Assembly: GCA_022820945.1 (NCBI GenBank) | Contig: JAJEEP010000049.1 | Span: 62,001-126,000, forward strand | Reading direction: 5' to 3' | Length of the DNA stretch: 64,000 bases | From: Alphaproteobacteria bacterium | GTDB lineage: Bacteria; Pseudomonadota; Alphaproteobacteria; UBA828 | In this document: piece by piece, positions 1 to 64,000 of the stretch | Layout: each line of letters starts with the position of its first letter | How positions within the stretch are numbered: position 1 is the stretch's first letter | Translations under genes and position numbers: made by a program | Notes under the pieces: model-generated | What the model saw: only the letters and a program-made list of their open reading frames with translations | What the model was told of the DNA's origin: nothing | The model's database searches: none

Positions 1-548
1 GCGATTCGATCGAGGACTGGCCGATCATGCCGAAGCGGCTCTCCAACGTGCTCCGCGTGGTGGCCGAGAAGTCGGGCTATGGCAAGTCGCTGCCGGCCGG
101 TCATGGCCTGGGCATCGCGTGTCACCGCAGCTTCCACAGCTACGTGGGCTGTGCGGTGCATGTCGTGGTGCGGGACGACGGCTCGCTTCACATCCCGCAG
201 GTGGACATGGCGATCGACTGCGGCCGCTACGTCAATCCCGAAGGCGTGCGGAAGCAGATGGAGGGTGCGGCCATCTACGGCCATTCTGTCGCGATGCACG
301 GGCAGATCACCACCACCCAGGGGGCGGTCGACCAGAGCAACTTCCACGACTACACGATCACCCGCATGGACGATGCGCCTCTCGATGTGCGCACGCACAT
401 CGTCGAGGACTACACGCATCTGCGCCCGTGCGGGGTGGGCGAGCCCGGCGTGCCGCCGTATACGCCGGCGCTGGTCAATGCGATCTTCAACGCCACCGGC
501 ATGCGCATCCGCAGGCTGCCGATCGGCGATCAACTCATGTCTGCGTAG
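1..548 (+). CDS. Molybdopterin-binding subunit of a xanthine dehydrogenase/isoquinoline oxidoreductase-type enzyme, C-terminal part
   Basis: Only the C-terminal end (about 180 residues, frame starting at base 3) lies in the window; the gene begins upstream. The sequence has the closing motif of the large molybdenum hydroxylase subunit, a GVGEPGVPP stretch followed by [12 protein letters not shown], in which the Glu of GVGEPG is the family's catalytic base near the molybdenum centre. Such subunits hydroxylate N-heterocycles or aldehydes and pair with a small [2Fe-2S] subunit, which would be expected just upstream. The GVGEPG...PALVNA arrangement resembles IorB-like enzymes more than CO dehydrogenase. 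The substrate cannot be told from this fragment. A strong terminator follows 15 bp after the stop. Confidence 0.85.
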
Positions 549-562
549 CAGCGCGGACGACG

Positions 563-606
563 GGGCGGCGGGGGATGCGAGACCCCTCGCCGCCCTTTAT
601 TCTTGT
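563..606 (+). terminator. Intrinsic terminator after the molybdenum hydroxylase gene
   Basis: A 12-bp stem pairs 563-574 (GGGCGGCGGGGG) with 584-595 (ending CGCCGCCC, one G-T pair), loop 9 nt, followed directly by TTTATTCTTGTCTTG. The stop codon of the upstream gene is at 546-548. Confidence 0.85.
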
Positions 607-652
607 CTTGTCGATTGGAGCGGCGCGGCTCGACTGACGAAATGAGCCCGGA

Positions 653-812
653 CCATGGTGCGGTGCACGGCAGGCGCCGGGCGCGTCAGGCTCGCCTCAT
701 GCGGCGCGAGAAAGAGTGGTCACGACCGGCGGGACTAAACGTAGCTCTCACTGGGATCGCGTCCCGCCCCTTGACCGCCTGTTCCGCATAATCCCGGCGA
801 ATCCCGCATGAA
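653..812 (-). repeat. Dispersed repeat, short copy A
   Basis: Read on the minus strand this copy begins with a 24-bp segment (789-812) that matches 35463-35486 with 2 mismatches, and ends with a 36-bp segment (653-688) that matches 35617-35652 with 3 mismatches and contains GTGCACCGCACCATGG. The middle is not conserved between copies. The same end words flank the gp27-like gene at 58190-58737. No transposase is present, so it looks like a non-autonomous or decayed copy. Confidence 0.6.
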
Positions 813-871
813 CTTAATTTCGCCCGGGGTGGGACGCCGAACCGGACCGCGACGATGGCGAGAAGTGCGGG

Positions 872-1582
872 CTAGAAGCGCTCCAGCCAGCGGTCGAGAA
901 AGCCGTCCAGCCAGCGGTGCACCGCCGGGTCGTAGCGCACGGAGTCGGCGCGCTGCCGGTCGGCGGACGGAACCTCCGGAAGCGCAAAGTACTTTTGGGC
1001 CTTCGGGTTGTTGAGCCAGCGCTCATGCGTCACCGGCGTCATCTCGGGGTGAAACTGGACCCCGAACGCCCGCTCGCCGTGGCTGAACGCCTGGTTCTCG
1101 AAGATGACGCCCCGCGCCAGCAGCTCCGCCCCCGGCGGCAGGTCGAATCCTTCGCGGTGCCAGTGAAAGACATGGATGGGCGACGGGAACAGCGAACACT
1201 CCGCGTTGGCGGGGTTGAGCGGCTGATAGCCGACCTCGCACAGTCCCTCGGGATGGGGATAGACGCGCCCGCCGAGAGCACGGGCCATGATCTGTGCACC
1301 GAGGCAGATGCCGAGAAGCGGCGCGTCGGCCGCGAGCTGTGCCGCGATCCATTCGGTCTCCGTCCGAAGGAAGGCATGCTCGTCGACATCGCAGGCGCTC
1401 ATCGGCCCGCCGAACACCACGGCTGCGTCGTAGCCCTGCAGGCGCCCGCCGTTCATGGGCGGCAGGGCGTCGCCGCCGGCCACGAAGCAGACCTCGGTCT
1501 CGCAGCCCCGCGCATGCAGCGCCTCGCGCACCTTGCCGGGATTGGCGCGCTCCGAATGGGTTACCAGGACGATCCGCTTCAC
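872..1582 (-). CDS. Class I glutamine amidotransferase-like protein
   Basis: A stand-alone class I glutamine amidotransferase domain of 236 residues, the GMP-synthase-like/YfeJ type. Nucleophile elbow GICLGAQI carries the catalytic Cys, and QFHPEM carries the His-x-Glu of the triad. These proteins release ammonia from glutamine or act as gamma-glutamyl hydrolases; the partner is unknown. The start chosen is the GTG at 1580-1582 because the KRIVLVTHSE beta strand that opens the fold follows at once and GGAGAAGG lies a few bases upstream; the open frame extends further but the extra N-terminus is low-complexity and Arg-rich. Divergent from the oxygenase gene at 1711. Confidence 0.8.
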   Translation of the reverse strand: MKRIVLVTHSERANPGKVREALHARGCETEVCFVAGGDALPPMNGGRLQGYDAAVVFGGPMSACDVDEHAFLRTETEWIAAQLAADAPLLGICLGAQIMARALGGRVYPHPEGLCEVGYQPLNPANAECSLFPSPIHVFHWHREGFDLPPGAELLARGVIFENQAFSHGERAFGVQFHPEMTPVTHERWLNNPKAQKYFALPEVPSADRQRADSVRYDPAVHRWLDGFLDRWLERF

Positions 1583-1710
1583 GGTGCTTGCCTTCTCCCT
1601 TAGCAGGCGGTGGGGCGTCGCTTCGAAGCGGCTGTTTGCCTCATTGGACCGCAGTCGGCAAGGGCGCGGCGGTAGCCCCATGCCCGCCGCCGTGAGACCA
1701 TGACCCGGCC

Positions 1711-2724
1711 ATGCGCGAGAGCACCGTCCCCGTCGTCGACATCGCGCCGTTCCTGAGCGGTGACGGCGCCGCAAAGGCCGCCGTGACACAGGCGGTCGAT
1801 GAGGCCTGCCGCCGCATCGGCTTCCTGATCGTTGCCGGGCACGGCGTTCCTCGCCCGGTGGTCGACGACTGCCTGGCGGCGACCTGGGCGTTCTTCGACC
1901 TGGACGACGCCGAAAAGCGCCGATGGATATCGCCCAAGGGCGACTTCCGCCGCGGCTACCTGCCCGTGGGTGGCAATGCGCTGGCCTACACCCTCGACCG
2001 CGAGTCGCCGCCCGACCTGATCGAGGCCTTCACCTTCGGGCGCTTCGATCTGCCCGAGACCTCCTACTACACCGCCCACCGCGAGACCTGGTTCGAGCCC
2101 AATATCTGGCCTACCCGGCCGCCCGGCTTTCGGGATCGCCTCTGCACCTACTACCGCGCGATGGAGCATCTCGCGGAGACCCTCATGCGCATCTTCGCGC
2201 TGGCGCTCGACATGCCCGAGGCGTTCTTTGCGGACAAGATCGACCGCCACATCACCGCCATGCGCCTCAACCACTATGCCGAGGCAAGCCGCCCTCCGCT
2301 CGCCGGCCAGCTGCGCGCGGGCGCGCATACCGACTACGGCAGCCTCACGATCCTGCTGGCGACGGAAGCAGCCGGCGGCCTGCAGGTGCGCGGCAGCGAC
2401 GGGACGTGGTGCGATGTCGCGCCGGTGCCCGGCACCTTCATCGTCAATCTCGGCGACCTCATGGCGCAGTGGACCAACGACCGCTGGGTCTCGACGCTGC
2501 ACCGCGTCGTCAATCCGCCGGCGGATCGGCGCGCGGGCAGCCGGCGCGCGTCCATCGCCTTCTTCCACCAGCCGAACTACGACGCCCTGATCGAGTGCCT
2601 GCCGACCTGCCGCAGCCCGGAGGAGCCGCCGCGCTACGCGCCGACGACCTCGGGCGCGCATCTGCTGGCCAAGACCGCAAAGGAGACCGGGACGGCCGCT
2701 GACGGCTCGCGCGGTTCCAGGTGA
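1711..2724 (+). CDS. 2-oxoglutarate/Fe(II)-dependent oxygenase, isopenicillin N synthase-like
   Basis: 337 residues with the two domains of the IPNS/gibberellin oxidase family: an N-terminal DIOX_N region (VPVVDIAPFL...GFLIVAGHGV) and a C-terminal jelly roll. The iron triad is visible as His206 and Asp208 in AHTDYGSLTIL and His264 in TLHRVVNP, followed by the RRASIAFFHQPN segment with the Arg-x-Ser that binds 2-oxoglutarate. Members oxidise small soluble substrates; some bacterial relatives make ethylene or act on amino acids. Nothing nearby identifies the substrate. Divergent from the amidotransferase with about 128 bp between starts, so the two may share a control region. Confidence 0.85.
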   Translation: MRESTVPVVDIAPFLSGDGAAKAAVTQAVDEACRRIGFLIVAGHGVPRPVVDDCLAATWAFFDLDDAEKRRWISPKGDFRRGYLPVGGNALAYTLDRESPPDLIEAFTFGRFDLPETSYYTAHRETWFEPNIWPTRPPGFRDRLCTYYRAMEHLAETLMRIFALALDMPEAFFADKIDRHITAMRLNHYAEASRPPLAGQLRAGAHTDYGSLTILLATEAAGGLQVRGSDGTWCDVAPVPGTFIVNLGDLMAQWTNDRWVSTLHRVVNPPADRRAGSRRASIAFFHQPNYDALIECLPTCRSPEEPPRYAPTTSGAHLLAKTAKETGTAADGSRGSR

Positions 2725-2749
2725 TTCGAAAGCGCGGGAGATGTTGGGG

Positions 2750-3046
2750 CTAAAGCATCGACGGGGCGAAGGCCAGGAACGCTGCCATCGTGAGGGCCAG
2801 AAGGATCCACAGAACCCAGCCCATGACCGAGGCCGCCGCGCGCACGCCGTGGCGCGCCTCCGGCGTGGAGGATTGCCCGGCTTCGCTCGACGCGCTGCCC
2901 GTCGCAGCGATCGCAGCGGGGCGCGTCGCCGCCGAACCGGCGGCAACCCCGTTGCCGGGCGGGTGGGCCGACATCGGCGTGACACGAACGGACCGCGCCA
3001 CGACGACGGGCGCGGCGGACCGTGCTTTCGAGACTTGTACAACCAT
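2750..3046 (-). CDS. Small protein with a single C-terminal membrane segment (hypothetical)
   Basis: 98 residues if the ATG at 3044-3046 is used. The first three quarters are Ala/Pro/Ser/Gly-rich and probably unstructured; the last 25 residues form a clear hydrophobic helix (GWVLWILLALTMAAFLAF) ending in PSML. This resembles a tail-anchored small inner-membrane protein. There is no family match that I recognise and only a weak ribosome binding site (GAGG). It could be a chance frame in high-G+C DNA; the well-formed membrane helix is the main reason to list it. Confidence 0.4.
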   Translation of the reverse strand: MVVQVSKARSAAPVVVARSVRVTPMSAHPPGNGVAAGSAATRPAAIAATGSASSEAGQSSTPEARHGVRAAASVMGWVLWILLALTMAAFLAFAPSML

Positions 3047-3326
3047 GAGTCGGAGCCCTCGTGTCCCCATCCGAATGACCCTCCAAGGGGGTGTTCTGAG
3101 GACTCACGTAATCGGCATATCCATAACGCCAAATACGATTTATGCAGGCCCTTCATAAGCTCATCGAATAGTCGCGCTTCGGCGGATCGCGGGTCCATGC
3201 TCGCGACTGGTAAAGCCGGGGGCGGCACCCCAGATCGGTACGTATGGGCGGCATCGCCATAGGCTGGCCCGGGTATCGCCGGCGCAGCGTGCGGAGGAGT
3301 TGCCGAGCAGTGCGGTTGGACCGGCC

Positions 3327-3950
3327 ATGAGCTCCGAACGCGGCCCCTGGAGCCGCCTGCGCCGGGAGACCGGTTGGCATCGCCTCGGCTCGTCTCCACA
3401 GCCCCCGCCACCGCCGCGAAAGCCGGCGCCCGGCGCGCTGCTCCGCCGGCTGCGCCACGCCGGCGTCTGGCTCGCGCTCGCCGGCATTCTGGCGATCGGC
3501 TACAGCTATCGCTTCGAGCTTACGGACCTCGTGAACCGGCTGGGGGGCGAGATCGTCCCCTACGCGGCGGTGACGACCGAGGACGGCGCCGTGCGCGTCC
3601 GCGCCCATCGCGACGGCCACTTCTATATCGACTCCCGCGTCAACGGAGCCAACGTCAGATTCCTGATCGATACCGGCGCGAGCCTGGTGGCGCTCAGCCC
3701 GGAAGACGCCGAGCGTATCGGCTTCGACCGCTCGGAGCTGAACTTCTCGCAGCGCCTGCACACCGCCGGCGGCATCGTGCGCGCCGCCCCGGTCGTGCTC
3801 CGCTCGCTCGAGCTCGGCAGCATTCACTTGCGCAACGTGCGGGCGGTGGTCAACGGCGAGCCCTTGCCGCACTCGCTACTCGGGATTACGGCGCTCGAGC
3901 GCCTGAGCGGCTACGAGGTCCGCGACGGCACCCTGACGTTGAGGCCGTAG
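3327..3950 (+). CDS. Retropepsin-like clan AA aspartic protease, membrane anchored
   Basis: 207 residues, matching the TIGR02281-type family of alphaproteobacteria. A Pro-rich N-terminal tail precedes one membrane helix (HAGVWLALAGILAIGYSY), then a periplasmic retropepsin domain with the active-site triplet in FLIDTGASLVALS and the later hydrophobic-Gly motif LLGITALERL. As in retropepsins a single DTG is present, so the active enzyme should be a dimer. Substrates are not known. The ATG at 3327 was chosen because it gives a short cytoplasmic tail before the helix. Convergent with the dipeptidase gene, 4 bp apart. Confidence 0.8.
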   Translation: MSSERGPWSRLRRETGWHRLGSSPQPPPPPRKPAPGALLRRLRHAGVWLALAGILAIGYSYRFELTDLVNRLGGEIVPYAAVTTEDGAVRVRAHRDGHFYIDSRVNGANVRFLIDTGASLVALSPEDAERIGFDRSELNFSQRLHTAGGIVRAAPVVLRSLELGSIHLRNVRAVVNGEPLPHSLLGITALERLSGYEVRDGTLTLRP

Positions 3951-3954
3951 CCGC

Positions 3955-4929
3955 TTACTCCCCCCACACCTCTCCGAGGAAGCGGAGCCAGTTCTCGCCC
4001 ATCACCTTGCGGATGCGGCTCTCGGACCAGCCGGCGCGCTCCATGGCGGCGGTGAGATTGGGGAGCTGCCCGATGGTCTCCACGCCCTTCGGGTTCGAGA
4101 GCGGGGTGAACTTGATGAGCGAGCGGGCGTCGCCCTTGTCGTTGGTGATCCAGTCGAAGAACTCCTGGCCGTAGCCCTGGGTGAAGTCGGTGCCGAAGGC
4201 GACCGAGTCCTCGCCCGCGACCGAGATCACGTGCTCCATCGCGTCCACGTAGTCGCCCACCGTCGAATCCGCGCCGCCTTTCAGGAACGCCGGGAACATC
4301 GTGACCCCGATCATGCCGCCCTGCTCGGCGATGAAGCGAAGCTCGCCGTCGCCCTTGTTGCGCGGGTGCGGCTTGAGCGCGGACGGCAAGCAATGGGTGT
4401 AGGCGACGGGCTTCGAGGATTCGCGGATGGTCTCCTCGGAGGTCTTGGAGCCCACATGGCTGAGGTCGATCAGCATCCCCACCCGGTTCATCTCGGCTAC
4501 CAGCTCGCGGCCCCAGTCGCTGAGCCCCGAGTCGCGGCTCTCGTAGCAGCCGGAGCCCGCAAGGTTCTGCGTGTTGTAGGTGAGCTGGGCGATGCCGACG
4601 CCCACGTCCTTGAAGAGCTGCGCCGCGCCCAGCTTGTCCTCGAAGGCGGAGGTGTTCTGGAAGCCGAGGACGATCGCCGTGCGCCCGTCTTCCTTGGCCT
4701 TGCGGATGTCGGCGGTAGTGCGCGCCTTGACGATCAGGCCGTCGTGCTCGCGGAACCAGCCGTTCCAGCGGGCGATGTTGGCCATGGTCTCGGCGAAGCC
4801 CTCCCACACGCAGCAGGTGCAGTTGGCGGCGGTGAGCCCGCCCTTGCGCATGTCGCGAAACACCGCCTCCGACCAGTTGGAGACGATGAGCCCGTCGATG
4901 ACGATCAGGTCCTCGTGCAGCGTGCTCAC
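3955..4929 (-). CDS. M19 (membrane dipeptidase) family protein with altered metal site
   Basis: 324 residues with the TIM-barrel signature of renal-dipeptidase-type proteins: GLSDWGRELVAEMNR, LIDLSHVG, YTHCLPSALKPHPRN, FGTDFTQGYG, and a C-terminal MGENWLRFLGEVWG. Classical members have a dinuclear zinc site whose first ligands are in a DGHND motif near the N-terminus. Here the equivalent is DGLIVSNW (residues 12-19), so His and Asp are absent, and the usual Glu-containing EG motif is replaced by FQNTS. The later His and Asp positions remain. Hydrolysis may use one metal or a different chemistry. A VOC-family gene is divergent, 141 bp away. Confidence 0.8.
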   Translation of the reverse strand: MSTLHEDLIVIDGLIVSNWSEAVFRDMRKGGLTAANCTCCVWEGFAETMANIARWNGWFREHDGLIVKARTTADIRKAKEDGRTAIVLGFQNTSAFEDKLGAAQLFKDVGVGIAQLTYNTQNLAGSGCYESRDSGLSDWGRELVAEMNRVGMLIDLSHVGSKTSEETIRESSKPVAYTHCLPSALKPHPRNKGDGELRFIAEQGGMIGVTMFPAFLKGGADSTVGDYVDAMEHVISVAGEDSVAFGTDFTQGYGQEFFDWITNDKGDARSLIKFTPLSNPKGVETIGQLPNLTAAMERAGWSESRIRKVMGENWLRFLGEVWGE

Positions 4930-5070
4930 GTCTCGTCCCTCCCTCGATGCGCAGCGCCCGGCGCGCGTGTCTCTGCGCGACTTGGGCCGCGCGGCGTCGG
5001 AAGCCCGTTGTCTGGCCGGGCTGAGTCGTTAAGATACTTGGAGGCTCTGCGCGCGCGAAGGAGAGATGCC

Positions 5071-5532
5071 ATGCCCCTGCTCGACCTGCACCACGTGGCC
5101 ATCAAGTCCAAGAATCTCGAGGAGACGGTGGAGTTCTACCGTGACGTGCTCGGCATGGAGCAGGTCGAACGGCCGGAATTCCCATTCCCCGGCGCCTGGC
5201 TCCAGATGGGCGAGACCATGTTCCACATCTATGGCGGCGACCCCGCCAAGACCCACAGCGGCAACTACAAGTACAGCCAGCGGGTCTCACCGATAGACCA
5301 TATCGCGCTTCGGGCGACGGGCTTCGACGAGATGAAGAAGAAGCTGAGGAAGCACAAGTGCGAGTGGCGCCAGATGAACATCCCGGACTTCAGACTCTGG
5401 CAGCTCTTCGTGCTCGACCCGAGCGGGGTGGTCATCGAGCTGAACTTCGAGGTGGACAGCGAGCCCGAGGGCAGCAAGGGCCCATCCGGGCAAAAGAAAT
5501 ACGAATTCGGCATGTTCCGCGCCGCCGCCTGA
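5071..5532 (+). CDS. VOC (glyoxalase/dioxygenase fold) family protein
   Basis: 153 residues forming one vicinal-oxygen-chelate domain: the first beta-alpha-beta unit LHHVAIKSKNLEETVEFYRDVLGM contains the first metal His, and a second unit begins DHIALRATGFDEMKKKL; the last metal Glu is in SGVVIELNFE. Such proteins are glyoxalases, extradiol dioxygenases or resistance proteins; the substrate is not predictable. The ATG at 5071 is preceded by GAAGGAGAG. An ATG at 5066 is in another frame. The gene is divergent from the M19-family gene, a pairing that may reflect shared function. Confidence 0.85.
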   Translation: MPLLDLHHVAIKSKNLEETVEFYRDVLGMEQVERPEFPFPGAWLQMGETMFHIYGGDPAKTHSGNYKYSQRVSPIDHIALRATGFDEMKKKLRKHKCEWRQMNIPDFRLWQLFVLDPSGVVIELNFEVDSEPEGSKGPSGQKKYEFGMFRAAA

Positions 5533-5608
5533 GGCGGTCGCGCGACGCGGGGCGGCGATGCCGCCCGCCCCGCTACAACCTTCCATGTAGAGAGCTGCGC
5601 GGCCTGCT

Positions 5609-6040
5609 CTAACCCCGCGGAACGCGGGGCACGCCGCGCGGCAGGGTATCGTGGCGGGGCAGGTCGTCCGCGATCTCCAGCCACGGCATGCGCTCGCGGA
5701 CGAAGACGTGCCGCTCCGGCGCGAGCGTCTTCGGCTCGTCGAGCGTGCCCGCCATGATGTGGACTTCGCCGGGGTAGATCGCCGCCTCGTAGGTGAGCGG
5801 CGTGCCGCAAGCGCCGCAGAACTTCCGCACGACGTCTGGCGAGCTTTCGTAGGCGCCGGGCGTGCCGGCCGCGAAGGTGAAGCGGCCCGTCCTGACGCCG
5901 ACGAAGGTCGAGACCGGCGCCCCGGAGGACCGCCGGCACTCCTCGCAGTGGCAGTGGGAAACCCAGAGCGGCCCGCCTTCGGCCCGGTAGCGCACGGCGC
6001 CGCAGCGGCAGCCGCCTTCGATGGCAGGCGCCTCGCTCAT
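5609..6040 (-). CDS. GFA family (glutathione-dependent formaldehyde-activating-like) zinc protein
   Basis: 143 residues with the Mss4-like zinc cage: GGCRCGAVRY, HCHCEECRRSSGAPVST and FCGACGTPL supply the cysteines, and YEAAIYPGEVHIMAGTLD is typical of the C-terminal half. The family was named for glutathione/formaldehyde adduct formation, but most members have no proven activity. It overlaps the xthA stop by an ATGA quartet (6037-6040), so the two are translated together; erpA lies upstream in the same direction. Confidence 0.85.
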   Translation of the reverse strand: MSEAPAIEGGCRCGAVRYRAEGGPLWVSHCHCEECRRSSGAPVSTFVGVRTGRFTFAAGTPGAYESSPDVVRKFCGACGTPLTYEAAIYPGEVHIMAGTLDEPKTLAPERHVFVRERMPWLEIADDLPRHDTLPRGVPRVPRG

Positions 6041-6810
6041 TCCCGCAGCGCGCACCAGATCGGCGTGTGGTCGGAGGCCTTCACGCCGCCGCGCGGCCCT
6101 TCGTCGATCTCGCAAGCGTCCAGCCGGTCCGCCGCCTCGGGCGAGAGCAGCAGGTGGTCGATCCGGAGCCCCTCGCCCCGCTGCCAGCGGCCGGCCTGAT
6201 AGTCCCAGAAGGTATAGGCCCGCCGGTACGGATGGAGCGAGCGGTATGCCTCCGTATAACCGCTGTAGAGCAGCGTGCGGAAGCGCGACCGCGACTCGAT
6301 CCGGCACAGCGCGTCGTCGCGCCAGGCCTGCGGGTCGTAGCAGTCGAGGTCGGCCGGGATGACGTTGTAGTCGCCGCCGAGCACGACCGGCTCCTCGTAG
6401 CCGAGCAGGATGTCCGCGCGTGCGACGAGCCGGTCCATCCAGGCGATCTTGTAGGGAAACTTCTCTGTCGCGACCGGGTTGCCGTTGGGCAGGTAGATCG
6501 AAGCGACCCGCACGCCGCCGGTCGTGGCCTCGACGTAGCGCGCCTGCTCGTCCTCGTCGTCGCCGGGCAGGCCGATGAAGATATCCTCCAGCGGCCGTTT
6601 GCTCAGGATGGCGACGCCGTTGTAGGTCTTCTGCCCGTGGATCGCGAGGTTGTAGCCGCAGTCCTCGATCTCGAGGCGCGGGAAGGCCTCGTCGAGGGAC
6701 TTGGTCTCCTGCAGCAGCACGACGTCCGGCTGCGCGCTGCCGAGCCACTCCAGCACGGCGGGCAGGCGGACCTTGATGGAGTTGACGTTCCAGGTCGCGA
6801 TCTTGAGCAC
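6037..6810 (-). CDS. xthA: Exodeoxyribonuclease III
   Basis: 257 residues, full length. Class II AP endonuclease/3'-5' exonuclease of base excision repair. The start KIATWNVNSIKVRLP, the metal-binding Glu35 in LLQETKS, the GDYNVIP Asp/Asn pair and the C-terminal ASDHTPIW with the catalytic His are all intact. It acts on abasic sites and blocked 3' ends in the cytoplasm. It lies 4 bp downstream of erpA and overlaps the GFA gene; erpA-xthA adjacency is common in alphaproteobacteria. Confidence 0.95.
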   Translation of the reverse strand: MLKIATWNVNSIKVRLPAVLEWLGSAQPDVVLLQETKSLDEAFPRLEIEDCGYNLAIHGQKTYNGVAILSKRPLEDIFIGLPGDDEDEQARYVEATTGGVRVASIYLPNGNPVATEKFPYKIAWMDRLVARADILLGYEEPVVLGGDYNVIPADLDCYDPQAWRDDALCRIESRSRFRTLLYSGYTEAYRSLHPYRRAYTFWDYQAGRWQRGEGLRIDHLLLSPEAADRLDACEIDEGPRGGVKASDHTPIWCALRE

Positions 6811-6814
6811 GGAG

Positions 6815-7189
6815 TCAGACGAGGGAGAAGGACGTGCCGCAGCCGCAGCCGGAAACCGCGTTGGGGTTCTTCACCTGGAAGGAGGCGCCGATCAGGTCCT
6901 CGACGTAGTCGATCTCCGAGCCCGCCATGTAGCCGGCCGAGACCCGGTCCACCAGCGCGACCACGCCGTCCCGCTCGATGGCGATGTCGTCCGGCCGCTG
7001 CTCGGTCTCAAAGGCGAATCCGTACTGGAAGCCGGAGCAGCCGCCGCCCGAGACGCTGACGCGGAGCATCGTCCCCGCATCGGCCTCGTCGGCGATGAGC
7101 GTCGCGATGCGCCGCGCGGCGCTGGCCGAGAGCGTGATCTCCTCGTCCCCGGCGGCGATCGGTACCACTGTGTCGAATGAGCGTGCCAT
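6815..7189 (-). CDS. erpA: Iron-sulfur cluster insertion protein ErpA
   Basis: 124 residues, an A-type [Fe-S] carrier. The three cluster cysteines are present: Cys51 in GGGCSGFQYGF and Cys115/Cys117 in the C-terminal SGCGCGTSF. It delivers clusters to apo-proteins, in this organism plausibly including IspH and the radical SAM protein HpnH encoded further on. First gene of the erpA-xthA-GFA run on the minus strand; the start ATG is at 7187-7189. A dgt gene, often next to erpA in relatives, is not present. Confidence 0.92.
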   Translation of the reverse strand: MARSFDTVVPIAAGDEEITLSASAARRIATLIADEADAGTMLRVSVSGGGCSGFQYGFAFETEQRPDDIAIERDGVVALVDRVSAGYMAGSEIDYVEDLIGASFQVKNPNAVSGCGCGTSFSLV

Positions 7190-7333
7190 GGCGTCGGTCG
7201 GCCTTCCCTCCAGTCCCGAGAATTAGATAGCGCTGCCTCCGGTCTTGTCAATCGACGGGACAAAATCGCCACTCACCGTGGCCTCCGTCGCTGCCCCGTG
7301 TTACGTGCCACTGGAAGCCAGCGAGGACAAGCC

Positions 7334-7789
7334 ATGGCCTATCTTCTCACGATCCATGTCCTGAGCGCCGTCGTCTGGGTGGGCGGCATGTTTTTCGCCC
7401 TGCTCGTGCTGCGGCCGGCGGTGGGGCCGCTCGATCCACCGGTCAGGCTCGCGCTCTGGCGCCGGGTGTTCGCGCGCTTCTTCCCGGCCGTGGGCGTCTC
7501 CGTGCTGGCGCTGCTCGCGACCGGCCATGCGATGATCCTGGTCGAGCTCGGCGGCTTCGGCGCCATCGGGATGTCGATACATCTGATGCAGGGTATCGGC
7601 GTGCTGATGGCGCTGCTCTATCTCCATCTTCTCGTCGGCCCCTACCGCCGCTTCCTGAAGGCGCTCGATGCGGGAACGCCGCCCGAGGCAGGCCGCGCAA
7701 TCGAGGGCATTCGCTGGATCATCACCGTCAACCTGGCGCTTGGCGTCGTGACCCTGGTGCTCGCCACCACGGGCCGCTATTGGAGCTGA
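7334..7789 (+). CDS. CopD-like integral membrane protein
   Basis: 151 residues with four predicted membrane helices: residues about 2-24, 45-68, 80-102 and 128-148. His8 in TIHVLSAVVWVGGMFFA and His81 in GMSIHLMQGIG are the kind of conserved His found in CopD-domain and related membrane proteins that may bind copper or haem. Function is unproven. The start at 7334 places the first helix at the N-terminus. It stands alone, divergent from erpA (144 bp between starts). Confidence 0.75.
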   Translation: MAYLLTIHVLSAVVWVGGMFFALLVLRPAVGPLDPPVRLALWRRVFARFFPAVGVSVLALLATGHAMILVELGGFGAIGMSIHLMQGIGVLMALLYLHLLVGPYRRFLKALDAGTPPEAGRAIEGIRWIITVNLALGVVTLVLATTGRYWS

Positions 7790-7954
7790 GATTTTTCGCC
7801 CTCATACCAAAATCGACGTTTACACCCATTCGTGAATTGGATGTGAAGAATGGCGCTTTCTTCTATTCATAACGACACACTAATATTTCTCATTACGGAT
7901 GGCTTTAAGGAAAACTTCTGACGATAGACCGGAATTACATTACCAAGCGTTAAG

Positions 7955-7984
7955 TTGACATTTCACATCTTCACGGCCGATATG
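7955..7984 (+). promoter_or_regulatory. Putative sigma-70 type promoter of the SbmA-like gene
   Basis: A perfect TTGACA at 7955-7960 is followed 18 bp later by GATATG (7979-7984), a weak -10. The distance to the ATG at 8002 leaves a short leader that includes GAGGGAGG. The whole 7790-8001 gap is far richer in A+T than its surroundings. Confidence 0.45.
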
Positions 7985-8001
7985 GCGCCGAGGGAGGCTC
8001 C

Positions 8002-9024
8002 ATGTTTCGATCGTTCTTTCTTTCCCGCGAATGGTCACTCTGGGCCTGGGGCGGCATGGCGATCATCATCGGCGGCACCTGGTATCAGGTGCAGATCGAC
8101 GTGCAAATCAACGAATGGTTCGGCGAATTCTACGACGGCGTCCAGAAGGCGCTGGGCGAACCCGGCAGCATGACCATCGAAGAGTTCTACGCACTGCTAC
8201 TCTCCTTCGGGCGCATCGCCGGCATCTACATCGTCGTCGCCGTGATGCTCAGCTTCTTCACCAAGCATTGGGTGTTCCGCTGGCGCCACGCGATGAACGA
8301 CTTTTACATGGCCCGCTGGGAGAAGCTGCGGCACATCGAAGGCGCGAGCCAGCGCATCCAGGAGGATACCCGGCGCTTCGCTATCATCATGGAATCCCTG
8401 GGCAGCCGCCTGCTCGATTCACTCATGACACTGATCGCCTTCCTACCGATTCTCTGGCAGCTCTCGAAGTCGATCAAGGTCGTGCCGGTGATCGGCGAGC
8501 TGGATCATGCTCTGGTCTACGCCGCCATCATCTTCGCGCTGTTCGGCACGGCTGTGCTGGCGGTCGTGGGTATCAGGCTTCCAGGATTGGAGTTCAACAA
8601 CCAGGTGGTCGAGGCCGCTTACAGAAAGGAACTCGTGTACGGCGAGGACCACGAAGAACGTGCCGCTCCGCCGACGGTGAGGGAACTGTTTTTCAACGTC
8701 AGGCGAAACTACTTCAGACTATTCTTCCACTACATGTACTTCGATATCGCGAAGTGGTCGTATCTCCAGTTCGGCGTTCTCGTCCCCTATATCGCGCTGG
8801 CACCGACCATCGTCGCTGGCGCCATCACCCTCGGCGTGATGCAGCAAATCGTCCGTGCCTTCGGGCGCGTGGAGGGCTCGTTTCAGTACCTCGTCCACAG
8901 CTGGACGGTCATCGTCGAGCTGATCTCGGTCTACAAGCGCCTGCGCGCGTTCGAGGCGGCGCTCTACGACCGCGGGCCTTATAGGGAACCCCCGCCATGC
9001 GGCCCGAGTAGATACGGCCGGTAA
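8002..9024 (+). CDS. SbmA/BacA-family peptide transporter, short form
   Basis: 340 residues closely following the C-terminal four fifths of E. coli SbmA: FRWRHAMNDFYMARWEKLRHIEGASQ, QEDTRRFAIIMESLG, LMTLIAFLPI, GLEFNNQVVEAAYRKELVYGED and NYFRLFFHYMYF are family hallmarks. These inner-membrane, proton-driven transporters take up peptides; BacA is needed for rhizobial symbiosis. Compared with SbmA (406 residues) the first helix and the periplasmic insertion after MFKSFF are missing: the equivalent of SbmA residue 1 is joined directly to the second helix. The protein is otherwise intact, so this is a shorter subtype rather than an obvious pseudogene. Confidence 0.88.
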   Translation: MFRSFFLSREWSLWAWGGMAIIIGGTWYQVQIDVQINEWFGEFYDGVQKALGEPGSMTIEEFYALLLSFGRIAGIYIVVAVMLSFFTKHWVFRWRHAMNDFYMARWEKLRHIEGASQRIQEDTRRFAIIMESLGSRLLDSLMTLIAFLPILWQLSKSIKVVPVIGELDHALVYAAIIFALFGTAVLAVVGIRLPGLEFNNQVVEAAYRKELVYGEDHEERAAPPTVRELFFNVRRNYFRLFFHYMYFDIAKWSYLQFGVLVPYIALAPTIVAGAITLGVMQQIVRAFGRVEGSFQYLVHSWTVIVELISVYKRLRAFEAALYDRGPYREPPPCGPSRYGR

Positions 9025-9027
9025 CGC

Positions 9028-9924
9028 TCAATCGAATACCGGCGTGCCGTGGGCCCCCGAGTCCCTTAGCGCCCAGTAGAGCCGGTCGAGCCGCTCGGTA
9101 ACCGGGCCGGGGCACGGCTGCGGCAGCCGGCGGCCGGCGATCTCGCGCACCGCCAGGGCACCGCCGGCGGTGCTGCAGGTAAACACCTCGTCGGCGGCGT
9201 AAAGATCGAAAGCCGTGAGATCGCATTCCCGGAGCGGGAGCCCGGCGCCTCTGGCAAGCTCGATGAAGGTCTGGCGGGTGATACCGCGCAGCACGTTGCG
9301 CCCCGGCGTGTGCACCACCCCGTCCTTCACCGCGAAGATGTTGGACGCCGGCCCCTCGCAGGCATAGCCAGCCTGGTCGAGCCAGATGACGTCGTCGTAG
9401 CCGGCCTCGAGAGCCTCCAACCGCGCCATCTGCGAATGCAGCCGGTCGAGGCACTTGTAGCGGGCGTCGAGCGTGTCCGGCGAGAACGCCCGCAGGTGCG
9501 TGATGTGGAGGCGAATGCCTGTGCGGCGCGTCTCCTCGTCGGCGAGGAAGATATAGGGCGCGGCCCAGACGATCCGCGTCGGCTCGAAGTCGCGCGGATC
9601 GGCGACGACCGCGTTTGGCGCGCCGCGGGTCACGATGAAGCGGATGCTGGCATCGCGCAGCCCGTTGCGCCGGCAGGTGTGGACGATCGCCGCGCGCCAG
9701 TTGTCCCGGGTCATCTGGGTTTCCAGCCGCGTCGCGCGCAGCGAATCGAAGAAGCGCTCAATGTGCTCGTCGAGCTTGAAGATCGACCCACGCCAGGCCG
9801 AGACCACGTCGAAGACCCCGTCGCCCAGGAGAAACCCCTGGTCGAGCACCGAAATCTTGGCCTCGCTGAGCGGCACGAAGTCGCCGTTCAGGTAGACGAT
9901 TGGTTCGTTGGGCGTCCCTGCCAT
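9028..9924 (-). CDS. Class IV (fold-type IV) aminotransferase, D-amino-acid/branched-chain type
   Basis: 298 residues of the BCAT/DAAT/aminodeoxychorismate lyase family. Visible signatures are YLNGDFVPLSEAKISVLDQGFLLGDGVFD at the N-terminus, the PLP lysine in DARYKCLDRL, and EGPASNIFAV where the Glu contacts the pyridine nitrogen. It transfers amino groups between 2-oxo acids and amino acids; the AKISVLDQGFLLGDGVFD start resembles D-amino-acid transaminases, but the substrate cannot be fixed. Convergent with the SbmA-like gene, 3 bp apart. Confidence 0.85.
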   Translation of the reverse strand: MAGTPNEPIVYLNGDFVPLSEAKISVLDQGFLLGDGVFDVVSAWRGSIFKLDEHIERFFDSLRATRLETQMTRDNWRAAIVHTCRRNGLRDASIRFIVTRGAPNAVVADPRDFEPTRIVWAAPYIFLADEETRRTGIRLHITHLRAFSPDTLDARYKCLDRLHSQMARLEALEAGYDDVIWLDQAGYACEGPASNIFAVKDGVVHTPGRNVLRGITRQTFIELARGAGLPLRECDLTAFDLYAADEVFTCSTAGGALAVREIAGRRLPQPCPGPVTERLDRLYWALRDSGAHGTPVFD

Positions 9925-10163
9925 GGCGCACGTTGGGCAGTCGATCTGTCGGTGCCAGCGCTGAGGGCGGAAGTCTGCCCGGCTATGCAGCAGTTCGCAA
10001 ATGGAGAGCGCGTTTCGTCATAACAGTCGTCGTGCCGTTGTAACGGGCTGAGGCGGCGCCCACCTCATCGGCAGGGGAGGCGCGGAGGAACTCGCTCCCC
10101 GCGCGACAAGAAACAGGCGGAATAGCGCGTCGCGCCACCCCGCCTCCAAAGGAGAGCAAGCAC

Positions 10164-10724
10164 ATGAAGTATCTCTTTGGGTTCACGGCAGCCGCTGCCG
10201 TCCTTGCCCTGACTACCGGCGTGAGCCTCGCGTCATCGCATGTGACTTACGAGGTCACGGTCACGAACAACATGGACGAAGAGCTGCTGGCTCCGGTGTT
10301 GGTTGCACCGGTTTCCGAAGACGGCAAGATCTTCGTCGAGCGCTACGTTTCGCCGGAAGCGGAGCACCAGATCCTGACCGGCGACCCCGGCATGCTCGCA
10401 GAGGCCATCGGCGACGAGGCCGCCGTGGCCCACGGCATGGATGGCCCCCCCGGCGTTCTGCTCGCGCCGGGCAAGTCGATCACCTTCGAGGTGGCAAGCC
10501 GCGCGGACGAAGTCCGTGTCCTGGCGATGGTGGCGCCCACCATGTACGAGGACCATTACGTGACGGCGACCGTCTCGTTGAAATGCGAGCCCATGTCCAT
10601 CGGCCTCGACCGCTTCGACATCGGCTACGACGAGGGTCGCAAGACCATCGAGCCCGTTGCCGACGCGGTCGCGACCGTGCAAGTCAGCGTAAAGCAGGAC
10701 TTCAGTGCGAAGCAGGATTACTGA
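10164..10724 (+). CDS. Secreted spondin-domain protein
   Basis: 186 residues starting with a clear Sec signal peptide (MKYLFGFTAAAAVLALTTGVSLASS, cleavage near residue 25). The mature part (YEVTVTNN..LAPVLVAPVSEDGKIF, later PGKSITFEV and LAMVAPTMYED) matches the bacterial spondin_N family, beta-sandwich proteins exported to periplasm or medium, with unknown ligand. GGAGAG lies upstream of the ATG. A perfect 14-bp hairpin follows the stop. Confidence 0.8.
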   Translation: MKYLFGFTAAAAVLALTTGVSLASSHVTYEVTVTNNMDEELLAPVLVAPVSEDGKIFVERYVSPEAEHQILTGDPGMLAEAIGDEAAVAHGMDGPPGVLLAPGKSITFEVASRADEVRVLAMVAPTMYEDHYVTATVSLKCEPMSIGLDRFDIGYDEGRKTIEPVADAVATVQVSVKQDFSAKQDY

Positions 10725-10736
10725 ACTTTCGTTGGG

Positions 10737-10768
10737 CGCCGGCCGGTCGGGCAACCGACCGGCCGGCG
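10737..10768 (+). terminator. Strong hairpin after the spondin gene
   Basis: CGCCGGCCGGTCGG (10737-10750) pairs perfectly with 10755-10768 around a GCAA tetraloop. There is no T-tract after it, so it may be a stabilising or attenuating structure rather than a classical intrinsic terminator; it separates the spondin gene from the OsmC gene. Confidence 0.55.
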
Positions 10769-10835
10769 TCGCATGTTCGGAGCGTCATCGCTATTCTCGG
10801 TCGAGGGCGCAGAGTCGGCACGGCAGGAGCAAGGC

Positions 10836-11312
10836 ATGACGCGGGAACACACCTACAACGCTACGGTGACCTGGACGGGAAACCTCGGGGAAGGCACGGC
10901 CGACTACAAGGCGTACACACGCGACTACGACATTGACTGTCCGGGCAAGTCGCCGATCCGGGGCTCCGCCGACCCGGCTTATAGGGGCGATGCAGGTCGG
11001 CACAATCCGGAGGATATTCTGGTGGCGGCGCTCTCCGCCTGTCACATGCTCTGGTACCTGCACCTCTGCTCGACCGCCGGCGTTGTAGTCACCGCCTACG
11101 AGGACGCCGCCGAGGGCATCATGCAGACCCATCCTCCGGGCGGCGAAGGCGAGTTCACGCGGGTTACTCTCCGGCCCCGCGTGACCATCACTGCCGAGAG
11201 CGATGACCAGGCCGCGGCGCGCCTGCACGCAGAGGCCAACGCGAATTGCTTCGTCGCCCGCTCGGTCAACTTCCCGGTGGATCACCAGGCGACGATCGTG
11301 GGAGGGAGTTAG
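10836..11312 (+). CDS. OsmC family protein
   Basis: 158 residues of the OsmC/Ohr superfamily. GDAGRHNPEDILVAALSACHMLWYLHLCSTAGV contains the first redox Cys within LSACHM, and the second expected Cys is in ANANCFVARSV. Family members are thiol-dependent peroxidases that reduce organic hydroperoxides; this subgroup (YcjX-like OsmC) has less certain substrates. The ATG at 10836 is preceded by AGGAGCAAGG. Convergent with the RND pump gene, 3 bp apart. Confidence 0.88.
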   Translation: MTREHTYNATVTWTGNLGEGTADYKAYTRDYDIDCPGKSPIRGSADPAYRGDAGRHNPEDILVAALSACHMLWYLHLCSTAGVVVTAYEDAAEGIMQTHPPGGEGEFTRVTLRPRVTITAESDDQAAARLHAEANANCFVARSVNFPVDHQATIVGGS

Positions 11313-11315
11313 AAC

Positions 11316-14300
11316 TTACTCCCGACGGCCTTCGGAGATCATCACCAACGCCGGCAGGACGAACAGGATCGACAGGGTGGAGAACGTAAGGCCGCCCAAC
11401 ATGCTGACGACGAAGGGCACGAACCCGATCAGCTCGTCACCGCGCTCATAGAGCAGGGGCGAGAGCCCCAGCAGAGTAGTGAGGGTGGTCAGGAACACCG
11501 GCCGGAATCGTTGTCGTGTCGCCGCGGCTGCGGCGGCGATGGCGGGGATCATCGCATTGTCCTGTCGGATCTTGTTGTAGCGATCCAACAAGACTAGGGC
11601 GTCGTTCACGACCACGCCGCCGACGGCAATCATGCCGAAAACCGACATGGTGGTCAGATCCCAGCCGAGAATCCAGTGGCTCACGATGGCGCCCGCGAAG
11701 GCAATCGGAATGCCTACGACCGCGATGACCGGCTTCCAGTAGCTGCGCAGGAAGGCCGCGATCAGGGTGTAGATCGCGATCAAGACGATGGGCACGAGAA
11801 CCGCCAGCGTCTCGAGCATGTCGTCCTCGTCCCGAGCACCGGCTTCGACCTCGACCGCGAGACCGGGATACTTCGCCAACAGGTCGGGAATGACCTGGTC
11901 GCGAACCTCTCCCCGCGCCTGAATGGGCGTAATCACCGCGGTATCCGCCCGCGCGTTGACGCGTGCGGCTCGCTTGCCGTCGATCCGCGTCAGCGCCGCC
12001 GCCTCGCGCTTTTCGGTGATTTTGGCCACCAGCGAGAGCGGAATTTCGCCGCCGCCCGGCCGATGGATTCGTTCGCTGGCCAGCTCGCCCAGGCTGCGAC
12101 GCCGCTCAGCCGGATACCTGATCACCACGTTGATTTCCTCGCGGCCTCGCTGGATGCGCTGGACATCCGCGCCGTGGAAGCTGGAGCGCAGCTGCTTCCC
12201 GATCAGGGCCGGCGTGAGCCCTGCGGCCTTCCCTGCCGCGGTCAGCTCGATCTCGAAGTGGCGTTTCCCCAACGCCAAGTCATCATGGATCCCGTAGATG
12301 CCCGGTACGGCCGCCATCCCGGCCCTCAGCTCGGCGGCGGCATTTCTCAGCGTCTCTATGTCGTCGTGCATGAGCGAATAGGAAACACTCGGCCTGACTT
12401 CGACGCGCCTGGAGCGGAATTCGGCCTTCTCCAAGTTCGTCACGGAACCGATGGCCGCGCGCCAAGCCCGCTCGATTTCGGCCGGGCTCGCGCTGCGGTC
12501 GGCCTGGTCACTGAGATGCAGACGCACGGAGGCGAGATGGCTGTTGTTCAACTGTTCTCTGATTTTCCGCGCCGTCTCGATGTTGCCGACGATCATGCTC
12601 ACCGCGTCGACGGGGGTGCCCTCCAGCCGGTCGTTGAGGCTGTGCGCCGCCTCGACGAAGCGATCGGCTGTGGCCAGCGTCTCCTCGAACGGTGCGCCCA
12701 CCGGCAGATAGATGTCCGCCTGCACGTTGTCGGTGCTGCTCAGGTTTTGGTCGAAAAGGACGATCCGAACGGTATCGGAACCAAGGAGCAGAACAGCAGC
12801 GACCAGAACGAGGAGTGCGCCGCCGATCGACAACCAGACGTTGCGCACGGCCCATGAGGCCGCAGGCGCCACGACCCTGTCGCGCACCTCATCCAGCCAC
12901 CCGCCGACCTGGCTCTGCACGTCGCTCAGCGGTGAGAGGCTCCAGCGTCTCCCGTGCGAGAGATGCGCCGGGAGGATGAAGAACGCCGCAACGAGGGAGA
13001 CGAGCAGAACGAAGATCGCGACGTAGGGGAACACGTTCACGATCTGGAACGCGGGCGACGTGATGAAGAGGAACGGCAGGAAGGCCAGAATCGTCGTGAT
13101 GGCGCCGATGGTGAGCGGACCTACCATGGCCCGTGCGCCTGAAATCGCCGCATCCAGCGCGTTCTTCCCCTTCTCACGTTCCGCGGCGATGCTTTCTCCC
13201 ACCACAACGGAATCGTCCACGACGATGCCCACTAGGAGGAAGAAGCCGAAAATCGTGCCGAGATTTAGGGTGAGGCTTGCAGCATCGAAGAAGAGCAGCG
13301 AGCCCACGAAGGACAAGGGAATACCGACAGTCATCCACAGTGCGATACGGAGCTCGAAAACGAGAACGAGGCTGATGAACACCAGGATCGCACCGATCGC
13401 TCCGTTCTTCACGATCTCCAGCAGCCGGTCGAATATGGGAGTGGCATTGTCGTTCCAGATGCTGACATTCACGCCTTCGGGCGGGTCGTAGACCGCGAGC
13501 AGATTCCTGATGTCTTCGGCCATCTCGACGACGGACTGCTGCTCGGTCGCATCCACGCGAACGAGCACCGCCGGATGGCCGTTGACCTCGGTGACCAACT
13601 CCTCGTCAACAAACCCGTCGCGGATCGTGGCGACGTCGCCGAGCGTCACGATCGTGCCGTCAAGCTGGGTGATGAGCGGAATGTCCTCGAAGTCCGGCCC
13701 GACGCTCCTCTTGGCGACGGTGTGAAGAACCACGCTGCCGGCGTCGGTCCGTATCTCGCCCATGGTAAGGTTCAGGGACGCTCGTCTCACCTTCCTGGAC
13801 AATTCGCCGATGGAGAGGCTGTGGCGGCGCAGCTCCTCCTCGCTCAGCTCTATCGTGATCTCGCGGTCCCGGGTGCCCCTCAGGGACACCTGAGAAACGG
13901 AAGGCGGCTCCAACACCCTGTCGCGCAATTCCTCTGCCGCGAGGCGCAGGCCGTCCTCGGACAGACTGGACGACACGACCGCCAACGTCATGACCTCATG
14001 GGAGACCTTGAGAAGCTCGACGTCCGGCTGTTCCGCCTTGACCGGCGGGAAATTCTCGATGCTGTCGATCGCGCTCTGAATATCGTTAAAGACGGCGTCG
14101 GAATCCGCGAAGGTCGCCATCTCCACAGTGACCTTGCCAATGCCCTGGCTCGCGGTCGATACCACGCGCTCGACGCCGGGCAGCCCAAGGACGGCCTCCT
14201 CGATGCGGCGATTGATGTCTTCCTCGACCTCTTGGGGCGAGGCGCCCGGGTACAGCACCGAGACGGCGGCCCGCCGCGCGTCAATATCCGGGTAGTACTG

Positions 14301-14471
14301 GACGATGAGTTGGAGGCCCGAGAGCACGCCGCCGACGATCAGCAGGATCATCAGCAGATTGGCGGCGACGCGGTTGCCGGCGAAGTAGGCGATCAATCCC
14401 GATTTCAAGCCGGGCGGGGCCGGCTGCGCCGCGGATTCGGCGCCGGTGCTGCCGGTGTCGGTCATGCTCAT
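11316..14471 (-). CDS. RND family efflux pump permease (AcrB/AcrD/MdtB-like)
   Basis: 1051 residues, the length and repeat structure of an HAE1-type resistance-nodulation-division transporter: 12 helices and two large periplasmic loops. The opening (LIAYFAGNRVAANLLMILL...YYPDIDARRAAVSVLYPGASPQEVE) is typical. The proton-relay Asp pair in helix 4 is in VGIVVDDSVVVGES, and helix 10 carries GMIAVGGVVVNDALVLLDRYN. It forms a trimer in the inner membrane and pumps drugs, detergents or metabolites with the adaptor encoded 12 bp upstream. No TolC-type outer-membrane channel is encoded here. Confidence 0.93.
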   Translation of the reverse strand: MSMTDTGSTGAESAAQPAPPGLKSGLIAYFAGNRVAANLLMILLIVGGVLSGLQLIVQYYPDIDARRAAVSVLYPGASPQEVEEDINRRIEEAVLGLPGVERVVSTASQGIGKVTVEMATFADSDAVFNDIQSAIDSIENFPPVKAEQPDVELLKVSHEVMTLAVVSSSLSEDGLRLAAEELRDRVLEPPSVSQVSLRGTRDREITIELSEEELRRHSLSIGELSRKVRRASLNLTMGEIRTDAGSVVLHTVAKRSVGPDFEDIPLITQLDGTIVTLGDVATIRDGFVDEELVTEVNGHPAVLVRVDATEQQSVVEMAEDIRNLLAVYDPPEGVNVSIWNDNATPIFDRLLEIVKNGAIGAILVFISLVLVFELRIALWMTVGIPLSFVGSLLFFDAASLTLNLGTIFGFFLLVGIVVDDSVVVGESIAAEREKGKNALDAAISGARAMVGPLTIGAITTILAFLPFLFITSPAFQIVNVFPYVAIFVLLVSLVAAFFILPAHLSHGRRWSLSPLSDVQSQVGGWLDEVRDRVVAPAASWAVRNVWLSIGGALLVLVAAVLLLGSDTVRIVLFDQNLSSTDNVQADIYLPVGAPFEETLATADRFVEAAHSLNDRLEGTPVDAVSMIVGNIETARKIREQLNNSHLASVRLHLSDQADRSASPAEIERAWRAAIGSVTNLEKAEFRSRRVEVRPSVSYSLMHDDIETLRNAAAELRAGMAAVPGIYGIHDDLALGKRHFEIELTAAGKAAGLTPALIGKQLRSSFHGADVQRIQRGREEINVVIRYPAERRRSLGELASERIHRPGGGEIPLSLVAKITEKREAAALTRIDGKRAARVNARADTAVITPIQARGEVRDQVIPDLLAKYPGLAVEVEAGARDEDDMLETLAVLVPIVLIAIYTLIAAFLRSYWKPVIAVVGIPIAFAGAIVSHWILGWDLTTMSVFGMIAVGGVVVNDALVLLDRYNKIRQDNAMIPAIAAAAAATRQRFRPVFLTTLTTLLGLSPLLYERGDELIGFVPFVVSMLGGLTFSTLSILFVLPALVMISEGRRE

Positions 14472-14483
14472 CGCCCGGCTCCG

Positions 14484-15668
14484 CTATTCCGACGCCTGCG
14501 CGTCGCTGACCTCGACGGGCAATCCCTCTCGTGCCCCCGGGAAGGCGCCGACAACGATGCCGTCGCCCGCGTCGAACGCCTCCACCACCACGCCGCCATC
14601 GGCATGGCCCAGTGTGCGCGGCATGACGGCCTTCAGCGCGCCGCCATGCACGACCCAGACGCTGCCGCGCTCCTGCATCGCCGATTCCGGCAGCACGAAC
14701 ACGTTGTCCTGCACCGGTCCCGCAATCGAGACCTCCACGAACGTACCCGGCAGCGGCAGCGTCTCCGCCGGGTGACCCTCGGCGAATTTCAGGAAGACCC
14801 CGGCGAGACGAGACTTGGGACCGATGATCGCAGACGTGCGCTCCACCTGAGCCTCGTACGTGCCCGCCGCTGTGCGGACCGTGGCAGAACGACCGATGGC
14901 CGGTGCGAGATAGGCGAGACTGCGCTGTTCGATGGGCGCCCTGACCTGGAGCGCGTCGATCCGATACACGGTGCCAAACGACGAGGCAGGGCCCACTAGC
15001 TCAGCGGGGCCGACGAACTGACCTACGTCGATATCCGCCGCTGCAACCCGGGCATCGTAAGGAAGCGATATCTCCGTTCGATCGAGCCGGAGCTGCGCCA
15101 ACTTCATTTCAGCCTGGGCCTTCATGAGCTTGGCTTCCGCTTTCGCGATGTGCGGCGCGCGGTGAACCGAGGCGGGAATGTTGGCTCCGGGATTTTCGCG
15201 CGCGAAGGCGGCCGCCGCTTCCTCCGCCTTGGCTTCTTCAATCTGAATTCGGGCGTCTGCCTTTGCGACCGTCGCCGTGGCGGCTTCGAGCTCTAGCTCG
15301 TACTCGGCGGGATCGATCCTGATGATGGTTTCGTTCGCGGCGATTGACCCACCGTTTCGGAAATTGGGCGAGACCCAGACCACGCGGCCGCCGACTTCGG
15401 ACGAGACCCTCACGTTGCCGTGCAGCGTGACCCCTCCGGTCAGATCGACCGTCAGCGCTTGTTCCGTTGGCGCCGGCTGAATCACTGCAACGGTTGGCTT
15501 GGCCTGGTCGAGCGCCAAGTCGGAAATGGGATCGCGTTCCACCTGGCTGGGCGCCTGTGCGAAGTAGAGCGCGACTCCGACGGCGGCCAAGATCAAGGCC
15601 AGCTGGGCGTAGCCCATCCACTTGGGACGACCGGATCTACCTTGGGGCTCTGTCGTTTCCTGTGCCAT
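14484..15668 (-). CDS. RND efflux periplasmic adaptor (HlyD/membrane fusion protein)
   Basis: 394 residues. One N-terminal membrane anchor (about residues 20-40, AQLALILAAVGVALYFA) rather than a lipoprotein Cys. Then come a beta-barrel/lipoyl half-motif (GNVRVSSEVGGRVVWVSPNFRNGGSIAANETIIRIDP), an alpha-helical hairpin (about residues 130-195), the matching lipoyl half (EISLPYDARVAAADIDVGQFV) and beta-barrel and proximal domains. It bridges the RND permease to an outer-membrane channel. First gene of the two-gene operon. Confidence 0.92.
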   Translation of the reverse strand: MAQETTEPQGRSGRPKWMGYAQLALILAAVGVALYFAQAPSQVERDPISDLALDQAKPTVAVIQPAPTEQALTVDLTGGVTLHGNVRVSSEVGGRVVWVSPNFRNGGSIAANETIIRIDPAEYELELEAATATVAKADARIQIEEAKAEEAAAAFARENPGANIPASVHRAPHIAKAEAKLMKAQAEMKLAQLRLDRTEISLPYDARVAAADIDVGQFVGPAELVGPASSFGTVYRIDALQVRAPIEQRSLAYLAPAIGRSATVRTAAGTYEAQVERTSAIIGPKSRLAGVFLKFAEGHPAETLPLPGTFVEVSIAGPVQDNVFVLPESAMQERGSVWVVHGGALKAVMPRTLGHADGGVVVEAFDAGDGIVVGAFPGAREGLPVEVSDAQASE

Positions 15669-16102
15669 CGCTCATTCCGGATGCGTCAGATTAGGTCTCG
15701 GCCAATCCAATTGCGCCAGGCACGCAGCCGAGTGTCGGACGTCGTCTCTCGCCCGGCGTACCTCGCATTCGACGGTAAGTCGCGTGAATCGTGGGAGAAG
15801 TCGAAACCGTTGTCCTTGCCCTCGGCGACGGTTTGGCCGGCGCTCGTTGCTCCGCAGGGTCCGACAGCCCTCGGCATCCCCAGCCCCCGTCGTGACTCCC
15901 TGTCAGTCAATCTGGACGGCTCGTCTCATTTGTTGTTCTGGCGCTACGCTGGCACCCGACATTACCGGCTGTCAAGCACGTCACGCATGGGATGCGACGC
16001 GGGCCGCAACCGTGGCGAGAGGACCCGGCCGAGGCTCGGCATTCGAGGTCTTGGCACGCTATGGTGCGTCGTCGAGGCGGCTGTGGCAGCGGGAGATAAA
16101 CG
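15669..16102. other. Intergenic region between divergent RND operon and amidase
   Basis: 434 bp between divergent genes, so it must hold both promoters. I see no convincing regulator or RNA gene. A 74-codon minus-strand frame (15686-15910) has no recognisable family. Confidence 0.6.
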
Positions 16103-17536
16103 ATGGGCAGTTTCACGGAGTACGAGTCATACGACGCGCTCGGTCTCGCGGGGCTGGTGAAGGCCGGCGAGGTCAGCGCGACCGAGGTGCTGGAGGCGGC
16201 GATCGCCCGCGTGGAGGCCCGCAACCCGGCCATCAACGCGGTCGTCATGGAGCTGTACGACCACGCCACGCAGGCCATCGAAGCGGGCCTGCCGGATGGG
16301 CCCCTCAGGGGCGTGCCCTTCCTGCTCAAGGACCTGGGCTCGTCGCTCGCCGGCGCGAGGACCGCACGCGGCAGCCGCTTCTTCGCCGACCTGCCGCCCG
16401 CGACCGAGGACAGCGTCCACGTCACCCGCCTCAAGCAGGCCGGCATCGTGATCTACGGCAAGACCAGCACCTGCGAGCTCGGCCTCAGCCTCACCTGCGA
16501 GCCGCAGCTTTACGGCCCGTCGCGCAACCCCTGGGACCTGGAGCGGACTCCGGCGGGCTCCAGCGGCGGTGCTGCGGCGTCCGTGGCGGCCCGCCTGCTG
16601 CCCATCGCCCATGCCTCAGACGGCTTCGGCTCGATCCGCGCGCCTGCGGCCTCCTGCGGCCTGGTGGGGCTGCGTCCCACGCGGGCGCGCAACACCATGG
16701 CGCCCTACTTCGGCGAGTCCCTCGGCGGGCTTGCCATCGAGCACGCGGTATCGCTCACGGTGCGCGACAGCGCGGCGCTGCTCGATGCCACGTCGGGCCC
16801 CGCGCCCGGCGATCCCTACATCGCGCCGCTGCCCGCCCGCCCGTTCCTCGAAGAGGTCGGCGCCGATCCCGGCGCGCTCCGCGTCGCGTTCACCAGCAAG
16901 GCGCCCAACGGCGCGCCGGTGGCGGCGGATTCGCTTCGAGTCCTGCAGGAGACCGCGTCGCTCTGCGAGGACCTCGGTCATCGCGTGGAGGAGACCGATC
17001 CCGCGATCGACCGAGCCGACGTGATCCCGACCTTCCGCACCATCAGCGCGATCCAGATCCTTTACCTGATACGTGCGCACCCCTCGGGCCGCACGCCCGC
17101 GCCGGGCGAGTTGGAGACCACCGTCGCCGACACGGCCAGGCTGGCCGAGTCCATCGACGGCACGACCTACATGGCGGCGGTCCACACCGCGCACCGCGTC
17201 GGCCGACAGATGGCGGCGTTCCACGCGGACTGGGACATTCTGCTCACACCCGGCCTCGGCACGCTGCCGCCCAAGCTGGGCTGGCTCGACATGATGATGG
17301 ACGACCTGGAGGAGTACTGGCGCCGGGTCTTCAGCTTCAGCCCGTTCACGGTGTGGTTCAACCTCACCGGGCAACCGGCCATGATGATCCCGCTAGGCAC
17401 GACCGAGAGCGGCTTCCCGGTCGCGGTGCAGGCGGTCGCCCGCCACGGCGACGAGGCCACGCTGTTCCGTCTCGCCGCCCAGCTCGAAGAGGCGCGGCCC
17501 TGGATCGGCCGTCGGCCCGAGTGGACTACATCCTGA
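16103..17536 (+). CDS. Amidase signature family enzyme
   Basis: 477 residues. The Ser-cisSer-Lys triad is complete: Lys76 in [10 protein letters not shown], cis-Ser153 in [11 protein letters not shown] and the nucleophile Ser177 in [11 protein letters not shown]. These enzymes hydrolyse amides, from glutaminyl-tRNA to aryl and alkyl amides; this one resembles stand-alone catabolic amidases more than GatA. The last 11 bp overlap convergently with the DUF1989-GcvT gene. RBS GGGAGATAA precedes the ATG. Confidence 0.9.
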
Positions 17537-19856
17537 CCCGCGACTTGTCGGGATCGTAGAAGGGGAACGGCACCACCGCCGCCTCCAGGCGCTTCTGTAC
17601 GCCGTCGAGCTGGCCGACCTCGACGACGGTCCCCGTCTCGGCATGCTCCACCGCCATGCGGCAGAGCGCGACGGACTTGCCCGTCATCGGCGAGCGCGTG
17701 CCCGACGTCACGACACCGACCCGGTGGCGGCCGACGAACACGCCGTCGCCGTGGCCCGTGACCTCGTCGCCGGTGAGTTCGAGACCCACCAGGACGCGCT
17801 GCGGGTTAGCCTTGCGCCTGACCAGCGCCGCCTTGCCGCAGAAATCGTCCTCCTTCGACCTGAGCGGCACGGTGAAGCCGATCCCCGCCTCGAAGGGGTC
17901 GGTCTGATCGTCGAATTCGTAGCCGGGGAAGATCAGGCCCGCCTCGATCCGCAGAATATCGAGGGCCTCCAGGCCGAGCGGGCTGATTTCGTGCGGCTCG
18001 CCTGCCGCCCACACCGCATCCCACACCGCCTCGCAGTCGGTCGGGTGGCAAAATATCTCGTAGCCGAGCTCGCCGGTGTAGCCCGTGCGGGAGACCACGA
18101 TCGCCGGCCCGTCCGGCTCGCCCAGCCGGCCGACGGCGAAGCGGAACCACCCGAGCTCGTCGATGCTCGGCTGGGCCGGCGGCGTCCAGACGACCTCGCT
18201 CACCACCTGCCGGCTCAACGGCCCCTGAACCGAAAGGTTGTGGAGCTGGTCGGTGGACGAGCGCACCCACACGTCGAGGCCGAGCGCCTCGGCCTGCTCG
18301 CGCAGCCTGGCGCCGCCCTGATCGCAGCCGCCGATCCAGCGGAAGTTGTCCTGACCCAGCCGGAACAGGGTTCCGTCGTCCAGCATCGTGCCGGTGTCGT
18401 AGCACATGGCGGTGTAGACCACCTGCCCCACCGCGAGCTTCCGCACGTTGCGGGTCAGGCAGTGCTGCAGCAGCGCCTCCGCCCCCGGCCCCAGCACCTC
18501 GAACTTGCGGAGCGGCGAGAGATCGATGGCGGCTACGCGCTCGCGACAGCCCCAGTACTCGGCGATCGGCCCGACGCCGGTGTAGCTGTTGGGCAGCCAG
18601 TAGCCGTTGTACTCGACGAAATCGCGCGTGAGGCCGCTGGTGCGGGCGTGGAAGCCGGTTTCCTTGGTCATGGTCACGTCCGCATCCGGTTGCTTGTAGT
18701 GGCCGACGGCGCGCGTGAAGGACTCCGTCTCCGGATAGACGCGCACGTGAATGTCGGTGGGGTTCCATCCGTTGGCCGCGTCGATGTCGTCCGGGCAGGC
18801 GGACGAGACGCAGACCAGGTCGGTCAGCGCCCGCAGCAGGACGTAGTCGCCGGGGCGCGACCACGGCTCGTCGAGCACGAACAGGTTCTGGCCGTCGACA
18901 ACGGTGTTGTAGAAGAAGTTCATCGCCATCCAGCCGCGCCGGGGCTGAATCGCGTACGACTCCAGGGCCATGTTGAAGTTGTCCGAGCAATTGGCGTGGC
19001 CGGGGTATCCCTGGTCCTCATAGTACTTGGCCGCGCAGGCGAGGCCGAAGGCGTCGTGGCGCATGCAGGTGTCTTGCACCACCTCGACCAGCGCCACGAA
19101 ATCCTGGTCGAGATACTTGGCCCGCTGCCCCGGATGAGGATAACCCAGCCCCATGAGCGAGCGGGTTGTGGTCACGTCGAGGCAGCGCTCCACGCCCTCG
19201 TCCAGCCGTGCCCAGTGGAACGCCTGGAAGTCCGTGCACTGACGCCCCTCGACATCGATGATCTGGAGCCACTCGCCGGCGCGCACCTCGTAGCTCGCGG
19301 CCGTGCGGCGGTCGATCCGCTGGTCGAGGCGCGGGTCCGCCAGCGGCTCGGGCAACACAGCCTCGCCCGCCGGCGCCGCACCAGCGGCCCGCTCGACGAA
19401 CACCACGATAGGCGTCGGCGGGTCCTGTCCATCGGCCGCCATCGGCGCACCGGGCGTCGCCACGATCACCGTGCCAGCACCTGTCGCGGTGAAAGACGCC
19501 TCCGCGCCGGCGCGACTCTCCGGCCCGAACAGGTCGAGAGACGAGGCGCCATCGAGGTCGCGGTCGACGTGCGCCACGCCGTCGGCGACCAGCCGGGCGA
19601 GACCGGCGGCATTCCCCCCTGCCCTCTCGCCCAGCAGGCTTTCGGCGAACCGGCCGTCGTCCGTCACGCAGACCAGCTCGCAGGCCTGCCCGCCTTCCGC
19701 GTTGACGAGGCGGATGACGTCGCCGCCTGCGATCCGAATGGCCCGCGCGCTCCGCCCCCGAACGACGTAGCGCTCCACCCCCGGCGGCAGCGCGAGAACG
19801 CCCGGTCGCCGCACGCCGCGCGGGAAGTGAACTTCACCGGCTGAAACGAGTTCCAT
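17526..19856 (-). CDS. DUF1989-GcvT fusion: putative methylamine/betaine-type demethylase
   Basis: 776 residues with three parts. About 1-180 is a degenerate DUF1989-like segment (VVRGRSARAIRIAGGDVIRLVNAEGGQACEL). About 180-385 is a full DUF1989 (urea-carboxylase-associated) domain with RAGEWLQIIDVEGRQCTDFQAF, HANCSDNFN and a Cys-containing VCVSSACPDDID metal site. About 390-776 is a GcvT (aminomethyltransferase) fold with SFTGYTGELGYEIF-like SRTGYTGELGYEIFCH and GTRSPMTGKSVALCRM. GcvT-fold enzymes demethylate glycine, dimethylglycine or DMSP onto tetrahydrofolate. The gene is followed upstream by a betaine/proline-type ABC transporter in the same direction, so the imported solute is likely its substrate. 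Confidence 0.8.
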   Translation of the reverse strand: MELVSAGEVHFPRGVRRPGVLALPPGVERYVVRGRSARAIRIAGGDVIRLVNAEGGQACELVCVTDDGRFAESLLGERAGGNAAGLARLVADGVAHVDRDLDGASSLDLFGPESRAGAEASFTATGAGTVIVATPGAPMAADGQDPPTPIVVFVERAAGAAPAGEAVLPEPLADPRLDQRIDRRTAASYEVRAGEWLQIIDVEGRQCTDFQAFHWARLDEGVERCLDVTTTRSLMGLGYPHPGQRAKYLDQDFVALVEVVQDTCMRHDAFGLACAAKYYEDQGYPGHANCSDNFNMALESYAIQPRRGWMAMNFFYNTVVDGQNLFVLDEPWSRPGDYVLLRALTDLVCVSSACPDDIDAANGWNPTDIHVRVYPETESFTRAVGHYKQPDADVTMTKETGFHARTSGLTRDFVEYNGYWLPNSYTGVGPIAEYWGCRERVAAIDLSPLRKFEVLGPGAEALLQHCLTRNVRKLAVGQVVYTAMCYDTGTMLDDGTLFRLGQDNFRWIGGCDQGGARLREQAEALGLDVWVRSSTDQLHNLSVQGPLSRQVVSEVVWTPPAQPSIDELGWFRFAVGRLGEPDGPAIVVSRTGYTGELGYEIFCHPTDCEAVWDAVWAAGEPHEISPLGLEALDILRIEAGLIFPGYEFDDQTDPFEAGIGFTVPLRSKEDDFCGKAALVRRKANPQRVLVGLELTGDEVTGHGDGVFVGRHRVGVVTSGTRSPMTGKSVALCRMAVEHAETGTVVEVGQLDGVQKRLEAAVVPFPFYDPDKSRVRM

Positions 19857-19878
19857 GACGTCCGCCTTTCCGTAAAGC

Positions 19879-21882
19879 CTATGGAGTCAGACCAAGCTGG
19901 CGCCGCCGCTGCGCCGACCACTCGGTAACCAGGCGATCCACCGTAAGCCCGATGAACGCCACGCAGAGTCCGATGACGAGGCCCTTGCCGGCGTCGGCGA
20001 AGGTGAGCGCCCGGAAGATCTCCTGCCCCAGGTCCTTGGTCCCGATGAAGGCGGCGATGATCACCATGAAGAGCCCGAACATGATGGTCTGATTGACCCC
20101 CAGCATGATCTCGGGGAAGGCCAGCGGCATCCGCACCTTCCACAGGATCTGCCGCGGCGTGCAGCCGGCGGTGATCGCCGCCTCGATGGTCTCGCTGGGC
20201 ACGCCGCGCAGGCCGAAGATCGTGTAGCGGACGATGGGGATCGCCGCGTAGATCACGATGGCGGTGATCGCCGCCACGTCGCCCACCTGGAACAGCATGA
20301 TCACCGGGATCAGGTAAATGAACGACGGGAAGGTCTGGAACGTGTCGCAGAGGAGCTGCACGAAGCGCGTGCGCCGCGCCGTCTTCGACGCCCAGATGCC
20401 GAGCGGCAGTCCGAAAATCACGCAGAGGATCAGCGCGAAGAAGACCATGTAGGCGGTGATCGACGCGCGCTCCCAGAAGCCCGTGAGCGCGATGAAGGTG
20501 ACGAAGCCCGCCGCCGTCGCCGCCAGCCGCGGGCCTGCGAGGCGCCACCCGATGGCACCCGCCAGCGACGCAACCGCGATCCACGGCATCCACTGGAAGC
20601 CCGTGCGCAGCGGGATCAGCACATGGACGAGCAGGCCGTCGCGAATGATGGAAAGCGGGTCGTAGAGCGAGAACGTGATGAACTCGACGACCATGTCCCA
20701 GAACGGCGCGGTGGTGATCGTTGCAGACCTGGGCAGCTCCTGGGCGTAGGGCGTCAGCAGCGCCGCGACGATCGAAGCGGCGATGACCGCACCGGCAGCC
20801 GTCAGGTAAGGATGCACCCGCCAGAACGGGCCGTCGGGACGACGCTCGGGCTGTTTCTCGGAGAGCGCCCGGCTGAGGCGGTCGAGCATCACCGCCATCA
20901 GCACCACGGCGACGCCGTTCTCCAGCGCCTGCCCGAGACGCAGGCTCTGGAGGCGGAACAGCAGGTCCTGTCCCAGCCCCTTGGCGCCGACGAAGGAGGC
21001 GATGACGACCATCGCCAGACACTGCATGATGACCTGGTTGACGCCCAGCATGAGCGAATCGCGCGCGGCCGGAATCTCGACCTTGTAGAGCATCTGCCAG
21101 CGCGTGCAGCCTGCCATGCGGCCGGCCTCGCGCACCTCCTCGGCAACCCCCTTGAGCCCGAGCAGCGTGAGCCGGGTCATGGGCGGAATGGCGAAGAGGA
21201 TGGTAGCGATCGCGCCGGCCCGGTGCGAGACGCCGATGAACAGCGCGACCGGGATCAGGTAGGAGAAGTGCGGCAGCGACTGCATGACATTGAGGATCGG
21301 CCACAGCACCCGCTCGAAGGGCGGCGACTTGGCCGCGACAACGCCAAGTGCCACGCCGACGGCCGCAGCAATCGGCGCCGAGACCAGGACGACGGAAAGC
21401 GTAGTCATCGAGAGCGACCACTTGCCGAAGACGGCGAAGTAGACGATGCAGCCGCCGGCGAGCAATGCGAGCCGCCAGCCCTTCAGCCACCAGCCGAAGA
21501 CCGCGGCGAGACCGGCGATCATTATCCAGGGGATGGCAGGGATCCCGATCGACCTGAAACCGCCGACGAGCAGGCCGTGCACGATGTCGAGCGGCCACTC
21601 GATCCCGAAGGCGATTGCCCGCGTTACGTCCTTGACCGTGAAGACGCCGAAGATCTCGTGCTTGTGGAAGACGTCGACGACGACGTTGATCCAGTCGATG
21701 AAGGGAACAGCGATGTCCCGGGGCCAGACGATCCCGGCCTCGGGCAGGATCGGCTTGAGCGCGAGCAGAACGACGAAGGGCACCAGCACGAGCAGCGGCC
21801 CCGCCCCCGGCATGCGCCAGAGGCGGCGGGTGGCCGCGACCGAGCCTGCGATCGATCCGCCGAGGGTCCGCTCTGCGGCCAT
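19879..21882 (-). CDS. Betaine/proline-type ABC transporter permease, tandem-fused
   Basis: 667 residues containing two complete binding-protein-dependent permease domains in one chain. The EAA loop occurs twice: VREAGRMAGCTRWQMLYKVEIP in the first half and IEAAITAGCTPRQILWKVRMP in the second, each followed by LMLGVNQ or IMLGVNQ and a GAKGLGQ/GTKDLGQ motif. ProW/OpuAB permeases usually carry one such domain and act as homodimers; here one polypeptide would supply the pore. The start ATG is 3 bp after the ATPase stop, and the DUF1989-GcvT gene follows 22 bp downstream. Confidence 0.9.
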   Translation of the reverse strand: MAAERTLGGSIAGSVAATRRLWRMPGAGPLLVLVPFVVLLALKPILPEAGIVWPRDIAVPFIDWINVVVDVFHKHEIFGVFTVKDVTRAIAFGIEWPLDIVHGLLVGGFRSIGIPAIPWIMIAGLAAVFGWWLKGWRLALLAGGCIVYFAVFGKWSLSMTTLSVVLVSAPIAAAVGVALGVVAAKSPPFERVLWPILNVMQSLPHFSYLIPVALFIGVSHRAGAIATILFAIPPMTRLTLLGLKGVAEEVREAGRMAGCTRWQMLYKVEIPAARDSLMLGVNQVIMQCLAMVVIASFVGAKGLGQDLLFRLQSLRLGQALENGVAVVLMAVMLDRLSRALSEKQPERRPDGPFWRVHPYLTAAGAVIAASIVAALLTPYAQELPRSATITTAPFWDMVVEFITFSLYDPLSIIRDGLLVHVLIPLRTGFQWMPWIAVASLAGAIGWRLAGPRLAATAAGFVTFIALTGFWERASITAYMVFFALILCVIFGLPLGIWASKTARRTRFVQLLCDTFQTFPSFIYLIPVIMLFQVGDVAAITAIVIYAAIPIVRYTIFGLRGVPSETIEAAITAGCTPRQILWKVRMPLAFPEIMLGVNQTIMFGLFMVIIAAFIGTKDLGQEIFRALTFADAGKGLVIGLCVAFIGLTVDRLVTEWSAQRRRQLGLTP

Positions 21883-21885
21883 GGC

Positions 21886-22908
21886 CTACGAGCGGTCGGC
21901 GTACATCGCGTCGACGAGGCCGAATCGGTCGATCACGCCGATCGTCGCGCCTCTCTCGTCGACGACCGCCACCGGGCCCTCGGCCTCGATCACTTGCGGC
22001 GCAACATCCGCCAGCGTGGAGTCCGCCCTCACTTCACCTTGCGTCGTCTCGCCCGCAGCAGGGGCGCGCATCGCGGTCGCCACGGAGAGCAGGCGATCCC
22101 GCGCCACGTCCTTGGTGAACTCGCGCACGTAGTCGGTCTCGGGGTTCTCGATCAGCTCGGTGGCAGTGCCGGACTGCTCGATGATGCCGTCCTTCATGAT
22201 GATGATGCGATCCGCGAGCCGGATGGCCTCGTCGAAGTCATGGGTGATGAACAGGATCGTCTTCTGCAGCATGTTCTGCAGGCGAATGAACTCGTTCTGC
22301 ATCTCGCGCCGGATGAGCGGATCGAGGGCGGAGAACGGCTCGTCCAGGAACCAGAGCTCCGGCCCCACCGCGAGCGAGCGGGCGATGCCCACCCGCTGCT
22401 GCTGCCCGCCCGAGAGCTCGCGCGGGTAGTAGCGCTCGCGTCCTTCGAGGCCGACCAGCTCGATCATCTCGCGGGCGCGAGTCTCCCGCGTGCGGCGGTC
22501 GATGCCCTGGACCTCGAGCGGAAAGGCCACGTTCTGCAGCACCGTGCGGTGGGGCAGCAGCGCGAAGTGCTGAAACACCATGCCCATCTTGTGGCGGCGG
22601 AGCTGCGTCAGCTCCCGGTTGGTCGCCTTGAGCAGATCCTGACCCTCGAACTCGATTTCGCCGGCGGTGGGCTCGATCAGGCGGGCGAGGCAACGGAGCA
22701 GCGTGGACTTGCCGGAGCCCGAGAGCCCCATGATCACTAGAATCTCGCCGGCATTGACCTCCAGCGAGGCGTCGCGCACGGCGGGGATGTAGCCTTCTTC
22801 CAGAATCGCTGGGAGGCCGGGCGCGCCCTCGTGCCTGTCCATGAACTGCCGGGGCTTGGGGCCGAACAGCTTCCATACGCTGCTGCACGTCAGAATCGGC
22901 TCGGCCAA
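21886..22908 (-). CDS. Betaine/proline-type ABC transporter ATP-binding protein
   Basis: 340 residues, ProV/OpuAA family. Walker A GLSGSGKST, Q-loop MVFQHFALLPHRT, signature LSGGQQQR, Walker B LWFLDEPFSALD and the switch His in LFITHDFDEA are all intact. A C-terminal extension (about residues 250-340, ending GVIDRFGLVDAMYADRS) resembles one degenerate CBS domain, the osmosensing/regulatory part of this family. The open frame extends upstream with no in-family sequence; the TTG at 22906-22908 is chosen because GGTGGAG lies just before it and ILTCSSVWKLFG is the usual opening. Confidence 0.88.
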   Translation of the reverse strand: MAEPILTCSSVWKLFGPKPRQFMDRHEGAPGLPAILEEGYIPAVRDASLEVNAGEILVIMGLSGSGKSTLLRCLARLIEPTAGEIEFEGQDLLKATNRELTQLRRHKMGMVFQHFALLPHRTVLQNVAFPLEVQGIDRRTRETRAREMIELVGLEGRERYYPRELSGGQQQRVGIARSLAVGPELWFLDEPFSALDPLIRREMQNEFIRLQNMLQKTILFITHDFDEAIRLADRIIIMKDGIIEQSGTATELIENPETDYVREFTKDVARDRLLSVATAMRAPAAGETTQGEVRADSTLADVAPQVIEAEGPVAVVDERGATIGVIDRFGLVDAMYADRS

Positions 22909-23040
22909 ATCGCGTCTCCACCGTTGCGGCGGAGCACATGCCGCTGCCCCGCCCTGTCGGCGCGTCGTCCCTGTCGCCGGCGGCGCAGGGAGAGGCAGCC
23001 GTGTGCCGGTACTATGTGCCGGCAGGGGCTGGAAATAAAG

Positions 23041-23077
23041 CGAGGGCGCCGCCACAGGGAGAAGGACGGCGCCCTCG
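23041..23077 (-). terminator. Hairpin between substrate-binding protein and ATPase genes
   Basis: CGAGGGCGCCG (23041-23051) pairs perfectly with 23067-23077 across a 15-nt loop, followed on the minus strand by CTTTATTT. It lies after the binding-protein gene and before the ATPase, a place where partial termination or mRNA stabilisation would give more binding protein than transporter. Confidence 0.6.
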
Positions 23078-23095
23078 TAGCCAGCGGGCTCTAGG

Positions 23096-24064
23096 CTAAT
23101 TCACCCAGGACTGCCACTTGGCTTCGTTGTCGGCGAGCCACTTGTCGGCCGCCTCCTCGATCTCCATGCCGTCGATGTCGACGAGCTTGGACATCACCGC
23201 GATATCGAGGTTGCTCAGGTTCATCTTCGAGACGATGGCGTAGACCGTCGGCCACTTGTCAGGCATGCCGTTCCAGACGCCGATCTTGAGATAGCCGTCC
23301 TTCGGGTTGCCGCAGTCGTAGGTCATATCGGGGTTGGGACCCCAGGCCGGGTCGTCCTTGCAGCCCTCGCCATACTCGGGGAACTCGACGAACTTGCCGT
23401 CGTAGATCGCCTCGATGAAGTTGGGCGTCCAGTTGAAGTGCACGATCGGCGCCTTGCGCTCGAACGCCGATGCGAGCTCCGCCCAGATCGCCGCTGCCGA
23501 ACCCGCGTTCACCACCTCGAAGTCCATGCCGAGGCCTTCGACACGCTCCGCGTCGTGCTTCAACCAGTCGACCGGCCCGCCAAGGAAGCGACCCTTCGGG
23601 GCCGTCTCGGCAGTGGCGAACATCTCGGCGCAGGCATTCAGCGCCTCCCAGTCGGGCAGGCCGGGGCACTGCTCCTCGACATAGCTGGGATACCACCACT
23701 CCTCGCGGGTCTTCGCGTCATGGGTCGCAGCGTCGATCACGCAGCCTTGGGCCACGACCTGCTCGAACGCCACGCCGAACGCGCCCTGCCAGACCTCGTG
23801 GACCACATCGATGTCACCCTCGCACATGGAGGTGTAAACCACCTGGCTGTCGGCCGGGATGAACTCGGTCTCGAAGCCCTGGCCGTTCAGAACCTTGCCC
23901 AGTACGTGAGCGCCCACGATCTGGCTCGACCAGTTATGGATCGGGATCTTGATCGGGTCGTCGGAGTCCGCGGCCTCGGCCACGCCCGACACTGCACCTG
24001 AGAGGCCGATCGCGGCCCCTGCGACGAGCGCGATTGCCCACCGCCTCATTTTCGTACCCACCAT
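23096..24064 (-). CDS. Betaine/proline-type ABC transporter substrate-binding protein
   Basis: 322 residues with a signal peptide (MRRWAIALVAGAAIGLSGAVSGVAEA, cleavage just after). The mature protein has the OpuAC/ProX fold: IPIHNWSSQIVGAHVLGKVL, DIDVVHEVWQGAF, APIVHFNWTPNFIEAIYDGKFVEFP. Trp residues in HNW, EVW, WW and NW positions suggest the aromatic cage used to hold quaternary ammonium compounds such as glycine betaine, choline or carnitine. Two starts are possible, 24064 or the Met at 24049. It heads the transporter operon and is divergent from torR. Confidence 0.88.
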   Translation of the reverse strand: MVGTKMRRWAIALVAGAAIGLSGAVSGVAEAADSDDPIKIPIHNWSSQIVGAHVLGKVLNGQGFETEFIPADSQVVYTSMCEGDIDVVHEVWQGAFGVAFEQVVAQGCVIDAATHDAKTREEWWYPSYVEEQCPGLPDWEALNACAEMFATAETAPKGRFLGGPVDWLKHDAERVEGLGMDFEVVNAGSAAAIWAELASAFERKAPIVHFNWTPNFIEAIYDGKFVEFPEYGEGCKDDPAWGPNPDMTYDCGNPKDGYLKIGVWNGMPDKWPTVYAIVSKMNLSNLDIAVMSKLVDIDGMEIEEAADKWLADNEAKWQSWVN

Positions 24065-24145
24065 AGTCGCCTCCTCATCGTTGCACGCATGCTTGTGTTC
24101 TCGTGCGCGGGCCCACCGCGCCGAACGAAGAAGCCTAGTGGAGCG

Positions 24146-24174
24146 TTGTGAACAAGACAGACCCTTGCGATAAA
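24146..24174 (+). promoter_or_regulatory. Putative torR promoter
   Basis: TTGTGA (24146-24151) and GATAAA (24169-24174) are 17 bp apart, about 65 bp before the chosen torR start. On the minus strand the -35 region reads TGTTCA (24149-24154), the core of the E. coli TorR box; one half-site only, so self-regulation is a guess. Confidence 0.35.
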
Positions 24175-24237
24175 CAGCCTGTAAAAGATCATGAAAGATG
24201 TGAAAATGACTTGGAGATGGAGGCGCGGGGCCCGGAG

Positions 24238-24942
24238 ATGACGGACCCGTATCACATCGTCGTGGTCGAGGACGACGCCGTTACCCGCACCAAGCTCGCC
24301 GGCTACGCCCAGGCGGCGGGTCACCGGGTGAGCGAAGCGGAGGACGGCGAGCGCATGTGGCGCATTCTCGAGAGAGATGCCGCCGACCTCATCCTGCTCG
24401 ACATCAACCTGCCGCGCGAAGACGGTCTCGATCTGACCCGGAAGCTCAGGGCGCAAAGCAACGTCGGGATCATTCTCGTCACGGTGCGCGACGACGACGT
24501 GGACCGGATCCTCGGCCTCGAGATCGGTGCCGACGATTACATCACCAAGCCCTTCAACCCGCGGGAGCTGCTGGCACGGGTCAAGAGCGTCCTGCGGCGC
24601 GCCAAGGAAGGCACGCGGGAGCCTTTCTCGGGGCGGCGCTTCGCCGGTTGGGAGTTCTCGTCGGCGGCCCGCAAGCTGGTCTCGCCGGAGGGCGAAACCG
24701 TTCAGCTCACCCGGGCCGAGCATGAGCTTCTCGCGGCCTTGGTGGATCATCCGGGCCAAGTGCTTTCGCGGGAACGTCTGCTCGCGCTGATCACTCACCG
24801 GTCCTGGGAGCCGGGCGACCGTACCATCGACGTCCTGGTCCGGCGGCTCAGGCGGAAGATCGAGCAGAACCCGAAGAACCCCGAGATCATCGTGACCGCA
24901 CACGGTGAGGGTTACGTGTTCACCCCCGCAGTCACCACCTGA
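24238..24942 (+). CDS. torR: OmpR-family response regulator TorR
   Basis: 234 residues: receiver domain with the acidic pair in VVVEDDAVT, phospho-acceptor Asp55 in LILLDINLPREDG, and Lys in ITKPFNPREL; then a winged-helix DNA-binding domain (VQLTRAEHELLAALVDHPGQVLSRERLL, RTIDVLVRRLRRKIE, HGEGYVF). Identification as TorR rests on the adjacent torS and torT. The ATG at 24238 starts right before the first beta strand; a longer frame from a GTG at 24148 exists. Its end overlaps the torS end by 31 bp (convergent). Confidence 0.82.
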   Translation: MTDPYHIVVVEDDAVTRTKLAGYAQAAGHRVSEAEDGERMWRILERDAADLILLDINLPREDGLDLTRKLRAQSNVGIILVTVRDDDVDRILGLEIGADDYITKPFNPRELLARVKSVLRRAKEGTREPFSGRRFAGWEFSSAARKLVSPEGETVQLTRAEHELLAALVDHPGQVLSRERLLALITHRSWEPGDRTIDVLVRRLRRKIEQNPKNPEIIVTAHGEGYVFTPAVTT

Positions 24943-27899
24943 CCCTCATGCTCTGCCGTTTCGAGGCCCGCCCATAGCGTCACCAGCGCCTCGCGCGATT
25001 CGTCGAACAATCGGTCCAGCTCCTCGGAAATTCCCACCGCCTCCGGCGTGCGGGCGCGCGCTTCGAGGACACCGCATCGATCCGCGAGACGGCGCAGCCC
25101 GAGGCTGCCGGCGGCACCCCTCAACGCGTGGGCAAGGTCGGCCGCCTGCTCGGTGCGCCCTTCGGCCAGGGCCTGCCTGATGCCGTCGATCTGAGCCGGC
25201 GCCGTCTCGATAAAGGTATCGACCATCAGGCCGCCGCGCTCCGCCCCCAGCACCGCACGGTCCTGCGCGAGAACGGCGGGATCGATGATCGACTCCCCTT
25301 CGTCATCGGCACGGCCGCCATCCATGACAGCGCGTGCGCCAGGCGAGCGGCCGAGAACGCTGGCAATCGTCTGCGCCAGCCCATCGGGTGCGATGGGCTT
25401 GCCGATGAAGGCATCCATCCCTGACTGCAGGTGCTGGGCAACCTCGTTGTCGAACACGTGCGCCGACATGGCGATGACGGGCAGCGAACGGATCTCCGGC
25501 TCGGGGTGGGCGCGAATGCGCTGCGTCGCCTCGATGCCGTCGATGCCGGGCAGGCTGATGTCCATGAGCACTAGATCGAACTCTTGCTCCTCCAGGAGTT
25601 CGAGCCCCTCTTCGGCGGTGGGCGCGACCAGTGGCTTGTGACCCATCCTGGCGACGAAGGCCTCGACCACCATGGCATTCACCACGTTGTCCTCGACGAT
25701 GAGGACCTCCAGCGCCCGCTCCGTCCCCGGTATCCCGTGTGGCATCGCCTCGACCGGCGGCTGGGCGGCGGCTTCGCCCTGCGGCAACGGCAGCGTGACG
25801 GAGAAGCAGCTGCCGTCTCCCACCTCCGTCTCTACCGCGATGTCGCCCCCCATCGCCGTGACCAGCCGCCTGGAAATGGCGAGGCCGAGCCCGGTGCCGG
25901 TCTGCTGTCCGTGCCGGCGGGACGCGGCCGCCTGATAGAAGGGCTCGAAGAGATGGGCAAGGTCGGCCTCGGCGATGCCGGGGCCGGTGTCCCGCACGGC
26001 GAGCCGGATCGCATCGGGCTCCACGCCGTTCGAGACCTCGAGGGTGACGGCGCCGCGGTCCGTGAACTTGATGCCGTTGCCGAGCAGGTTAAGCAGCACC
26101 TGGCTCAGCTTCTGGCGATCGCCGGTCACCGCCGTCGGCACGCCCTCCGCAATTGCCAGGTCGAGGGCGAGGTCCTTCTCCCTGGCGCGGCCCTGCATGA
26201 GCACCACAATGTCCTCGACCAGCTCGTGCAGGTCGAAGACGGCGCTCTCGACCTCGATCTCGCCCGATTCCACCCGCGAGTAGTCGAGGATGTCGTTGAG
26301 AATTCCCAGCAGGATTTCGCTCGACGAGCGCATGACCCTGACTTGTTGCCGCTGTCTCTCGTTCAGCGGACCGTCGGCCATGAGCCGCAGCATGCCGAGA
26401 ACCCCGTTCATCGGGGTGCGGATCTCATGGCTCATGGTGGCGAGGAACTCCGACTTGGCGCGGCTCGCCTGCTCGGCGCGGGCGCGGGCACGATCGTGGT
26501 TCCGCACCTCCTCGACGAGCCGGGCATTGGCCTCGGTCAACTGCGCGGTGCGCTCCGCGACCAGCCGCTCCAGCTCCTCCTTGTGCCGCTCCAGCTCCTC
26601 CTTGTGCTGCCTGAGCTCGGCGTTGGTGCGCTCACGCTCCTCCTCGAGCTCCTGCTTGACGATGGCCTGGTCGCGAAAGACCCGCACCGTATCGGCCATG
26701 TCGGCGAGCTCGTCACGCCCGCCCGTCGGCACCGCCACATCGAGCCGCCCGGCCGCGAGGTTCTGCATGACCCGGTGCAGCGACGTGAGCCGGTGGACGA
26801 TGTTGCGATGCACGTAGAGCCAGGCGATGGCGCCCGCGATGGCGATGAACAACACGATCTGGAGCAGGACGGTGAGCCCACCGAACTCGACGGCGCTGTC
26901 CGCCGCCTCGGATGCGTCGGCGGCGATCTGCTGGGAGCGGGAGACGACCGCCGCGACGCCCTCGTTCATCCGGTCGGTCAAGGCGCGGTTGTCGTCCGCC
27001 AGGACCGCGAGCGCCGCATCGAGGTGCAGCACCCTGCGGCGCTGGTTGAACAAGCCGAGCGTGCCGGGTGGTCCGTCGGAGGCAAGCGCGGCGACGAGCG
27101 TCTCCCCTTGCTCGCTGCGGATCGGGTCGTCGATCAGCGCCACCCGGCGCTCGAGGATACGGAGATTGCTGCTGTAGCGCTCCTCGATCCATTCGATCTC
27201 GCCTGTATCCCGCGCGCGGCCGAGCTGGTTCAGCAGCAGCCCCTGCTCGGAGGCACGCATCCGGAGCTCGAACATCCGCTCCAGCAGGAAGAGATCGGCT
27301 TCGACCAGCCGGTCGAAGGCGTCCAGCATGGCCGCCAGGCGCGACGTATCTTCGGCCAGCTCGTAGAGGTTGGAAATGACGACGGTCGCACCCGATGCCG
27401 CGTTGGACGTGAGGGTTTCGGAGAGCGCTGAGAGTTCGCCGGCCACGTCCAGCGTGCGCGCGACCGAGGCGGCCAGCGCAGCATTCATCCCGATTCGCGC
27501 GGCGACGAGCTCGTCCTGCCGGTCCAGGTTGGCCGCGAGCGCCGAGACCACGCCCCGAAGTTCGTTCACTTCCTGTTCGGGGAAGCCGTAGCCTTCCAGC
27601 GCATCGAGGCGGGCGGAGAGCAGATCGGTCGTGGACTGCAGGACCCTGGCCTGGGCCTGCCGCTCCGCCTGTGTCTCGGCGGTGGCGAGCAGGGCGCCGT
27701 GCGCGGCGATCTGGGTGGAGGTCTCGGCGATGATCCGCCCCTCGGCGATCGCCGGTAAGGCCTCGTCCACGATCGTGGTCTGCGCGGTGTCCACGTTGCG
27801 CAGGACGACCCAGCCGATGATCCCGGCTGCAATCGAGAGGGCCGCCACACCCGCAAACGCAGCGAACAGGCGGCTCGCGATGCCGAAGCGGCCGAACAT
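24912..27899 (-). CDS. torS: Hybrid sensor histidine kinase TorS
   Basis: 995 residues. Order: first membrane helix (about 10-32), a long periplasmic helical sensor domain (about 33-325), second helix (about 330-352), HAMP and coiled coil (TELRQHKEELERHKEELERLVAERTAQL-like region), HisKA with His491 in ATMSHEIRTPMNG, HATPase (LLNLLGNGIKFTD, DTGPGI, GTGLGLAIS), receiver domain with Asp780 in LVLMDISLPG, and a C-terminal HPt domain with His924 in LAHALRGAAGSL. This is the unorthodox phosphorelay layout of TorS, which senses TMAO through TorT. Divergent from torT, convergent with torR. Confidence 0.88.
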   Translation of the reverse strand: MFGRFGIASRLFAAFAGVAALSIAAGIIGWVVLRNVDTAQTTIVDEALPAIAEGRIIAETSTQIAAHGALLATAETQAERQAQARVLQSTTDLLSARLDALEGYGFPEQEVNELRGVVSALAANLDRQDELVAARIGMNAALAASVARTLDVAGELSALSETLTSNAASGATVVISNLYELAEDTSRLAAMLDAFDRLVEADLFLLERMFELRMRASEQGLLLNQLGRARDTGEIEWIEERYSSNLRILERRVALIDDPIRSEQGETLVAALASDGPPGTLGLFNQRRRVLHLDAALAVLADDNRALTDRMNEGVAAVVSRSQQIAADASEAADSAVEFGGLTVLLQIVLFIAIAGAIAWLYVHRNIVHRLTSLHRVMQNLAAGRLDVAVPTGGRDELADMADTVRVFRDQAIVKQELEEERERTNAELRQHKEELERHKEELERLVAERTAQLTEANARLVEEVRNHDRARARAEQASRAKSEFLATMSHEIRTPMNGVLGMLRLMADGPLNERQRQQVRVMRSSSEILLGILNDILDYSRVESGEIEVESAVFDLHELVEDIVVLMQGRAREKDLALDLAIAEGVPTAVTGDRQKLSQVLLNLLGNGIKFTDRGAVTLEVSNGVEPDAIRLAVRDTGPGIAEADLAHLFEPFYQAAASRRHGQQTGTGLGLAISRRLVTAMGGDIAVETEVGDGSCFSVTLPLPQGEAAAQPPVEAMPHGIPGTERALEVLIVEDNVVNAMVVEAFVARMGHKPLVAPTAEEGLELLEEQEFDLVLMDISLPGIDGIEATQRIRAHPEPEIRSLPVIAMSAHVFDNEVAQHLQSGMDAFIGKPIAPDGLAQTIASVLGRSPGARAVMDGGRADDEGESIIDPAVLAQDRAVLGAERGGLMVDTFIETAPAQIDGIRQALAEGRTEQAADLAHALRGAAGSLGLRRLADRCGVLEARARTPEAVGISEELDRLFDESREALVTLWAGLETAEHEGQVVTAGVNT

Positions 27900-27945
27900 C
27901 GCGAAATTAGAACACCGGTTGGAATTGAAAGGCAACGGCCGCATC

Positions 27946-29055
27946 ATGCCGGCCATGAGACTGCCGCGCTTACCGAGCCCGATCCTCGGCTTCCTCGCGG
28001 GCCTGTTGCTGGCCGCGGGCCCGACGCTCGGCGCGGAGCAGGACGCGGCACCGGCTTCCACATCGCCCTCGACATGGGCGCTCGAAATCTGGACGCCGCC
28101 TTTCGATTTCCGCAGCCCGACGACGACCGTCACCTATGAGCCCCTCCCGCAGGCTACACGGAAGTGGCGCATCTGCGCCTCATACCCCCATCTCAAGGAT
28201 TCCTACTGGCTGAGCGTCAACTACGGCATGGTCCAGGAGGCGAAGCGGCTCGGCGTCGCGCTCCGCGTGGTCGAGGCGGGAGGCTATCCCAACCTCGCAC
28301 GCCAGATTGCCCAGATCACCGAATGCGCCCGGGACGCGGACATCCTGGCGCTGGGCGCGGTGAGCTTCGACGGCCTGACGGAAGCAGTGCTCGCGATCAG
28401 CGAGGAGATTCCGGTGCTCGCCGTGGTCAACGACATCGCCGACCCCGGTATAAGCGCCAAGGCCGCCGTCTCCTGGGTCACGATGGGGGAGGTTACCGGC
28501 GCCTACCTCGCCAGTCTCCACCCGGCGGGCACGCCCCCAGTCAAGGTGGCGTGGTTCCCCGGCCCGCGGGAATCGCAGTGGGCCTACTTCGTCGAGGAGG
28601 GCTTCACCGAAGCGCTCGCGGGCAGCGCCGTCGATATCGTCGTGAAGAAGTGGGGCGACACCGGACGCGAAATCCAGCTGATCCTGGTCGAGGAGGCGTT
28701 GGAGGAGCGCCCTGACGTCGACTACATCGTGGGCAGTGCGGTCACCGCCGGCGCTGCTGTGAGCCTGCTCCGGGCGCGCGGCCTCACCGGGCAGATCCGG
28801 GTCCTGGCGGACTACTTCACCCACGCGGTCTATCGCGGCATCAAGCGCGACAAGATTCTTGCCGCACCCACCGACTTCCCCGCCCTGCAGGGCCGCATGG
28901 GCATCGAGATGGCCGTGCGGCTGCTGGAGGGCAAGCTGGAGCACCCGCACGCCGGGCCGCTGATCCACATCGTAGAGCAGGCCAATCTCGACTCCTTCAA
29001 CACGCGCCTTTCGCTCGCGCCCGCCGACTTCTCCCCAACTTTCGTGGTCGAATAG
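27946..29055 (+). CDS. torT: Periplasmic TMAO-binding sensor component TorT
   Basis: 369 residues. A signal peptide (MRLPRLPSPILGFLAGLLLAAGPTLGAEQ) precedes a two-lobed periplasmic binding fold of the ribose-binding type (WRICASYPHLKDSYWLSVNYGMVQEAKRLG, ADILALGAVSFDGL, WFPGPRESQWAYFVEEGF, YIVGSAVTAGAAVSLLRARG). TorT binds TMAO and presents it to the TorS sensor domain. The gene is divergent from torS, 46 bp between starts. Starts at 27946 or 27955 are both possible. No torCAD, torYZ or dor genes are in the window. Confidence 0.85.
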   Translation: MPAMRLPRLPSPILGFLAGLLLAAGPTLGAEQDAAPASTSPSTWALEIWTPPFDFRSPTTTVTYEPLPQATRKWRICASYPHLKDSYWLSVNYGMVQEAKRLGVALRVVEAGGYPNLARQIAQITECARDADILALGAVSFDGLTEAVLAISEEIPVLAVVNDIADPGISAKAAVSWVTMGEVTGAYLASLHPAGTPPVKVAWFPGPRESQWAYFVEEGFTEALAGSAVDIVVKKWGDTGREIQLILVEEALEERPDVDYIVGSAVTAGAAVSLLRARGLTGQIRVLADYFTHAVYRGIKRDKILAAPTDFPALQGRMGIEMAVRLLEGKLEHPHAGPLIHIVEQANLDSFNTRLSLAPADFSPTFVVE

Positions 29056-29210
29056 GCGCCGCGTCGAGCACGAGAAGGCGTCAGTCTCGGTCCTGCCCCG
29101 GCTTTGCCATACGGCCACTCTTTGGCATGATGCGGCCCAGATTCTGGTGCGTTGGCGGGGATTAGGCCGCAGACGGACGCGCCGGAGCCGCGTTGAGGGG
29201 GCCTGGAACC

Positions 29211-29774
29211 GTGCAAGCATCGTTGGAGAGCTGCCCAGCCCTCGTGCTCAACGCCGACTACCGGCCGCTCAGCTATTTCCCGCTCTCCGTCTGGGGCTGG
29301 CAGGACGCGGTCAAGGCGGCGTTCCTCGACCGGGTGACGATCCTCTCGGAATACGACCGAGCGATCCGCTCCCCGAGCACGGCGATCCGGCTGCCGAGCG
29401 TCGTCGCGCTCAAGCGCTACCGCCCGCTCGTGCGCAGGCCCGCCTTCACGCGGTTCAACGTCTTCCTGCGGGATTCGTTCGCCTGCCAGTATTGCGTGAC
29501 GCCGTTCCCGGTGGAGGACCTCACCTTCGACCACCTGGTGCCGCGTTCGCGGGGTGGGCGCACCACCTGGGACAACGTCGTCACCGCCTGCAGCGCGTGT
29601 AATCTCGCAAAGGCAAACCGGCTGCCGCGCGAATGTGGCATGAGACCGGCACGCAAACCCAAGGCGCCCAGCGCCTACGACCTGCACGAGAGGGGACGAC
29701 GCTTTCCGCCCCGTTACCTGCACGAAAGCTGGGGCGACTACCTCTACTGGGATTCCGAACTGGACCCCGACTGA
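29211..29774 (+). CDS. HNH endonuclease domain protein
   Basis: 187 residues. The N-terminal half (ALVLNADYRPLSYFPLSVWGWQDAVKAAFLDRVTIL) is the common partner of the alphaproteobacterial HNH family; the nuclease core has CQYC and CSAC zinc knuckles around FDHLVPRSRGGRTTWDNVVTAC. It is a widespread, chromosomally conserved gene whose physiological role is unknown; it is not linked here to a phage or restriction system. The GTG at 29211 is preferred since GGGGG lies about 9 bp before it. Confidence 0.85.
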   Translation: MQASLESCPALVLNADYRPLSYFPLSVWGWQDAVKAAFLDRVTILSEYDRAIRSPSTAIRLPSVVALKRYRPLVRRPAFTRFNVFLRDSFACQYCVTPFPVEDLTFDHLVPRSRGGRTTWDNVVTACSACNLAKANRLPRECGMRPARKPKAPSAYDLHERGRRFPPRYLHESWGDYLYWDSELDPD

Positions 29775-29798
29775 CGCCGCCGAATCGGGAGAGCGCGC

Positions 29799-30590
29799 AT
29801 GCTGGTCGAGCAGATCTGGACCGCCAACGCCTATCGCAATTTCAACTACTTGATCGCCTGTCCGGAGACCGGCGAGGCGCTCGCCGTCGATCCGTTGGAC
29901 CACAAGCGCTGCCTCAAGGCGGCCAAGGACAAGGGCTGGCAGATTACCCAGATCCTCAACACCCACGAGCACGGCGATCACACCGGCGGCAACAAGGCGA
30001 TGGTCAAGGCCACCGGTGCCAGCCTCCTCGCCCACGCCAACGCCAGGGGCAAGATACCCGGCATCGACCGCGGGCTCGGCGCGGGCGACGTGATCGAGGT
30101 GGGCGCCTCGGTGGAGCTGGAGGCGCTGGACACCCCCGGCCACACCATGAGCCACGTCTGCCTGCTGTCCCGCACCGACACGCCGGCGCTCTTCTGCGGC
30201 GATACTCTCTTCAACGCCGGCGCCGGCAACTGCCATTCCGGCGGCCATCCCGCCGAGCTCTACGAGACCTTCGCCGGCCAGCTCGCGAAGCTGCCGGACG
30301 AGACCCTGATCTACCCCGGCCACGACTACATCGCGAACAACCTGCAGTTCACCCTGGACCGGGAGCCCGACAACGAGCGGGCGAAATCGCTGCTTACCGA
30401 GGTCGAACCGCAAGACCCCGACGACGCCCTGGTCTCGACGCTCGCGCTGGAAAAGGAGATCAACACCTTCTTCCGCCTTCACAGCCCGAGCGTGATCGCG
30501 CGCCTGCGTGAGGCCTTCCCGGATCTCTCGGACGATCCCGGCCCGCGCGAGGTCTTCCTCAAGCTCCGCGAACTCCGCAACAGCTGGTAG
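29799..30590 (+). CDS. Hydroxyacylglutathione hydrolase-like metallo-beta-lactamase fold enzyme
   Basis: 263 residues. The dinuclear metal motif THEHGDHTGGN, further ligands in TPGHTMSHV and FCGDTLFNAGAGNC, and YPGHDYIANNLQFTL are those of glyoxalase II, which releases D-lactate and glutathione from S-lactoylglutathione. The C-terminal substrate-binding helices (about 190-263) are present and end PREVFLKLRELRNSW, similar to GloB-like proteins. The sequence diverges enough from classical GloB that a related thioesterase role remains possible. Confidence 0.85.
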   Translation: MLVEQIWTANAYRNFNYLIACPETGEALAVDPLDHKRCLKAAKDKGWQITQILNTHEHGDHTGGNKAMVKATGASLLAHANARGKIPGIDRGLGAGDVIEVGASVELEALDTPGHTMSHVCLLSRTDTPALFCGDTLFNAGAGNCHSGGHPAELYETFAGQLAKLPDETLIYPGHDYIANNLQFTLDREPDNERAKSLLTEVEPQDPDDALVSTLALEKEINTFFRLHSPSVIARLREAFPDLSDDPGPREVFLKLRELRNSW

Positions 30591-30612
30591 GAGCGCCCCG
30601 AGGCGGCAACGA

Positions 30613-31026
30613 ATGGATACGACCGGCGCAGCACGCTGGCGTCAACGCATGGACAATTTCGGCACGGCGCTCGCGCGGCTGGACGAAGCCTGCGCGCAAC
30701 CGTCCTACACGAACCTCGAACGGGCGGGGCTGGCGCAGACGTTCGTGTTCTCCTACGAACTCGGCTGGAAGGTCCTGAGGGATCTGCTCCTTCACGAGGG
30801 ATACGATCCGAACAGTCCGCGTGACGTGATCCGCCAGGGCTTCGAGGCGGGGTACCTCGACGAGGACGACTGCGAGACCTTTCTCGATGCCGTCGGCAAG
30901 CGCAACCTGCTGACCCACACGTATCGGGACGAGACGGCCCGCGAGGCGGAAGCATTGATCAAGGAGCGATATCACCCAATGCTGCGCAGGTTGTACCAGG
31001 CGCTGGAAGCAAAGCGCACCGCATGA
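30613..31026 (+). CDS. HEPN-domain toxin of a HEPN/MNT pair
   Basis: 137 residues, HI0074/nucleotidyltransferase substrate-binding family, an all-alpha HEPN fold (TNLERAGLAQTFVFSYELGWKVLRDLLLHEG). The Rx4HxY motif is intact: Arg97, His102 and Tyr104 in KRNLLTHTY. In characterised HEPN/MNT modules the HEPN protein is an RNase toxin and the partner MNT adds AMP to this Tyr to silence it. The downstream MNT gene overlaps by ATGA. Confidence 0.85.
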   Translation: MDTTGAARWRQRMDNFGTALARLDEACAQPSYTNLERAGLAQTFVFSYELGWKVLRDLLLHEGYDPNSPRDVIRQGFEAGYLDEDDCETFLDAVGKRNLLTHTYRDETAREAEALIKERYHPMLRRLYQALEAKRTA

Positions 31027-31373
31027 CCGACGGCCTGAAGGAGCGGCATCGCAAGGCCGTTATCGATATCATTGCAGCGAACGCCAGGGTGGAGCGAGCC
31101 GTGTTGTTCGGCTCTCGCGCCACGGAGACCTTCCGCCCGGCCTCGGACGTGGACCTCGCGCTGTTCGGCGACAGCCTGTCCATGAGCGATCAGGTGAACC
31201 TCACCGCCGCCATCGACGAGCTGACGATCCCGCAGCGCGTCCATCTGCTGCTATACGGAATGATCGACAGCACCGCCCTCCGCAATCAAATCGAGACGCA
31301 AGGCGTGGAGTGGTACAGGCGGCCAGACACGGGCGCAGGGGATCGGGCCGACCGCGACGCTGGAGCGAGCTGA
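31023..31373 (+). CDS. MNT-domain nucleotidyltransferase antitoxin
   Basis: 116 residues. The minimal nucleotidyltransferase motif GSX10DXD is perfect (Gly30-Ser31 to Asp42 and Asp44, in LFGSRATETFRPASDVDLALFG). Together with the HEPN gene, which it overlaps by 4 bp, it forms a two-gene toxin-antitoxin operon in which the MNT protein AMPylates the HEPN partner. The C-terminal 15 residues (DTGAGDRADRDAGAS) look like read-through of unconstrained sequence. Confidence 0.85.
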   Translation: MTDGLKERHRKAVIDIIAANARVERAVLFGSRATETFRPASDVDLALFGDSLSMSDQVNLTAAIDELTIPQRVHLLLYGMIDSTALRNQIETQGVEWYRRPDTGAGDRADRDAGAS

Positions 31374-31395
31374 TCCCGCCGACGCGCGCCCCACA

Positions 31396-32385
31396 TCAAG
31401 CGAACAGCGCCTGGGCCATGAACTTCTTCGCGTCGATGTTGGTGCCGCAGACGATGACCGCCGTGCGCTGGCCCCGCAGTCGCCCGGCCAGCGGGCCGAG
31501 CAGCGCCGCCGTCGCTGCCGCCCCCGCCGGCTCCACGGCGAGCTTCATCTCGGCGAACAGGAGCCCCATGGTGTGGCGCATGGCTTCGTCGTCGACCCTC
31601 ACCAGCTCGTCCACATAGCGCCGGCAGAGCCCGAACGAATAGGGCTGGGCGTAGGGTGCGCCGAGGCTGTCGGCGATGGTGGTCACCCGATCGATGGCCT
31701 GTGGGGAGCCCGCCGCAAAGCTCCGGAGCATGGTGTCGGCCCCTTCGGGCTCCACGCCGAAGACCTTGCAACCGGGCTGCACGGTCTTGATCGCGCAGGA
31801 GACGCCGGCGCAGAGGCCGCCGCCGCCGATGGGGACGATCACCGCATCCAGCGCCGGCACCTGGCGCGCGAGCTCCAGGCCCACCGTCGCGGTGCCGAGC
31901 GCTACGGTGCGCCCCTCGAAGGGATGGATGAAAGTGCGCCCCTCGTCGGCCTCGATGGCGCGCACGGTTTCGAACGCCGCGTGCACGTCCGGGACCTGCA
32001 CCAGGTCGGCACCGTAGCGGCGCGCCTGAGCCACGCGGAAGGGATCGGCGCCCTCCATCATCACCACCTTGGCCGACGTGCCGACGCGATCGGCGGCGAA
32101 AGCCACCGCGATGGCGTGGTTGCCGGCGCTGACCGCGGTGACACCGCGCTTCCGCCCCGCCTCGTCGAGAGCCAGCGCGTTGAGCAGCGCGCCCCGCGCC
32201 TTGAAGGTGCCGGTGCGCTGGAACAGCTCGAGCTTGAGGAAGACCGTACTCTCGGGCCCGAGCGCGTCGGAGACCGCCGACGCTTGCCACCGGTGGACGG
32301 GCGTCTCGACGACGAGATCGCCGAGGGTCGCCCGCGCCGCCTCGATCGCCGCGAGGTCCGGCGGGGCCGCGCCCTCCGTCGCCAC
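31396..32385 (-). CDS. PLP-dependent threonine/serine dehydratase-like enzyme
   Basis: 329 residues, fold-type II PLP enzyme. The Schiff-base Lys62 lies in TGTFKARGA; the phosphate-binding glycine loop is IGGGGLCAG; AGNHAIAVAF is the Asn loop. There is no C-terminal ACT domain, so it is a catabolic or non-allosteric type. Relatives include threonine dehydratase, serine racemase and the ectoine-utilisation dehydratase EutB; substrate not assigned. It is the last gene of the minus-strand run with enoyl-CoA hydratase and acyl-CoA dehydrogenases (5 bp gap), which suggests feeding into a 2-oxo acid/acyl-CoA route. Confidence 0.85.
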   Translation of the reverse strand: MATEGAAPPDLAAIEAARATLGDLVVETPVHRWQASAVSDALGPESTVFLKLELFQRTGTFKARGALLNALALDEAGRKRGVTAVSAGNHAIAVAFAADRVGTSAKVVMMEGADPFRVAQARRYGADLVQVPDVHAAFETVRAIEADEGRTFIHPFEGRTVALGTATVGLELARQVPALDAVIVPIGGGGLCAGVSCAIKTVQPGCKVFGVEPEGADTMLRSFAAGSPQAIDRVTTIADSLGAPYAQPYSFGLCRRYVDELVRVDDEAMRHTMGLLFAEMKLAVEPAGAAATAALLGPLAGRLRGQRTAVIVCGTNIDAKKFMAQALFA

Positions 32386-32390
32386 CGGCC

Positions 32391-33182
32391 CTATCGCCCC
32401 TGGAAGCGCGGCGCGCGCTTCTGGACGAAGGCCTGCACCGCCTCGCGGTGATCGTCGGTGGAGCCGAGCACGCCGTAGGTGGCAGAGGCCCGATCGAGCC
32501 CGGCGCGCAGGTCGCCGCCAATGCCGTCGCGCACCAGCCGCTTGATGGCACGGATGGCGAGCGTCGGGCCGTCAGCCAGGCGCTGCGCGAGTTCCATGGT
32601 CTGCGGCATCAGCGCGTCGTCGGGGCAGACCCGGTTGACCAGGCCGATGCGCTCGGCCTCCGCCGCGTCGATGGCATCGCCCGTCCACAGCAGCTCCAGC
32701 GCCTTCGCCGATCCCACCAGCCGGGGCAGCCAGTGCGCCCCGCCAGCGCCTGGCGCGAGCCCGACCTTGACGTAGGTCTCCGCGAACCTGGCCGAGGCCG
32801 CCGCGAAGCGCAGGTCCATCGCCAGCGCGAGGTCAAGGCCCGCACCGATGGCCGCCCCGTTGATCGCCGCGATCACCGGCTTGTCCATGTCGGCGAGGGT
32901 GAGCGGGATGCGATGCACGTGCTCGCCGATCGTCGCCCGCTGCTCGGCCGGCGCCTGCTCCAGCCCCTCCCCCATCAGCTCCTTGATGTCGCCGCCGCTG
33001 CAGAAGGCCTTGCCCGCCCCGGTCACCACCACCACGTGCACGTCCTCGCGGTCCCGGCAGTCGGCGAGGGCGGCGGCCCATGCGTCGATCATGGAGCGGG
33101 TGAAGGCGTTGCGCCGCTCGGGCCGGTTGAGCGTGATCGTCGCGATGCGCTCCGCGACCTCCAGCCGGATTTCGTCGCTCAT
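32391..33182 (-). CDS. Enoyl-CoA hydratase/isomerase family protein
   Basis: 263 residues, crotonase fold. The oxyanion-hole segments GKAFCSGGDIKEL and GAAIGAGLDLALAMDLRFAA are in place. At the usual two catalytic glutamates the sequence reads AETYVKVGLAPGAGGAHWLPRLVG, keeping only the first region's Glu clearly; the second is replaced in APGAGG. It probably hydrates or isomerises an enoyl-CoA produced by the two acyl-CoA dehydrogenase subunits upstream. The start overlaps the preceding gene by ATGA (33179-33182). Confidence 0.85.
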   Translation of the reverse strand: MSDEIRLEVAERIATITLNRPERRNAFTRSMIDAWAAALADCRDREDVHVVVVTGAGKAFCSGGDIKELMGEGLEQAPAEQRATIGEHVHRIPLTLADMDKPVIAAINGAAIGAGLDLALAMDLRFAAASARFAETYVKVGLAPGAGGAHWLPRLVGSAKALELLWTGDAIDAAEAERIGLVNRVCPDDALMPQTMELAQRLADGPTLAIRAIKRLVRDGIGGDLRAGLDRASATYGVLGSTDDHREAVQAFVQKRAPRFQGR

Positions 33183-34222
33183 GCAGCGTCTCCTTCGTTC
33201 GCTATCGCGCTCGCCGCAGCGACCATCGTGGGCCAGAGCGCCGCGCCGCCGCCCCGCGCGGCCTCGGCGCCCAGCACCTGCCACCAGTAAGCCTCGTTGC
33301 CGCACTCGTCGCGCCAGGCCCAGAGCCGCTTGGTCCAGTGGTGCAGGTCGTGCTCGGCCGTGTAGCCGATGGCGCCGTGCACCTGGTGGGCGAGGCGTGC
33401 GACCGTGCCGGCCGCCTGGCTTGCCCGCGCCTTGGCCACAGCGAAGCCGAAGGTGTTGGGCGCCTGCGCCGCCGCATCGACCGCTGCCCCACTCGCCGCC
33501 GCCTCGCCGGCAATTTCTGCCAGGTAGTGCTGAATCGCCTGGAAGCGCTTGAGCGGCCGGCCGAACTGCACGCGATCGCCCGCATAACCGACGGTCATGT
33601 CGAGCACCTGCTCCATCGCGCCCCGCAACTGGGCGGCGCGGGCGAGCGCCATGAGGGCGAAGCCGTCCACCTCCGGCGGCAGGGCGACCAGGCGGGCCGG
33701 TGGGCCGGAGACGGCGACGTTGTCGCGCGGCTCGCCGGCCAGATTCGCACCCTCGATCACGTCGGCCGGCTCGAAGAAGGCCAATCCCTGGCCGGGTGCC
33801 CCCACCGCAAGCACGGTGGCGATCCGTGCCCACGGCACACGCGGCAGAGTGGCCGCGTCGATATCCTCCCGCACCGCCGGCTGCATGGCCAGCGCGCCGG
33901 TCGGCGGCGCATAGAGGGTGAGCGGGCCGTCCGGCGCCTCGGCACCGGCGCAGTGGCACAGCAGGGTTCCGATCATTGTCTCCGCGACCGGGATCGGCGC
34001 GGCATGGCGACCCGCCGCGCGCAGCACGGCAAGCCCCGCCGCGAGCCCGGCACCCCCCGCCTCTTCCGGCAATGCCGCCTGCGCGAGCCCGGTCTCGGCG
34101 AAGATCTGCCAGAGTCGTTCAGGCCAGGCGCCCTCCGCGAGCGCCTCGCGCGCAGCCTCGCTCTCCGCCGAAAACAGGTCGTTGGCAGTCTGCTCGACCA
34201 GGCGCGCAACCTCGTCGCTCAT
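33179..34222 (-). CDS. Acyl-CoA dehydrogenase, short subunit
   Basis: 347 residues, shorter than a standard acyl-CoA dehydrogenase. The N-terminal helical domain (LPEEAGGAGLAAGLAVLRAAGRHAAPIPVAETMIG) is clear, the central beta domain is reduced, and the C-terminal helices hold FGRPLKRFQAIQHYLAEIAGE and HQVHGAIGYTAEHDLHHWTKRL. The GYTAEHDLH motif is typical of the partner subunit in heteromeric alpha2beta2 dehydrogenases such as those of steroid side-chain breakdown. Adjacent long subunit gene is 7 bp upstream. Confidence 0.88.
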   Translation of the reverse strand: MSDEVARLVEQTANDLFSAESEAAREALAEGAWPERLWQIFAETGLAQAALPEEAGGAGLAAGLAVLRAAGRHAAPIPVAETMIGTLLCHCAGAEAPDGPLTLYAPPTGALAMQPAVREDIDAATLPRVPWARIATVLAVGAPGQGLAFFEPADVIEGANLAGEPRDNVAVSGPPARLVALPPEVDGFALMALARAAQLRGAMEQVLDMTVGYAGDRVQFGRPLKRFQAIQHYLAEIAGEAAASGAAVDAAAQAPNTFGFAVAKARASQAAGTVARLAHQVHGAIGYTAEHDLHHWTKRLWAWRDECGNEAYWWQVLGAEAARGGGAALWPTMVAAASAIANEGDAA

Positions 34223-34229
34223 CGCCCCC

Positions 34230-35387
34230 TCACCGGACGCCCAGGCCACGGGCGATGATCGAACGCAGGACCTCGTTGGTGCCGCCGCGAAGCGTGAACG
34301 AGGGCAGCCCCAGCACCGTCGCGCCGAGCGCAGTCTCCAATGACGGCGCGTTGGCGCTTCCCCCCGCGACCGGCTCGACCGGCACCGCGCGGCGCACCGT
34401 CTCCACAACCTCGGCCTCGAAGCGGGTGCCCATGTCCTTGACGATGGCGGCCTCGACCTCCGGCAGTTCCCCCTTCTCCAGCTGGCCGGCGACCGCGAGC
34501 GACATGGCCCGCAGCGCATGGAACTCCGCCGTGAGCCGCCCGATCGCTTCGGCGAGACGGGGCTCGGGCTCAGGCCCGGCCGCCTCGACCAGCGCCGCGA
34601 AGAGATGGAAGGTGCTGAGAATTCGTTCGGGTCCGCTTCGCTCCAGCGCAAGCTCGCCGGTCACCTGACGCCAGCCGTCGCCCTCCTGCCCGATCAGCCG
34701 GTCGGCGGGTATCGTCACATCCTCGAAGACGCATTCGTTGAAGTCGTGCTTGCCGGCGAGGTTGACGATCGGGCTGACCCGCACGCCGTCGGCTTCGAGA
34801 TCGATCAGGAACTGGCTGAGGCCTTCGTGGCGGCTCTCTCCGGCGGGCCCCGTGCGGCAAAGCGCGATCATGTACTGCGAGCGATGCGCGTTGCTGGTCC
34901 ACACCTTGGTGCCATCGATGCGCCAGCCGTCGTCGGTCCGTTCCGCGCGGGTGCGCACCGAGGCGAGATCGGAGCCGGAATCGGGCTCGCTCATGCCGAT
35001 GGCGAAGTAGCATTCGCCGGCCGCGATCCTGGGCAGGATCGTCTGACGCTGCGCCTCGCTGCCGAAGCGCAGCAGCAGCGGGCCGCTCTGCCTGTCCGCC
35101 ACCCAGTGGGCGTAGACGGGCGCGCCGGCCGCCAGCAGCTCCTCGATCACGACGTAGCGCTCAAGCGCCGAGCGCTCGTGCCCGCCGTAGCGCCGGGGCC
35201 AGCACATGCCGATCCAGCCCCGCGCGCCGAGCGAGCGGCTGAAGGCGGCCGACCAGTCCGAGCCGAAGTCGGAATCGGGCCGCCAGCCCAGGGCCTCCTG
35301 CGACCCCGCGAGGAACGCGCGGACCTCGGCGCGGAGCGCGTCGGTGCCCGCCGGCATCGCCGGCGGCGGGAAGTCGAAGCCCGTCAC
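34230..35387 (-). CDS. Acyl-CoA dehydrogenase, long subunit
   Basis: 385 residues with all three domains: GWIGMCWPRRYGGHERSALERYVVIEELLAAGAP, the FAD-binding FAIGMSEPDSGSDLASVRTRAER and WRIDGTKVWTSNAH, and the C-terminal bundle ending TLRGGTNEVLRSIIARGLGVR. Where homotetrameric enzymes have the catalytic Glu in YEGT, this has RGGT, so the base should come from elsewhere, most simply from the short subunit encoded next. First gene of the minus-strand acyl-CoA cluster; its upstream gap contains a dispersed repeat. Confidence 0.9.
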   Translation of the reverse strand: MTGFDFPPPAMPAGTDALRAEVRAFLAGSQEALGWRPDSDFGSDWSAAFSRSLGARGWIGMCWPRRYGGHERSALERYVVIEELLAAGAPVYAHWVADRQSGPLLLRFGSEAQRQTILPRIAAGECYFAIGMSEPDSGSDLASVRTRAERTDDGWRIDGTKVWTSNAHRSQYMIALCRTGPAGESRHEGLSQFLIDLEADGVRVSPIVNLAGKHDFNECVFEDVTIPADRLIGQEGDGWRQVTGELALERSGPERILSTFHLFAALVEAAGPEPEPRLAEAIGRLTAEFHALRAMSLAVAGQLEKGELPEVEAAIVKDMGTRFEAEVVETVRRAVPVEPVAGGSANAPSLETALGATVLGLPSFTLRGGTNEVLRSIIARGLGVR

Positions 35388-35719
35388 GGCGCGCGGCGCC
35401 CTCCTGCGCGGGGCCGGGCTTCTGACCTGCGGCGGGCCCTGTGGGATAGTGCGAACTTAAATTTCATGCGGGACGCGCCGGGATTAGGCGGGATGAGTAT
35501 GATGGGGTGGGATTCCACGGCGCCCAGCCCCGCGCGCGAGATGGCGTCGAGCGAGCCCGCTAATCATGCCGCCGCCGGCGGTGGTCCTACAGCGCGCGCA
35601 AGTCATGGCGCAATCGTGACGCGGCCGGCGCCCACCGTGCACCGCACCATGGCGCCGGTCGCTCGCGCCCACAGTGTCTCGCGCGCTGAACCGTGTTGCA
35701 TTCGAACGAAGCCGCGCGA
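35388..35719. other. Intergenic region holding repeat copy B
   Basis: 332 bp between the acyl-CoA operon start and the end of the hydroxyacid dehydrogenase gene. More than half is the dispersed repeat at 35463-35652. No gene was recognised. Confidence 0.7.
35463..35652 (+). repeat. Dispersed repeat, short copy B
   Basis: In inverted orientation to copy A at 653-812. The left end (35463-35486) and right end (35617-35652) match copy A with 2 and 3 mismatches; similarity continues about 12 bp outside the left end (GCGAACTTAAAT versus GCGAAATTAAG). The right end word GTGCACCGCACCATGG and the following CCGGT..CTCGCG are shared with the copy at 58.7 kb. Confidence 0.65.
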
Positions 35720-36772
35720 TCAGCGGCCGAAGGTCTCGGCGTAGCGCGCGAGCTTGGCCCGCCAACCCGCGCTGTCCAGAATCGCGCGGTTGACGACGGC
35801 AGGCGGCACCTCGCCCCGCTTCAGCGCCTGGCAGGCGACGACGTCGCCGGCGCCGAGTCCGGCGAAACACTGGTCGGTCCAGGCCAGCGCGTGGGGCGAG
35901 AGCACCACGTTGTCGAGCTTGAGGATGGGGTCGTCCGGGTCCGGCGGCTCCGGGTCCAGCACGTCGAGGCCGGCGCCGGCGATCCGCCCTTCCTGCAGCG
36001 CTACGGTGAGCGCCTTCTGATCCACCGTACCGCCGCGCGAGGTGTTCACGAGGTAGGCCGTGGGCTTCATCAGGCCGATCAGGCGCTCGTCGACGATGTG
36101 GTGGGTCTCGTCGCTGAGCGGGCAGTTCACCGTCAGGATGTCCGCCTCCTGACAAACCGTGTCGAGGTCCACCATCTTGACGCCCAGCTCCTCCGCCACC
36201 GCCGGGTCGGCATACGGGTCGCAGGCCATGAAGTTCATGTCGAAGGGAGCGGCCATGCGAAACATCTCGGCCCCGATGTTGCCGATGCCGACCGAGCCCA
36301 GCGTCTTCCCGACGAGGCCCACCCCCATGTACCCGCTTCTCTTGGCGAAGCCGGCCGGGCCTTCGACGGTCAGTTGGTGCTTGATCAGGAGCTTGCCGGT
36401 GACCGCGAGGATCAGCGCGATGATGGCGACCGCCACCGGCCGGCGCACACCGTCCGGCGTGATGACCAGGCAGATGTCGTTGTCGGTGCAGGCCTGCACG
36501 TCCACGCTGTCGTAGCCGACGCCGAAGCGCGCGACCATGGCGAGGCGGCCGTCCGCGGGCACGCTGGAGCGCTCGAAGCGCTGCGCCAGCAGGATCAGCG
36601 CGTCGTGGCCTTCGAGCTCTGCCGGGTCCACCGGCCCGTCGGAGTTCTTCAGGTAGCGCCACTCGATGTCCGGATCGTCGTCGAGCGGCCCGCGGTCGAA
36701 CATCGGGAAGAGCGGCTCGCCCTCCGGCGTGAGATAGTCCGCGCTCAGCGCGATTCTGAATTTGTCTGCCAT
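35720..36772 (-). CDS. D-isomer-specific 2-hydroxyacid dehydrogenase (NAD-dependent)
   Basis: 350 residues. Rossmann motif VGIGNIGAE, substrate-binding VARFGVGYDSVDV, and the catalytic set Arg in VNTSRGGTVDQKAL, Glu in DVLDPEPPDP and His in VVLSPHALAWTD. Probable activity is reduction of hydroxypyruvate or glyoxylate, or oxidation of a D-2-hydroxyacid. Last gene of the LacI-side sugar-acid cluster, 16 bp after the aldolase gene; an enzyme working on the aldolase product is plausible. Confidence 0.88.
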   Translation of the reverse strand: MADKFRIALSADYLTPEGEPLFPMFDRGPLDDDPDIEWRYLKNSDGPVDPAELEGHDALILLAQRFERSSVPADGRLAMVARFGVGYDSVDVQACTDNDICLVITPDGVRRPVAVAIIALILAVTGKLLIKHQLTVEGPAGFAKRSGYMGVGLVGKTLGSVGIGNIGAEMFRMAAPFDMNFMACDPYADPAVAEELGVKMVDLDTVCQEADILTVNCPLSDETHHIVDERLIGLMKPTAYLVNTSRGGTVDQKALTVALQEGRIAGAGLDVLDPEPPDPDDPILKLDNVVLSPHALAWTDQCFAGLGAGDVVACQALKRGEVPPAVVNRAILDSAGWRAKLARYAETFGR

Positions 36773-36788
36773 AAGTTGTCGATCTCCA

Positions 36789-37589
36789 TTATCTCTTCGG
36801 CCGCCGCCGGCCGCGCTTGCACTGGGCGCGCAGCCCCTCCGCACCCTCGCGCATGGCCTGCTGCAGCAGCCAGACATCGCCCGAATAGCAGATGAAGTCG
36901 AAGCCTTCCTTGAACAGCGCCACGCCGACATCGACGTTCGGCACCAGCCGGCCCAGCGACTTGTTGTGCTTCTTCGCCGCCCGCACCACGCGCGCCACCG
37001 CCGCGATGAAGTCGGGATGGTCGAACTGACCGGCAATGCCCATGGAGACCGAGAGGTCGAAGTGGCCGATCCAGAGCACGTCGACGTCCTCGATTGCCGC
37101 GATGTCGTCGACGTTCTCGACTCCCTCGGCGGTCTCGATCAGGGCGACGAAGGTGCAGCGCCGGTTGGCGTCCCGCAGCTTCTTCTTCGTGTCCCCCGGC
37201 TCGTAGCGGTCGTGGGCGATCTGCAGCGCGACGCCGCGCTCGCCGTCCGGCGCGTACTTGACGTAGCTCAGCAGCTCCCGCGCCGCCTTCGCCGAGCCCA
37301 CCATGGGCAGCATGATGCCCTCGGCCCCCATGTCCATGGCGCGCGCCGCGTGGTGGTACTCGCGGGACGGCACCCGCACGATCGCCGGCATGTCGCCCGC
37401 CTGCATGTAGCGCAGCATCTGCTTTATCGTGTCGAAGCCGAAGCCGGAATGCTCCATGTCGAGCAGCACGTACTCGCAGCCGGCGGCCTTCAGGATCTGG
37501 GCGATCCCCGGCGTGTTGAACTCGACCAGGAAGGTGCCGACCTTGAGCCGGCCGTGGCGGGACATCTCCTTGAGGGCGTGTTCTGCCAT
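36789..37589 (-). CDS. HpcH/HpaI family class II aldolase
   Basis: 266 residues, a TIM barrel of the citrate lyase beta/HpaI superfamily. GTFLVEFNTPGIAQILKAAGCEYVLLDMEHSGF carries the His of the active site; the metal-binding Glu and Asp are in VALIETAEGVENVDDIAAIEDVDVLWIGHFDLS. Such aldolases make or split pyruvate-derived 2-oxo-4-hydroxy acids, or act on branched variants. It is located between the lactonase-like gene and the hydroxyacid dehydrogenase gene, in the same direction. Confidence 0.87.
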   Translation of the reverse strand: MAEHALKEMSRHGRLKVGTFLVEFNTPGIAQILKAAGCEYVLLDMEHSGFGFDTIKQMLRYMQAGDMPAIVRVPSREYHHAARAMDMGAEGIMLPMVGSAKAARELLSYVKYAPDGERGVALQIAHDRYEPGDTKKKLRDANRRCTFVALIETAEGVENVDDIAAIEDVDVLWIGHFDLSVSMGIAGQFDHPDFIAAVARVVRAAKKHNKSLGRLVPNVDVGVALFKEGFDFICYSGDVWLLQQAMREGAEGLRAQCKRGRRRPKR

Positions 37590-37629
37590 GTGCTGTAACC
37601 CTTTTCGCTCCGTCGGAATGCTCTTCTTG

Positions 37630-39609
37630 CTAGGCGGCGAGCGCGATACGCGAGACCGCGAACGGCGCCAGTTCGAGGCGGCTCGGGTCGCCGGGCCGGC
37701 CGGCCGCTGCGGCGAAGCCCGCAGGGTCGGTTACCGCGTCCACGAAGTTGCTCGAATCCAGCCGGCCGATGGATGCCGCCCCGCCCGAGAGGCCCGAGAC
37801 CGTCACCGTCTGTTGCTCCGGGGTGAGATTGGCGAGCCAGAGCAGGGTGCCGCCCGCGGTCTCGTAGGCGAGCCCCAGCACCTGCGTGGCATCGCTGCTG
37901 GTCACCGTGCGCACCGCCGCCCCCTTCGCCGCCGCCAGCGCCGCCACGATGTGGTAGAGCGGCGGCACCGCTGGCCCGTCGAGGTCGTCGAACCAAGGCT
38001 GCGGGTGCTCGGTCCTGCGATAGACCATGCCGAGCGCGCCGGAGGGCTGGCCGAGCGCCAGCGCCTCCAGGCCGAGCGGCGCCACCCGCCCGGCATAGCC
38101 GAGCGTGAAGGCCGCGCCGAGCAGGGCGCGGTGGCGCGGGTCCTGGCGGTTGAAGGAATAGCGCCCGTTGTCGCCGTTCTGGTGAACGTCCGGCCCGTAG
38201 GGGTTGAAGCGCATGCCGATGGCGCTCGGCGCGATGCGATAGGGCTTGCCGCCGGCCAGCGCCTTGGTCGAGGCCACGATATCCGGCAGCGTCTGCAGCG
38301 TCTCGATCACCGAGCGGTCGTCCGGCTCGTGCACCACGGCGCAGGTGGCATGCGTGAGGAAGTCGAACAGGTCGGGCGTGGCGACGTTACGATTAAGCTC
38401 GGTGAAGTTGGTGAAGACGCCGCCGCCCAGCCGCACGCCCGGGAAGGCCGCGCGCGCCGCGGCGTAGACCTCGTCGAAGTCGGGGATGCCGAGGGCCGGA
38501 ATCTTCTCCAGCGTGAACTTCAGGAGCCGCGCCTGCTCGGGCACGATGGCGTCGGGCTTGAGCCCGGCACGCGCGGCGATCTCCGCCGCCGCCGCGAACT
38601 CGTCCAGCACCGGCCCCTCGCAGGGCACCGTGATCTCCAGCACGACCTCGGCGTCGAGGGCCTCGGCCAGGCTCCGGCCGGCGGCAAGCGCCTCCGCCGC
38701 GTGCGCATCGCGCGGGTCGCACTCGCAGACGATGTGGCCCGGATCGAGCGCCTTGAGCAGGTCGAGCCCGTGATCGAGGTGGTCGCGCTCCCGGTTGGCG
38801 ACGCCGAGCCCGATCTCCGGCATGTGCGTCCCGGTCGCGCCGCCGAGAGCGATCTCCACCGCCCCGTCGTCGCCCGCCCCGGTCGCCACCGCCGCCGAGC
38901 CCCCCTCGATGGTGAGCGTCGCGACTTGCCGCAACGTCTCGCCCGCAGCCAGCGTGTAGGGGAAGGGCAGCGCGAGCGGGCGGTAGTAGGTCTTGTAGGA
39001 GGCATCGGTCCAGTTGCGCTGGTCCTCCGTCTCCCACGGGTCGGCGCCTTCGAAAGCGCAGGTGAGCCAGACCCCCGGCGAGACCCGGTGGCGCATGGCT
39101 GCAATGTCGTAGAAGGGCTGAAACGGGCTGATCAGGCCGGGGAAGCTGGTCTCCTCCGCTGCGCCGTCGCTGTGGGTGATGAAGCAGGCCTCACCCGCCA
39201 CGCCCTCGACCGGATGCAGCACGACGAAGCCGGTGCGACTGGTTCTGAACTCGGTTTCGGGCTCGAACTCGACCGTGAAGACCAGGCTCCGCTCGCTCTC
39301 CGCCACGATGTCGGCGCGGTAGGTGAGCACCCCGTCAGGGGAGTCGATGCGCCCATCGTAGCCCACGCGAAAGCCGCCTTCCGTCTCCTTGATCTCCAGG
39401 TTGGCGATCTCCGGCGCGTAGGTCTCCCAGCCGCCGCCGCGCACGACGAAGGCGAGGCCGCGCAGCGCCTCCGTGCCGCCGTAGCGGATCCAGCGCAGCT
39501 TGCCGACCTCGAGCTCGGCCGTAAGCGCGCCGGCGGTGATGGTCCGCGCTTCCGGCGCCTCCTGCTCGGTGCCGTAGAGCGTGAGCGCCTCGCTCGGTGC
39601 CGTCGTCAT
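37630..39609 (-). CDS. D-apionate lactonase-like protein
   Basis: 659 residues. The N-terminal half is a beta-rich domain (GKLRWIRYGGTEALRGLAFVVR, FVVLHPVEGVAGEACFITHSDG, FPGLISPFQPFYDIAAMRH, WETEDQRNWTDASYKTYYRPLALPFPY), the C-terminal half a TIM-barrel-like part with a small closing beta domain. The EDQRNWTDASYKTY..RPLALP signature is, from memory, that of ApnL, which opens D-apionolactone in D-apiose breakdown. Neighbouring Gfo/Idh/MocA dehydrogenase is the type of enzyme that would supply such a lactone. I am fairly sure of the family, less so of the exact substrate. Confidence 0.6.
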   Translation of the reverse strand: MTTAPSEALTLYGTEQEAPEARTITAGALTAELEVGKLRWIRYGGTEALRGLAFVVRGGGWETYAPEIANLEIKETEGGFRVGYDGRIDSPDGVLTYRADIVAESERSLVFTVEFEPETEFRTSRTGFVVLHPVEGVAGEACFITHSDGAAEETSFPGLISPFQPFYDIAAMRHRVSPGVWLTCAFEGADPWETEDQRNWTDASYKTYYRPLALPFPYTLAAGETLRQVATLTIEGGSAAVATGAGDDGAVEIALGGATGTHMPEIGLGVANRERDHLDHGLDLLKALDPGHIVCECDPRDAHAAEALAAGRSLAEALDAEVVLEITVPCEGPVLDEFAAAAEIAARAGLKPDAIVPEQARLLKFTLEKIPALGIPDFDEVYAAARAAFPGVRLGGGVFTNFTELNRNVATPDLFDFLTHATCAVVHEPDDRSVIETLQTLPDIVASTKALAGGKPYRIAPSAIGMRFNPYGPDVHQNGDNGRYSFNRQDPRHRALLGAAFTLGYAGRVAPLGLEALALGQPSGALGMVYRRTEHPQPWFDDLDGPAVPPLYHIVAALAAAKGAAVRTVTSSDATQVLGLAYETAGGTLLWLANLTPEQQTVTVSGLSGGAASIGRLDSSNFVDAVTDPAGFAAAAGRPGDPSRLELAPFAVSRIALAA

Positions 39610-39700
39610 CTCCCCTTCCCTTACCCGGTCCGTTCCGGCCTGTTATAGCAGCGACTGCACCCTCGCGCTGCCGCAGGCTGCGACCTGCAGCATCGCACGC

Positions 39701-40711
39701 TCAGGCGCCGACCTCCTCCCACCGACCGCTCTCGCCCGAGCGCGCCAGCGCATCCAGCGCCCGCATCATCTTGACCGACTCCTCCAGCGGAAACGCCGGC
39801 GGCGCCTCGCCCCGCACTGCGGCGCAGAACGCCTCGGCCTGCGGCACGTACTGGTTGACCCGCTCCAAGGTCTCGACCTCCTCGTTGAGGGGCTCCCAGA
39901 TCTGGCGCGGGCCGAGGATCGAGATGCGCGCTTCGCGGGTCGGCGACTGGGCGAAGGGATCGGGCAGCTCGATCCGCCCCTCGGTGCCGTGGATCGCCAT
40001 ATGCTGATGGACTGCGGAGAGCGTGCCGCAGGTGAAGCTCAGAATGCCGTTCGGGAACTGCAGCGTCGCACTGGCCAGCACGTCCGTCCCCCATTCGGGA
40101 TGCCGCTCCATCGCGGCGAAGGCGCGGATCGGATCGGCCTCGAACACGTAGCGCGCGGTCAGCAACGGGTAGACGCCGATGTCGAGCAGTCCACCGCCGC
40201 CCATCTCCAGCTTGTTGCGGATGTTTCCGGGGTCGTCCAGCCAGTAGCTGACCCAGCCCTGGATCGCCCGTACGGGCCCGATGCGGCCCGCGCGCACCAG
40301 CTCCCGCACCCGCTTCCATTGCGGATGATGGGTGACGACGTAGGCCTCCTGAATCTGCACGCCGGTCTCGTCGCGCACGGCGATCAGCTGCGCGGCCTCG
40401 TCGGCGTCGAGCGCGATGGGCTTCTCGCAGAGCACGTGCTTGCCGGCGTGCGCCGCCTTCGCCGACCACGGCACGTGGAGGTGGTTGGGAAGCGGGTTGA
40501 AGACCACGTCGATAGCGGGATCGGCCAGCATGGATTCGTAGTCGCCATAGGCTTGGGCCAGGCCAAAGCGCTCGGCCACCGCCTCGGCCTTGGCCACCTC
40601 GCGGCTCGCGATGCCGTGGACGCGGAGGCCCTTGGTCTCAAGCAGCGCCGGAATCATGTGCTCGATGGCGAAGAACGAGGCCCCGAGCACGCCCCAGGAA
40701 AGTTCCTTCAT
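39701..40711 (-). CDS. Gfo/Idh/MocA family sugar dehydrogenase
   Basis: 336 residues. N-terminal Rossmann domain (WGVLGASFFAIEHMIPAL, then FNPLPNHLHVPWSAKAAHAGKHVLCEKPIALD with the catalytic-loop EKP) and a C-terminal alpha/beta domain with GGGGLLDIGVYPLLTARYVF that includes the Asp and substrate residues. Enzymes of this type oxidise sugars to lactones; the D-apiose dehydrogenase belongs here. Together with the lactonase-like gene downstream (91 bp apart) it makes a sugar to sugar-acid pair. ATG at 40709-40711 is preceded by GGGGAG. Confidence 0.85.
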   Translation of the reverse strand: MKELSWGVLGASFFAIEHMIPALLETKGLRVHGIASREVAKAEAVAERFGLAQAYGDYESMLADPAIDVVFNPLPNHLHVPWSAKAAHAGKHVLCEKPIALDADEAAQLIAVRDETGVQIQEAYVVTHHPQWKRVRELVRAGRIGPVRAIQGWVSYWLDDPGNIRNKLEMGGGGLLDIGVYPLLTARYVFEADPIRAFAAMERHPEWGTDVLASATLQFPNGILSFTCGTLSAVHQHMAIHGTEGRIELPDPFAQSPTREARISILGPRQIWEPLNEEVETLERVNQYVPQAEAFCAAVRGEAPPAFPLEESVKMMRALDALARSGESGRWEEVGA

Positions 40712-40840
40712 CTCCCCTACTCCCCGCCCCGGAAGAGCGCCGCCATCCTGCGGGAAGCCCATTCCAGGCTCAAGGGAGAGGACCCATCGTAACGCCAGAA
40801 TTCGAACTGCCGCACCGAAGGGCGCGCGGCAATCTGCGCG

Positions 40841-41863
40841 TCAAGCCTCCGGCGTCACCGAGACGCTGCAGGTTCCCCTGACGATCAACTCGGTTCCCAG
40901 CACGATGCGCTGGGGCGGCGCGTCGGGAGTTTCGATTCGCTCGACCAGCGCTGCCGCAGCCCGCCGGCCCATCTCGTCGCGCGAGACCCGCGTAACACTG
41001 AGCGGCGGGTTGAGAAGACTCGCTTCCTCAACGTCTTCGTGGCCGATCAGCGCGAAGTTCTTGCCTGGGAACAGGCCCTCCTTCGTCAGGCCATGGAAGA
41101 GCCCGAGGGCGATGGAATCGTTGTAGGAGATCGCAGCCGTTGGACGGGGATCGAGCCCCGCTATCCATTGGGCCGCCCGAAATCCTTCAACTCTCGTCGC
41201 CAGCGAAGGCCTGACCAGCGTGTCGTCGAAATCAACCGATCGGGTCTGCAAAGCCGCTCGATAACCCCGCAGAAGCACGTTGAACGGGGGTGTGCTCGGA
41301 TCGCCGCCTACGACGGCGATTCGGCGATGACCCAGACCGAGAAGACGCTCCGTCGCAAGCCTGCCGGCTCCGTGGTCATCGTTGATGACGTAGTCGAACG
41401 CCGTGTCCGTAAAGGCCCGGGACACGAACACGAGCGGCGGTACCGGGATATTCTCCGAGGAGAAGTGCTCCGGCGTGGAGCCGATGGCCGGGCACACGAT
41501 GATGCCATCGGCGTTGTACTCCGCCATGATCCTCAGGAAGTCAGCCTGTCGCTTGCAGGACTCGTCGGTGTTGCACAGAAAGACGGTGCGCCCGGTTTGC
41601 GCCAGCGCGTCTTCCAGCGATGCGAGCAGGGCGCTGAAGAACGGGTCGGAGACGTTGTTGAGGATGACGCCGACGGTGTGGGTGCGGGACGTGCGCAGGC
41701 TGGCAGCGCTGCGACCGTAGATGTATCCGGATTCCTCCAGGGCCGCCCTGACCCGCTCCTGCGTGCGCTGCGAAATCCTCTCGTTGCCCCGCATCGCGAG
41801 CGACACGGTGGCCGTGGACACGCCCAGCTTGTCGGCGATGTGACGGAGGGTCGGTCGGGTCAC
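40841..41863 (-). CDS. LacI family transcriptional regulator
   Basis: 340 residues. An N-terminal helix-turn-helix and hinge helix (PTLRHIADKLGVSTATVSLAMRGNERISQRTQERVRAALEESGY) precedes a periplasmic-binding-protein-like sensor domain (VGVILNNVSDPFFSALLASLEDALAQTGRTVFLCNTD). It probably represses the sugar-acid genes downstream in the same direction and releases DNA on binding a sugar or sugar acid. The GTG at 41861-41863 is chosen because the DNA-binding domain begins at once; an upstream GTG at 41918-41920 in frame would add 19 residues. Confidence 0.88.
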   Translation of the reverse strand: MTRPTLRHIADKLGVSTATVSLAMRGNERISQRTQERVRAALEESGYIYGRSAASLRTSRTHTVGVILNNVSDPFFSALLASLEDALAQTGRTVFLCNTDESCKRQADFLRIMAEYNADGIIVCPAIGSTPEHFSSENIPVPPLVFVSRAFTDTAFDYVINDDHGAGRLATERLLGLGHRRIAVVGGDPSTPPFNVLLRGYRAALQTRSVDFDDTLVRPSLATRVEGFRAAQWIAGLDPRPTAAISYNDSIALGLFHGLTKEGLFPGKNFALIGHEDVEEASLLNPPLSVTRVSRDEMGRRAAAALVERIETPDAPPQRIVLGTELIVRGTCSVSVTPEA

Positions 41864-42343
41864 GCGCGTCGACTCTTGGTTGGGCGGCGGTCGCCTCTCT
41901 CCGTTCGCGCCTCGGGGCACGACGATGCGCTGCCGCAGGCCGGCGCACGCCGGTCAGTGCGCCGGGCAACCCCTCCGCACGCGATGACTGCCGGCGTCGC
42001 CTGAATGTCGACGTCGGAATCCGGGGTATTCATGGCCGCGGGCTCGACCGAAGAGACGTTACGCACCCCATTTGGCATAACCTATTGATCATGGCCATAA
42101 GGATTTTCTTATTTGTGGAGACAATATGCGTTATCAGCCTTATCGGCAACCGGCCGCATCTTGCTCCATTGCCTACCCGTCTGCTCGGCTCGCGAGTCTG
42201 ACGCCGATGATCGTGGAAAGCGTTTATTCTCGTCAACTTTGTGGAGATGAACGACGACGCCAAGTCCGCTCTCCGTCTTCTCCCTTGGGGGTAGCAAGGG
42301 CCGGGTTGAGGTGGGGGCTGTCAAATCTTGTTCGGGAAACAGT
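41864..42343. other. A+T-rich intergenic region upstream of lacI-type gene
   Basis: 480 bp between the LacI-type gene and the NAD-kinase-like gene (both minus strand). The part 42060-42260 is much richer in A+T than the flanks and includes an ATAAG/CTTAT inverted pair around 42100. No gene recognised; a 77-codon minus frame (42030-42263) has no family features. Confidence 0.6.
42215..42228. promoter_or_regulatory. Possible LacI-type operator
   Basis: GGAAAGCGTTTATT fits the family pattern TGnAAnCGnTTnCA at 7 of 10 defined positions, centred on the CG. It lies about 350 bp upstream of the regulator start, so autoregulation is only a possibility. Confidence 0.25.
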
Positions 42344-43465
42344 TCAGACCGCGACGCGGCACACCGTCTCGTTGCCGCGGCCGGTAATCACGCGACGCCA
42401 GCCGGCGAGAGCCTGATCCAACGCGGGATCGCCGGTATCGACGTGAAGCGTGCTGTCATGCAGCGACGCGAGCTTCTCCGGCGTCGCCGCCACGAGCAGC
42501 CGGTCGAGGCCCACCGCCCGCACCACGCGAGCCCCGATCTGCTGGTTGCCGCGCCCGAGAAAGTGCCCCTGCCCGCCGATGGGCGTGACGACGATCCCGC
42601 CGGACGGGCTCTCCGCCAGCGCGCGCAGGATGGCCTCTTCGGAGGCGTCGGTAGCAATCACAGCCCCGTCCCGCACCAGGTCGACTCCCAGCAGCGTTTT
42701 GGGCAGGCCGAGCGCATCGGCGATCGCCCGCGTGGTGGTGCCGGGCCCCAGAATGTAGAGCCGCCTGGCCTCCATCCGCCCGGCAATTTCGGCGGCGATT
42801 CCGCTCAGCGCCGCGCGGTCGCTGCTGACCCCGCCCGCCTTCACGTTTTGCGTCAGATCGGGCGCATAAGGCACTGGCAAATAATCGTAAAGCTTGGCGG
42901 AGACGGCGCCGGCGCGGAACGCCTCCTCGTCGATGTCCATCACTTCCCGCGGGCGCGCGTCGATGTCATGGGTCAGCGCCCTGAGCGCGAGGTCGGCGGC
43001 GGCGCGCGGGCTGGTGGCGTAGACCGCCGAGTGCATCTTCACCCCCGCGGGCACGCCGATCACCGGCACCCGATCGCCGAGCGCCGCCGCCATGTCGCGG
43101 GCCGTGCCGTCGCCGCCGGCAAAGACGATGAGCCGCGCGCCGGCGTCCGCCATGGCCTCGGCCACGGCGCGCGTCTCCGCCGCGCCGGTCTCCCCCTCGG
43201 CCGGGGCGCCGACGACCGACGGGCTCAGGCCCGCATCCTTCACGATTCCCTCGCCCATCGCGCCGGGGGCCGCGAGCAACTCCAGCCCCGGCCGAGCGGC
43301 CGCGAGCGCCTCCAGCACCACCGCCGCCCGCCTCGCCGCCTGCGGCACCGCGCCGCGCGCGCGGGCCTCGCGCAGGATCGCCGCCGTGTCCGTGCCCTTG
43401 AGCCCGACGCTCCCGCCCATGCCGGCGATCGGGTTGACGATGAGGCCGAGCGTGGGTCGGCCCAT
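42344..43465 (-). CDS. ATP-NAD kinase-like (AcoX-type) protein
   Basis: 373 residues. N-terminal NPIAGMGGSVGLKG and the central GGDGTARD are the diacylglycerol/NAD-kinase superfamily nucleotide-binding motifs; the C-terminal part includes GPGTTTRAIADALGLPKTLLGVD and TPIGGQGHFLGRGNQQI as in AcoX-like proteins. These often lie next to acetoin or glycine-related catabolic genes and may phosphorylate a small substrate rather than NAD. Located 10 bp downstream of gcvPB in the same direction, so probably co-transcribed with the glycine decarboxylase genes. Confidence 0.8.
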   Translation of the reverse strand: MGRPTLGLIVNPIAGMGGSVGLKGTDTAAILREARARGAVPQAARRAAVVLEALAAARPGLELLAAPGAMGEGIVKDAGLSPSVVGAPAEGETGAAETRAVAEAMADAGARLIVFAGGDGTARDMAAALGDRVPVIGVPAGVKMHSAVYATSPRAAADLALRALTHDIDARPREVMDIDEEAFRAGAVSAKLYDYLPVPYAPDLTQNVKAGGVSSDRAALSGIAAEIAGRMEARRLYILGPGTTTRAIADALGLPKTLLGVDLVRDGAVIATDASEEAILRALAESPSGGIVVTPIGGQGHFLGRGNQQIGARVVRAVGLDRLLVAATPEKLASLHDSTLHVDTGDPALDQALAGWRRVITGRGNETVCRVAV

Positions 43466-43475
43466 CAGGCGAGGC

Positions 43476-45074
43476 TCAGCTGTAGCCGCCGCCGTGGCCG
43501 CCCAGGCCGCGCTTGACGTTGGCCCAGTTGCCCCGCTTGCGCCGGTAGGCCCGCGAGGTGAAGGCCCAGCAGTCCGGGTCCTCCGGCACGTCGCCGTCGA
43601 TGGGCCGGATGGCGGCGCTGTGCGGCGCCGCTGTCACCTTTTCCGGCTCCGTGCGGGCCTCCTCGGCGATCCGCCGCAGCGCGTCCAGCACGTGGTCCAT
43701 CTCCGCGATGGTGAGCGATTCGCCCGGCTCGAGGGTGAACGGCTGCGGCACCAGCATCGGCACGTGGCTTTCCATGTAGTGCTGGACGCCGAAATCGACC
43801 ATGCGGTTCAGCACGTCGTGACTGGCGACGCCGGTCTCCTCATACAGTGGCTCCCAGCTGTAGCGGACCTGCTCCAGCTTGGGATACGTGTTCTTGGGCC
43901 AGGGGATGGTGGTGCCCTCGATCTGCCGGATGTGGTGCAGCATGTAGTTGTTGTTGAGCACCGCCGTCTCGGCCACCGCGCGCAGGCCCTCGGCGCCCAG
44001 GCTGCGCACCCAGGCATAGGCCTTGAGCACCGCGTGTACGTTGCCGATGAAGGCGCGGATCTTCTCGATCCCCTCCCCCTGCTCGTAATCCAGGCCGTAG
44101 CGCTCCCCGTCGTAAGTGACGAGGGGGCGCGGCAGGAACCGCTCCAGATGCGCCTTGACGCCGACCGCGGCGCAGCCCAGCCCGAGCGCGCCGTGCGGCG
44201 CGGAGAAGGTCTTGTGCAGGTTGAACTGGCACATGTCGAAGCCGGTGTCGCCCGCGCGCACCACCCCCAGCAGCGGATTGCCGTTGGCCTGGTCGTAGGC
44301 GCAGAGCCCGCCGGCCTCGTGCACGATGTCCACGAATTCGCGAATGTGCGGGTTGTACTGCCCGGTGTCCTCGGGATTGGTCAGCATCAGCCCGGCTGTC
44401 CGCTCCGAGACCGCGGCCTTCAGCGCATCGACCTCGGCGAAGCCCATCTCGCCCGGCATTAGCGTGATGACCTTGAAGCCCGCCACCGCCGGGGTCGCCG
44501 CATCGGCCGGGTGCGAGAAGGCCGTTGTGATGATCTCGTCCCGTGTGCCGCCCTCGCCGCGCGCGGCGTGATAGGCGCGGATCAGGCAGGCGTTGGTGTA
44601 GATGCCCTGCGCCCCGCTCGCCGGCTGGAAGGTGAAGGCGTCCATGCCGGCGATCTCGCACATCATGCGGTTGAAGCGGTAGAGGATCTCCAGCGTGCCC
44701 TGCAGCGTCTCCGGGGCCTGCAGCGGATGCACGTCGGCGAAGCCCGGCAGACGCGCGACGTATTCGTGCACCTTGGGGCTGTATTTCATGGTGCAGGTGC
44801 CCATCATGTCGGCGGTCACGTCGAAGCCCAAGACCATCTGCGAGAGCCGCAGGAAGTGCCGGAGCACCCGGTGCTGCGGCAGCCGGGGCAGCGCGGGCGG
44901 CGTGGCGCGACGGACGCCTTCGGGCAGCGCCGCGGCAACGTCGCCCACGGCATCGGCGATGGCGTCGTCCACCTTGGGCGGCAGCAGGCCGCGCCCGCCG
45001 TCGCCATCGATCTCGTCGATCAGGGGCTCGTCCCAGCGTGCGGCGTGGAAGCCGCCTCCGATGCGGTCGGTCAT
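43476..45074 (-). CDS. gcvPB: Glycine dehydrogenase (decarboxylating) subunit 2
   Basis: 532 residues, the C-terminal half of glycine decarboxylase as a separate subunit. PLP Lys288 lies in CQFNLHKTFSAPHG; MMGTCTMKYSPKVHEY and NPEDTGQYNPHIREFVDIVHEAGG are family motifs. With GcvPA it forms the alpha2beta2 P-protein that decarboxylates glycine and loads the aminomethyl group on the lipoyl H-protein. The start overlaps the gcvPA stop (ATGA, 45071-45074). Neither gcvT nor gcvH is nearby. At about 530 residues it is slightly longer than many GcvPB proteins, with a C-terminal tail of about 40 residues (FTSRAYRRKRGNWANVKRGL). Confidence 0.9.
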   Translation of the reverse strand: MTDRIGGGFHAARWDEPLIDEIDGDGGRGLLPPKVDDAIADAVGDVAAALPEGVRRATPPALPRLPQHRVLRHFLRLSQMVLGFDVTADMMGTCTMKYSPKVHEYVARLPGFADVHPLQAPETLQGTLEILYRFNRMMCEIAGMDAFTFQPASGAQGIYTNACLIRAYHAARGEGGTRDEIITTAFSHPADAATPAVAGFKVITLMPGEMGFAEVDALKAAVSERTAGLMLTNPEDTGQYNPHIREFVDIVHEAGGLCAYDQANGNPLLGVVRAGDTGFDMCQFNLHKTFSAPHGALGLGCAAVGVKAHLERFLPRPLVTYDGERYGLDYEQGEGIEKIRAFIGNVHAVLKAYAWVRSLGAEGLRAVAETAVLNNNYMLHHIRQIEGTTIPWPKNTYPKLEQVRYSWEPLYEETGVASHDVLNRMVDFGVQHYMESHVPMLVPQPFTLEPGESLTIAEMDHVLDALRRIAEEARTEPEKVTAAPHSAAIRPIDGDVPEDPDCWAFTSRAYRRKRGNWANVKRGLGGHGGGYS

Positions 45075-46465
45075 CGGACTGCCTCCCCGAGCGCGGAGAC
45101 TAGTCTCTCGATCTCGGCCGCTCCGTGCAGCTCGGTCACGCAGTAGAGGGCGGACTGGCCCAGCGCCGGGAACTCGCCGCTCAGGTCCTTGCCGCCGTGA
45201 ATCTCGGCCTCCAGCAGCGCGGCGTTGACGGCGGCCACCGTCTTGCCCGTACCCGAGAAATCGACCACGAACTCCTTGAAGAACGGCTGTCCCAGGTGCG
45301 GCACCGCAACGCCGGGCAGCGCCGCGATCCCCTCCGCCGCATAGCACGCGCGCTGCATGATGCCGCGGCCGAGCTCGTCCATGCCCTCCGGCCCCATCAG
45401 CGAGAGATAGACCGCGACCCCGATGCCCCAGACCCACTGCGTCGTGCCGGCGTAGTCGGTGGCGTCGTGGCGGGTGTCGTAGGAGGTACGCTCCATGGTG
45501 GACCAGGCGAAGCCGAAGCCCTCCCCCTCCACCGCCGGCGCGATGCTGAAAAGTATCGAGGGATACTCGGAGACAAAGCGGGATTCGTCCCGGCTCGCGA
45601 TGAAGCCGCCGTTGCCGCCGCCCGCATACATGTGGATGCCGAGCGGCTGCAGGTCGCCCACCACGAGGTCGGCGCCGTAGTCGGAGGGCGCGGCAAGCAC
45701 ACCGAGGGAGATCGGGTCCACGCTGGCGATCAACATGGCGCCGGACTCGTGGGCGATATCGGCGATGGCCTGGGCCTGCGTCTCGATCAGGCCGAGGTAG
45801 CCGGGGCTCTCGATCACCACAGCCGCAGTCTCAGCCGACACCCTGGCGCGGAGGTCGGCGAGGTCGATCAGCCCGGTCGCGGGATCGCGGGCCACGGTCT
45901 CGATGGCCGCGAAGGGCTTGGCGAAGCCCTGAAGCTGCGAGCGCCGGTCGGCGCTCATGGTCTCGGGCACCAGCACGCCGCGCCGGCCGGTGATGCGGCA
46001 GGCCATGGTCACGGCGCTGCCGGTGGCGGCGCCGGCGTCGTAGACGGGGGTCGAGACCACCTCCATGCCCACCAGCTCGCCGATCAGGCTCTGAAACTCG
46101 AAGAGCGCCTGGTTCTTGCCGTGGTCCGAATAGGTGCCGCCGCCGTAGGCCGTGAGAAACTCGCCGCGATGGACGATCTCGTCCACGATCGCCGGCACGT
46201 AGTGCTGGGCGCAGCCGGCGCCGCAGAAGTTGAGCCACGTCCCGGTGCAGGGCTGGTTGCGGGCTACGATCTCCTCCAGATGCCGCCGCACATCCTGCTC
46301 GCCGGGCAGCGCCGGCGGCAGGTCCAGCAGTCCCTTGACCCTGAGCGCCTCCGGAATCGCGGCGTAGAGGTCCGTCACGTCACCCGCGCCGATGGCGTCC
46401 AGCAGCTTTCGCCGCGGCTCCGGCGCCGCATTCGGCACGTAAGGATGAACGAAACCGTCTCCCAT
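45071..46465 (-). CDS. gcvPA: Glycine dehydrogenase (decarboxylating) subunit 1
   Basis: 464 residues, the N-terminal half of P-protein. Typical features: HPYVPNAAPEPRRKLLDAIG, FCGAGCAQHYVPAIVDEI, FLTAYGGGTYSDHGKNQALFEFQSLIGELVGMEVVS, PVYDAGAATGSAV and the C-terminal region NAALLEAEIHGGKDLSGEFP. The first gene of gcvPA-gcvPB-NAD-kinase-like; divergent from a lone pxpA homologue with 147 bp between starts. Confidence 0.9.
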   Translation of the reverse strand: MGDGFVHPYVPNAAPEPRRKLLDAIGAGDVTDLYAAIPEALRVKGLLDLPPALPGEQDVRRHLEEIVARNQPCTGTWLNFCGAGCAQHYVPAIVDEIVHRGEFLTAYGGGTYSDHGKNQALFEFQSLIGELVGMEVVSTPVYDAGAATGSAVTMACRITGRRGVLVPETMSADRRSQLQGFAKPFAAIETVARDPATGLIDLADLRARVSAETAAVVIESPGYLGLIETQAQAIADIAHESGAMLIASVDPISLGVLAAPSDYGADLVVGDLQPLGIHMYAGGGNGGFIASRDESRFVSEYPSILFSIAPAVEGEGFGFAWSTMERTSYDTRHDATDYAGTTQWVWGIGVAVYLSLMGPEGMDELGRGIMQRACYAAEGIAALPGVAVPHLGQPFFKEFVVDFSGTGKTVAAVNAALLEAEIHGGKDLSGEFPALGQSALYCVTELHGAAEIERLVSALGEAVR

Positions 46466-46612
46466 GGTCGGCCTCCCTGCCCGTCCGGTCCCGGCCAGTC
46501 TATCCCGCCACATAGGCCGCACCAACGGCGCCCGCCCGGATCGGCGATCCGCTTTGACTGCCTGCCCGTGCCCGTGCAGTGTTCCCCCCCACTTGAGATC
46601 GGGGAGCACGCC

Positions 46613-47338
46613 ATGGCGGTCACCATCAACTGCGACATCGGCGAGGGCTACGGCCTCTACACCTTCGGCAACGACGAGCGGATCATGCCGTTCATCAGCA
46701 TCGCCAATGTCGCCTGCGGCTTCCACGCCTCGGACCCGTCGGTGATGCACGCGACCGTCCGCCTCGCGCTGGAGCACGGGGTCAGGGTCGGCGCGCACCC
46801 GTCGCTGCCCGACCGCCAGGGTTTCGGGCGGCGCGAGATGCAGATGGAGCGGGAGGAGCTGCGCGATCTGCTGATCTACCAGGTCGGCGCGCTCAGCGGA
46901 TTCCTTCGGGCGGCGGGCGCCACCCTCAACCACATCAAGCCCCACGGCGCACTCTTCGGCATGACCTCGAAATACGAGCACTGCGCCGAGGCCGCAGCCG
47001 ACGCGGCCGAAGTCTTCGGCGTGCCGCTGATCGGCCAGGGCGGCACCATGCACGACACCGTCTACACCCGGCGCGGCCTGCCCTGGTGGCCCGAGTTCTA
47101 CGCCGACCTGGAGTACGACCGCGACTGCAACCTCATCATCACGCGCGAGCACGAGCCCTACGAGCCGGCCGCTGCGGCCAGGCGCACGCTCCGCGCCATC
47201 GAGGAGGGCATGGTCACGTCGGTCGAAGGCGTGGACGTGCCCATCCGGGCGGAGACCGTGTGCATCCACTCCGACACGCCGGGGATCGATGCGGTGGCGC
47301 CGGTGCTGCGCGAGGCGCTCGCGCCGCATATGGCGTGA
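46613..47338 (+). CDS. LamB/YcsF family protein (PxpA paralogue, stand-alone)
   Basis: 241 residues. INCDIGEGYGLYTFGND, IANVACGFHASDPSVMHATVRLALEHGVRVGAHPSLPDRQGFGRREM, HIKPHGALFGM and the C-terminal VCIHSDTPG are the hallmark of 5-oxoprolinase subunit A. No pxpB or pxpC accompanies it; a second pxpA at 62.6 kb has them. The sequence differs clearly from that copy (for example PSLPDRQGFGRREM versus WGLPDVNGFGRREM), so a separate substrate is likely. Divergent from gcvPA; followed by an aminotransferase gene. Confidence 0.85.
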   Translation: MAVTINCDIGEGYGLYTFGNDERIMPFISIANVACGFHASDPSVMHATVRLALEHGVRVGAHPSLPDRQGFGRREMQMEREELRDLLIYQVGALSGFLRAAGATLNHIKPHGALFGMTSKYEHCAEAAADAAEVFGVPLIGQGGTMHDTVYTRRGLPWWPEFYADLEYDRDCNLIITREHEPYEPAAAARRTLRAIEEGMVTSVEGVDVPIRAETVCIHSDTPGIDAVAPVLREALAPHMA

Positions 47339-47403
47339 GCCCGCGCCCGCCTCCGGCAATCGGGGCACGGGCCACGCGGGGGCGGAACAACGGAGACTCG
47401 GTG

Positions 47404-48726
47404 ATGGTGACCTCGAACCTGACGATCGGCGAGCGTGACGACGCCGCGATCGCCGGCATTCAGAAGCTCCGCTTCAACCCGCTGACAGCGCGCGGCGGGC
47501 ACGGCTCCTATCTCACGGCCGGCGACGGCCGCGCCATCCTGGACCTCTCTGCGTCTGCGACGGCCGCGAGCCTCGGCTACGGCCATCCTGCCGTGATCGA
47601 GGCGGTGACCGGGGCGATGGCCGACATGGCGGGCGCCAGCCTGCTGATGTATCCGAACGAGCCCGCCGCCGCGCTCGCCGAGGCGCTGCTGGAGACGATG
47701 CAGGGAGACGCCGAGCGCCGCGTCTGGTACGGCCACTCCGGCTCCGACGCCAACGATGCCGCCTCCCGCGTGCTTGAGGCGGCGACCGGCCGCCACCGCT
47801 TCATCTCCTTCATCGGCTCCTATCACGGCGGCGTGGCGGGCTCGATGAGCATTTCGGGCCACACGGCGATGACCCACACCCTGCCCCGGCCGGGCCTGGT
47901 GCTGCTGCCCTACCCCGACCCCTACCGGCCGCGATTTTCCGCCGCCGACGTGCTCGACATGCTGGACTACCAGTTCGCGACGACTTGCCCCCCTGAACAG
48001 GTGGCGGCCGTCTTCATCGAGCCGATCATGTCGGACGGCGGCCTGATCGTGCCGCCCGCAGGCTTCCTCAAGGCCCTGGAGGAGCGTTGCCGGCGCCATG
48101 GCATCCTCACCGTTCTTGACGAGGTAAAGGTCGGCCTGGGTCGCTCAGGGGCGCTCCACGCCTTCAGTCACGAGGGGCTGGAGCCCGATATGGTCGTCCT
48201 CGGCAAGGGTCTCGGCGGCGGCCTACCGCTGTCTGCGCTGATCGGTCCCGCGGCGATCATGGACCACCGTCCCGCCTTCGCGATCCAGACGACGGGCGGC
48301 AATCCGGTCTGCACCGCCGCAGGCCTTGCCGTGCTCCGCACCGTGCTCGACGAGGATCTCCCGGGCCGTGCCGAGCGCGTGGGCAAGGTGCTGTCGGACG
48401 GTCTCAGGCGTCTCGCCGAGCGGCACGAGACGATCGGCGACGTGCGCGGCCGCGGTCTCGCCATCGGGGTCGATCTGGTGGAGGACCGCCAGAGTCGCAC
48501 GCCGGTCCCCGCGACCACGACGGCCAAGGTGATCGTCCGCGCCTACGAGCTCGGCGCGAGCTTCATCTACGTCGGCCTTGAGGCGAACGTGCTGGAGATT
48601 ACTCCGCCGCTTACCCTGAGCGATGCGGAGTGCGAGGAGGGCCTCGCCATCATCGACCGGGCCCTCGCCGATGTCGCGGCCGGGCTGGTCCCCGACGAGG
48701 CGGTGCAGGCCTACATGAACTGGTAA
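47404..48726 (+). CDS. Class III PLP-dependent aminotransferase
   Basis: 440 residues. Motifs: WYGHSGSDANDAASRVLEAATGRHRFISFIGSYHGG, AAVFIEPIMSDGGLIVPPAGFLKALEERCRRHGILTVLDEVKVGLGRSG with the Asp that contacts the PLP ring, and the Schiff-base Lys in VVLGKGLGGGLPLSALIG. Class III members transaminate omega-amino acids, diamines and related amines, or epimerise amino acids. The substrate is not evident. Followed 12 bp later by an LLM flavin oxidoreductase gene, so the two probably act together. Confidence 0.87.
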   Translation: MVTSNLTIGERDDAAIAGIQKLRFNPLTARGGHGSYLTAGDGRAILDLSASATAASLGYGHPAVIEAVTGAMADMAGASLLMYPNEPAAALAEALLETMQGDAERRVWYGHSGSDANDAASRVLEAATGRHRFISFIGSYHGGVAGSMSISGHTAMTHTLPRPGLVLLPYPDPYRPRFSAADVLDMLDYQFATTCPPEQVAAVFIEPIMSDGGLIVPPAGFLKALEERCRRHGILTVLDEVKVGLGRSGALHAFSHEGLEPDMVVLGKGLGGGLPLSALIGPAAIMDHRPAFAIQTTGGNPVCTAAGLAVLRTVLDEDLPGRAERVGKVLSDGLRRLAERHETIGDVRGRGLAIGVDLVEDRQSRTPVPATTTAKVIVRAYELGASFIYVGLEANVLEITPPLTLSDAECEEGLAIIDRALADVAAGLVPDEAVQAYMNW

Positions 48727-48738
48727 GGAGCGACACCG

Positions 48739-49728
48739 ATGCCCACCGCCTCCCGCCCCATGGGCGTCTTCATCCTCGGCGACGTTGCGCCCGCCAATGT
48801 TGTGAGTCTGAGCCAGCAGGTCGAACGCTGCGGCTTCTCCGACCTCTGGTTCGCCGAGGACTATTTCATGCTCTCGGGCTTTTCCTGCGCCGCAATGGGG
48901 CTCCAGGCCACCGAAGCAATCGATGTGGGAATCGGCGCGATCTCCAACCGGGTGCGGCACCCGGCCGTCACCGCCATGGAAGCGTCGACGCTGGCCAACG
49001 CCTATCCGGGCCGCTTCACCCTCGGCATCGGCCACGGCGTGCCGTTCTGGGTTGCGCAGATGCACCTCACGCCGAAATCGGTGCTGGGCTCGATGCGCGA
49101 GGCGATTACCGACGTGAAGCGCCTGCTCGCGGGCGAGAGCCTGACGCAGACCGGCGCCTACTACTGCTACGATGCGGTCTCGCTCACGCACCCCGCGCCC
49201 GAACTCCAGGTGCTGGGCGCCGCGGTAGGGCCCAAATCGGTCGATCTCTGCGCCGAGATCGCCGACGGCATGGTGTTGTCCGCGATGGCGGGCCCGCGCT
49301 ACGTCGCGACCGTCCGGGAGCGAATTGCGAAGGTCCGGCGCGAACGTGGGTTGCCGGAGGACGTCGAGCTCGTCACCTATGCCATCACCAGCGTGGGCGA
49401 GGATCGTGCCGCTGCCCGCGCCAAGGTGCGCCCCTTGATCGCTCTTTATCTTGGGGCCATGGGCGAGACGCTGATCACCGGCGTCTACGACGCCAACGAA
49501 GCGCTGGCCGGGATGATCGAAGCGGGCGGCGCCGCGGCGATCGAAGCGGACATGCCGGACGAGTGGCTGGACTGGCTGGCGGTTGCCGGAACGCCGGAGG
49601 ACTGCCGCACGGGCATCGAGGCGCTCTTCGACGCTGGCGCGACCCGGGTCGTGCTCTGTGTCGTTCCCTCCGAAGAGCTGCCGACGCAGCTGGATATTTT
49701 CGGGAGCGAGGTGTTGCCCGCGCTCTAG
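48739..49728 (+). CDS. LLM class flavin-dependent oxidoreductase
   Basis: 329 residues, luciferase-like monooxygenase TIM barrel. GVFILGDVAPANVVSLSQQVERCGFSDLWFAEDYFML, AIDVGIGAISNRVRHPAVTAMEASTLANAYPGRFTLGIGHGVP and LQVLGAAVGPKSVDLCAEIADGMVLSAMAGPRYV fit the F420/FMN-dependent methylenetetrahydromethanopterin-reductase-like group. Role unknown; cofactor may be FMN or F420. It ends 4 bp inside the convergent ppaT gene. Confidence 0.83.
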   Translation: MPTASRPMGVFILGDVAPANVVSLSQQVERCGFSDLWFAEDYFMLSGFSCAAMGLQATEAIDVGIGAISNRVRHPAVTAMEASTLANAYPGRFTLGIGHGVPFWVAQMHLTPKSVLGSMREAITDVKRLLAGESLTQTGAYYCYDAVSLTHPAPELQVLGAAVGPKSVDLCAEIADGMVLSAMAGPRYVATVRERIAKVRRERGLPEDVELVTYAITSVGEDRAAARAKVRPLIALYLGAMGETLITGVYDANEALAGMIEAGGAAAIEADMPDEWLDWLAVAGTPEDCRTGIEALFDAGATRVVLCVVPSEELPTQLDIFGSEVLPAL

Positions 49729-50903
49729 CCGGCGCCGTCGATCACCGCGAGCGCTGCCTCGACCCCCGCTCCCACATCGGCCTTTCCGCCCAGCGCGCCG
49801 ATGGCGCCGCCCAACGCGGTCACGGCCACGGTCGCGAAGATCGGCCGTGCCACCGGCCCCATGTGGCCAATCCGCACCAGCTTGCCCAGCAGCGATCCGC
49901 GGCCGGCGGAGAAGACCACGCCGTAGAGCCGGCGCGCCGCTTGCCGGATCGCCGCGTCCTCCAGCCCCTCCGGCACCCGCACCGTGGTCGCGGTGTCGGC
50001 GCAGATGGCTTCGCGCGCGGGCCAGAGGTCGAGACCCATGGCCCGCATGCCGGCGCGACAGGCGCGCGCCGTCAGTGCGTGGCGCGCCCACACCGCCTCC
50101 GGTCCCTCGTCGAGATAGTTCTGCACTGCGGCGTCCAGCGCATGGACTTCGGAGACGGACGGCGTGTACGGAAACAGGACGTCCGTGCGCCAGGCGTCCC
50201 GCCAGTCCTTGAGGCTCAGCACGGAGTCCGTCGGTGCCGCGGGGTTGGCGCCGATCTTCGCCCAGGCGCGCTCGCTGACGTGGACGATGGAGAGGCCGGT
50301 GCTGCCGCCGAGGCACTTGTTGGGGCCGGTCACGAAGATGTCGGCGTTGATCTCCTCGGGGTGAATGTCCATCCCGCCGAAGGAGGAGACCGCGTCCACG
50401 ATGGTCAGCACGTCGTGGTCACGGCAGATCGCGCCGATCTCGTGCACCGGGTTGACCGTTCCTGACGGAGTGTCGTGATGGCAGACGGAGAGCACGCGGA
50501 TATCGGGCCGGGCTTCCAGCATGTCGCTGACGGCATCCGGATCGATGGCCTCGTCGTAGGGCACCTCGATCTCGACCAGCTCCCGGCAGTGGCGTGCCGC
50601 CCAGAAGCCGAAGCCCTTGCCGTACTCGCCGGAGGCGAGGTTCAGCACCACGTCATCGGCGCCGATCAGCGCGGCGGCGGCGGCTTCGAGCCCGAGCACC
50701 GGCTCGCCCATCAGGATCACCGGCGGCAGCGCCGTGCGCAGCGACTCGGCGGTCTTCCGGACAGTCGATTCGTAGAAATTCTGGAACGAGGGGTCGAAAT
50801 CGTAGGTCACCGGCCGCGAGAGCGCCCGCAGTACAACGGGGTACGCATCGACCGGCCCTGCGCTCAGCGTGATGATGGGGGGATCGTCGTCGATATTGCG
50901 CAT
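49725..50903 (-). CDS. ppaT: Pyridoxamine-pyruvate transaminase
   Basis: 392 residues, very close along its whole length to my recollection of the Mesorhizobium loti enzyme (393 residues): ITLSAGPVDAYPVVLRAL, GEPVLGLEAAAAALI, VVLNLASGEYGKGFGFWA, SVCHHDTPSGTVNP, IVDAVSSFGGM, the catalytic Lys196 in VTGPNKCLGG, and GRGSLLGKLVRIGHMGP. It converts pyridoxamine and pyruvate into pyridoxal and L-alanine, the entry of pyridoxamine into vitamin B6 breakdown. No other B6-degradation gene was recognised around it. ATG at 50901-50903. Confidence 0.85.
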   Translation of the reverse strand: MRNIDDDPPIITLSAGPVDAYPVVLRALSRPVTYDFDPSFQNFYESTVRKTAESLRTALPPVILMGEPVLGLEAAAAALIGADDVVLNLASGEYGKGFGFWAARHCRELVEIEVPYDEAIDPDAVSDMLEARPDIRVLSVCHHDTPSGTVNPVHEIGAICRDHDVLTIVDAVSSFGGMDIHPEEINADIFVTGPNKCLGGSTGLSIVHVSERAWAKIGANPAAPTDSVLSLKDWRDAWRTDVLFPYTPSVSEVHALDAAVQNYLDEGPEAVWARHALTARACRAGMRAMGLDLWPAREAICADTATTVRVPEGLEDAAIRQAARRLYGVVFSAGRGSLLGKLVRIGHMGPVARPIFATVAVTALGGAIGALGGKADVGAGVEAALAVIDGAG

Positions 50904-51140
50904 GGCGAAAGCCGCTAAGTCCCTTAGCCAAAAGGGAAGGATACAGCGGTGTGTCATGTTCCCCAAGGCGACTTGAGGGGGCGCTCCCCGAGGCCAATTC
51001 GGAGGTCTCCGCCAGGATGTGACAAGGGCATGACAGGTCGTTTGACGCGCATGTCCTTTGTAGTAGGGTTTGCCCTGCTGGTCTCGTGAGACGCGGGTTG
51101 CGCGACGGGCCGAACGGTGACGCGCCACGGAGAGGGAGCC

Positions 51141-53054
51141 ATGCCGGAGACGCCGCATCTGGACCGCGTGAAGAGCCCCGAAGACCTGCGCAGCCTCTCG
51201 ATCAAGGAGCTCAAGAAAGTTGCCGAGGAGCTTCGCGCCGAGACCGTCGACGCCGTCTCGGTGACCGGCGGCCATCTGGGCGCAGGGCTCGGCGTGGTCG
51301 AGCTGACGGTTGCGTTGCACCACGTGTTCGACACCCCGCGCGACCGCCTCATCTGGGACGTGGGGCACCAGTCCTACCCGCACAAGATCATCACCGGGCG
51401 GCGCGACAAGATTCGCACCATCCGCCAGCCGGGCGGGCTCTACGGTTTCACCAAGCGGACCGAGAGCGAGTACGACCCCTTCGGCGCGGCGCATTCATCT
51501 ACCTCGATCTCCGCTGGCCTCGGCATGGCGGTGGCGAGCGGGCTCACTGGCGAGCCGCGCAACGTCATCTGCGTCATCGGCGACGGCGCCATGTCCGGCG
51601 GCATGGCCTACGAGGCGATGAACAACGCCGGCTCCATGCCGCCCCGCCTCATCGTCATCCTCAACGACAACGAGATGTCGATCGCGCCGGCGGTAGGCGC
51701 ACTCAACGCCTACCTCTCGCGGCTGCTCTCCAGCCACCAGTTCCGCAGCCTGCGGGAGCTCGGCAAGCAGTGGGCGCGGCGGCTGCCCAAGGCCATGGGC
51801 GACGCCGCCATGCGGGCCGAGGAATACTCCCGCGGCATGGTCACCGGCGGCACCCTCTTCGAGGAGCTGGGCTTCTTCTATATCGGGCCGATCGACGGCC
51901 ACAATCTGGACCATCTGGTCCCTGTGCTGCGCAACGTGCGCAAGGACGAGACGCCGGGGCCGGTGCTGCTCCACGTCGTCACCAGCAAGGGCAAGGGCTA
52001 CGAGCCCGCCGAGAGCGCGCCGGATCGCGGCCACGCGCTCGGCAAGTTCGACGTGGTGACGGGCGAGCAGAAGAAGGGCAAGGCCAAGGCGCCGAGCTAC
52101 ACCAGCGTGTTCGCCCAGAGCCTGATCAAGGAGGCCGACCGCGACGAGAAGATCGTGGCGCTGACCGCCGCCATGCCCTCCGGCACCGGGCTCGACAAAT
52201 TCGCGAAGGCGCACCCCACGCGCTGCTTCGACGTCGGCATCGCGGAGCAGCACTGCGTCACCTTCGCGGCAGGGATGGCGACGGAGGGCCTAAAACCCTT
52301 CGCCGCGATCTATTCGACCTTCCTGCAGCGCGCCTACGACCAGATCGTGCACGACGTCGCGATCCAGAAGCTGCCGGTCCGCTTCGCCATCGACCGCGCC
52401 GGCCTGGTCGGCGCCGACGGCCCGACGCATGCGGGCAGCTTCGACGTCACCTATCTCAGCACCCTCCCCGGCTTCATTGTCATGGCCGCGGCGGACGAGG
52501 CCGAGCTCGTGCACATGGTGCACACGGCGGCGAAGATCGACGACTGCCCCAGCGCCTTCCGATATCCGCGCGGCGAGGGCGTCGGCGTGCCGCTGCCCGA
52601 AACACCGCAAGAGCTCCCCATTGGCAAGGGGCGGATCGTGCGCGAGGGCACGGCCATCGCGATCGTCTCCCTCGGCGCCCGCCTGCAGGAGGCGCTGGCC
52701 GCAGCCGACGACCTGCAGACGCGGGGGCTGTCGACCACCGTGGCCGATGCCCGCTTCGCCAAGCCGCTGGACGAGGACCTGATCCGCCGTCTGGCGCGTG
52801 AGCACGAGGTGGTCATCACCATCGAGGAAGGCTCCATCGGCGGCTTCGGCGCCCACGTCATGCAGTTCCTGGCTATGGCGGGCTACCTCGACTCCGGCCT
52901 CAAGATCAGGCCGATGCTCCTGCCCGACCGCTTCGTGGCCCACGGCACGCCCGCCGGCATGTACGAGGACGCGGGGCTGACCGCGCGCGACATCGCCGAC
53001 ATGGCGATCGCCGCCCTCGGCAGCAACTCGGCCACCCAGCCGCAACGCGCCTGA
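51141..53054 (+). CDS. dxs: 1-deoxy-D-xylulose-5-phosphate synthase
   Basis: 637 residues, full length. Thiamine diphosphate motif [33 protein letters not shown] near the N-terminus, the catalytic Glu in [23 protein letters not shown], and the transketolase C domain ([29 protein letters not shown]-like). First step of the MEP isoprenoid pathway: pyruvate plus glyceraldehyde 3-phosphate. Directly followed (5 bp) by squalene-hopene cyclase, tying precursor supply to hopanoid synthesis. RBS AGAGGGAG lies before the ATG at 51141. Confidence 0.95.
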
Positions 53055-53059
53055 CGCTT

Positions 53060-55051
53060 ATGGAGGTTGCGCGCGCCGGCCCGGACCGGCGGAGTGAAAC
53101 CATCGTCCGCCAGCCGTCGGACAGTCATAACGGCCCCGTTCCAGCCCCCGACATCGAACAGGTCATCGAGGATGCCGCCGCCGGCCTGCGCGGCCTCCAG
53201 CATGACGACGGCCACTGGCTGTTCGAGCTCGAGGCCGACGCGACCATCCCGGCCGAGTACGTCCTCCTCAACCACTTCCTCGACGAACTCGATCCAGAGA
53301 CCGAGGCGCGGCTCGGTACCTACATCCGCAGCCGCCAGGCCGATCACGGCGGCTGGCCCCTCTTCCACGGCGGCGCGTTCGACATCAGCTGCACCGTCAA
53401 GGCCTACTACGCCCTCAAGCTGATCGGCGACGACCCGGAGGCGCCGTACATGGTGCGCGCCCGCAAGGCCGTGCTTGCCGCCGGCGGTGCGGCCCGATGC
53501 AACGTGTTCACGCGCATCACGCTCGCGCTCTTCGGCCAGGTGCCGTGGCGCGCGGTGCCGTCCATGCCGGTGGAGATGATCAACCTGCCGCGGTGGTTCC
53601 CCTTCCACCTGGACAAGGTCTCCTACTGGTCGCGCACCACCATCGTGCCGCTCACGATCCTGCTCGCGCTCAAGCCCCGCGCGAAGAACCCGCGCGGCAT
53701 CGGCATCGCGGAGCTGTTCACCGCTCCGCCGGAGCGAGAATGGCACTACTTCCCGAGGCGAACCGTCACCCAACGGTCCTTCTTGACTCTCGACCGTGTG
53801 CTCACGGTCGGTGAGAAGGCGATACCTGGCGGGGTGCGGCGCCGCGCGATCGACAAGGCGCTCGACTGGTGCATGACCCGGCTCAACGGCGAGGACGGCC
53901 TGGGCGCGATCTTCCCGCCGATGGCCAACGTCGTCATGGCCTTCGATGCGCTGGGCTATGGGCCCGATCATCCGCCGCGCCGCACCGCCCGCCGCGCGCT
54001 CGACCTGCTGCTGACCGAGCCAGTGAACGGCAGCCAGTATTGCCAGCCCTGCGTCTCGCCGGTGTGGGACACAGGCCTCGCCGCGCACAGCCTGATGGAG
54101 TGCGACAGCGAGGAGAATCACCGAGCGGCGGAGGACTCCCTCCCCTGGCTCGCCGACCTCCAGATCCGCGATGTCGCGGGCGACTGGGCGGCGATGCGGC
54201 CCGCCGCCCCGCCGGGCGGCTGGGCCTTCCAGTACCGCAACGATTACTACCCTGACGTGGACGACACGGCGGTGGTGGCCATGGCACTGCACCGCGCCGA
54301 TCCCGAGGCCCACCGCGAGGCGATCGAGCGGGCGGCCGAATGGATCGTCGCCATGCAGAACGAGAACGGCGGATGGGGCTCCTTCGACGCCGAGAACGAG
54401 CACTATTCGCTCAACCACATTCCCTTCGCCGACCACGGCGCCCTGCTCGACCCCGCGACCGCCGACGTGAGCGCACGGTGCGTGAGCTTCCTCTGTCAGA
54501 TCGGCTACACGCGCGAGCACGAGACCGTCGCCAAGGGGCTCGCCTATCTCCTCGCCGAGCAGGAGGAGAACGGCTCCTGGTTCGGCCGCTGGGGCACCAA
54601 CTACATCTACGGCACCTGGTCGGTGCTCTGCGCGTTGAACGCCGCCGGCGAGGACCCGGCGTCGCCCGCCATCCGCAAGGCGGTCGCCTGGCTCGAAGCC
54701 AAGCAGCGCGCCGACGGCGGCTGGGGCGAGACCGGGGACAGCTACTACGCTGAGCGCATCGAGCGCTCGTTCGACGTGGTCTCGACCCCGTCGCAGACCG
54801 CGTGGGCGCTGCTCGGGCTCATGGCCGTGGGCGAGGTCGGGAGCGACTCGGTCGGGCGCGGCGTCGACTATCTCTGCCGCGCCGAGCGCGAGGGCGCGAA
54901 GTGGCTGGAGGACGACTACACCGCCGTCGGCTTCCCGCGCGTCTTCTACCTCCGCTACCACGGCTACAGCGCCTACTTCCCGCTCTGGGCGCTGGCGCGC
55001 TACCGCTCGCTTGTGCGCGGCAACGCCCCCCGCCCGCGCTACGGCATGTAG
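53060..55051 (+). CDS. shc: Squalene-hopene cyclase
   Basis: 663 residues, full length. The protonating DxDD motif is at about 399-402 (YYPDVDDTAVV); QW repeats include QNENGGWGSFD, QEENGSWFGRWGTNYIYGTW and KQRADGGWGETGDSYY, and the C-terminal GFPRVFYLRYHGYSAYFPLWAL is diagnostic. This membrane-associated enzyme folds squalene into hopene and hopanol. Sits between dxs and hpnG in the same direction, so likely one operon. Confidence 0.95.
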   Translation: MEVARAGPDRRSETIVRQPSDSHNGPVPAPDIEQVIEDAAAGLRGLQHDDGHWLFELEADATIPAEYVLLNHFLDELDPETEARLGTYIRSRQADHGGWPLFHGGAFDISCTVKAYYALKLIGDDPEAPYMVRARKAVLAAGGAARCNVFTRITLALFGQVPWRAVPSMPVEMINLPRWFPFHLDKVSYWSRTTIVPLTILLALKPRAKNPRGIGIAELFTAPPEREWHYFPRRTVTQRSFLTLDRVLTVGEKAIPGGVRRRAIDKALDWCMTRLNGEDGLGAIFPPMANVVMAFDALGYGPDHPPRRTARRALDLLLTEPVNGSQYCQPCVSPVWDTGLAAHSLMECDSEENHRAAEDSLPWLADLQIRDVAGDWAAMRPAAPPGGWAFQYRNDYYPDVDDTAVVAMALHRADPEAHREAIERAAEWIVAMQNENGGWGSFDAENEHYSLNHIPFADHGALLDPATADVSARCVSFLCQIGYTREHETVAKGLAYLLAEQEENGSWFGRWGTNYIYGTWSVLCALNAAGEDPASPAIRKAVAWLEAKQRADGGWGETGDSYYAERIERSFDVVSTPSQTAWALLGLMAVGEVGSDSVGRGVDYLCRAEREGAKWLEDDYTAVGFPRVFYLRYHGYSAYFPLWALARYRSLVRGNAPRPRYGM

Positions 55052-55073
55052 CAACTCACGCGACCGGGGGCGC

Positions 55074-55856
55074 ATGGCTGACCGGTCCCGCATCGGCATC
55101 GTCACGGGCCTCATGGCAGAGGCTGCAACCCTGCCCGAGGGCGATTTCTGGATCGCGGTCTCAGCGGCGAGCCCTGCGCGCGCGGCGCAGGCAGCCGACG
55201 CCATGATTGCGGGCGGTGCCAGGTTGCTGGTGAGTTACGGCGTTGCCGCCGGGATCGATCCGCGTCTCGGCCCTGGTGCCCTGCTGCTCCCCGAAACGGT
55301 GATCGCCCACGAGGGGGAGGTCGAGACGCCCGACCGCGGCGGCGTGCGCGACCAGCTTCAGCGGATGACCTCCTTCAGGCGGGAGGAGGGACGAGGCCCG
55401 CCGGAGCCGCCGCCGAAAGAGGACTACCTGCCGGTGGACACCACCGTGCGCGAGGCGCTTTCCCAGGGTCTCGGGGAACGCACTGAAGGCGGCGCGCTCG
55501 CCGGCGTCGACCACCCGCTGATGTACGGCGACCAGAAGCTCTCGCTCTTCGCTCAGACCCGCGCCAGGGCCGCGGACATGGAGAGCCACGTCGTCGCCCG
55601 CGCTGCCGCGGCGGCCGGCGTCCCCTTCGTCGTCATCCGCGTCGTCAGCGACCCGAGCAACAGGTCGCTGCCGCGAGCCGCCCTGGCCGGGATCACCGAG
55701 GACGGCCGCATCGACGGCGGAGCGGTCGCGGGCGCGCTGCTGCGGCGCCCGTGGGAGTGCATGGATATGCTGACGCTCGCGCTCGACGGAGCGCAGGCGA
55801 TGCGCCGGCTACGCCGCGTTGGTCGCCGGGCGGCGCCCCTTCTCGCGAGCCTCTGA
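55074..55856 (+). CDS. hpnG: Hopanoid-associated phosphorylase/nucleosidase HpnG
   Basis: 260 residues, a nucleoside phosphorylase fold: IGIVTGLMAEAATLP, ARLLVSYGVAAGIDP, ADMESHVVARAAAAAGVPFVVIRVVSD. HpnG removes adenine from adenosylhopane to give ribosylhopane. It follows shc by 22 bp. The 3' end overlaps the convergent hpnH gene over 48 bp (55809-55856), unusual for two genes of the same pathway. Confidence 0.88.
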   Translation: MADRSRIGIVTGLMAEAATLPEGDFWIAVSAASPARAAQAADAMIAGGARLLVSYGVAAGIDPRLGPGALLLPETVIAHEGEVETPDRGGVRDQLQRMTSFRREEGRGPPEPPPKEDYLPVDTTVREALSQGLGERTEGGALAGVDHPLMYGDQKLSLFAQTRARAADMESHVVARAAAAAGVPFVVIRVVSDPSNRSLPRAALAGITEDGRIDGGAVAGALLRRPWECMDMLTLALDGAQAMRRLRRVGRRAAPLLASL

Positions 55857-56981
55857 CGCCGCCTCTTCGGCCAGGCGGATCTCGCGCAGCTTCTCCTGCA
55901 CGTGCCGATCGAACATGTACTGGGCGGGCCGCGCCTTGGTCAGGTCGATCTCGGGCACCATCGGCCCGGTCGTCCTGATCCCCCGCAGCTTGATCATCAG
56001 CGCGGCCCAGGGCCGGGCGAGCGAGTGCTCCGCCGCCGTCGGCTCGTAGCCGCAATGGACCATGCAGTCGGCGCACTTCTCGTAGCGGCCGGTGCCGTAG
56101 GAGTCCCAGTCGGTCTCCTCCATCAGCGCGCGGAAGCTCCCGGTATAGCCTTCGCCGATCAGGTAGCAGGGCTTCTGCCAGCCGAAGACGTTGCGCGTCG
56201 GGTTGCCCCAGGGCGTGCACTGGAAATCCTGGTTGCCGGCGAGGAAGTCCAGGAAGAGGCTGGACTGGCTGAACCGCCACTTCTTGCCCGCGCCGCGCGC
56301 GAAGATGTCGCGGAACAGCTCCTTGGTCTTGCTGCGGTTGAGGAAGTGCTGCTGGTCCGGCGCGCGCTCGTAGGAATAGCCGGGCGAGACCGTGATCGCC
56401 TCGGCGCCGAGCTCGTCGGTGACGAAATCGAAGAATTCCGCAAGCCGCTCTGCCGGGTGGCCGTCGAAGACGGTGGCGTTGACGTTGACCCGGAAGCCCC
56501 GGCTCCGCGCCTCCTTGATCGCCGCCACCGCGCGCTTGAACGTGCCGGGCTGATCGACCGCGTGGTCGTGCTCCTCCTCCAGACCGTCCAGGTGGACCGA
56601 GAAGGTCAGGTACTTGGTCGGCGTGAAGAGATCGAGCTTCTTCTTCAGCAGCAGCGCGTTCGTGCAGAGATAGACGAACTTCTTGCGCGCAATGATGCCG
56701 CTAACGATCTCGCCGATCTCCGGGTGGATCAGCGGCTCGCCGCCGGGGATCGAGACCATCGGCGCGCCGCACTCGTCCACCGCCTGCAGGCACTCGTCGA
56801 CGCTCAGGCGCTGGTTCAGAATCTCGGGTGGGTAGTCGATCTTGCCGCAACCGGGGCACGCGAGGTTGCAGCGGAACAGCGGCTCCAGCATGAGCACGAG
56901 GGGATAGCGCTTCTCGCCCCCGAGCTTCTTGCCGACGATATAGGCGCCGACGCGGATCTTCTGGATCAGCGGGACGGACAT
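55809..56981 (-). CDS. hpnH: Adenosyl-hopene transferase HpnH (radical SAM)
   Basis: 390 residues. The radical SAM CxxxCxxC motif is Cys38, Cys42 and Cys45 in FRCNLACPGCGK. A short SPASM-like C-terminal region contains CTPWGNPTRNVFGWQKPCYL and KCADCMVHCGYEP, typical of HpnH. It joins the 5'-deoxyadenosyl radical to diploptene, the first step of extended hopanoid side chains, and feeds HpnG. It is the downstream gene of the ispH-hpnH pair (6 bp apart) on the minus strand. Confidence 0.93.
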   Translation of the reverse strand: MSVPLIQKIRVGAYIVGKKLGGEKRYPLVLMLEPLFRCNLACPGCGKIDYPPEILNQRLSVDECLQAVDECGAPMVSIPGGEPLIHPEIGEIVSGIIARKKFVYLCTNALLLKKKLDLFTPTKYLTFSVHLDGLEEEHDHAVDQPGTFKRAVAAIKEARSRGFRVNVNATVFDGHPAERLAEFFDFVTDELGAEAITVSPGYSYERAPDQQHFLNRSKTKELFRDIFARGAGKKWRFSQSSLFLDFLAGNQDFQCTPWGNPTRNVFGWQKPCYLIGEGYTGSFRALMEETDWDSYGTGRYEKCADCMVHCGYEPTAAEHSLARPWAALMIKLRGIRTTGPMVPEIDLTKARPAQYMFDRHVQEKLREIRLAEEAASEAREKGRRPATNAA

Positions 56982-56987
56982 GAGCCC

Positions 56988-57983
56988 CTACTCGGCGGGC
57001 GCCGCACCGGCGGCCGGCTCCTGCGCCTTGCCGTTGCCGCTCGCCTCGACCAGCTCGGCCGGCAGCTTGAAGCGCACCCGCTCCTTGATCCCGTCCTGAA
57101 TCTGCAGCTCGACCGTGTTGATCTCACGCAGCCGGGCGACCAGGTCCTGCACCAGCTCCTCGGGCGCCGATGCGCCGGCGGTCACGCCCACGCGGCGCAC
57201 GCCGTCGAACCACGTCGGGTCGAGGTCGCGGGCGTCGTCGATCAGGTGGGTTGGCACGCCCATCTCCTCGCCGATCTCCCGCAGGCGGTTGGAGTTGGAG
57301 CTGTTGCGCGCACCCACCACGAGGATCAGCTCCACCTCTTCCGCGAGCTTGCGCACCGAGGCCTGGCGGTTCTGCGTCGCGTAGCAGATGTCCTTCACAT
57401 CGGGGCCGGAAATGCTCGGAAAGCGCGAGGTCAGCGCCTCGATCACGTCGCGGGTGTCGTCGACGCTGAGCGTGGTCTGGGTGACGTAGGCGACCTTGTC
57501 GGGATTGGCCACCTCCAGCTTGGCGACGTCGGCGGGCGTGGCAACGATATGGACGCCGTTTTTCACGCGGCCGCTGGTGCCCTCGACCTCGGGGTGCCCG
57601 TCGTGGCCGATCAGGATGATCTCGCGGCCCTCGTGCTCGTAGCGCCGCGCCTCGATATGCACCTTGGCCACCAGCGGGCAGGTCGCGTCGATCACCGGGA
57701 GGTTGCGGAGCGCGGCTTCGCTCTCCACCTTCTCCGAGACGCCGTGGGCGCTGAAGATCGTGACCGCGCCTTCCGGCACCTCGTCGATCTCCTCGACGAA
57801 GACCGCGCCCTTCTTGCGCAGATCGTCCACTACCCGCTTGTTGTGCACGATTTCGTGGCGGACGTAGACCGGCGGGCCAAAGACTTCGAGCGCCCGCTCA
57901 ACGATCTCGATTGCCCGCTCGACGCCCGCGCAGAAGCCCCTGGGCTCCGCCAGGATGACCTGCATGCTGCCGTTGTCGCCCAC
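56988..57983 (-). CDS. ispH: 4-hydroxy-3-methylbut-2-enyl diphosphate reductase
   Basis: 331 residues. The three cluster cysteines are in [13 protein letters not shown] (Cys18), [13 protein letters not shown] and [12 protein letters not shown]; Glu in TQTTLS region and the [16 protein letters not shown] substrate motif are present. Last step of the MEP pathway giving IPP and DMAPP, using a [4Fe-4S] cluster. The C-terminal 20 residues ([15 protein letters not shown]) are a flexible tail. With hpnH it forms the opposite arm of the hopanoid/isoprenoid locus. A later start at residue 7 ([10 protein letters not shown]) is also possible. Confidence 0.94.
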
Positions 57984-58189
57984 CTTAGGCCCTCGCTCAG
58001 TCCTGGGGGTGCTCGGGGCGGGATCGTCGACTCCGCTCCCTGAGCCACCGCCTCACCCTATCGCAGACCCACGATTCCGACAACACACGCGTTCCCCATC
58101 CGTTTGCGCAACCGGCCTCCCCAGAAGGCGGGCTGTCGGCCTGGGATTTTTGGCAAGAAACAAACATTTTGAGGCGGCACGAGCCGGGA

Positions 58190-58669
58190 TCATGCGGGAT
58201 TCCCGTCTACGTCCAAAGGATTCCGTCCCATGCGTCGGTCGGCGCTGACGGGGCGGGGCATCCCCTCGCGCTCCGCAAGCAGCTCGCCCGCGCCTTCGAT
58301 GCGCAACAGCGCAAGGGCGAGGCGGGCGATCTCAATCGGCGCCACCGGTTCTCCATCCCTGTCGAGCGTGGCCACCGTCATCGCCGCCGCCGCGCCCACG
58401 GCCTCGAGCGCGACCGGCCGGGTGCCTTCCCTGGCGCTCTCGACGATGGCAGCCGCCCAGGTCTTGGCGGCGCGGTCGATCTCGCGTTGCCGGTGGATCT
58501 GCGCGCGCCTGCGCTTGACGTAGCGGCCCACGGACGAGCGCGAGCACGCGGCGCCGTGTGCGCGAATCACCACCGCGATGGCGTCGATGGTGGCGCCGTC
58601 CTCGATCGCCACGTCCACGGCGGCGCGGATCTCGGGCAGCAACAGCTCAATTGTGGAACGCCGGCTCAT
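58190..58669 (-). CDS. Orphan Mu gp27-like (DUF3486) protein
   Basis: 159 residues. The N-terminal part, SRRSTIELLLPEIRAAV...ATIDAIAVVIRAHGAACSRSSVGRYVKRRR, is that of the DUF3486 family, phage Mu gp27, thought to act with the terminase in head packaging. The rest is Ala-rich helix. No other phage genes lie nearby; neighbours are ispH and cutA. GAGAGGAT precedes the ATG at 58667-58669. An in-frame ATG further upstream falls inside the conserved repeat word CCATGG and would add MVRCTASGVRFSIAPHNARGCD. It is probably a relic of a transposable phage or cargo of the flanking repeat. Confidence 0.7.
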   Translation of the reverse strand: MSRRSTIELLLPEIRAAVDVAIEDGATIDAIAVVIRAHGAACSRSSVGRYVKRRRAQIHRQREIDRAAKTWAAAIVESAREGTRPVALEAVGAAAAMTVATLDRDGEPVAPIEIARLALALLRIEGAGELLAEREGMPRPVSADRRMGRNPLDVDGNPA

Positions 58670-58737
58670 ATCGCATCCTCTCGCGTTGTGTGGCGCGATG
58701 CTGAAGCGGACGCCGGAAGCTGTGCACCGCACCATGG
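58190..58737 (+). repeat. Dispersed repeat, long copy C enclosing the gp27-like gene
   Basis: The left word TCATGCGGGATTC (58190-58202) and the right word GTGCACCGCACCATGG (58722-58737) are the end words of copies A and B, in the same relative orientation as copy B. Between them lies the gp27-like gene; its stop codon is inside the left word. The stretch beyond the right end (TCCGGTGACTCGCG) is also similar to copy B. Confidence 0.5.
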
Positions 58738-58868
58738 TCCGGTGACTCGCGAGCGACGAGGCTACGCTACGCTCCCCTCCCCTTATGGTGCCGCTGGACC
58801 ATTCGTCCGCCGCACGCGACGTGCTGTATCGTCGGGCAAGCGCACGGAAACCACGAGAGGGCCGAGAG

Positions 58869-59210
58869 ATGACGCACGTCGCCGTATGCGTGACCGCCCC
58901 GAGCCGCGCCGAGGCCGAGGCCATCGGCCGCGCGCTGGTCGAAGCGCGCCTCGCGGCGTCGGTCAACATCGTGCCGGCCGTGTCGTCCTTCTACTGGTGG
59001 GAGGGTGCGCTCCGCGAAGGCGACGAGGCCATGCTATGGGCGAAGACCCGCTCCGATCTCGTCGAGCCACTCACGGCCAAGGTCAAGGCGCTGCACAGCT
59101 ACACCTGCCCCTGCGTCATCGCGCTCCCGATCAGGGGCGGCAATCCCGACTACCTCGCCTGGATCGACGCCGAGACTGCGACTCCGCCCACCGATGCCGA
59201 CAAGGCATGA
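58869..59210 (+). CDS. cutA: Divalent-cation tolerance protein CutA
   Basis: 113 residues. VAVCVTAPSRAEAEAIGRALVEARLAASVNIVPAVSSFYWWEGAL is the standard CutA opening, followed by EAMLWAKTRSDLVEPLTAKVKALHSYTCPCVIALPI and YLAWID. CutA is a small trimeric, ferredoxin-like-fold protein; the copper-tolerance link is historical and its true role is uncertain. ATG at 58869. Convergent with the antitoxin gene. Confidence 0.92.
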   Translation: MTHVAVCVTAPSRAEAEAIGRALVEARLAASVNIVPAVSSFYWWEGALREGDEAMLWAKTRSDLVEPLTAKVKALHSYTCPCVIALPIRGGNPDYLAWIDAETATPPTDADKA

Positions 59211-59267
59211 CCCGGCGCTGACGAGACGGGCGCTATGGAACAGACCTTCAGGTATCGAAGGGAAGTC

Positions 59268-59516
59268 TCACGTTTCCTCGCCACCGCCTTCGAACGCCGT
59301 CTGTAGGTCGTCAGGGAGCGGCTCGAAGAAGGCGGCGGGAATGGTCATCCCCCGATCTATGCCCACCGGGCGTGGCTCGCGTGCCGGTTTGGGGAGCGCG
59401 CGAATCTCGGCAATCGGTACGTTGCGCCGGCACAGGACAATCGTCTCGCCTCGCTCGACGCGCTTGAGATAACGCGAGAGGTGCGCCTTGGCCTCAGTCA
59501 CATTGACCCAAATCAT
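59268..59516 (-). CDS. Phd/YefM-type antitoxin, apparently without its own toxin
   Basis: 82 residues. IWVNVTEAKAHLSRYLKRVERGETIVLCRRNVPIAEIRAL is a prevent-host-death antitoxin N-terminus (DNA-binding dimer), with a C-terminal tail that would wrap a toxin (IPAAFFEPLPDDL). It lies 53 bp downstream of the PIN toxin gene, which already has a cognate antitoxin upstream. No toxin gene follows. It may be a second, solitary antitoxin or the remains of a tandem module. ATG at 59514-59516. Confidence 0.8.
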   Translation of the reverse strand: MIWVNVTEAKAHLSRYLKRVERGETIVLCRRNVPIAEIRALPKPAREPRPVGIDRGMTIPAAFFEPLPDDLQTAFEGGGEET

Positions 59517-59569
59517 GTTCCTCTCACTGATCACAGTCCCTGTAAGTTTCGAGGCGCATGAGACGTCCC

Positions 59570-59947
59570 TTACCACTGCCGGTCGACGCCGATGGCGTCG
59601 AAGACCTCATCGATCGAGACCAGCGCGCAATTCTCCAGCCTCGCCTGGGCCGCAAGTAGCCGGTCCCACGGATCGCGGTGGTCCCAATCGAATTGCGCCG
59701 CATACTCGGCATGGTCGTGGGTGATGGGAAGGTCCTCGACGTCGTTGCGCCTGAGCGCCGCCCGCAGCTCCTGCGGCGGCAAGGCGATGCGGCTGCGCTG
59801 CGCCTTCCACTCAAGCTCGTAGATCGAGACCGCGCTGATGAGCAGCACGTTCTCGCGATCCAGAATCAACCCCCTTGCGGTCGCAGACAGTCTCGGACTG
59901 CCCGCGACCCACCAGTAGACGGCATGGCTATCGAGAAGCAGCCTCAC
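59570..59947 (-). CDS. PIN-domain (VapC-type) toxin
   Basis: 125 residues. The acidic metal site of PIN ribonucleases is visible: Asp6 in LLLDSHAVYWW, Glu44 in SIYELEWK, and Asp92/Asp95 in DHRDPWDRLLAAQARLE, with a final acidic SIDEVFD. Such toxins cut tRNA or rRNA. The GTG start at 59945-59947 shares bases with the antitoxin TGA (GTGA overlap), so translation is coupled to the antitoxin. An in-frame upstream start would only duplicate antitoxin coding sequence. Confidence 0.87.
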   Translation of the reverse strand: MRLLLDSHAVYWWVAGSPRLSATARGLILDRENVLLISAVSIYELEWKAQRSRIALPPQELRAALRRNDVEDLPITHDHAEYAAQFDWDHRDPWDRLLAAQARLENCALVSIDEVFDAIGVDRQW

Positions 59948-60225
59948 GAAGCCTTCGGCGGGCCGCGCCAAATGCCGAGGGTGTCGCTGTAGCTGCCCGC
60001 GTCGATCATGGCCTGCTCCGGATCCTCGTGGTCGAAGAGGTCATCGGGCAGGTTGAGGTGCTGGAGCGGCGCGGCTTCCCGCTGCCCGGCCTCGGCCGGC
60101 GGCACGATGCGCGCCTGCGGCTCGCTCCCCTTGGTGATCATGATTTCTTCGCCCTCCTTGGCGCGCGCCAGGAGGCTGGAGAAGCTGGCACGGGCCTCGG
60201 CAACCTTGAAGACCTTGGTCGGCAT
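59944..60225 (-). CDS. Phd/YefM-type antitoxin of the PIN toxin
   Basis: 93 residues. KVFKVAEARASFSSLLARAKEGEEIMITKGSEPQARIVP is the Phd-like DNA-binding part, and the C-terminal DLFDHEDPEQAMIDAG region is the acidic toxin-binding tail. It precedes and overlaps the PIN toxin gene, the usual antitoxin-first order. A promoter with an overlapping inverted repeat lies 55-85 bp upstream, as expected for autorepression. Confidence 0.87.
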   Translation of the reverse strand: MPTKVFKVAEARASFSSLLARAKEGEEIMITKGSEPQARIVPPAEAGQREAAPLQHLNLPDDLFDHEDPEQAMIDAGSYSDTLGIWRGPPKAS

Positions 60226-60279
60226 GGTCCCAATCCCCTATTCGCGCCAGCGACGAACACCGTGCTCGCCCTCCCAAGA

Positions 60280-60308
60280 TATGTACAACATAGTTGATCA
60301 TGTTTCAA
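60280..60308 (-). promoter_or_regulatory. Promoter/operator of the antitoxin-toxin operon
   Basis: On the minus strand TTGAAA (60303-60308) and TACATA (60280-60285) are 17 bp apart. The 13-bp inverted repeat TATGTACAACATA (60280-60292) covers the -10, and TGATCA lies in the spacer; these are good candidates for antitoxin binding. The stretch is notably A+T-rich. Confidence 0.55.
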
Positions 60309-60397
60309 CGGCAATTCCACGAACGACCGCCATTGCTGGCAGTTTGACGCAGCCCGCAGGGTGCCCATGATGGCGGGGCGGGAGGAGCGGGGGCGAC

Positions 60398-61270
60398 ATG
60401 GTCTACGACGAGCCGGTCTTCAAGACGCTGGGCGATACCGCCATCAACGTCGAGTTCGGCGACGAATCGAGCATCCCCATCAACTTCCGCATCCTGGCGC
60501 TCGACTTCGCGCTCCGCGAGCACCCGCCCAGGGGGCTGGTTGAGACCAACCCGCAGGTGCGCACCCTCGGCCTCGTCTTCGACCCGCTCGCCACCACGCG
60601 CGCGCACATCGTCGACCACGTGAAGGCACTGATCGCCGCCCAGGGCACGGTCGAGACCCTGCCGAGCCGCCGCGTGATCATCCCGGCGCTTTACGACGAC
60701 CCCTGGTCGCGCGAGTGCGCCGAGGCCTTCGGCGTGCGCAACAACATCGAGTACATCGCCGAGTTCAACGACATGACGGTGGCGCAGGTCATCGAGACCC
60801 ACACCGGCTGCGACTACTGGGTCACCGGCGTGGGCTTCGTCCCCGGCGCCTTCATGTCCTACGCCATGGACCCCGGGAAGCGCTTCGGCGCGCCGCTCTA
60901 TCGCACGCCCCGCACCTGGACCCACGCCAGGCTGCTAAATTTCGGCGGGCTCACCTCCACCATCTATCCGATCCGGATACCGGGCGGCGGCCAGCTCTTC
61001 GGCCGCACCCCTATCGAAATCTTCGACCTCAGGGAGATCAGCCCGGCCTTCGCCGACGGCCCGGTGCTCGCCCGCGCCGGCGACCGGCACCGCTACGAAT
61101 CGATTGGGCGCGAGGAGTACGACGCGATCCGCGCCGAGGTCGAGGCCGGCACCTACGCGTACCGGGTCGAGGAGGACACCTTCGATTGCACAGGCTACGA
61201 GGCCTGGCTCGCCGAGACCGGGGAGCCGGCGGAGAAGCACGACCCCGAGAGCACATGGGGGCCGTTCTGA
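60398..61270 (+). CDS. pxpB: 5-oxoprolinase subunit B
   Basis: 290 residues, carboxyltransferase-domain subunit C/D (KipI family). Motifs: LGDTAINVEFGD, IPALYDDPWSRECAEAFG, HTGCDYWVTGVGFVPGAFMSYAMD and the C-terminal extension to WGPF. With PxpC and PxpA it hydrolyses 5-oxoproline to glutamate at the cost of ATP. The stop codon shares its last base with the ATG of pxpC (TGATG at 61268-61272). At about 290 residues it is longer than E. coli PxpB because of a C-terminal extension. Confidence 0.88.
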   Translation: MVYDEPVFKTLGDTAINVEFGDESSIPINFRILALDFALREHPPRGLVETNPQVRTLGLVFDPLATTRAHIVDHVKALIAAQGTVETLPSRRVIIPALYDDPWSRECAEAFGVRNNIEYIAEFNDMTVAQVIETHTGCDYWVTGVGFVPGAFMSYAMDPGKRFGAPLYRTPRTWTHARLLNFGGLTSTIYPIRIPGGGQLFGRTPIEIFDLREISPAFADGPVLARAGDRHRYESIGREEYDAIRAEVEAGTYAYRVEEDTFDCTGYEAWLAETGEPAEKHDPESTWGPF

Positions 61271-62550
61271 TGCCAGCCCGGAAATCTCACCAAGATCATG
61301 GTCTGCGCGACACTGTCCGGCCGAGAGGGCAGGAAAGGCGCGCAGCGCGATGTGGGACATCGGGCAAGCGGCTTGACGAACGCTCTCGGTTGGACAGTGT
61401 CGCCCTTCGGGTCGTGCTCAGGCGCCCATCCGCGGCGTCGCGGGCCTCAACCGTAGTCCCTGCTACGCCCGTCGGCCCGCTCCTGGCGGAACGAACGCCT
61501 GGGCGCGACGCAGGCCGTGATCCTGGTGGGATTTCCGGGCTCGAGGTCATCGACGGCGGCCTGCGCACCACGGTCCAGGACATGGGGCGGCGCGGCGGCC
61601 AGGCTTTGGGGATTCCACCCTCCGGCGCGCAGGACGGCTTCGCGCTCCGGATCGCCAATCTGCTGGTCGGCAACGCGCCCGGAGGGCCGCTGGTGGTGCG
61701 CGACGATCCCGGCGCGGCGGGCTTCGAAATGACTCTCGGCCGGTTGAAGCTCCGGGCGCTTGAGGACCAGGTGCTGGCGCTCACCGGCGCGGACACGGGC
61801 GCGACCGTGGACGGCGAGGCGGTGCCCTGCTGGTCGAGCTTCGTCCTGCGCGAAGGCCAGACGCTCGCCTGTGGTCTGGCGCAGAGCGGCGCACGCGCCT
61901 ACCTCGCGGTTCACGGCGGCATCGATGTGCCGCTCTACCGGGGCAGCCGCGCCACCCATGTCAGCGGCGGCTTCGGCGGGCTGGAGGGGCGCCCGCTCGC
62001 GAAAGGCGACCGCCTGCCGGTCGGTGCGGCGACGGCAGCGGCGGCGGACCTTGCCGGGCGCCGGCTGCGGCCCGATCTGGTTCCGGCCTATGCGCCACCC
62101 ATGCAGGTGCGCACGGTCGCCGGGCCCGAGGAGCATCATTTCACCGCCGAGAGCGTCGAGGCCTTCTACGCCACCGGATGGAAGCTCAACCCCAAGGCGG
62201 ACCGCACGGGGATGCGCTTCATCGGCCCGGAGCTCTCCTTCAGGCCGGGGCGCCCGCACTACCTGATCGAGGACGCGGGCAAGGATCCCTCCAACATCGT
62301 CATCGACCCCGGCGCGCCGGTGGGTACCGTGCAGGTGCCCTCGGGCGTCGAGCCGATCGTGCTCTGCGTCGATTCGCCCAGCATCGGCGGCTATGCGCGG
62401 ATCGCCATCGTGATCACCACCGACATGGCGCGCGTCGGGCAGGTCCGCCCCTTCGAGGAGACGCGCTTCGTCCGCATCTCGCACGAGGACGCGGTGACGG
62501 CGCTCGCGGCGCAGGAAGCACTGATCGCGGACCCGGACATCATCATCTGA
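61270..62550 (+). CDS. pxpC: 5-oxoprolinase subunit C, with an 89-codon palindromic insertion near its start
   Basis: 426 residues as read. From residue about 92 it is a regular PxpC/KipA: GLEVIDGGLRTTVQDMGRRGGQALGIPPSGAQDGFALRIANLLVGN, AYLAVHGGIDVP, SRATHVSGGFGGLEGRPL, and PGAPVGTVQVPSGVEPIVL. Between the initiating Met-Pro and this region lies an Arg-rich, unrelated 89-codon stretch encoded exactly by the element at 61275-61541 (267 bp, no stop in frame). Deleting it on paper gives MPEVIDGGLRTTVQ, a normal N-terminus. No ATG occurs in frame between the element and the conserved part; one GTG and one TTG lie inside the element. The protein may be made with the extension, or the mRNA processed. 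Confidence 0.85.
   Translation: MPARKSHQDHGLRDTVRPRGQERRAARCGTSGKRLDERSRLDSVALRVVLRRPSAASRASTVVPATPVGPLLAERTPGRDAGRDPGGISGLEVIDGGLRTTVQDMGRRGGQALGIPPSGAQDGFALRIANLLVGNAPGGPLVVRDDPGAAGFEMTLGRLKLRALEDQVLALTGADTGATVDGEAVPCWSSFVLREGQTLACGLAQSGARAYLAVHGGIDVPLYRGSRATHVSGGFGGLEGRPLAKGDRLPVGAATAAAADLAGRRLRPDLVPAYAPPMQVRTVAGPEEHHFTAESVEAFYATGWKLNPKADRTGMRFIGPELSFRPGRPHYLIEDAGKDPSNIVIDPGAPVGTVQVPSGVEPIVLCVDSPSIGGYARIAIVITTDMARVGQVRPFEETRFVRISHEDAVTALAAQEALIADPDIII
61275..61541 (+). mobile_element. 267-bp multi-stem palindromic element inserted in pxpC
   Basis: The ends are 33-bp inverted repeats: 61275-61307 pairs with 61509-61541, only 4 mismatches, all transitions, three of which are G-U pairs in the sense RNA. 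Inside, 61307-61327 pairs with 61383-61403 (21 bp, two G-U pairs) and encloses CGATGT-GGG-ACATCG (61348-61362). The right half holds 61416-61424/61496-61504 (9 bp), within it 61440-61446/61474-61480 (7 bp) and CGTAG-TCCCTG-CTACG (61452-61467). Length is a multiple of three. It has no coding capacity of its own. It looks like a MITE or a protein-tolerated palindromic repeat comparable in concept to Rickettsia palindromic elements; a processed RNA cannot be excluded. Confidence 0.85.
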
Positions 62551-62575
62551 ACGCCAGCAACTCGGGGGGCAAGAC

Positions 62576-63352
62576 ATGCAACGAGCGATGGACATCAACA
62601 GCGATGTCGGCGAGAGCTTCGGCAACTACTCCTTCGGCGCCGACGCCGAGATCATTCCGAGTCTTTCATCGGTCAACGTGGCCTGCGGTTTCCACGCGGG
62701 CGATCCGGTGCACATGGAACGCACGGTGACGCTGGCCAAGGAGAACGACGTCGCCGTCGGCGTGCACTGGGGCCTGCCGGACGTCAACGGCTTCGGCCGG
62801 CGCGAGATGAAGATCTCGACCGACGAGGCGCGCTGCCTCACGCTCTACCAGATCGGCGCGCTGCGGCAGATCGCGTCATCGGTGGGCGCCACCATCGACC
62901 ACCTGGTCCCCCACGGCGCGCTCTACCCGATGCTGGCGCGGGACGAGAAGATCGGCGGCGCCATGGTCGATGCGATCAACAGCGTGGGCGAGCCCTGGGT
63001 GCTCTACTGGCCGACGCCGCTGGAGCGGCACCGCTTCTACGAGATCGCCGGACGCGAGGGGATCCCCATCGTCCACGAGATCTGCATCGACCTGGACTAT
63101 CGTGCCGACGGTTCGCTGATCGTGGAGCGGATCAAGCAGGCCAGGGATCCGAGTTACATCGCCGACCGGGTGCAGCGCTTCGTCGAGGAGGGCAAGCTCG
63201 GCACCGTCGACGACACCGACCTGGAGTTCGAGGCGCAGGCGATCCTGCTCCATGGCGACGGCCCCAACGCGACCGAGGTGGTGAGCGCGGTGCGGACCAC
63301 GCTCGAGCGCATGCAGGTCGCGGTCCAGCCCGCCAGCACCCTCGTGCATTGA
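62576..63352 (+). CDS. pxpA: 5-oxoprolinase subunit A (LamB/YcsF family)
   Basis: 258 residues. MDINSDVGESFGNYSFGADAEIIPSLSSVNVACGFHAGDP, VNGFGRREM, HLVPHGALYPM and ILLHGDGPNATEV are the family motifs. Third subunit of the pxpBCA operon, 25 bp after pxpC, with AACTCGGGGGGC as a possible ribosome site. In contrast to the lone paralogue at 46.6 kb it has its partners. Gene order B-C-A. Confidence 0.88.
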   Translation: MQRAMDINSDVGESFGNYSFGADAEIIPSLSSVNVACGFHAGDPVHMERTVTLAKENDVAVGVHWGLPDVNGFGRREMKISTDEARCLTLYQIGALRQIASSVGATIDHLVPHGALYPMLARDEKIGGAMVDAINSVGEPWVLYWPTPLERHRFYEIAGREGIPIVHEICIDLDYRADGSLIVERIKQARDPSYIADRVQRFVEEGKLGTVDDTDLEFEAQAILLHGDGPNATEVVSAVRTTLERMQVAVQPASTLVH

Positions 63353-63383
63353 GCGGCCGCCCCAAGCTTTCAGAATCAAAAAA

Positions 63384-63413
63384 CCCCGGCGCCCGCAGTC
63401 CTGGGCGCCGGGG
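63384..63413 (-). terminator. Intrinsic terminator of the amidase gene
   Basis: CCCCGGCGCCC (63384-63394) pairs perfectly with 63403-63413 around an 8-nt loop; on the minus strand it is followed by TTTTTTGATTC. It also separates the gene from pxpA. Confidence 0.9.
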
Positions 63414-63422
63414 TCCGAAAAA

Positions 63423-63441
63423 GCTTCAGAGAGCCTGAAGC
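63423..63441 (-). terminator. Second, tandem terminator hairpin of the amidase gene
   Basis: GCTTCAG (63423-63429) pairs perfectly with CTGAAGC (63435-63441), loop 5 nt; on the minus strand TTTTT follows. It lies just after the stop codon and upstream of the stronger terminator at 63384-63413. Confidence 0.65.
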
Positions 63442-63453
63442 GGGGTTCGCCCC

Positions 63454-64000
63454 CTACTCCGCCGCCATCTTCTGCGGCTGGGGAATACCGTCGATGGGGC
63501 AGCCCGTGACGCCGATGGAATCGCGGGTGATGGATTCGACCATCTGCTGGGCCCGGCGCGGGTCCTCGACCCAGGTGCGGTAGAAGTCGAACGGGCACTC
63601 GGCCACGCCCTTGTCGCCGTCGCCCGAGGCATAGACGCCCGTGTAGCCCCGGTGCATCAGCTTGAAGAGGTGGTTCTGCGCCTGATCGTTGGCCCGAGCA
63701 TCGCGAATCTGCGACACGGAGAGCTGTGCGTATTGGATGCCGTACTCCTCCTCGCCGCACTCGCCCAGGGTCCGGCCGTCGAAGCCGATGATCCCCGAGT
63801 GGCCGAAGTAGGTGTAGACGCCGTCGTTGCCGGCGGCGTTGGCGACCGCCACGTAGCAGCAGTTGGACCAGGCCATCGCCTTCGCCATCATGATCTGCTG
63901 GTCCTTCGCCGGGTACATGTAGCCCTGGCAGCGGACGATCAGCTCGGCGCCCTTGACCGCGCAGTCGCGCCAGATCTCGGGATAGTTGCCGTCGTCGCAG
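63454..64000 (-). CDS. amiE: Aliphatic amidase, C-terminal part
   Basis: The gene enters from beyond the window end; about 181 C-terminal residues are present in a frame whose first full codon is at 63997-63999. That codon is the catalytic Cys ([10 protein letters not shown]), followed by [22 protein letters not shown] and then [79 protein letters not shown]. This is the nitrilase-superfamily amidase that hydrolyses short aliphatic amides such as acetamide; the related formamidase AmiF is less similar. Two terminators follow. Confidence 0.9.

Follow-up and report, generated by a model that had tools for sequence, protein, structure and literature searches.

A dispersed repeat family in an alphaproteobacterial genus as a probable transcription-and-packaging unit of domesticated Mu/B3-like phage genes

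The repeat family described here was followed from a window of 64,000 nucleotides (C172:62001-126000) of the source draft genome G000 (4.66 Mb, 178 contigs), in which it is present in three copies. Judged from sequence comparison, the repeat is probably (with a probability of roughly 0.6) the transcription-and-packaging unit of a domesticated and dispersed Mu/B3-like gene set that resembles a gene transfer agent. Read inward, such a unit would start with a late promoter in which a 16-bp dyad at -43.5 replaces the -35 box and an ATG lies 6 nt past the -10 box, followed by a small terminase (TerS) gene and by an array of about 3-10 ten-bp repeats at or behind the TerS 3' end. The dyad would be recognised by a Mor/C-type activator of the same genomes and the array would be bound by the cognate TerS HTH ring. 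The units would have multiplied round the chromosome, most of them losing the gene and leaving promoter and array behind.

The repeat copies and their promoter end

The first-pass annotation had reported copies at 653-812, 35463-35652 and 58190-58737, bracketed by two end words, and all three were found at these positions. They comprise the following features.

58190..58669, minus strand: TerS gene of the Mu gp27 / DUF3486 type, 159 aa, start codon at 58669 and stop at 58190 (PF11985, phrog_426)
58727..58742, minus strand: 16-bp dyad CCGGACCATGGTGCGG of the putative Mor-type promoter before TerS, with the geometry of Mu Pm
58698..58703, minus strand: -10-like box CAGCAT before TerS
58173..58204, no strand: eroded 10-bp repeat array GGCGGCACGA GCCGGGATCA TGCGGGATTC at the 3' end of TerS
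648..663, plus strand: Mor-type dyad of the first gene-less copy
687..701, plus strand: first gene-less copy, -10-like box CAGGCT (687-692) with the conserved ATG at 699-701
780..809, no strand: short 10-bp repeat array TGTTCCGCAT AATCCCGGCG AATCCCGCAT of the first gene-less copy
35642..35657, minus strand: Mor-type dyad of the second gene-less copy, right half changed
35604..35618, minus strand: second gene-less copy, -10-like box CACGAT (35613-35618) with the conserved ATG at 35604-35606
35467..35515, no strand: second gene-less copy, phased array of class A with a run of 3 phased repeats

The run of three phased repeats in the second gene-less copy is expected 0.05 times per window under a first-order Markov model. 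In the TerS-bearing copy the conserved ATG position is lost.

The word GTGCACCGCACCATGG at one end has 3 exact occurrences in the window; if up to 3 mismatches are allowed there are 7, against 1.31 expected from shuffles. The search for further copies was extended to the whole draft, where 30 exact and 12 one-mismatch copies of GTGCACCGCACCATGG were counted and none of the reversed control pattern. With a profile of this end (R1), 287 copies were retrieved over the eight genus genomes, 51 of them from G000 and 12-57 from each of the seven others, which confirms a dispersed family. Outside the genus, a single one-mismatch match was present in 3 of 13 other genomes of the family. Many copies contain neither a gene nor a clear array.

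The conserved block at this right end measures about 62 bp. In 96 copies from five genomes, the inward consensus reads CNCCGGACCATGGTGCGGTGCAC ... CAnnAT, then 6 nt and ATG; the dyad centre falls at -43.5 relative to the A of the conserved ATG, and the second (A) and sixth (T) positions of the -10 box are conserved in 94% and 95% of the copies. In the Mu promoter Pm, the place of a -35 box is taken by a 16-bp inverted-repeat element, centred at -43.5, to which Mor binds (PMC4390567). By its layout, then, the GTGCACCGCACCATGG end is a promoter built like a Mor-activated promoter of Mu, with the dyad at -43.5, a -10 box and no -35 box; transcription is assumed to start at the conserved ATG, since the geometry matches that of Mu Pm. 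The genome also encodes a Mor-type activator (L297:3407-3754; phrog_836 'late transcriptional activator', E 1.5e-13; Pfam Mor, 5e-6), an orthologue of which is present in G005. This Mor-like protein may recognise the dyad, and the promoter would then depend on it. The likeness to Mu Pm and Mor thus covers both the position of the dyad and the presence of a Mor/C-family gene. In contrast to Mu Pm, the present promoter has another dyad sequence, is dispersed in many copies over one chromosome and would start transcription at or near the ATG; binding of the activator is a prediction.

Two other explanations of the repeat ends were tried and rejected. For a right-end hairpin in RNA or single-stranded DNA, of the IS200, REP or attC kind, individual folds varied and the consensus fold of 41 sequences was trivial (-2.9 kcal). 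As for a MITE with terminal CCGG repeats, CNCCGGACC is common to the right junctions, but 'CCGGCCCGAG' on the left codes for the C-terminus of TerS.

In many gene-less copies (among L001-L041 and L239-L294), the reading frame that begins at the conserved ATG stays open across the array, with predicted peptides of 60-150 aa, for example ending LGPPWATLARSRPE. Two promoter-like copies in G005 (L291 on C17 and L292 on C126) stand before a gene starting MATRRQIEANRRNAQKSTGP.

Small terminase genes and phased arrays

The gene of the long copy is, from its profile matches, the small terminase of a Mu/B3-like set. It matches PF11985 at E 9e-12 (46.1 bits against a curated cut-off of 28), so that the DUF3486 call and the phage origin of the cargo in the first-pass annotation were right. 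It also matches phrog_426 'terminase small subunit' at E 4.6e-16, a type I copy doing so at 4e-32. The predicted model is helical with a confident N-terminal HTH, and a PDB fold search with this model gave no significant match. There are 9 PF11985 matches in G000, 4 of them gene halves at contig ends; the family was also found in 6 of the 7 other genus genomes, some matches being true prophage genes, and no match was obtained in G005. The window TerS has an intact orthologue in G002 with a dN/dS of 0.36. Over 12 comparisons of close TerS copies it was 0.32-0.48, wider comparisons lying near 1.

When genome contigs were searched for distant relatives, essentially only MAGs of this group were returned, together with one contig filed under Vicinamibacteria. 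The TerS of this MAG contig (L229, JAJEFC010000354.1) is 92% identical to the query, which may reflect misbinning or transfer. In a search of viral contigs, the matches were Mu-like phages whose TerS gene immediately precedes TerL.

Repeats with a 10-bp period form an array at the 3' end of TerS. TCATGCGGGA, previously regarded as a fixed end word, is part of such an array and defines no fixed terminus. The stop codon had likewise been placed inside this end; position 58190 is the stop codon only and the array starts further left, at about 58173. Array cores fall into GGGAT (class A), GGCCTA/GGCCCA (B), GAGAT/GAGAC (C) and GGCACA (D). In a small sample of related members, class A and C copies have Gly at position x of the putative recognition helix SR-S/A-A/S-V/I-x-RY, and class B and D copies have Val, Asn or Ala there.

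For a comparison across genomes, gene-less copies of G003, G005, G006, G007, G002 and a few others were examined, and an array was called by a lag-10 score at a 99% shuffle threshold. The arrays of the G007 copies belong to C and B, as at the TerS loci of G007, and those of the G006 copies are A, D or mixed, again as at the TerS loci of that genome. In G005, which is without TerS, an array was present in 0 of 13 copies; the two end words are hence not always paired. Three of the G005 copies (L250, L252, L253) share an inner motif, GCGAAATTGGGTTCGTTTTGCAATTT, where other genomes carry arrays. Over three genome groups, the nearest TerS-linked array belonged to the same group for 41 of 44 gene-less copies, compared with a mean of 18 under label permutation and with no permutation of 20,000 as high, a figure that is not a clean probability because duplication within genomes inflates the match. 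Genes and array sites nevertheless differ between genome groups in the same way.

In pac phages such as SPP1, the packaging site is located at the TerS gene and contains direct repeats (PMC4737164), and for this reason a packaging start is the most likely role of the arrays. The HTH domain of SF6 TerS shows little preference for the pac repeats (PMC4737164). The present arrays resemble the SPP1/SF6 pac sites in being direct repeats at a TerS gene; they differ in their 10-bp phasing at the TerS 3' end, in the tens of gene-less copies and in having different cores for each TerS type.

Virion genes behind the same promoter

Other cargo was sought behind the GTGCACCGCACCATGG end and further phage genes were found, so that the end words do in part occur independently of each other, some copies preceding genes other than TerS. 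Inward reading frames of fetched copies revealed a Mu-like portal behind the promoter in G000, G003, G005, G006 and G007. TerL lies behind the box in G005, and a degenerate box precedes it in G000. A protease, recognised by a gpI-like motif and with no Pfam match, and a DUF5675 gene each follow the box in G000 as well as in G005, where a gene for a collagen-like protein also does. Profile searches identified Portal_Mu (E 7e-90), Terminase_6C, DUF5675 and Phage_tail_S, as well as a head-tail adaptor, a major tail protein and a tape measure of 265 aa. The set further includes Gam, an S24 repressor and a Mor-type late activator, all three conserved. The virion loci are scattered (protease-capsid-tail, TerL-portal, DUF5675).

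The portal was found in 7 of 8 genus genomes, the exception being G004 (62% complete) with a distant prophage portal only, and the capsid in 8 of 8; neither was present in the 13 other family genomes searched. G000 and G007 are collinear for about 4 kb over the TerL-portal locus and its flanks; G003 shares one flank and the portal. All phage genes tested gave dN/dS values of 0.13-0.39 with no internal stops, the host dps control giving 0.15. Some genomes have one in-frame stop before the capsid start; capsid decay was considered and set aside, the stop being read as the end of a small upstream gene. By these comparisons, the virion set is under purifying selection and vertically inherited in the genus.

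The early region runs in the order S24 repressor, small reading frame, Gam, unassigned gene and Mor, then host dps. No MuA/B was found in this S24-Gam-Mor region of the draft genomes, in which an unassembled MuA is possible. In the same way, a PF09299 search had no match in the drafts of G005 and G007, and its one match in G000 is an unrelated 442-aa rve/HTH_32 transposase; movement of the units by a resident MuA was rejected on these grounds.

The set shares with transposable siphophages of the B3 kind its TerL (35% identity), its capsid (38%), the Mu-type portal, gpG, Gam and the late activator. Unlike in these phages, no MuA/MuB was found with the set, the genes are split over host loci and TerS is uncoupled from TerL. 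Several of these traits are those of gene transfer agents (RcGTA, BaGTA, VSH-1, Dd1, VTA), which are likewise phage-derived, vertically inherited and distributed over several loci including single-gene loci. As in these agents, no replication or transposition module was found by the virion genes of the draft genomes and the tape measure is short. The known agents are multi-locus as well and are without a sequence-specific TerS domain and without recognised start sites (PMC11841831, PMC7947584). The present set departs from them in its Mu/B3-like transposable-phage ancestor, in the shared Mor-type promoter box and in the many TerS copies that keep the HTH alongside matching dispersed arrays. 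It is regarded as similar to gene transfer agents rather than as a member because its TerS copies keep the HTH and covary with the arrays.

Gain and loss of units and their possible role

A unit occupies the window site, between an ispH-like and a cutA-like gene, in G000, G002, G001 and G006; G004 has a remnant there, and in G003, G005 and G007 the site is empty. For a recent TerS copy split over contigs C103/C67, the locus is empty in G003, G004, G006 and G007. At a third locus, G000/G002 and G001 differ in unit type and G004 and G007 have empty alleles. Since orthologous sites are occupied or empty among relatives, the units have been gained and lost. At least some gene-less copies derive from TerS units by deletion, as the first-pass annotation had proposed for short copies, because L008 keeps TerS without the HTH and L035 its start only.

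Two further repeats were observed near the units. A second intergenic family, GCGTAAGCCAAGCGAACGGAGTTCGCGCCCGGCGCCTGAGGGAAATGA, is more abundant, with dozens of copies per genome, and often lies beside promoter-array units (L049, G000:C96 ~28575-28841; L066, G000:C177 ~88492-88718). A third repeat, ending GTGAGAAATGCGGGTTAA, neighbours TerS units and also follows a prophage gp27 gene (L044, L062, L198 near 8.9-9.1 kb, and L143 on G001:C431).

The dispersed copies at occupied and empty orthologous sites, together with recent near-identical TerS copies at unrelated loci, could speak for a non-autonomous transposon or gene cassette, in which the two regions are recombination ends, a transposase acts in trans and TerS is a passenger. 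This reading is unlikely. The right region has the anatomy of a promoter and stands, at constant syntenic positions, before conserved virion genes, the arrays vary between genomes yet follow TerS, and the G005 copies are devoid of the left region. At empty sites, neither target-site or terminal duplications nor fixed termini could be defined, the intergenic flanks being too diverged. The two ends earlier taken for cassette termini are thus a promoter common to phage virion genes and a phased array that tracks TerS.

TerS-encoding phage satellites (PICIs) possess their own TerS with cognate packaging sites, and a TerS with an adjacent site is typical of satellite logic. The units look similar in this respect, and they might parasitise resident Mu-like phages, which would provide Mor for expression, while TerS and array of the unit would divert the helper's TerL and capsids. 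The genus does contain separate prophages of the Mu-like kind, or remnants of them, with gp27 genes of their own (L196/L197, G004:C628; L199, G002:C24; L198, G003:C37). The G004 prophage has a phased repeat array directly behind its gpG gene. The satellite explanation is nevertheless improbable. Virion genes with the same promoter are conserved in all eight draft genomes of the genus, no MuA having been found with them, so that no external helper is needed, and the prophage TerS proteins are distant from those of the units (23-41% identity). Moreover, the units differ from PICIs in lacking integrase, replication or regulatory genes, in measuring about 1 kb or less and in having a chromosomal virion set.

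It is very improbable that an old Mu-like prophage broke up and left promoter and TerS copies as neutral interspersed repeats, a view to which the many eroded short copies and the abundance of other intergenic repeat families in the same genomes lend some weight, against the purifying selection on virion, regulator and TerS genes, the dyad and -10 positions mostly conserved above 90% over 96 copies, and the match between arrays and TerS genome by genome.

Under the transcription-and-packaging reading, synthesis of the activator would switch on the units and the scattered virion loci together; TerS would then bind the dispersed arrays and direct TerL to begin headful packaging of chromosomal DNA there, and the DNA may then be transferred. 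Several observations speak against this reading: the window TerS has an eroded array and no conserved ATG position, many copies are without gene and clear array, the TerL promoter of G000 is degenerate, known gene transfer agents have no sequence-specific TerS or pac sites, and the SF6 HTH has little preference for the repeats. A more specific proposal, which is tentative, is a gene transfer agent with programmed packaging, in which several TerS variants, each with dispersed cognate pac-like arrays, would act under one promoter from dozens of fixed starts. The units would spread selfishly, because their own neighbourhood gets packaged and transferred. In a limited literature search, no paper was found that brings a gene transfer agent together with Mu-like genes and a late promoter. 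The choice of DNA by gene transfer agents is an open question, and, if the proposal is true, each array predicts a step in the DNA coverage of particles, making the choice of packaged DNA directly testable. A phage regulon would here have been turned into an interspersed genomic repeat family.
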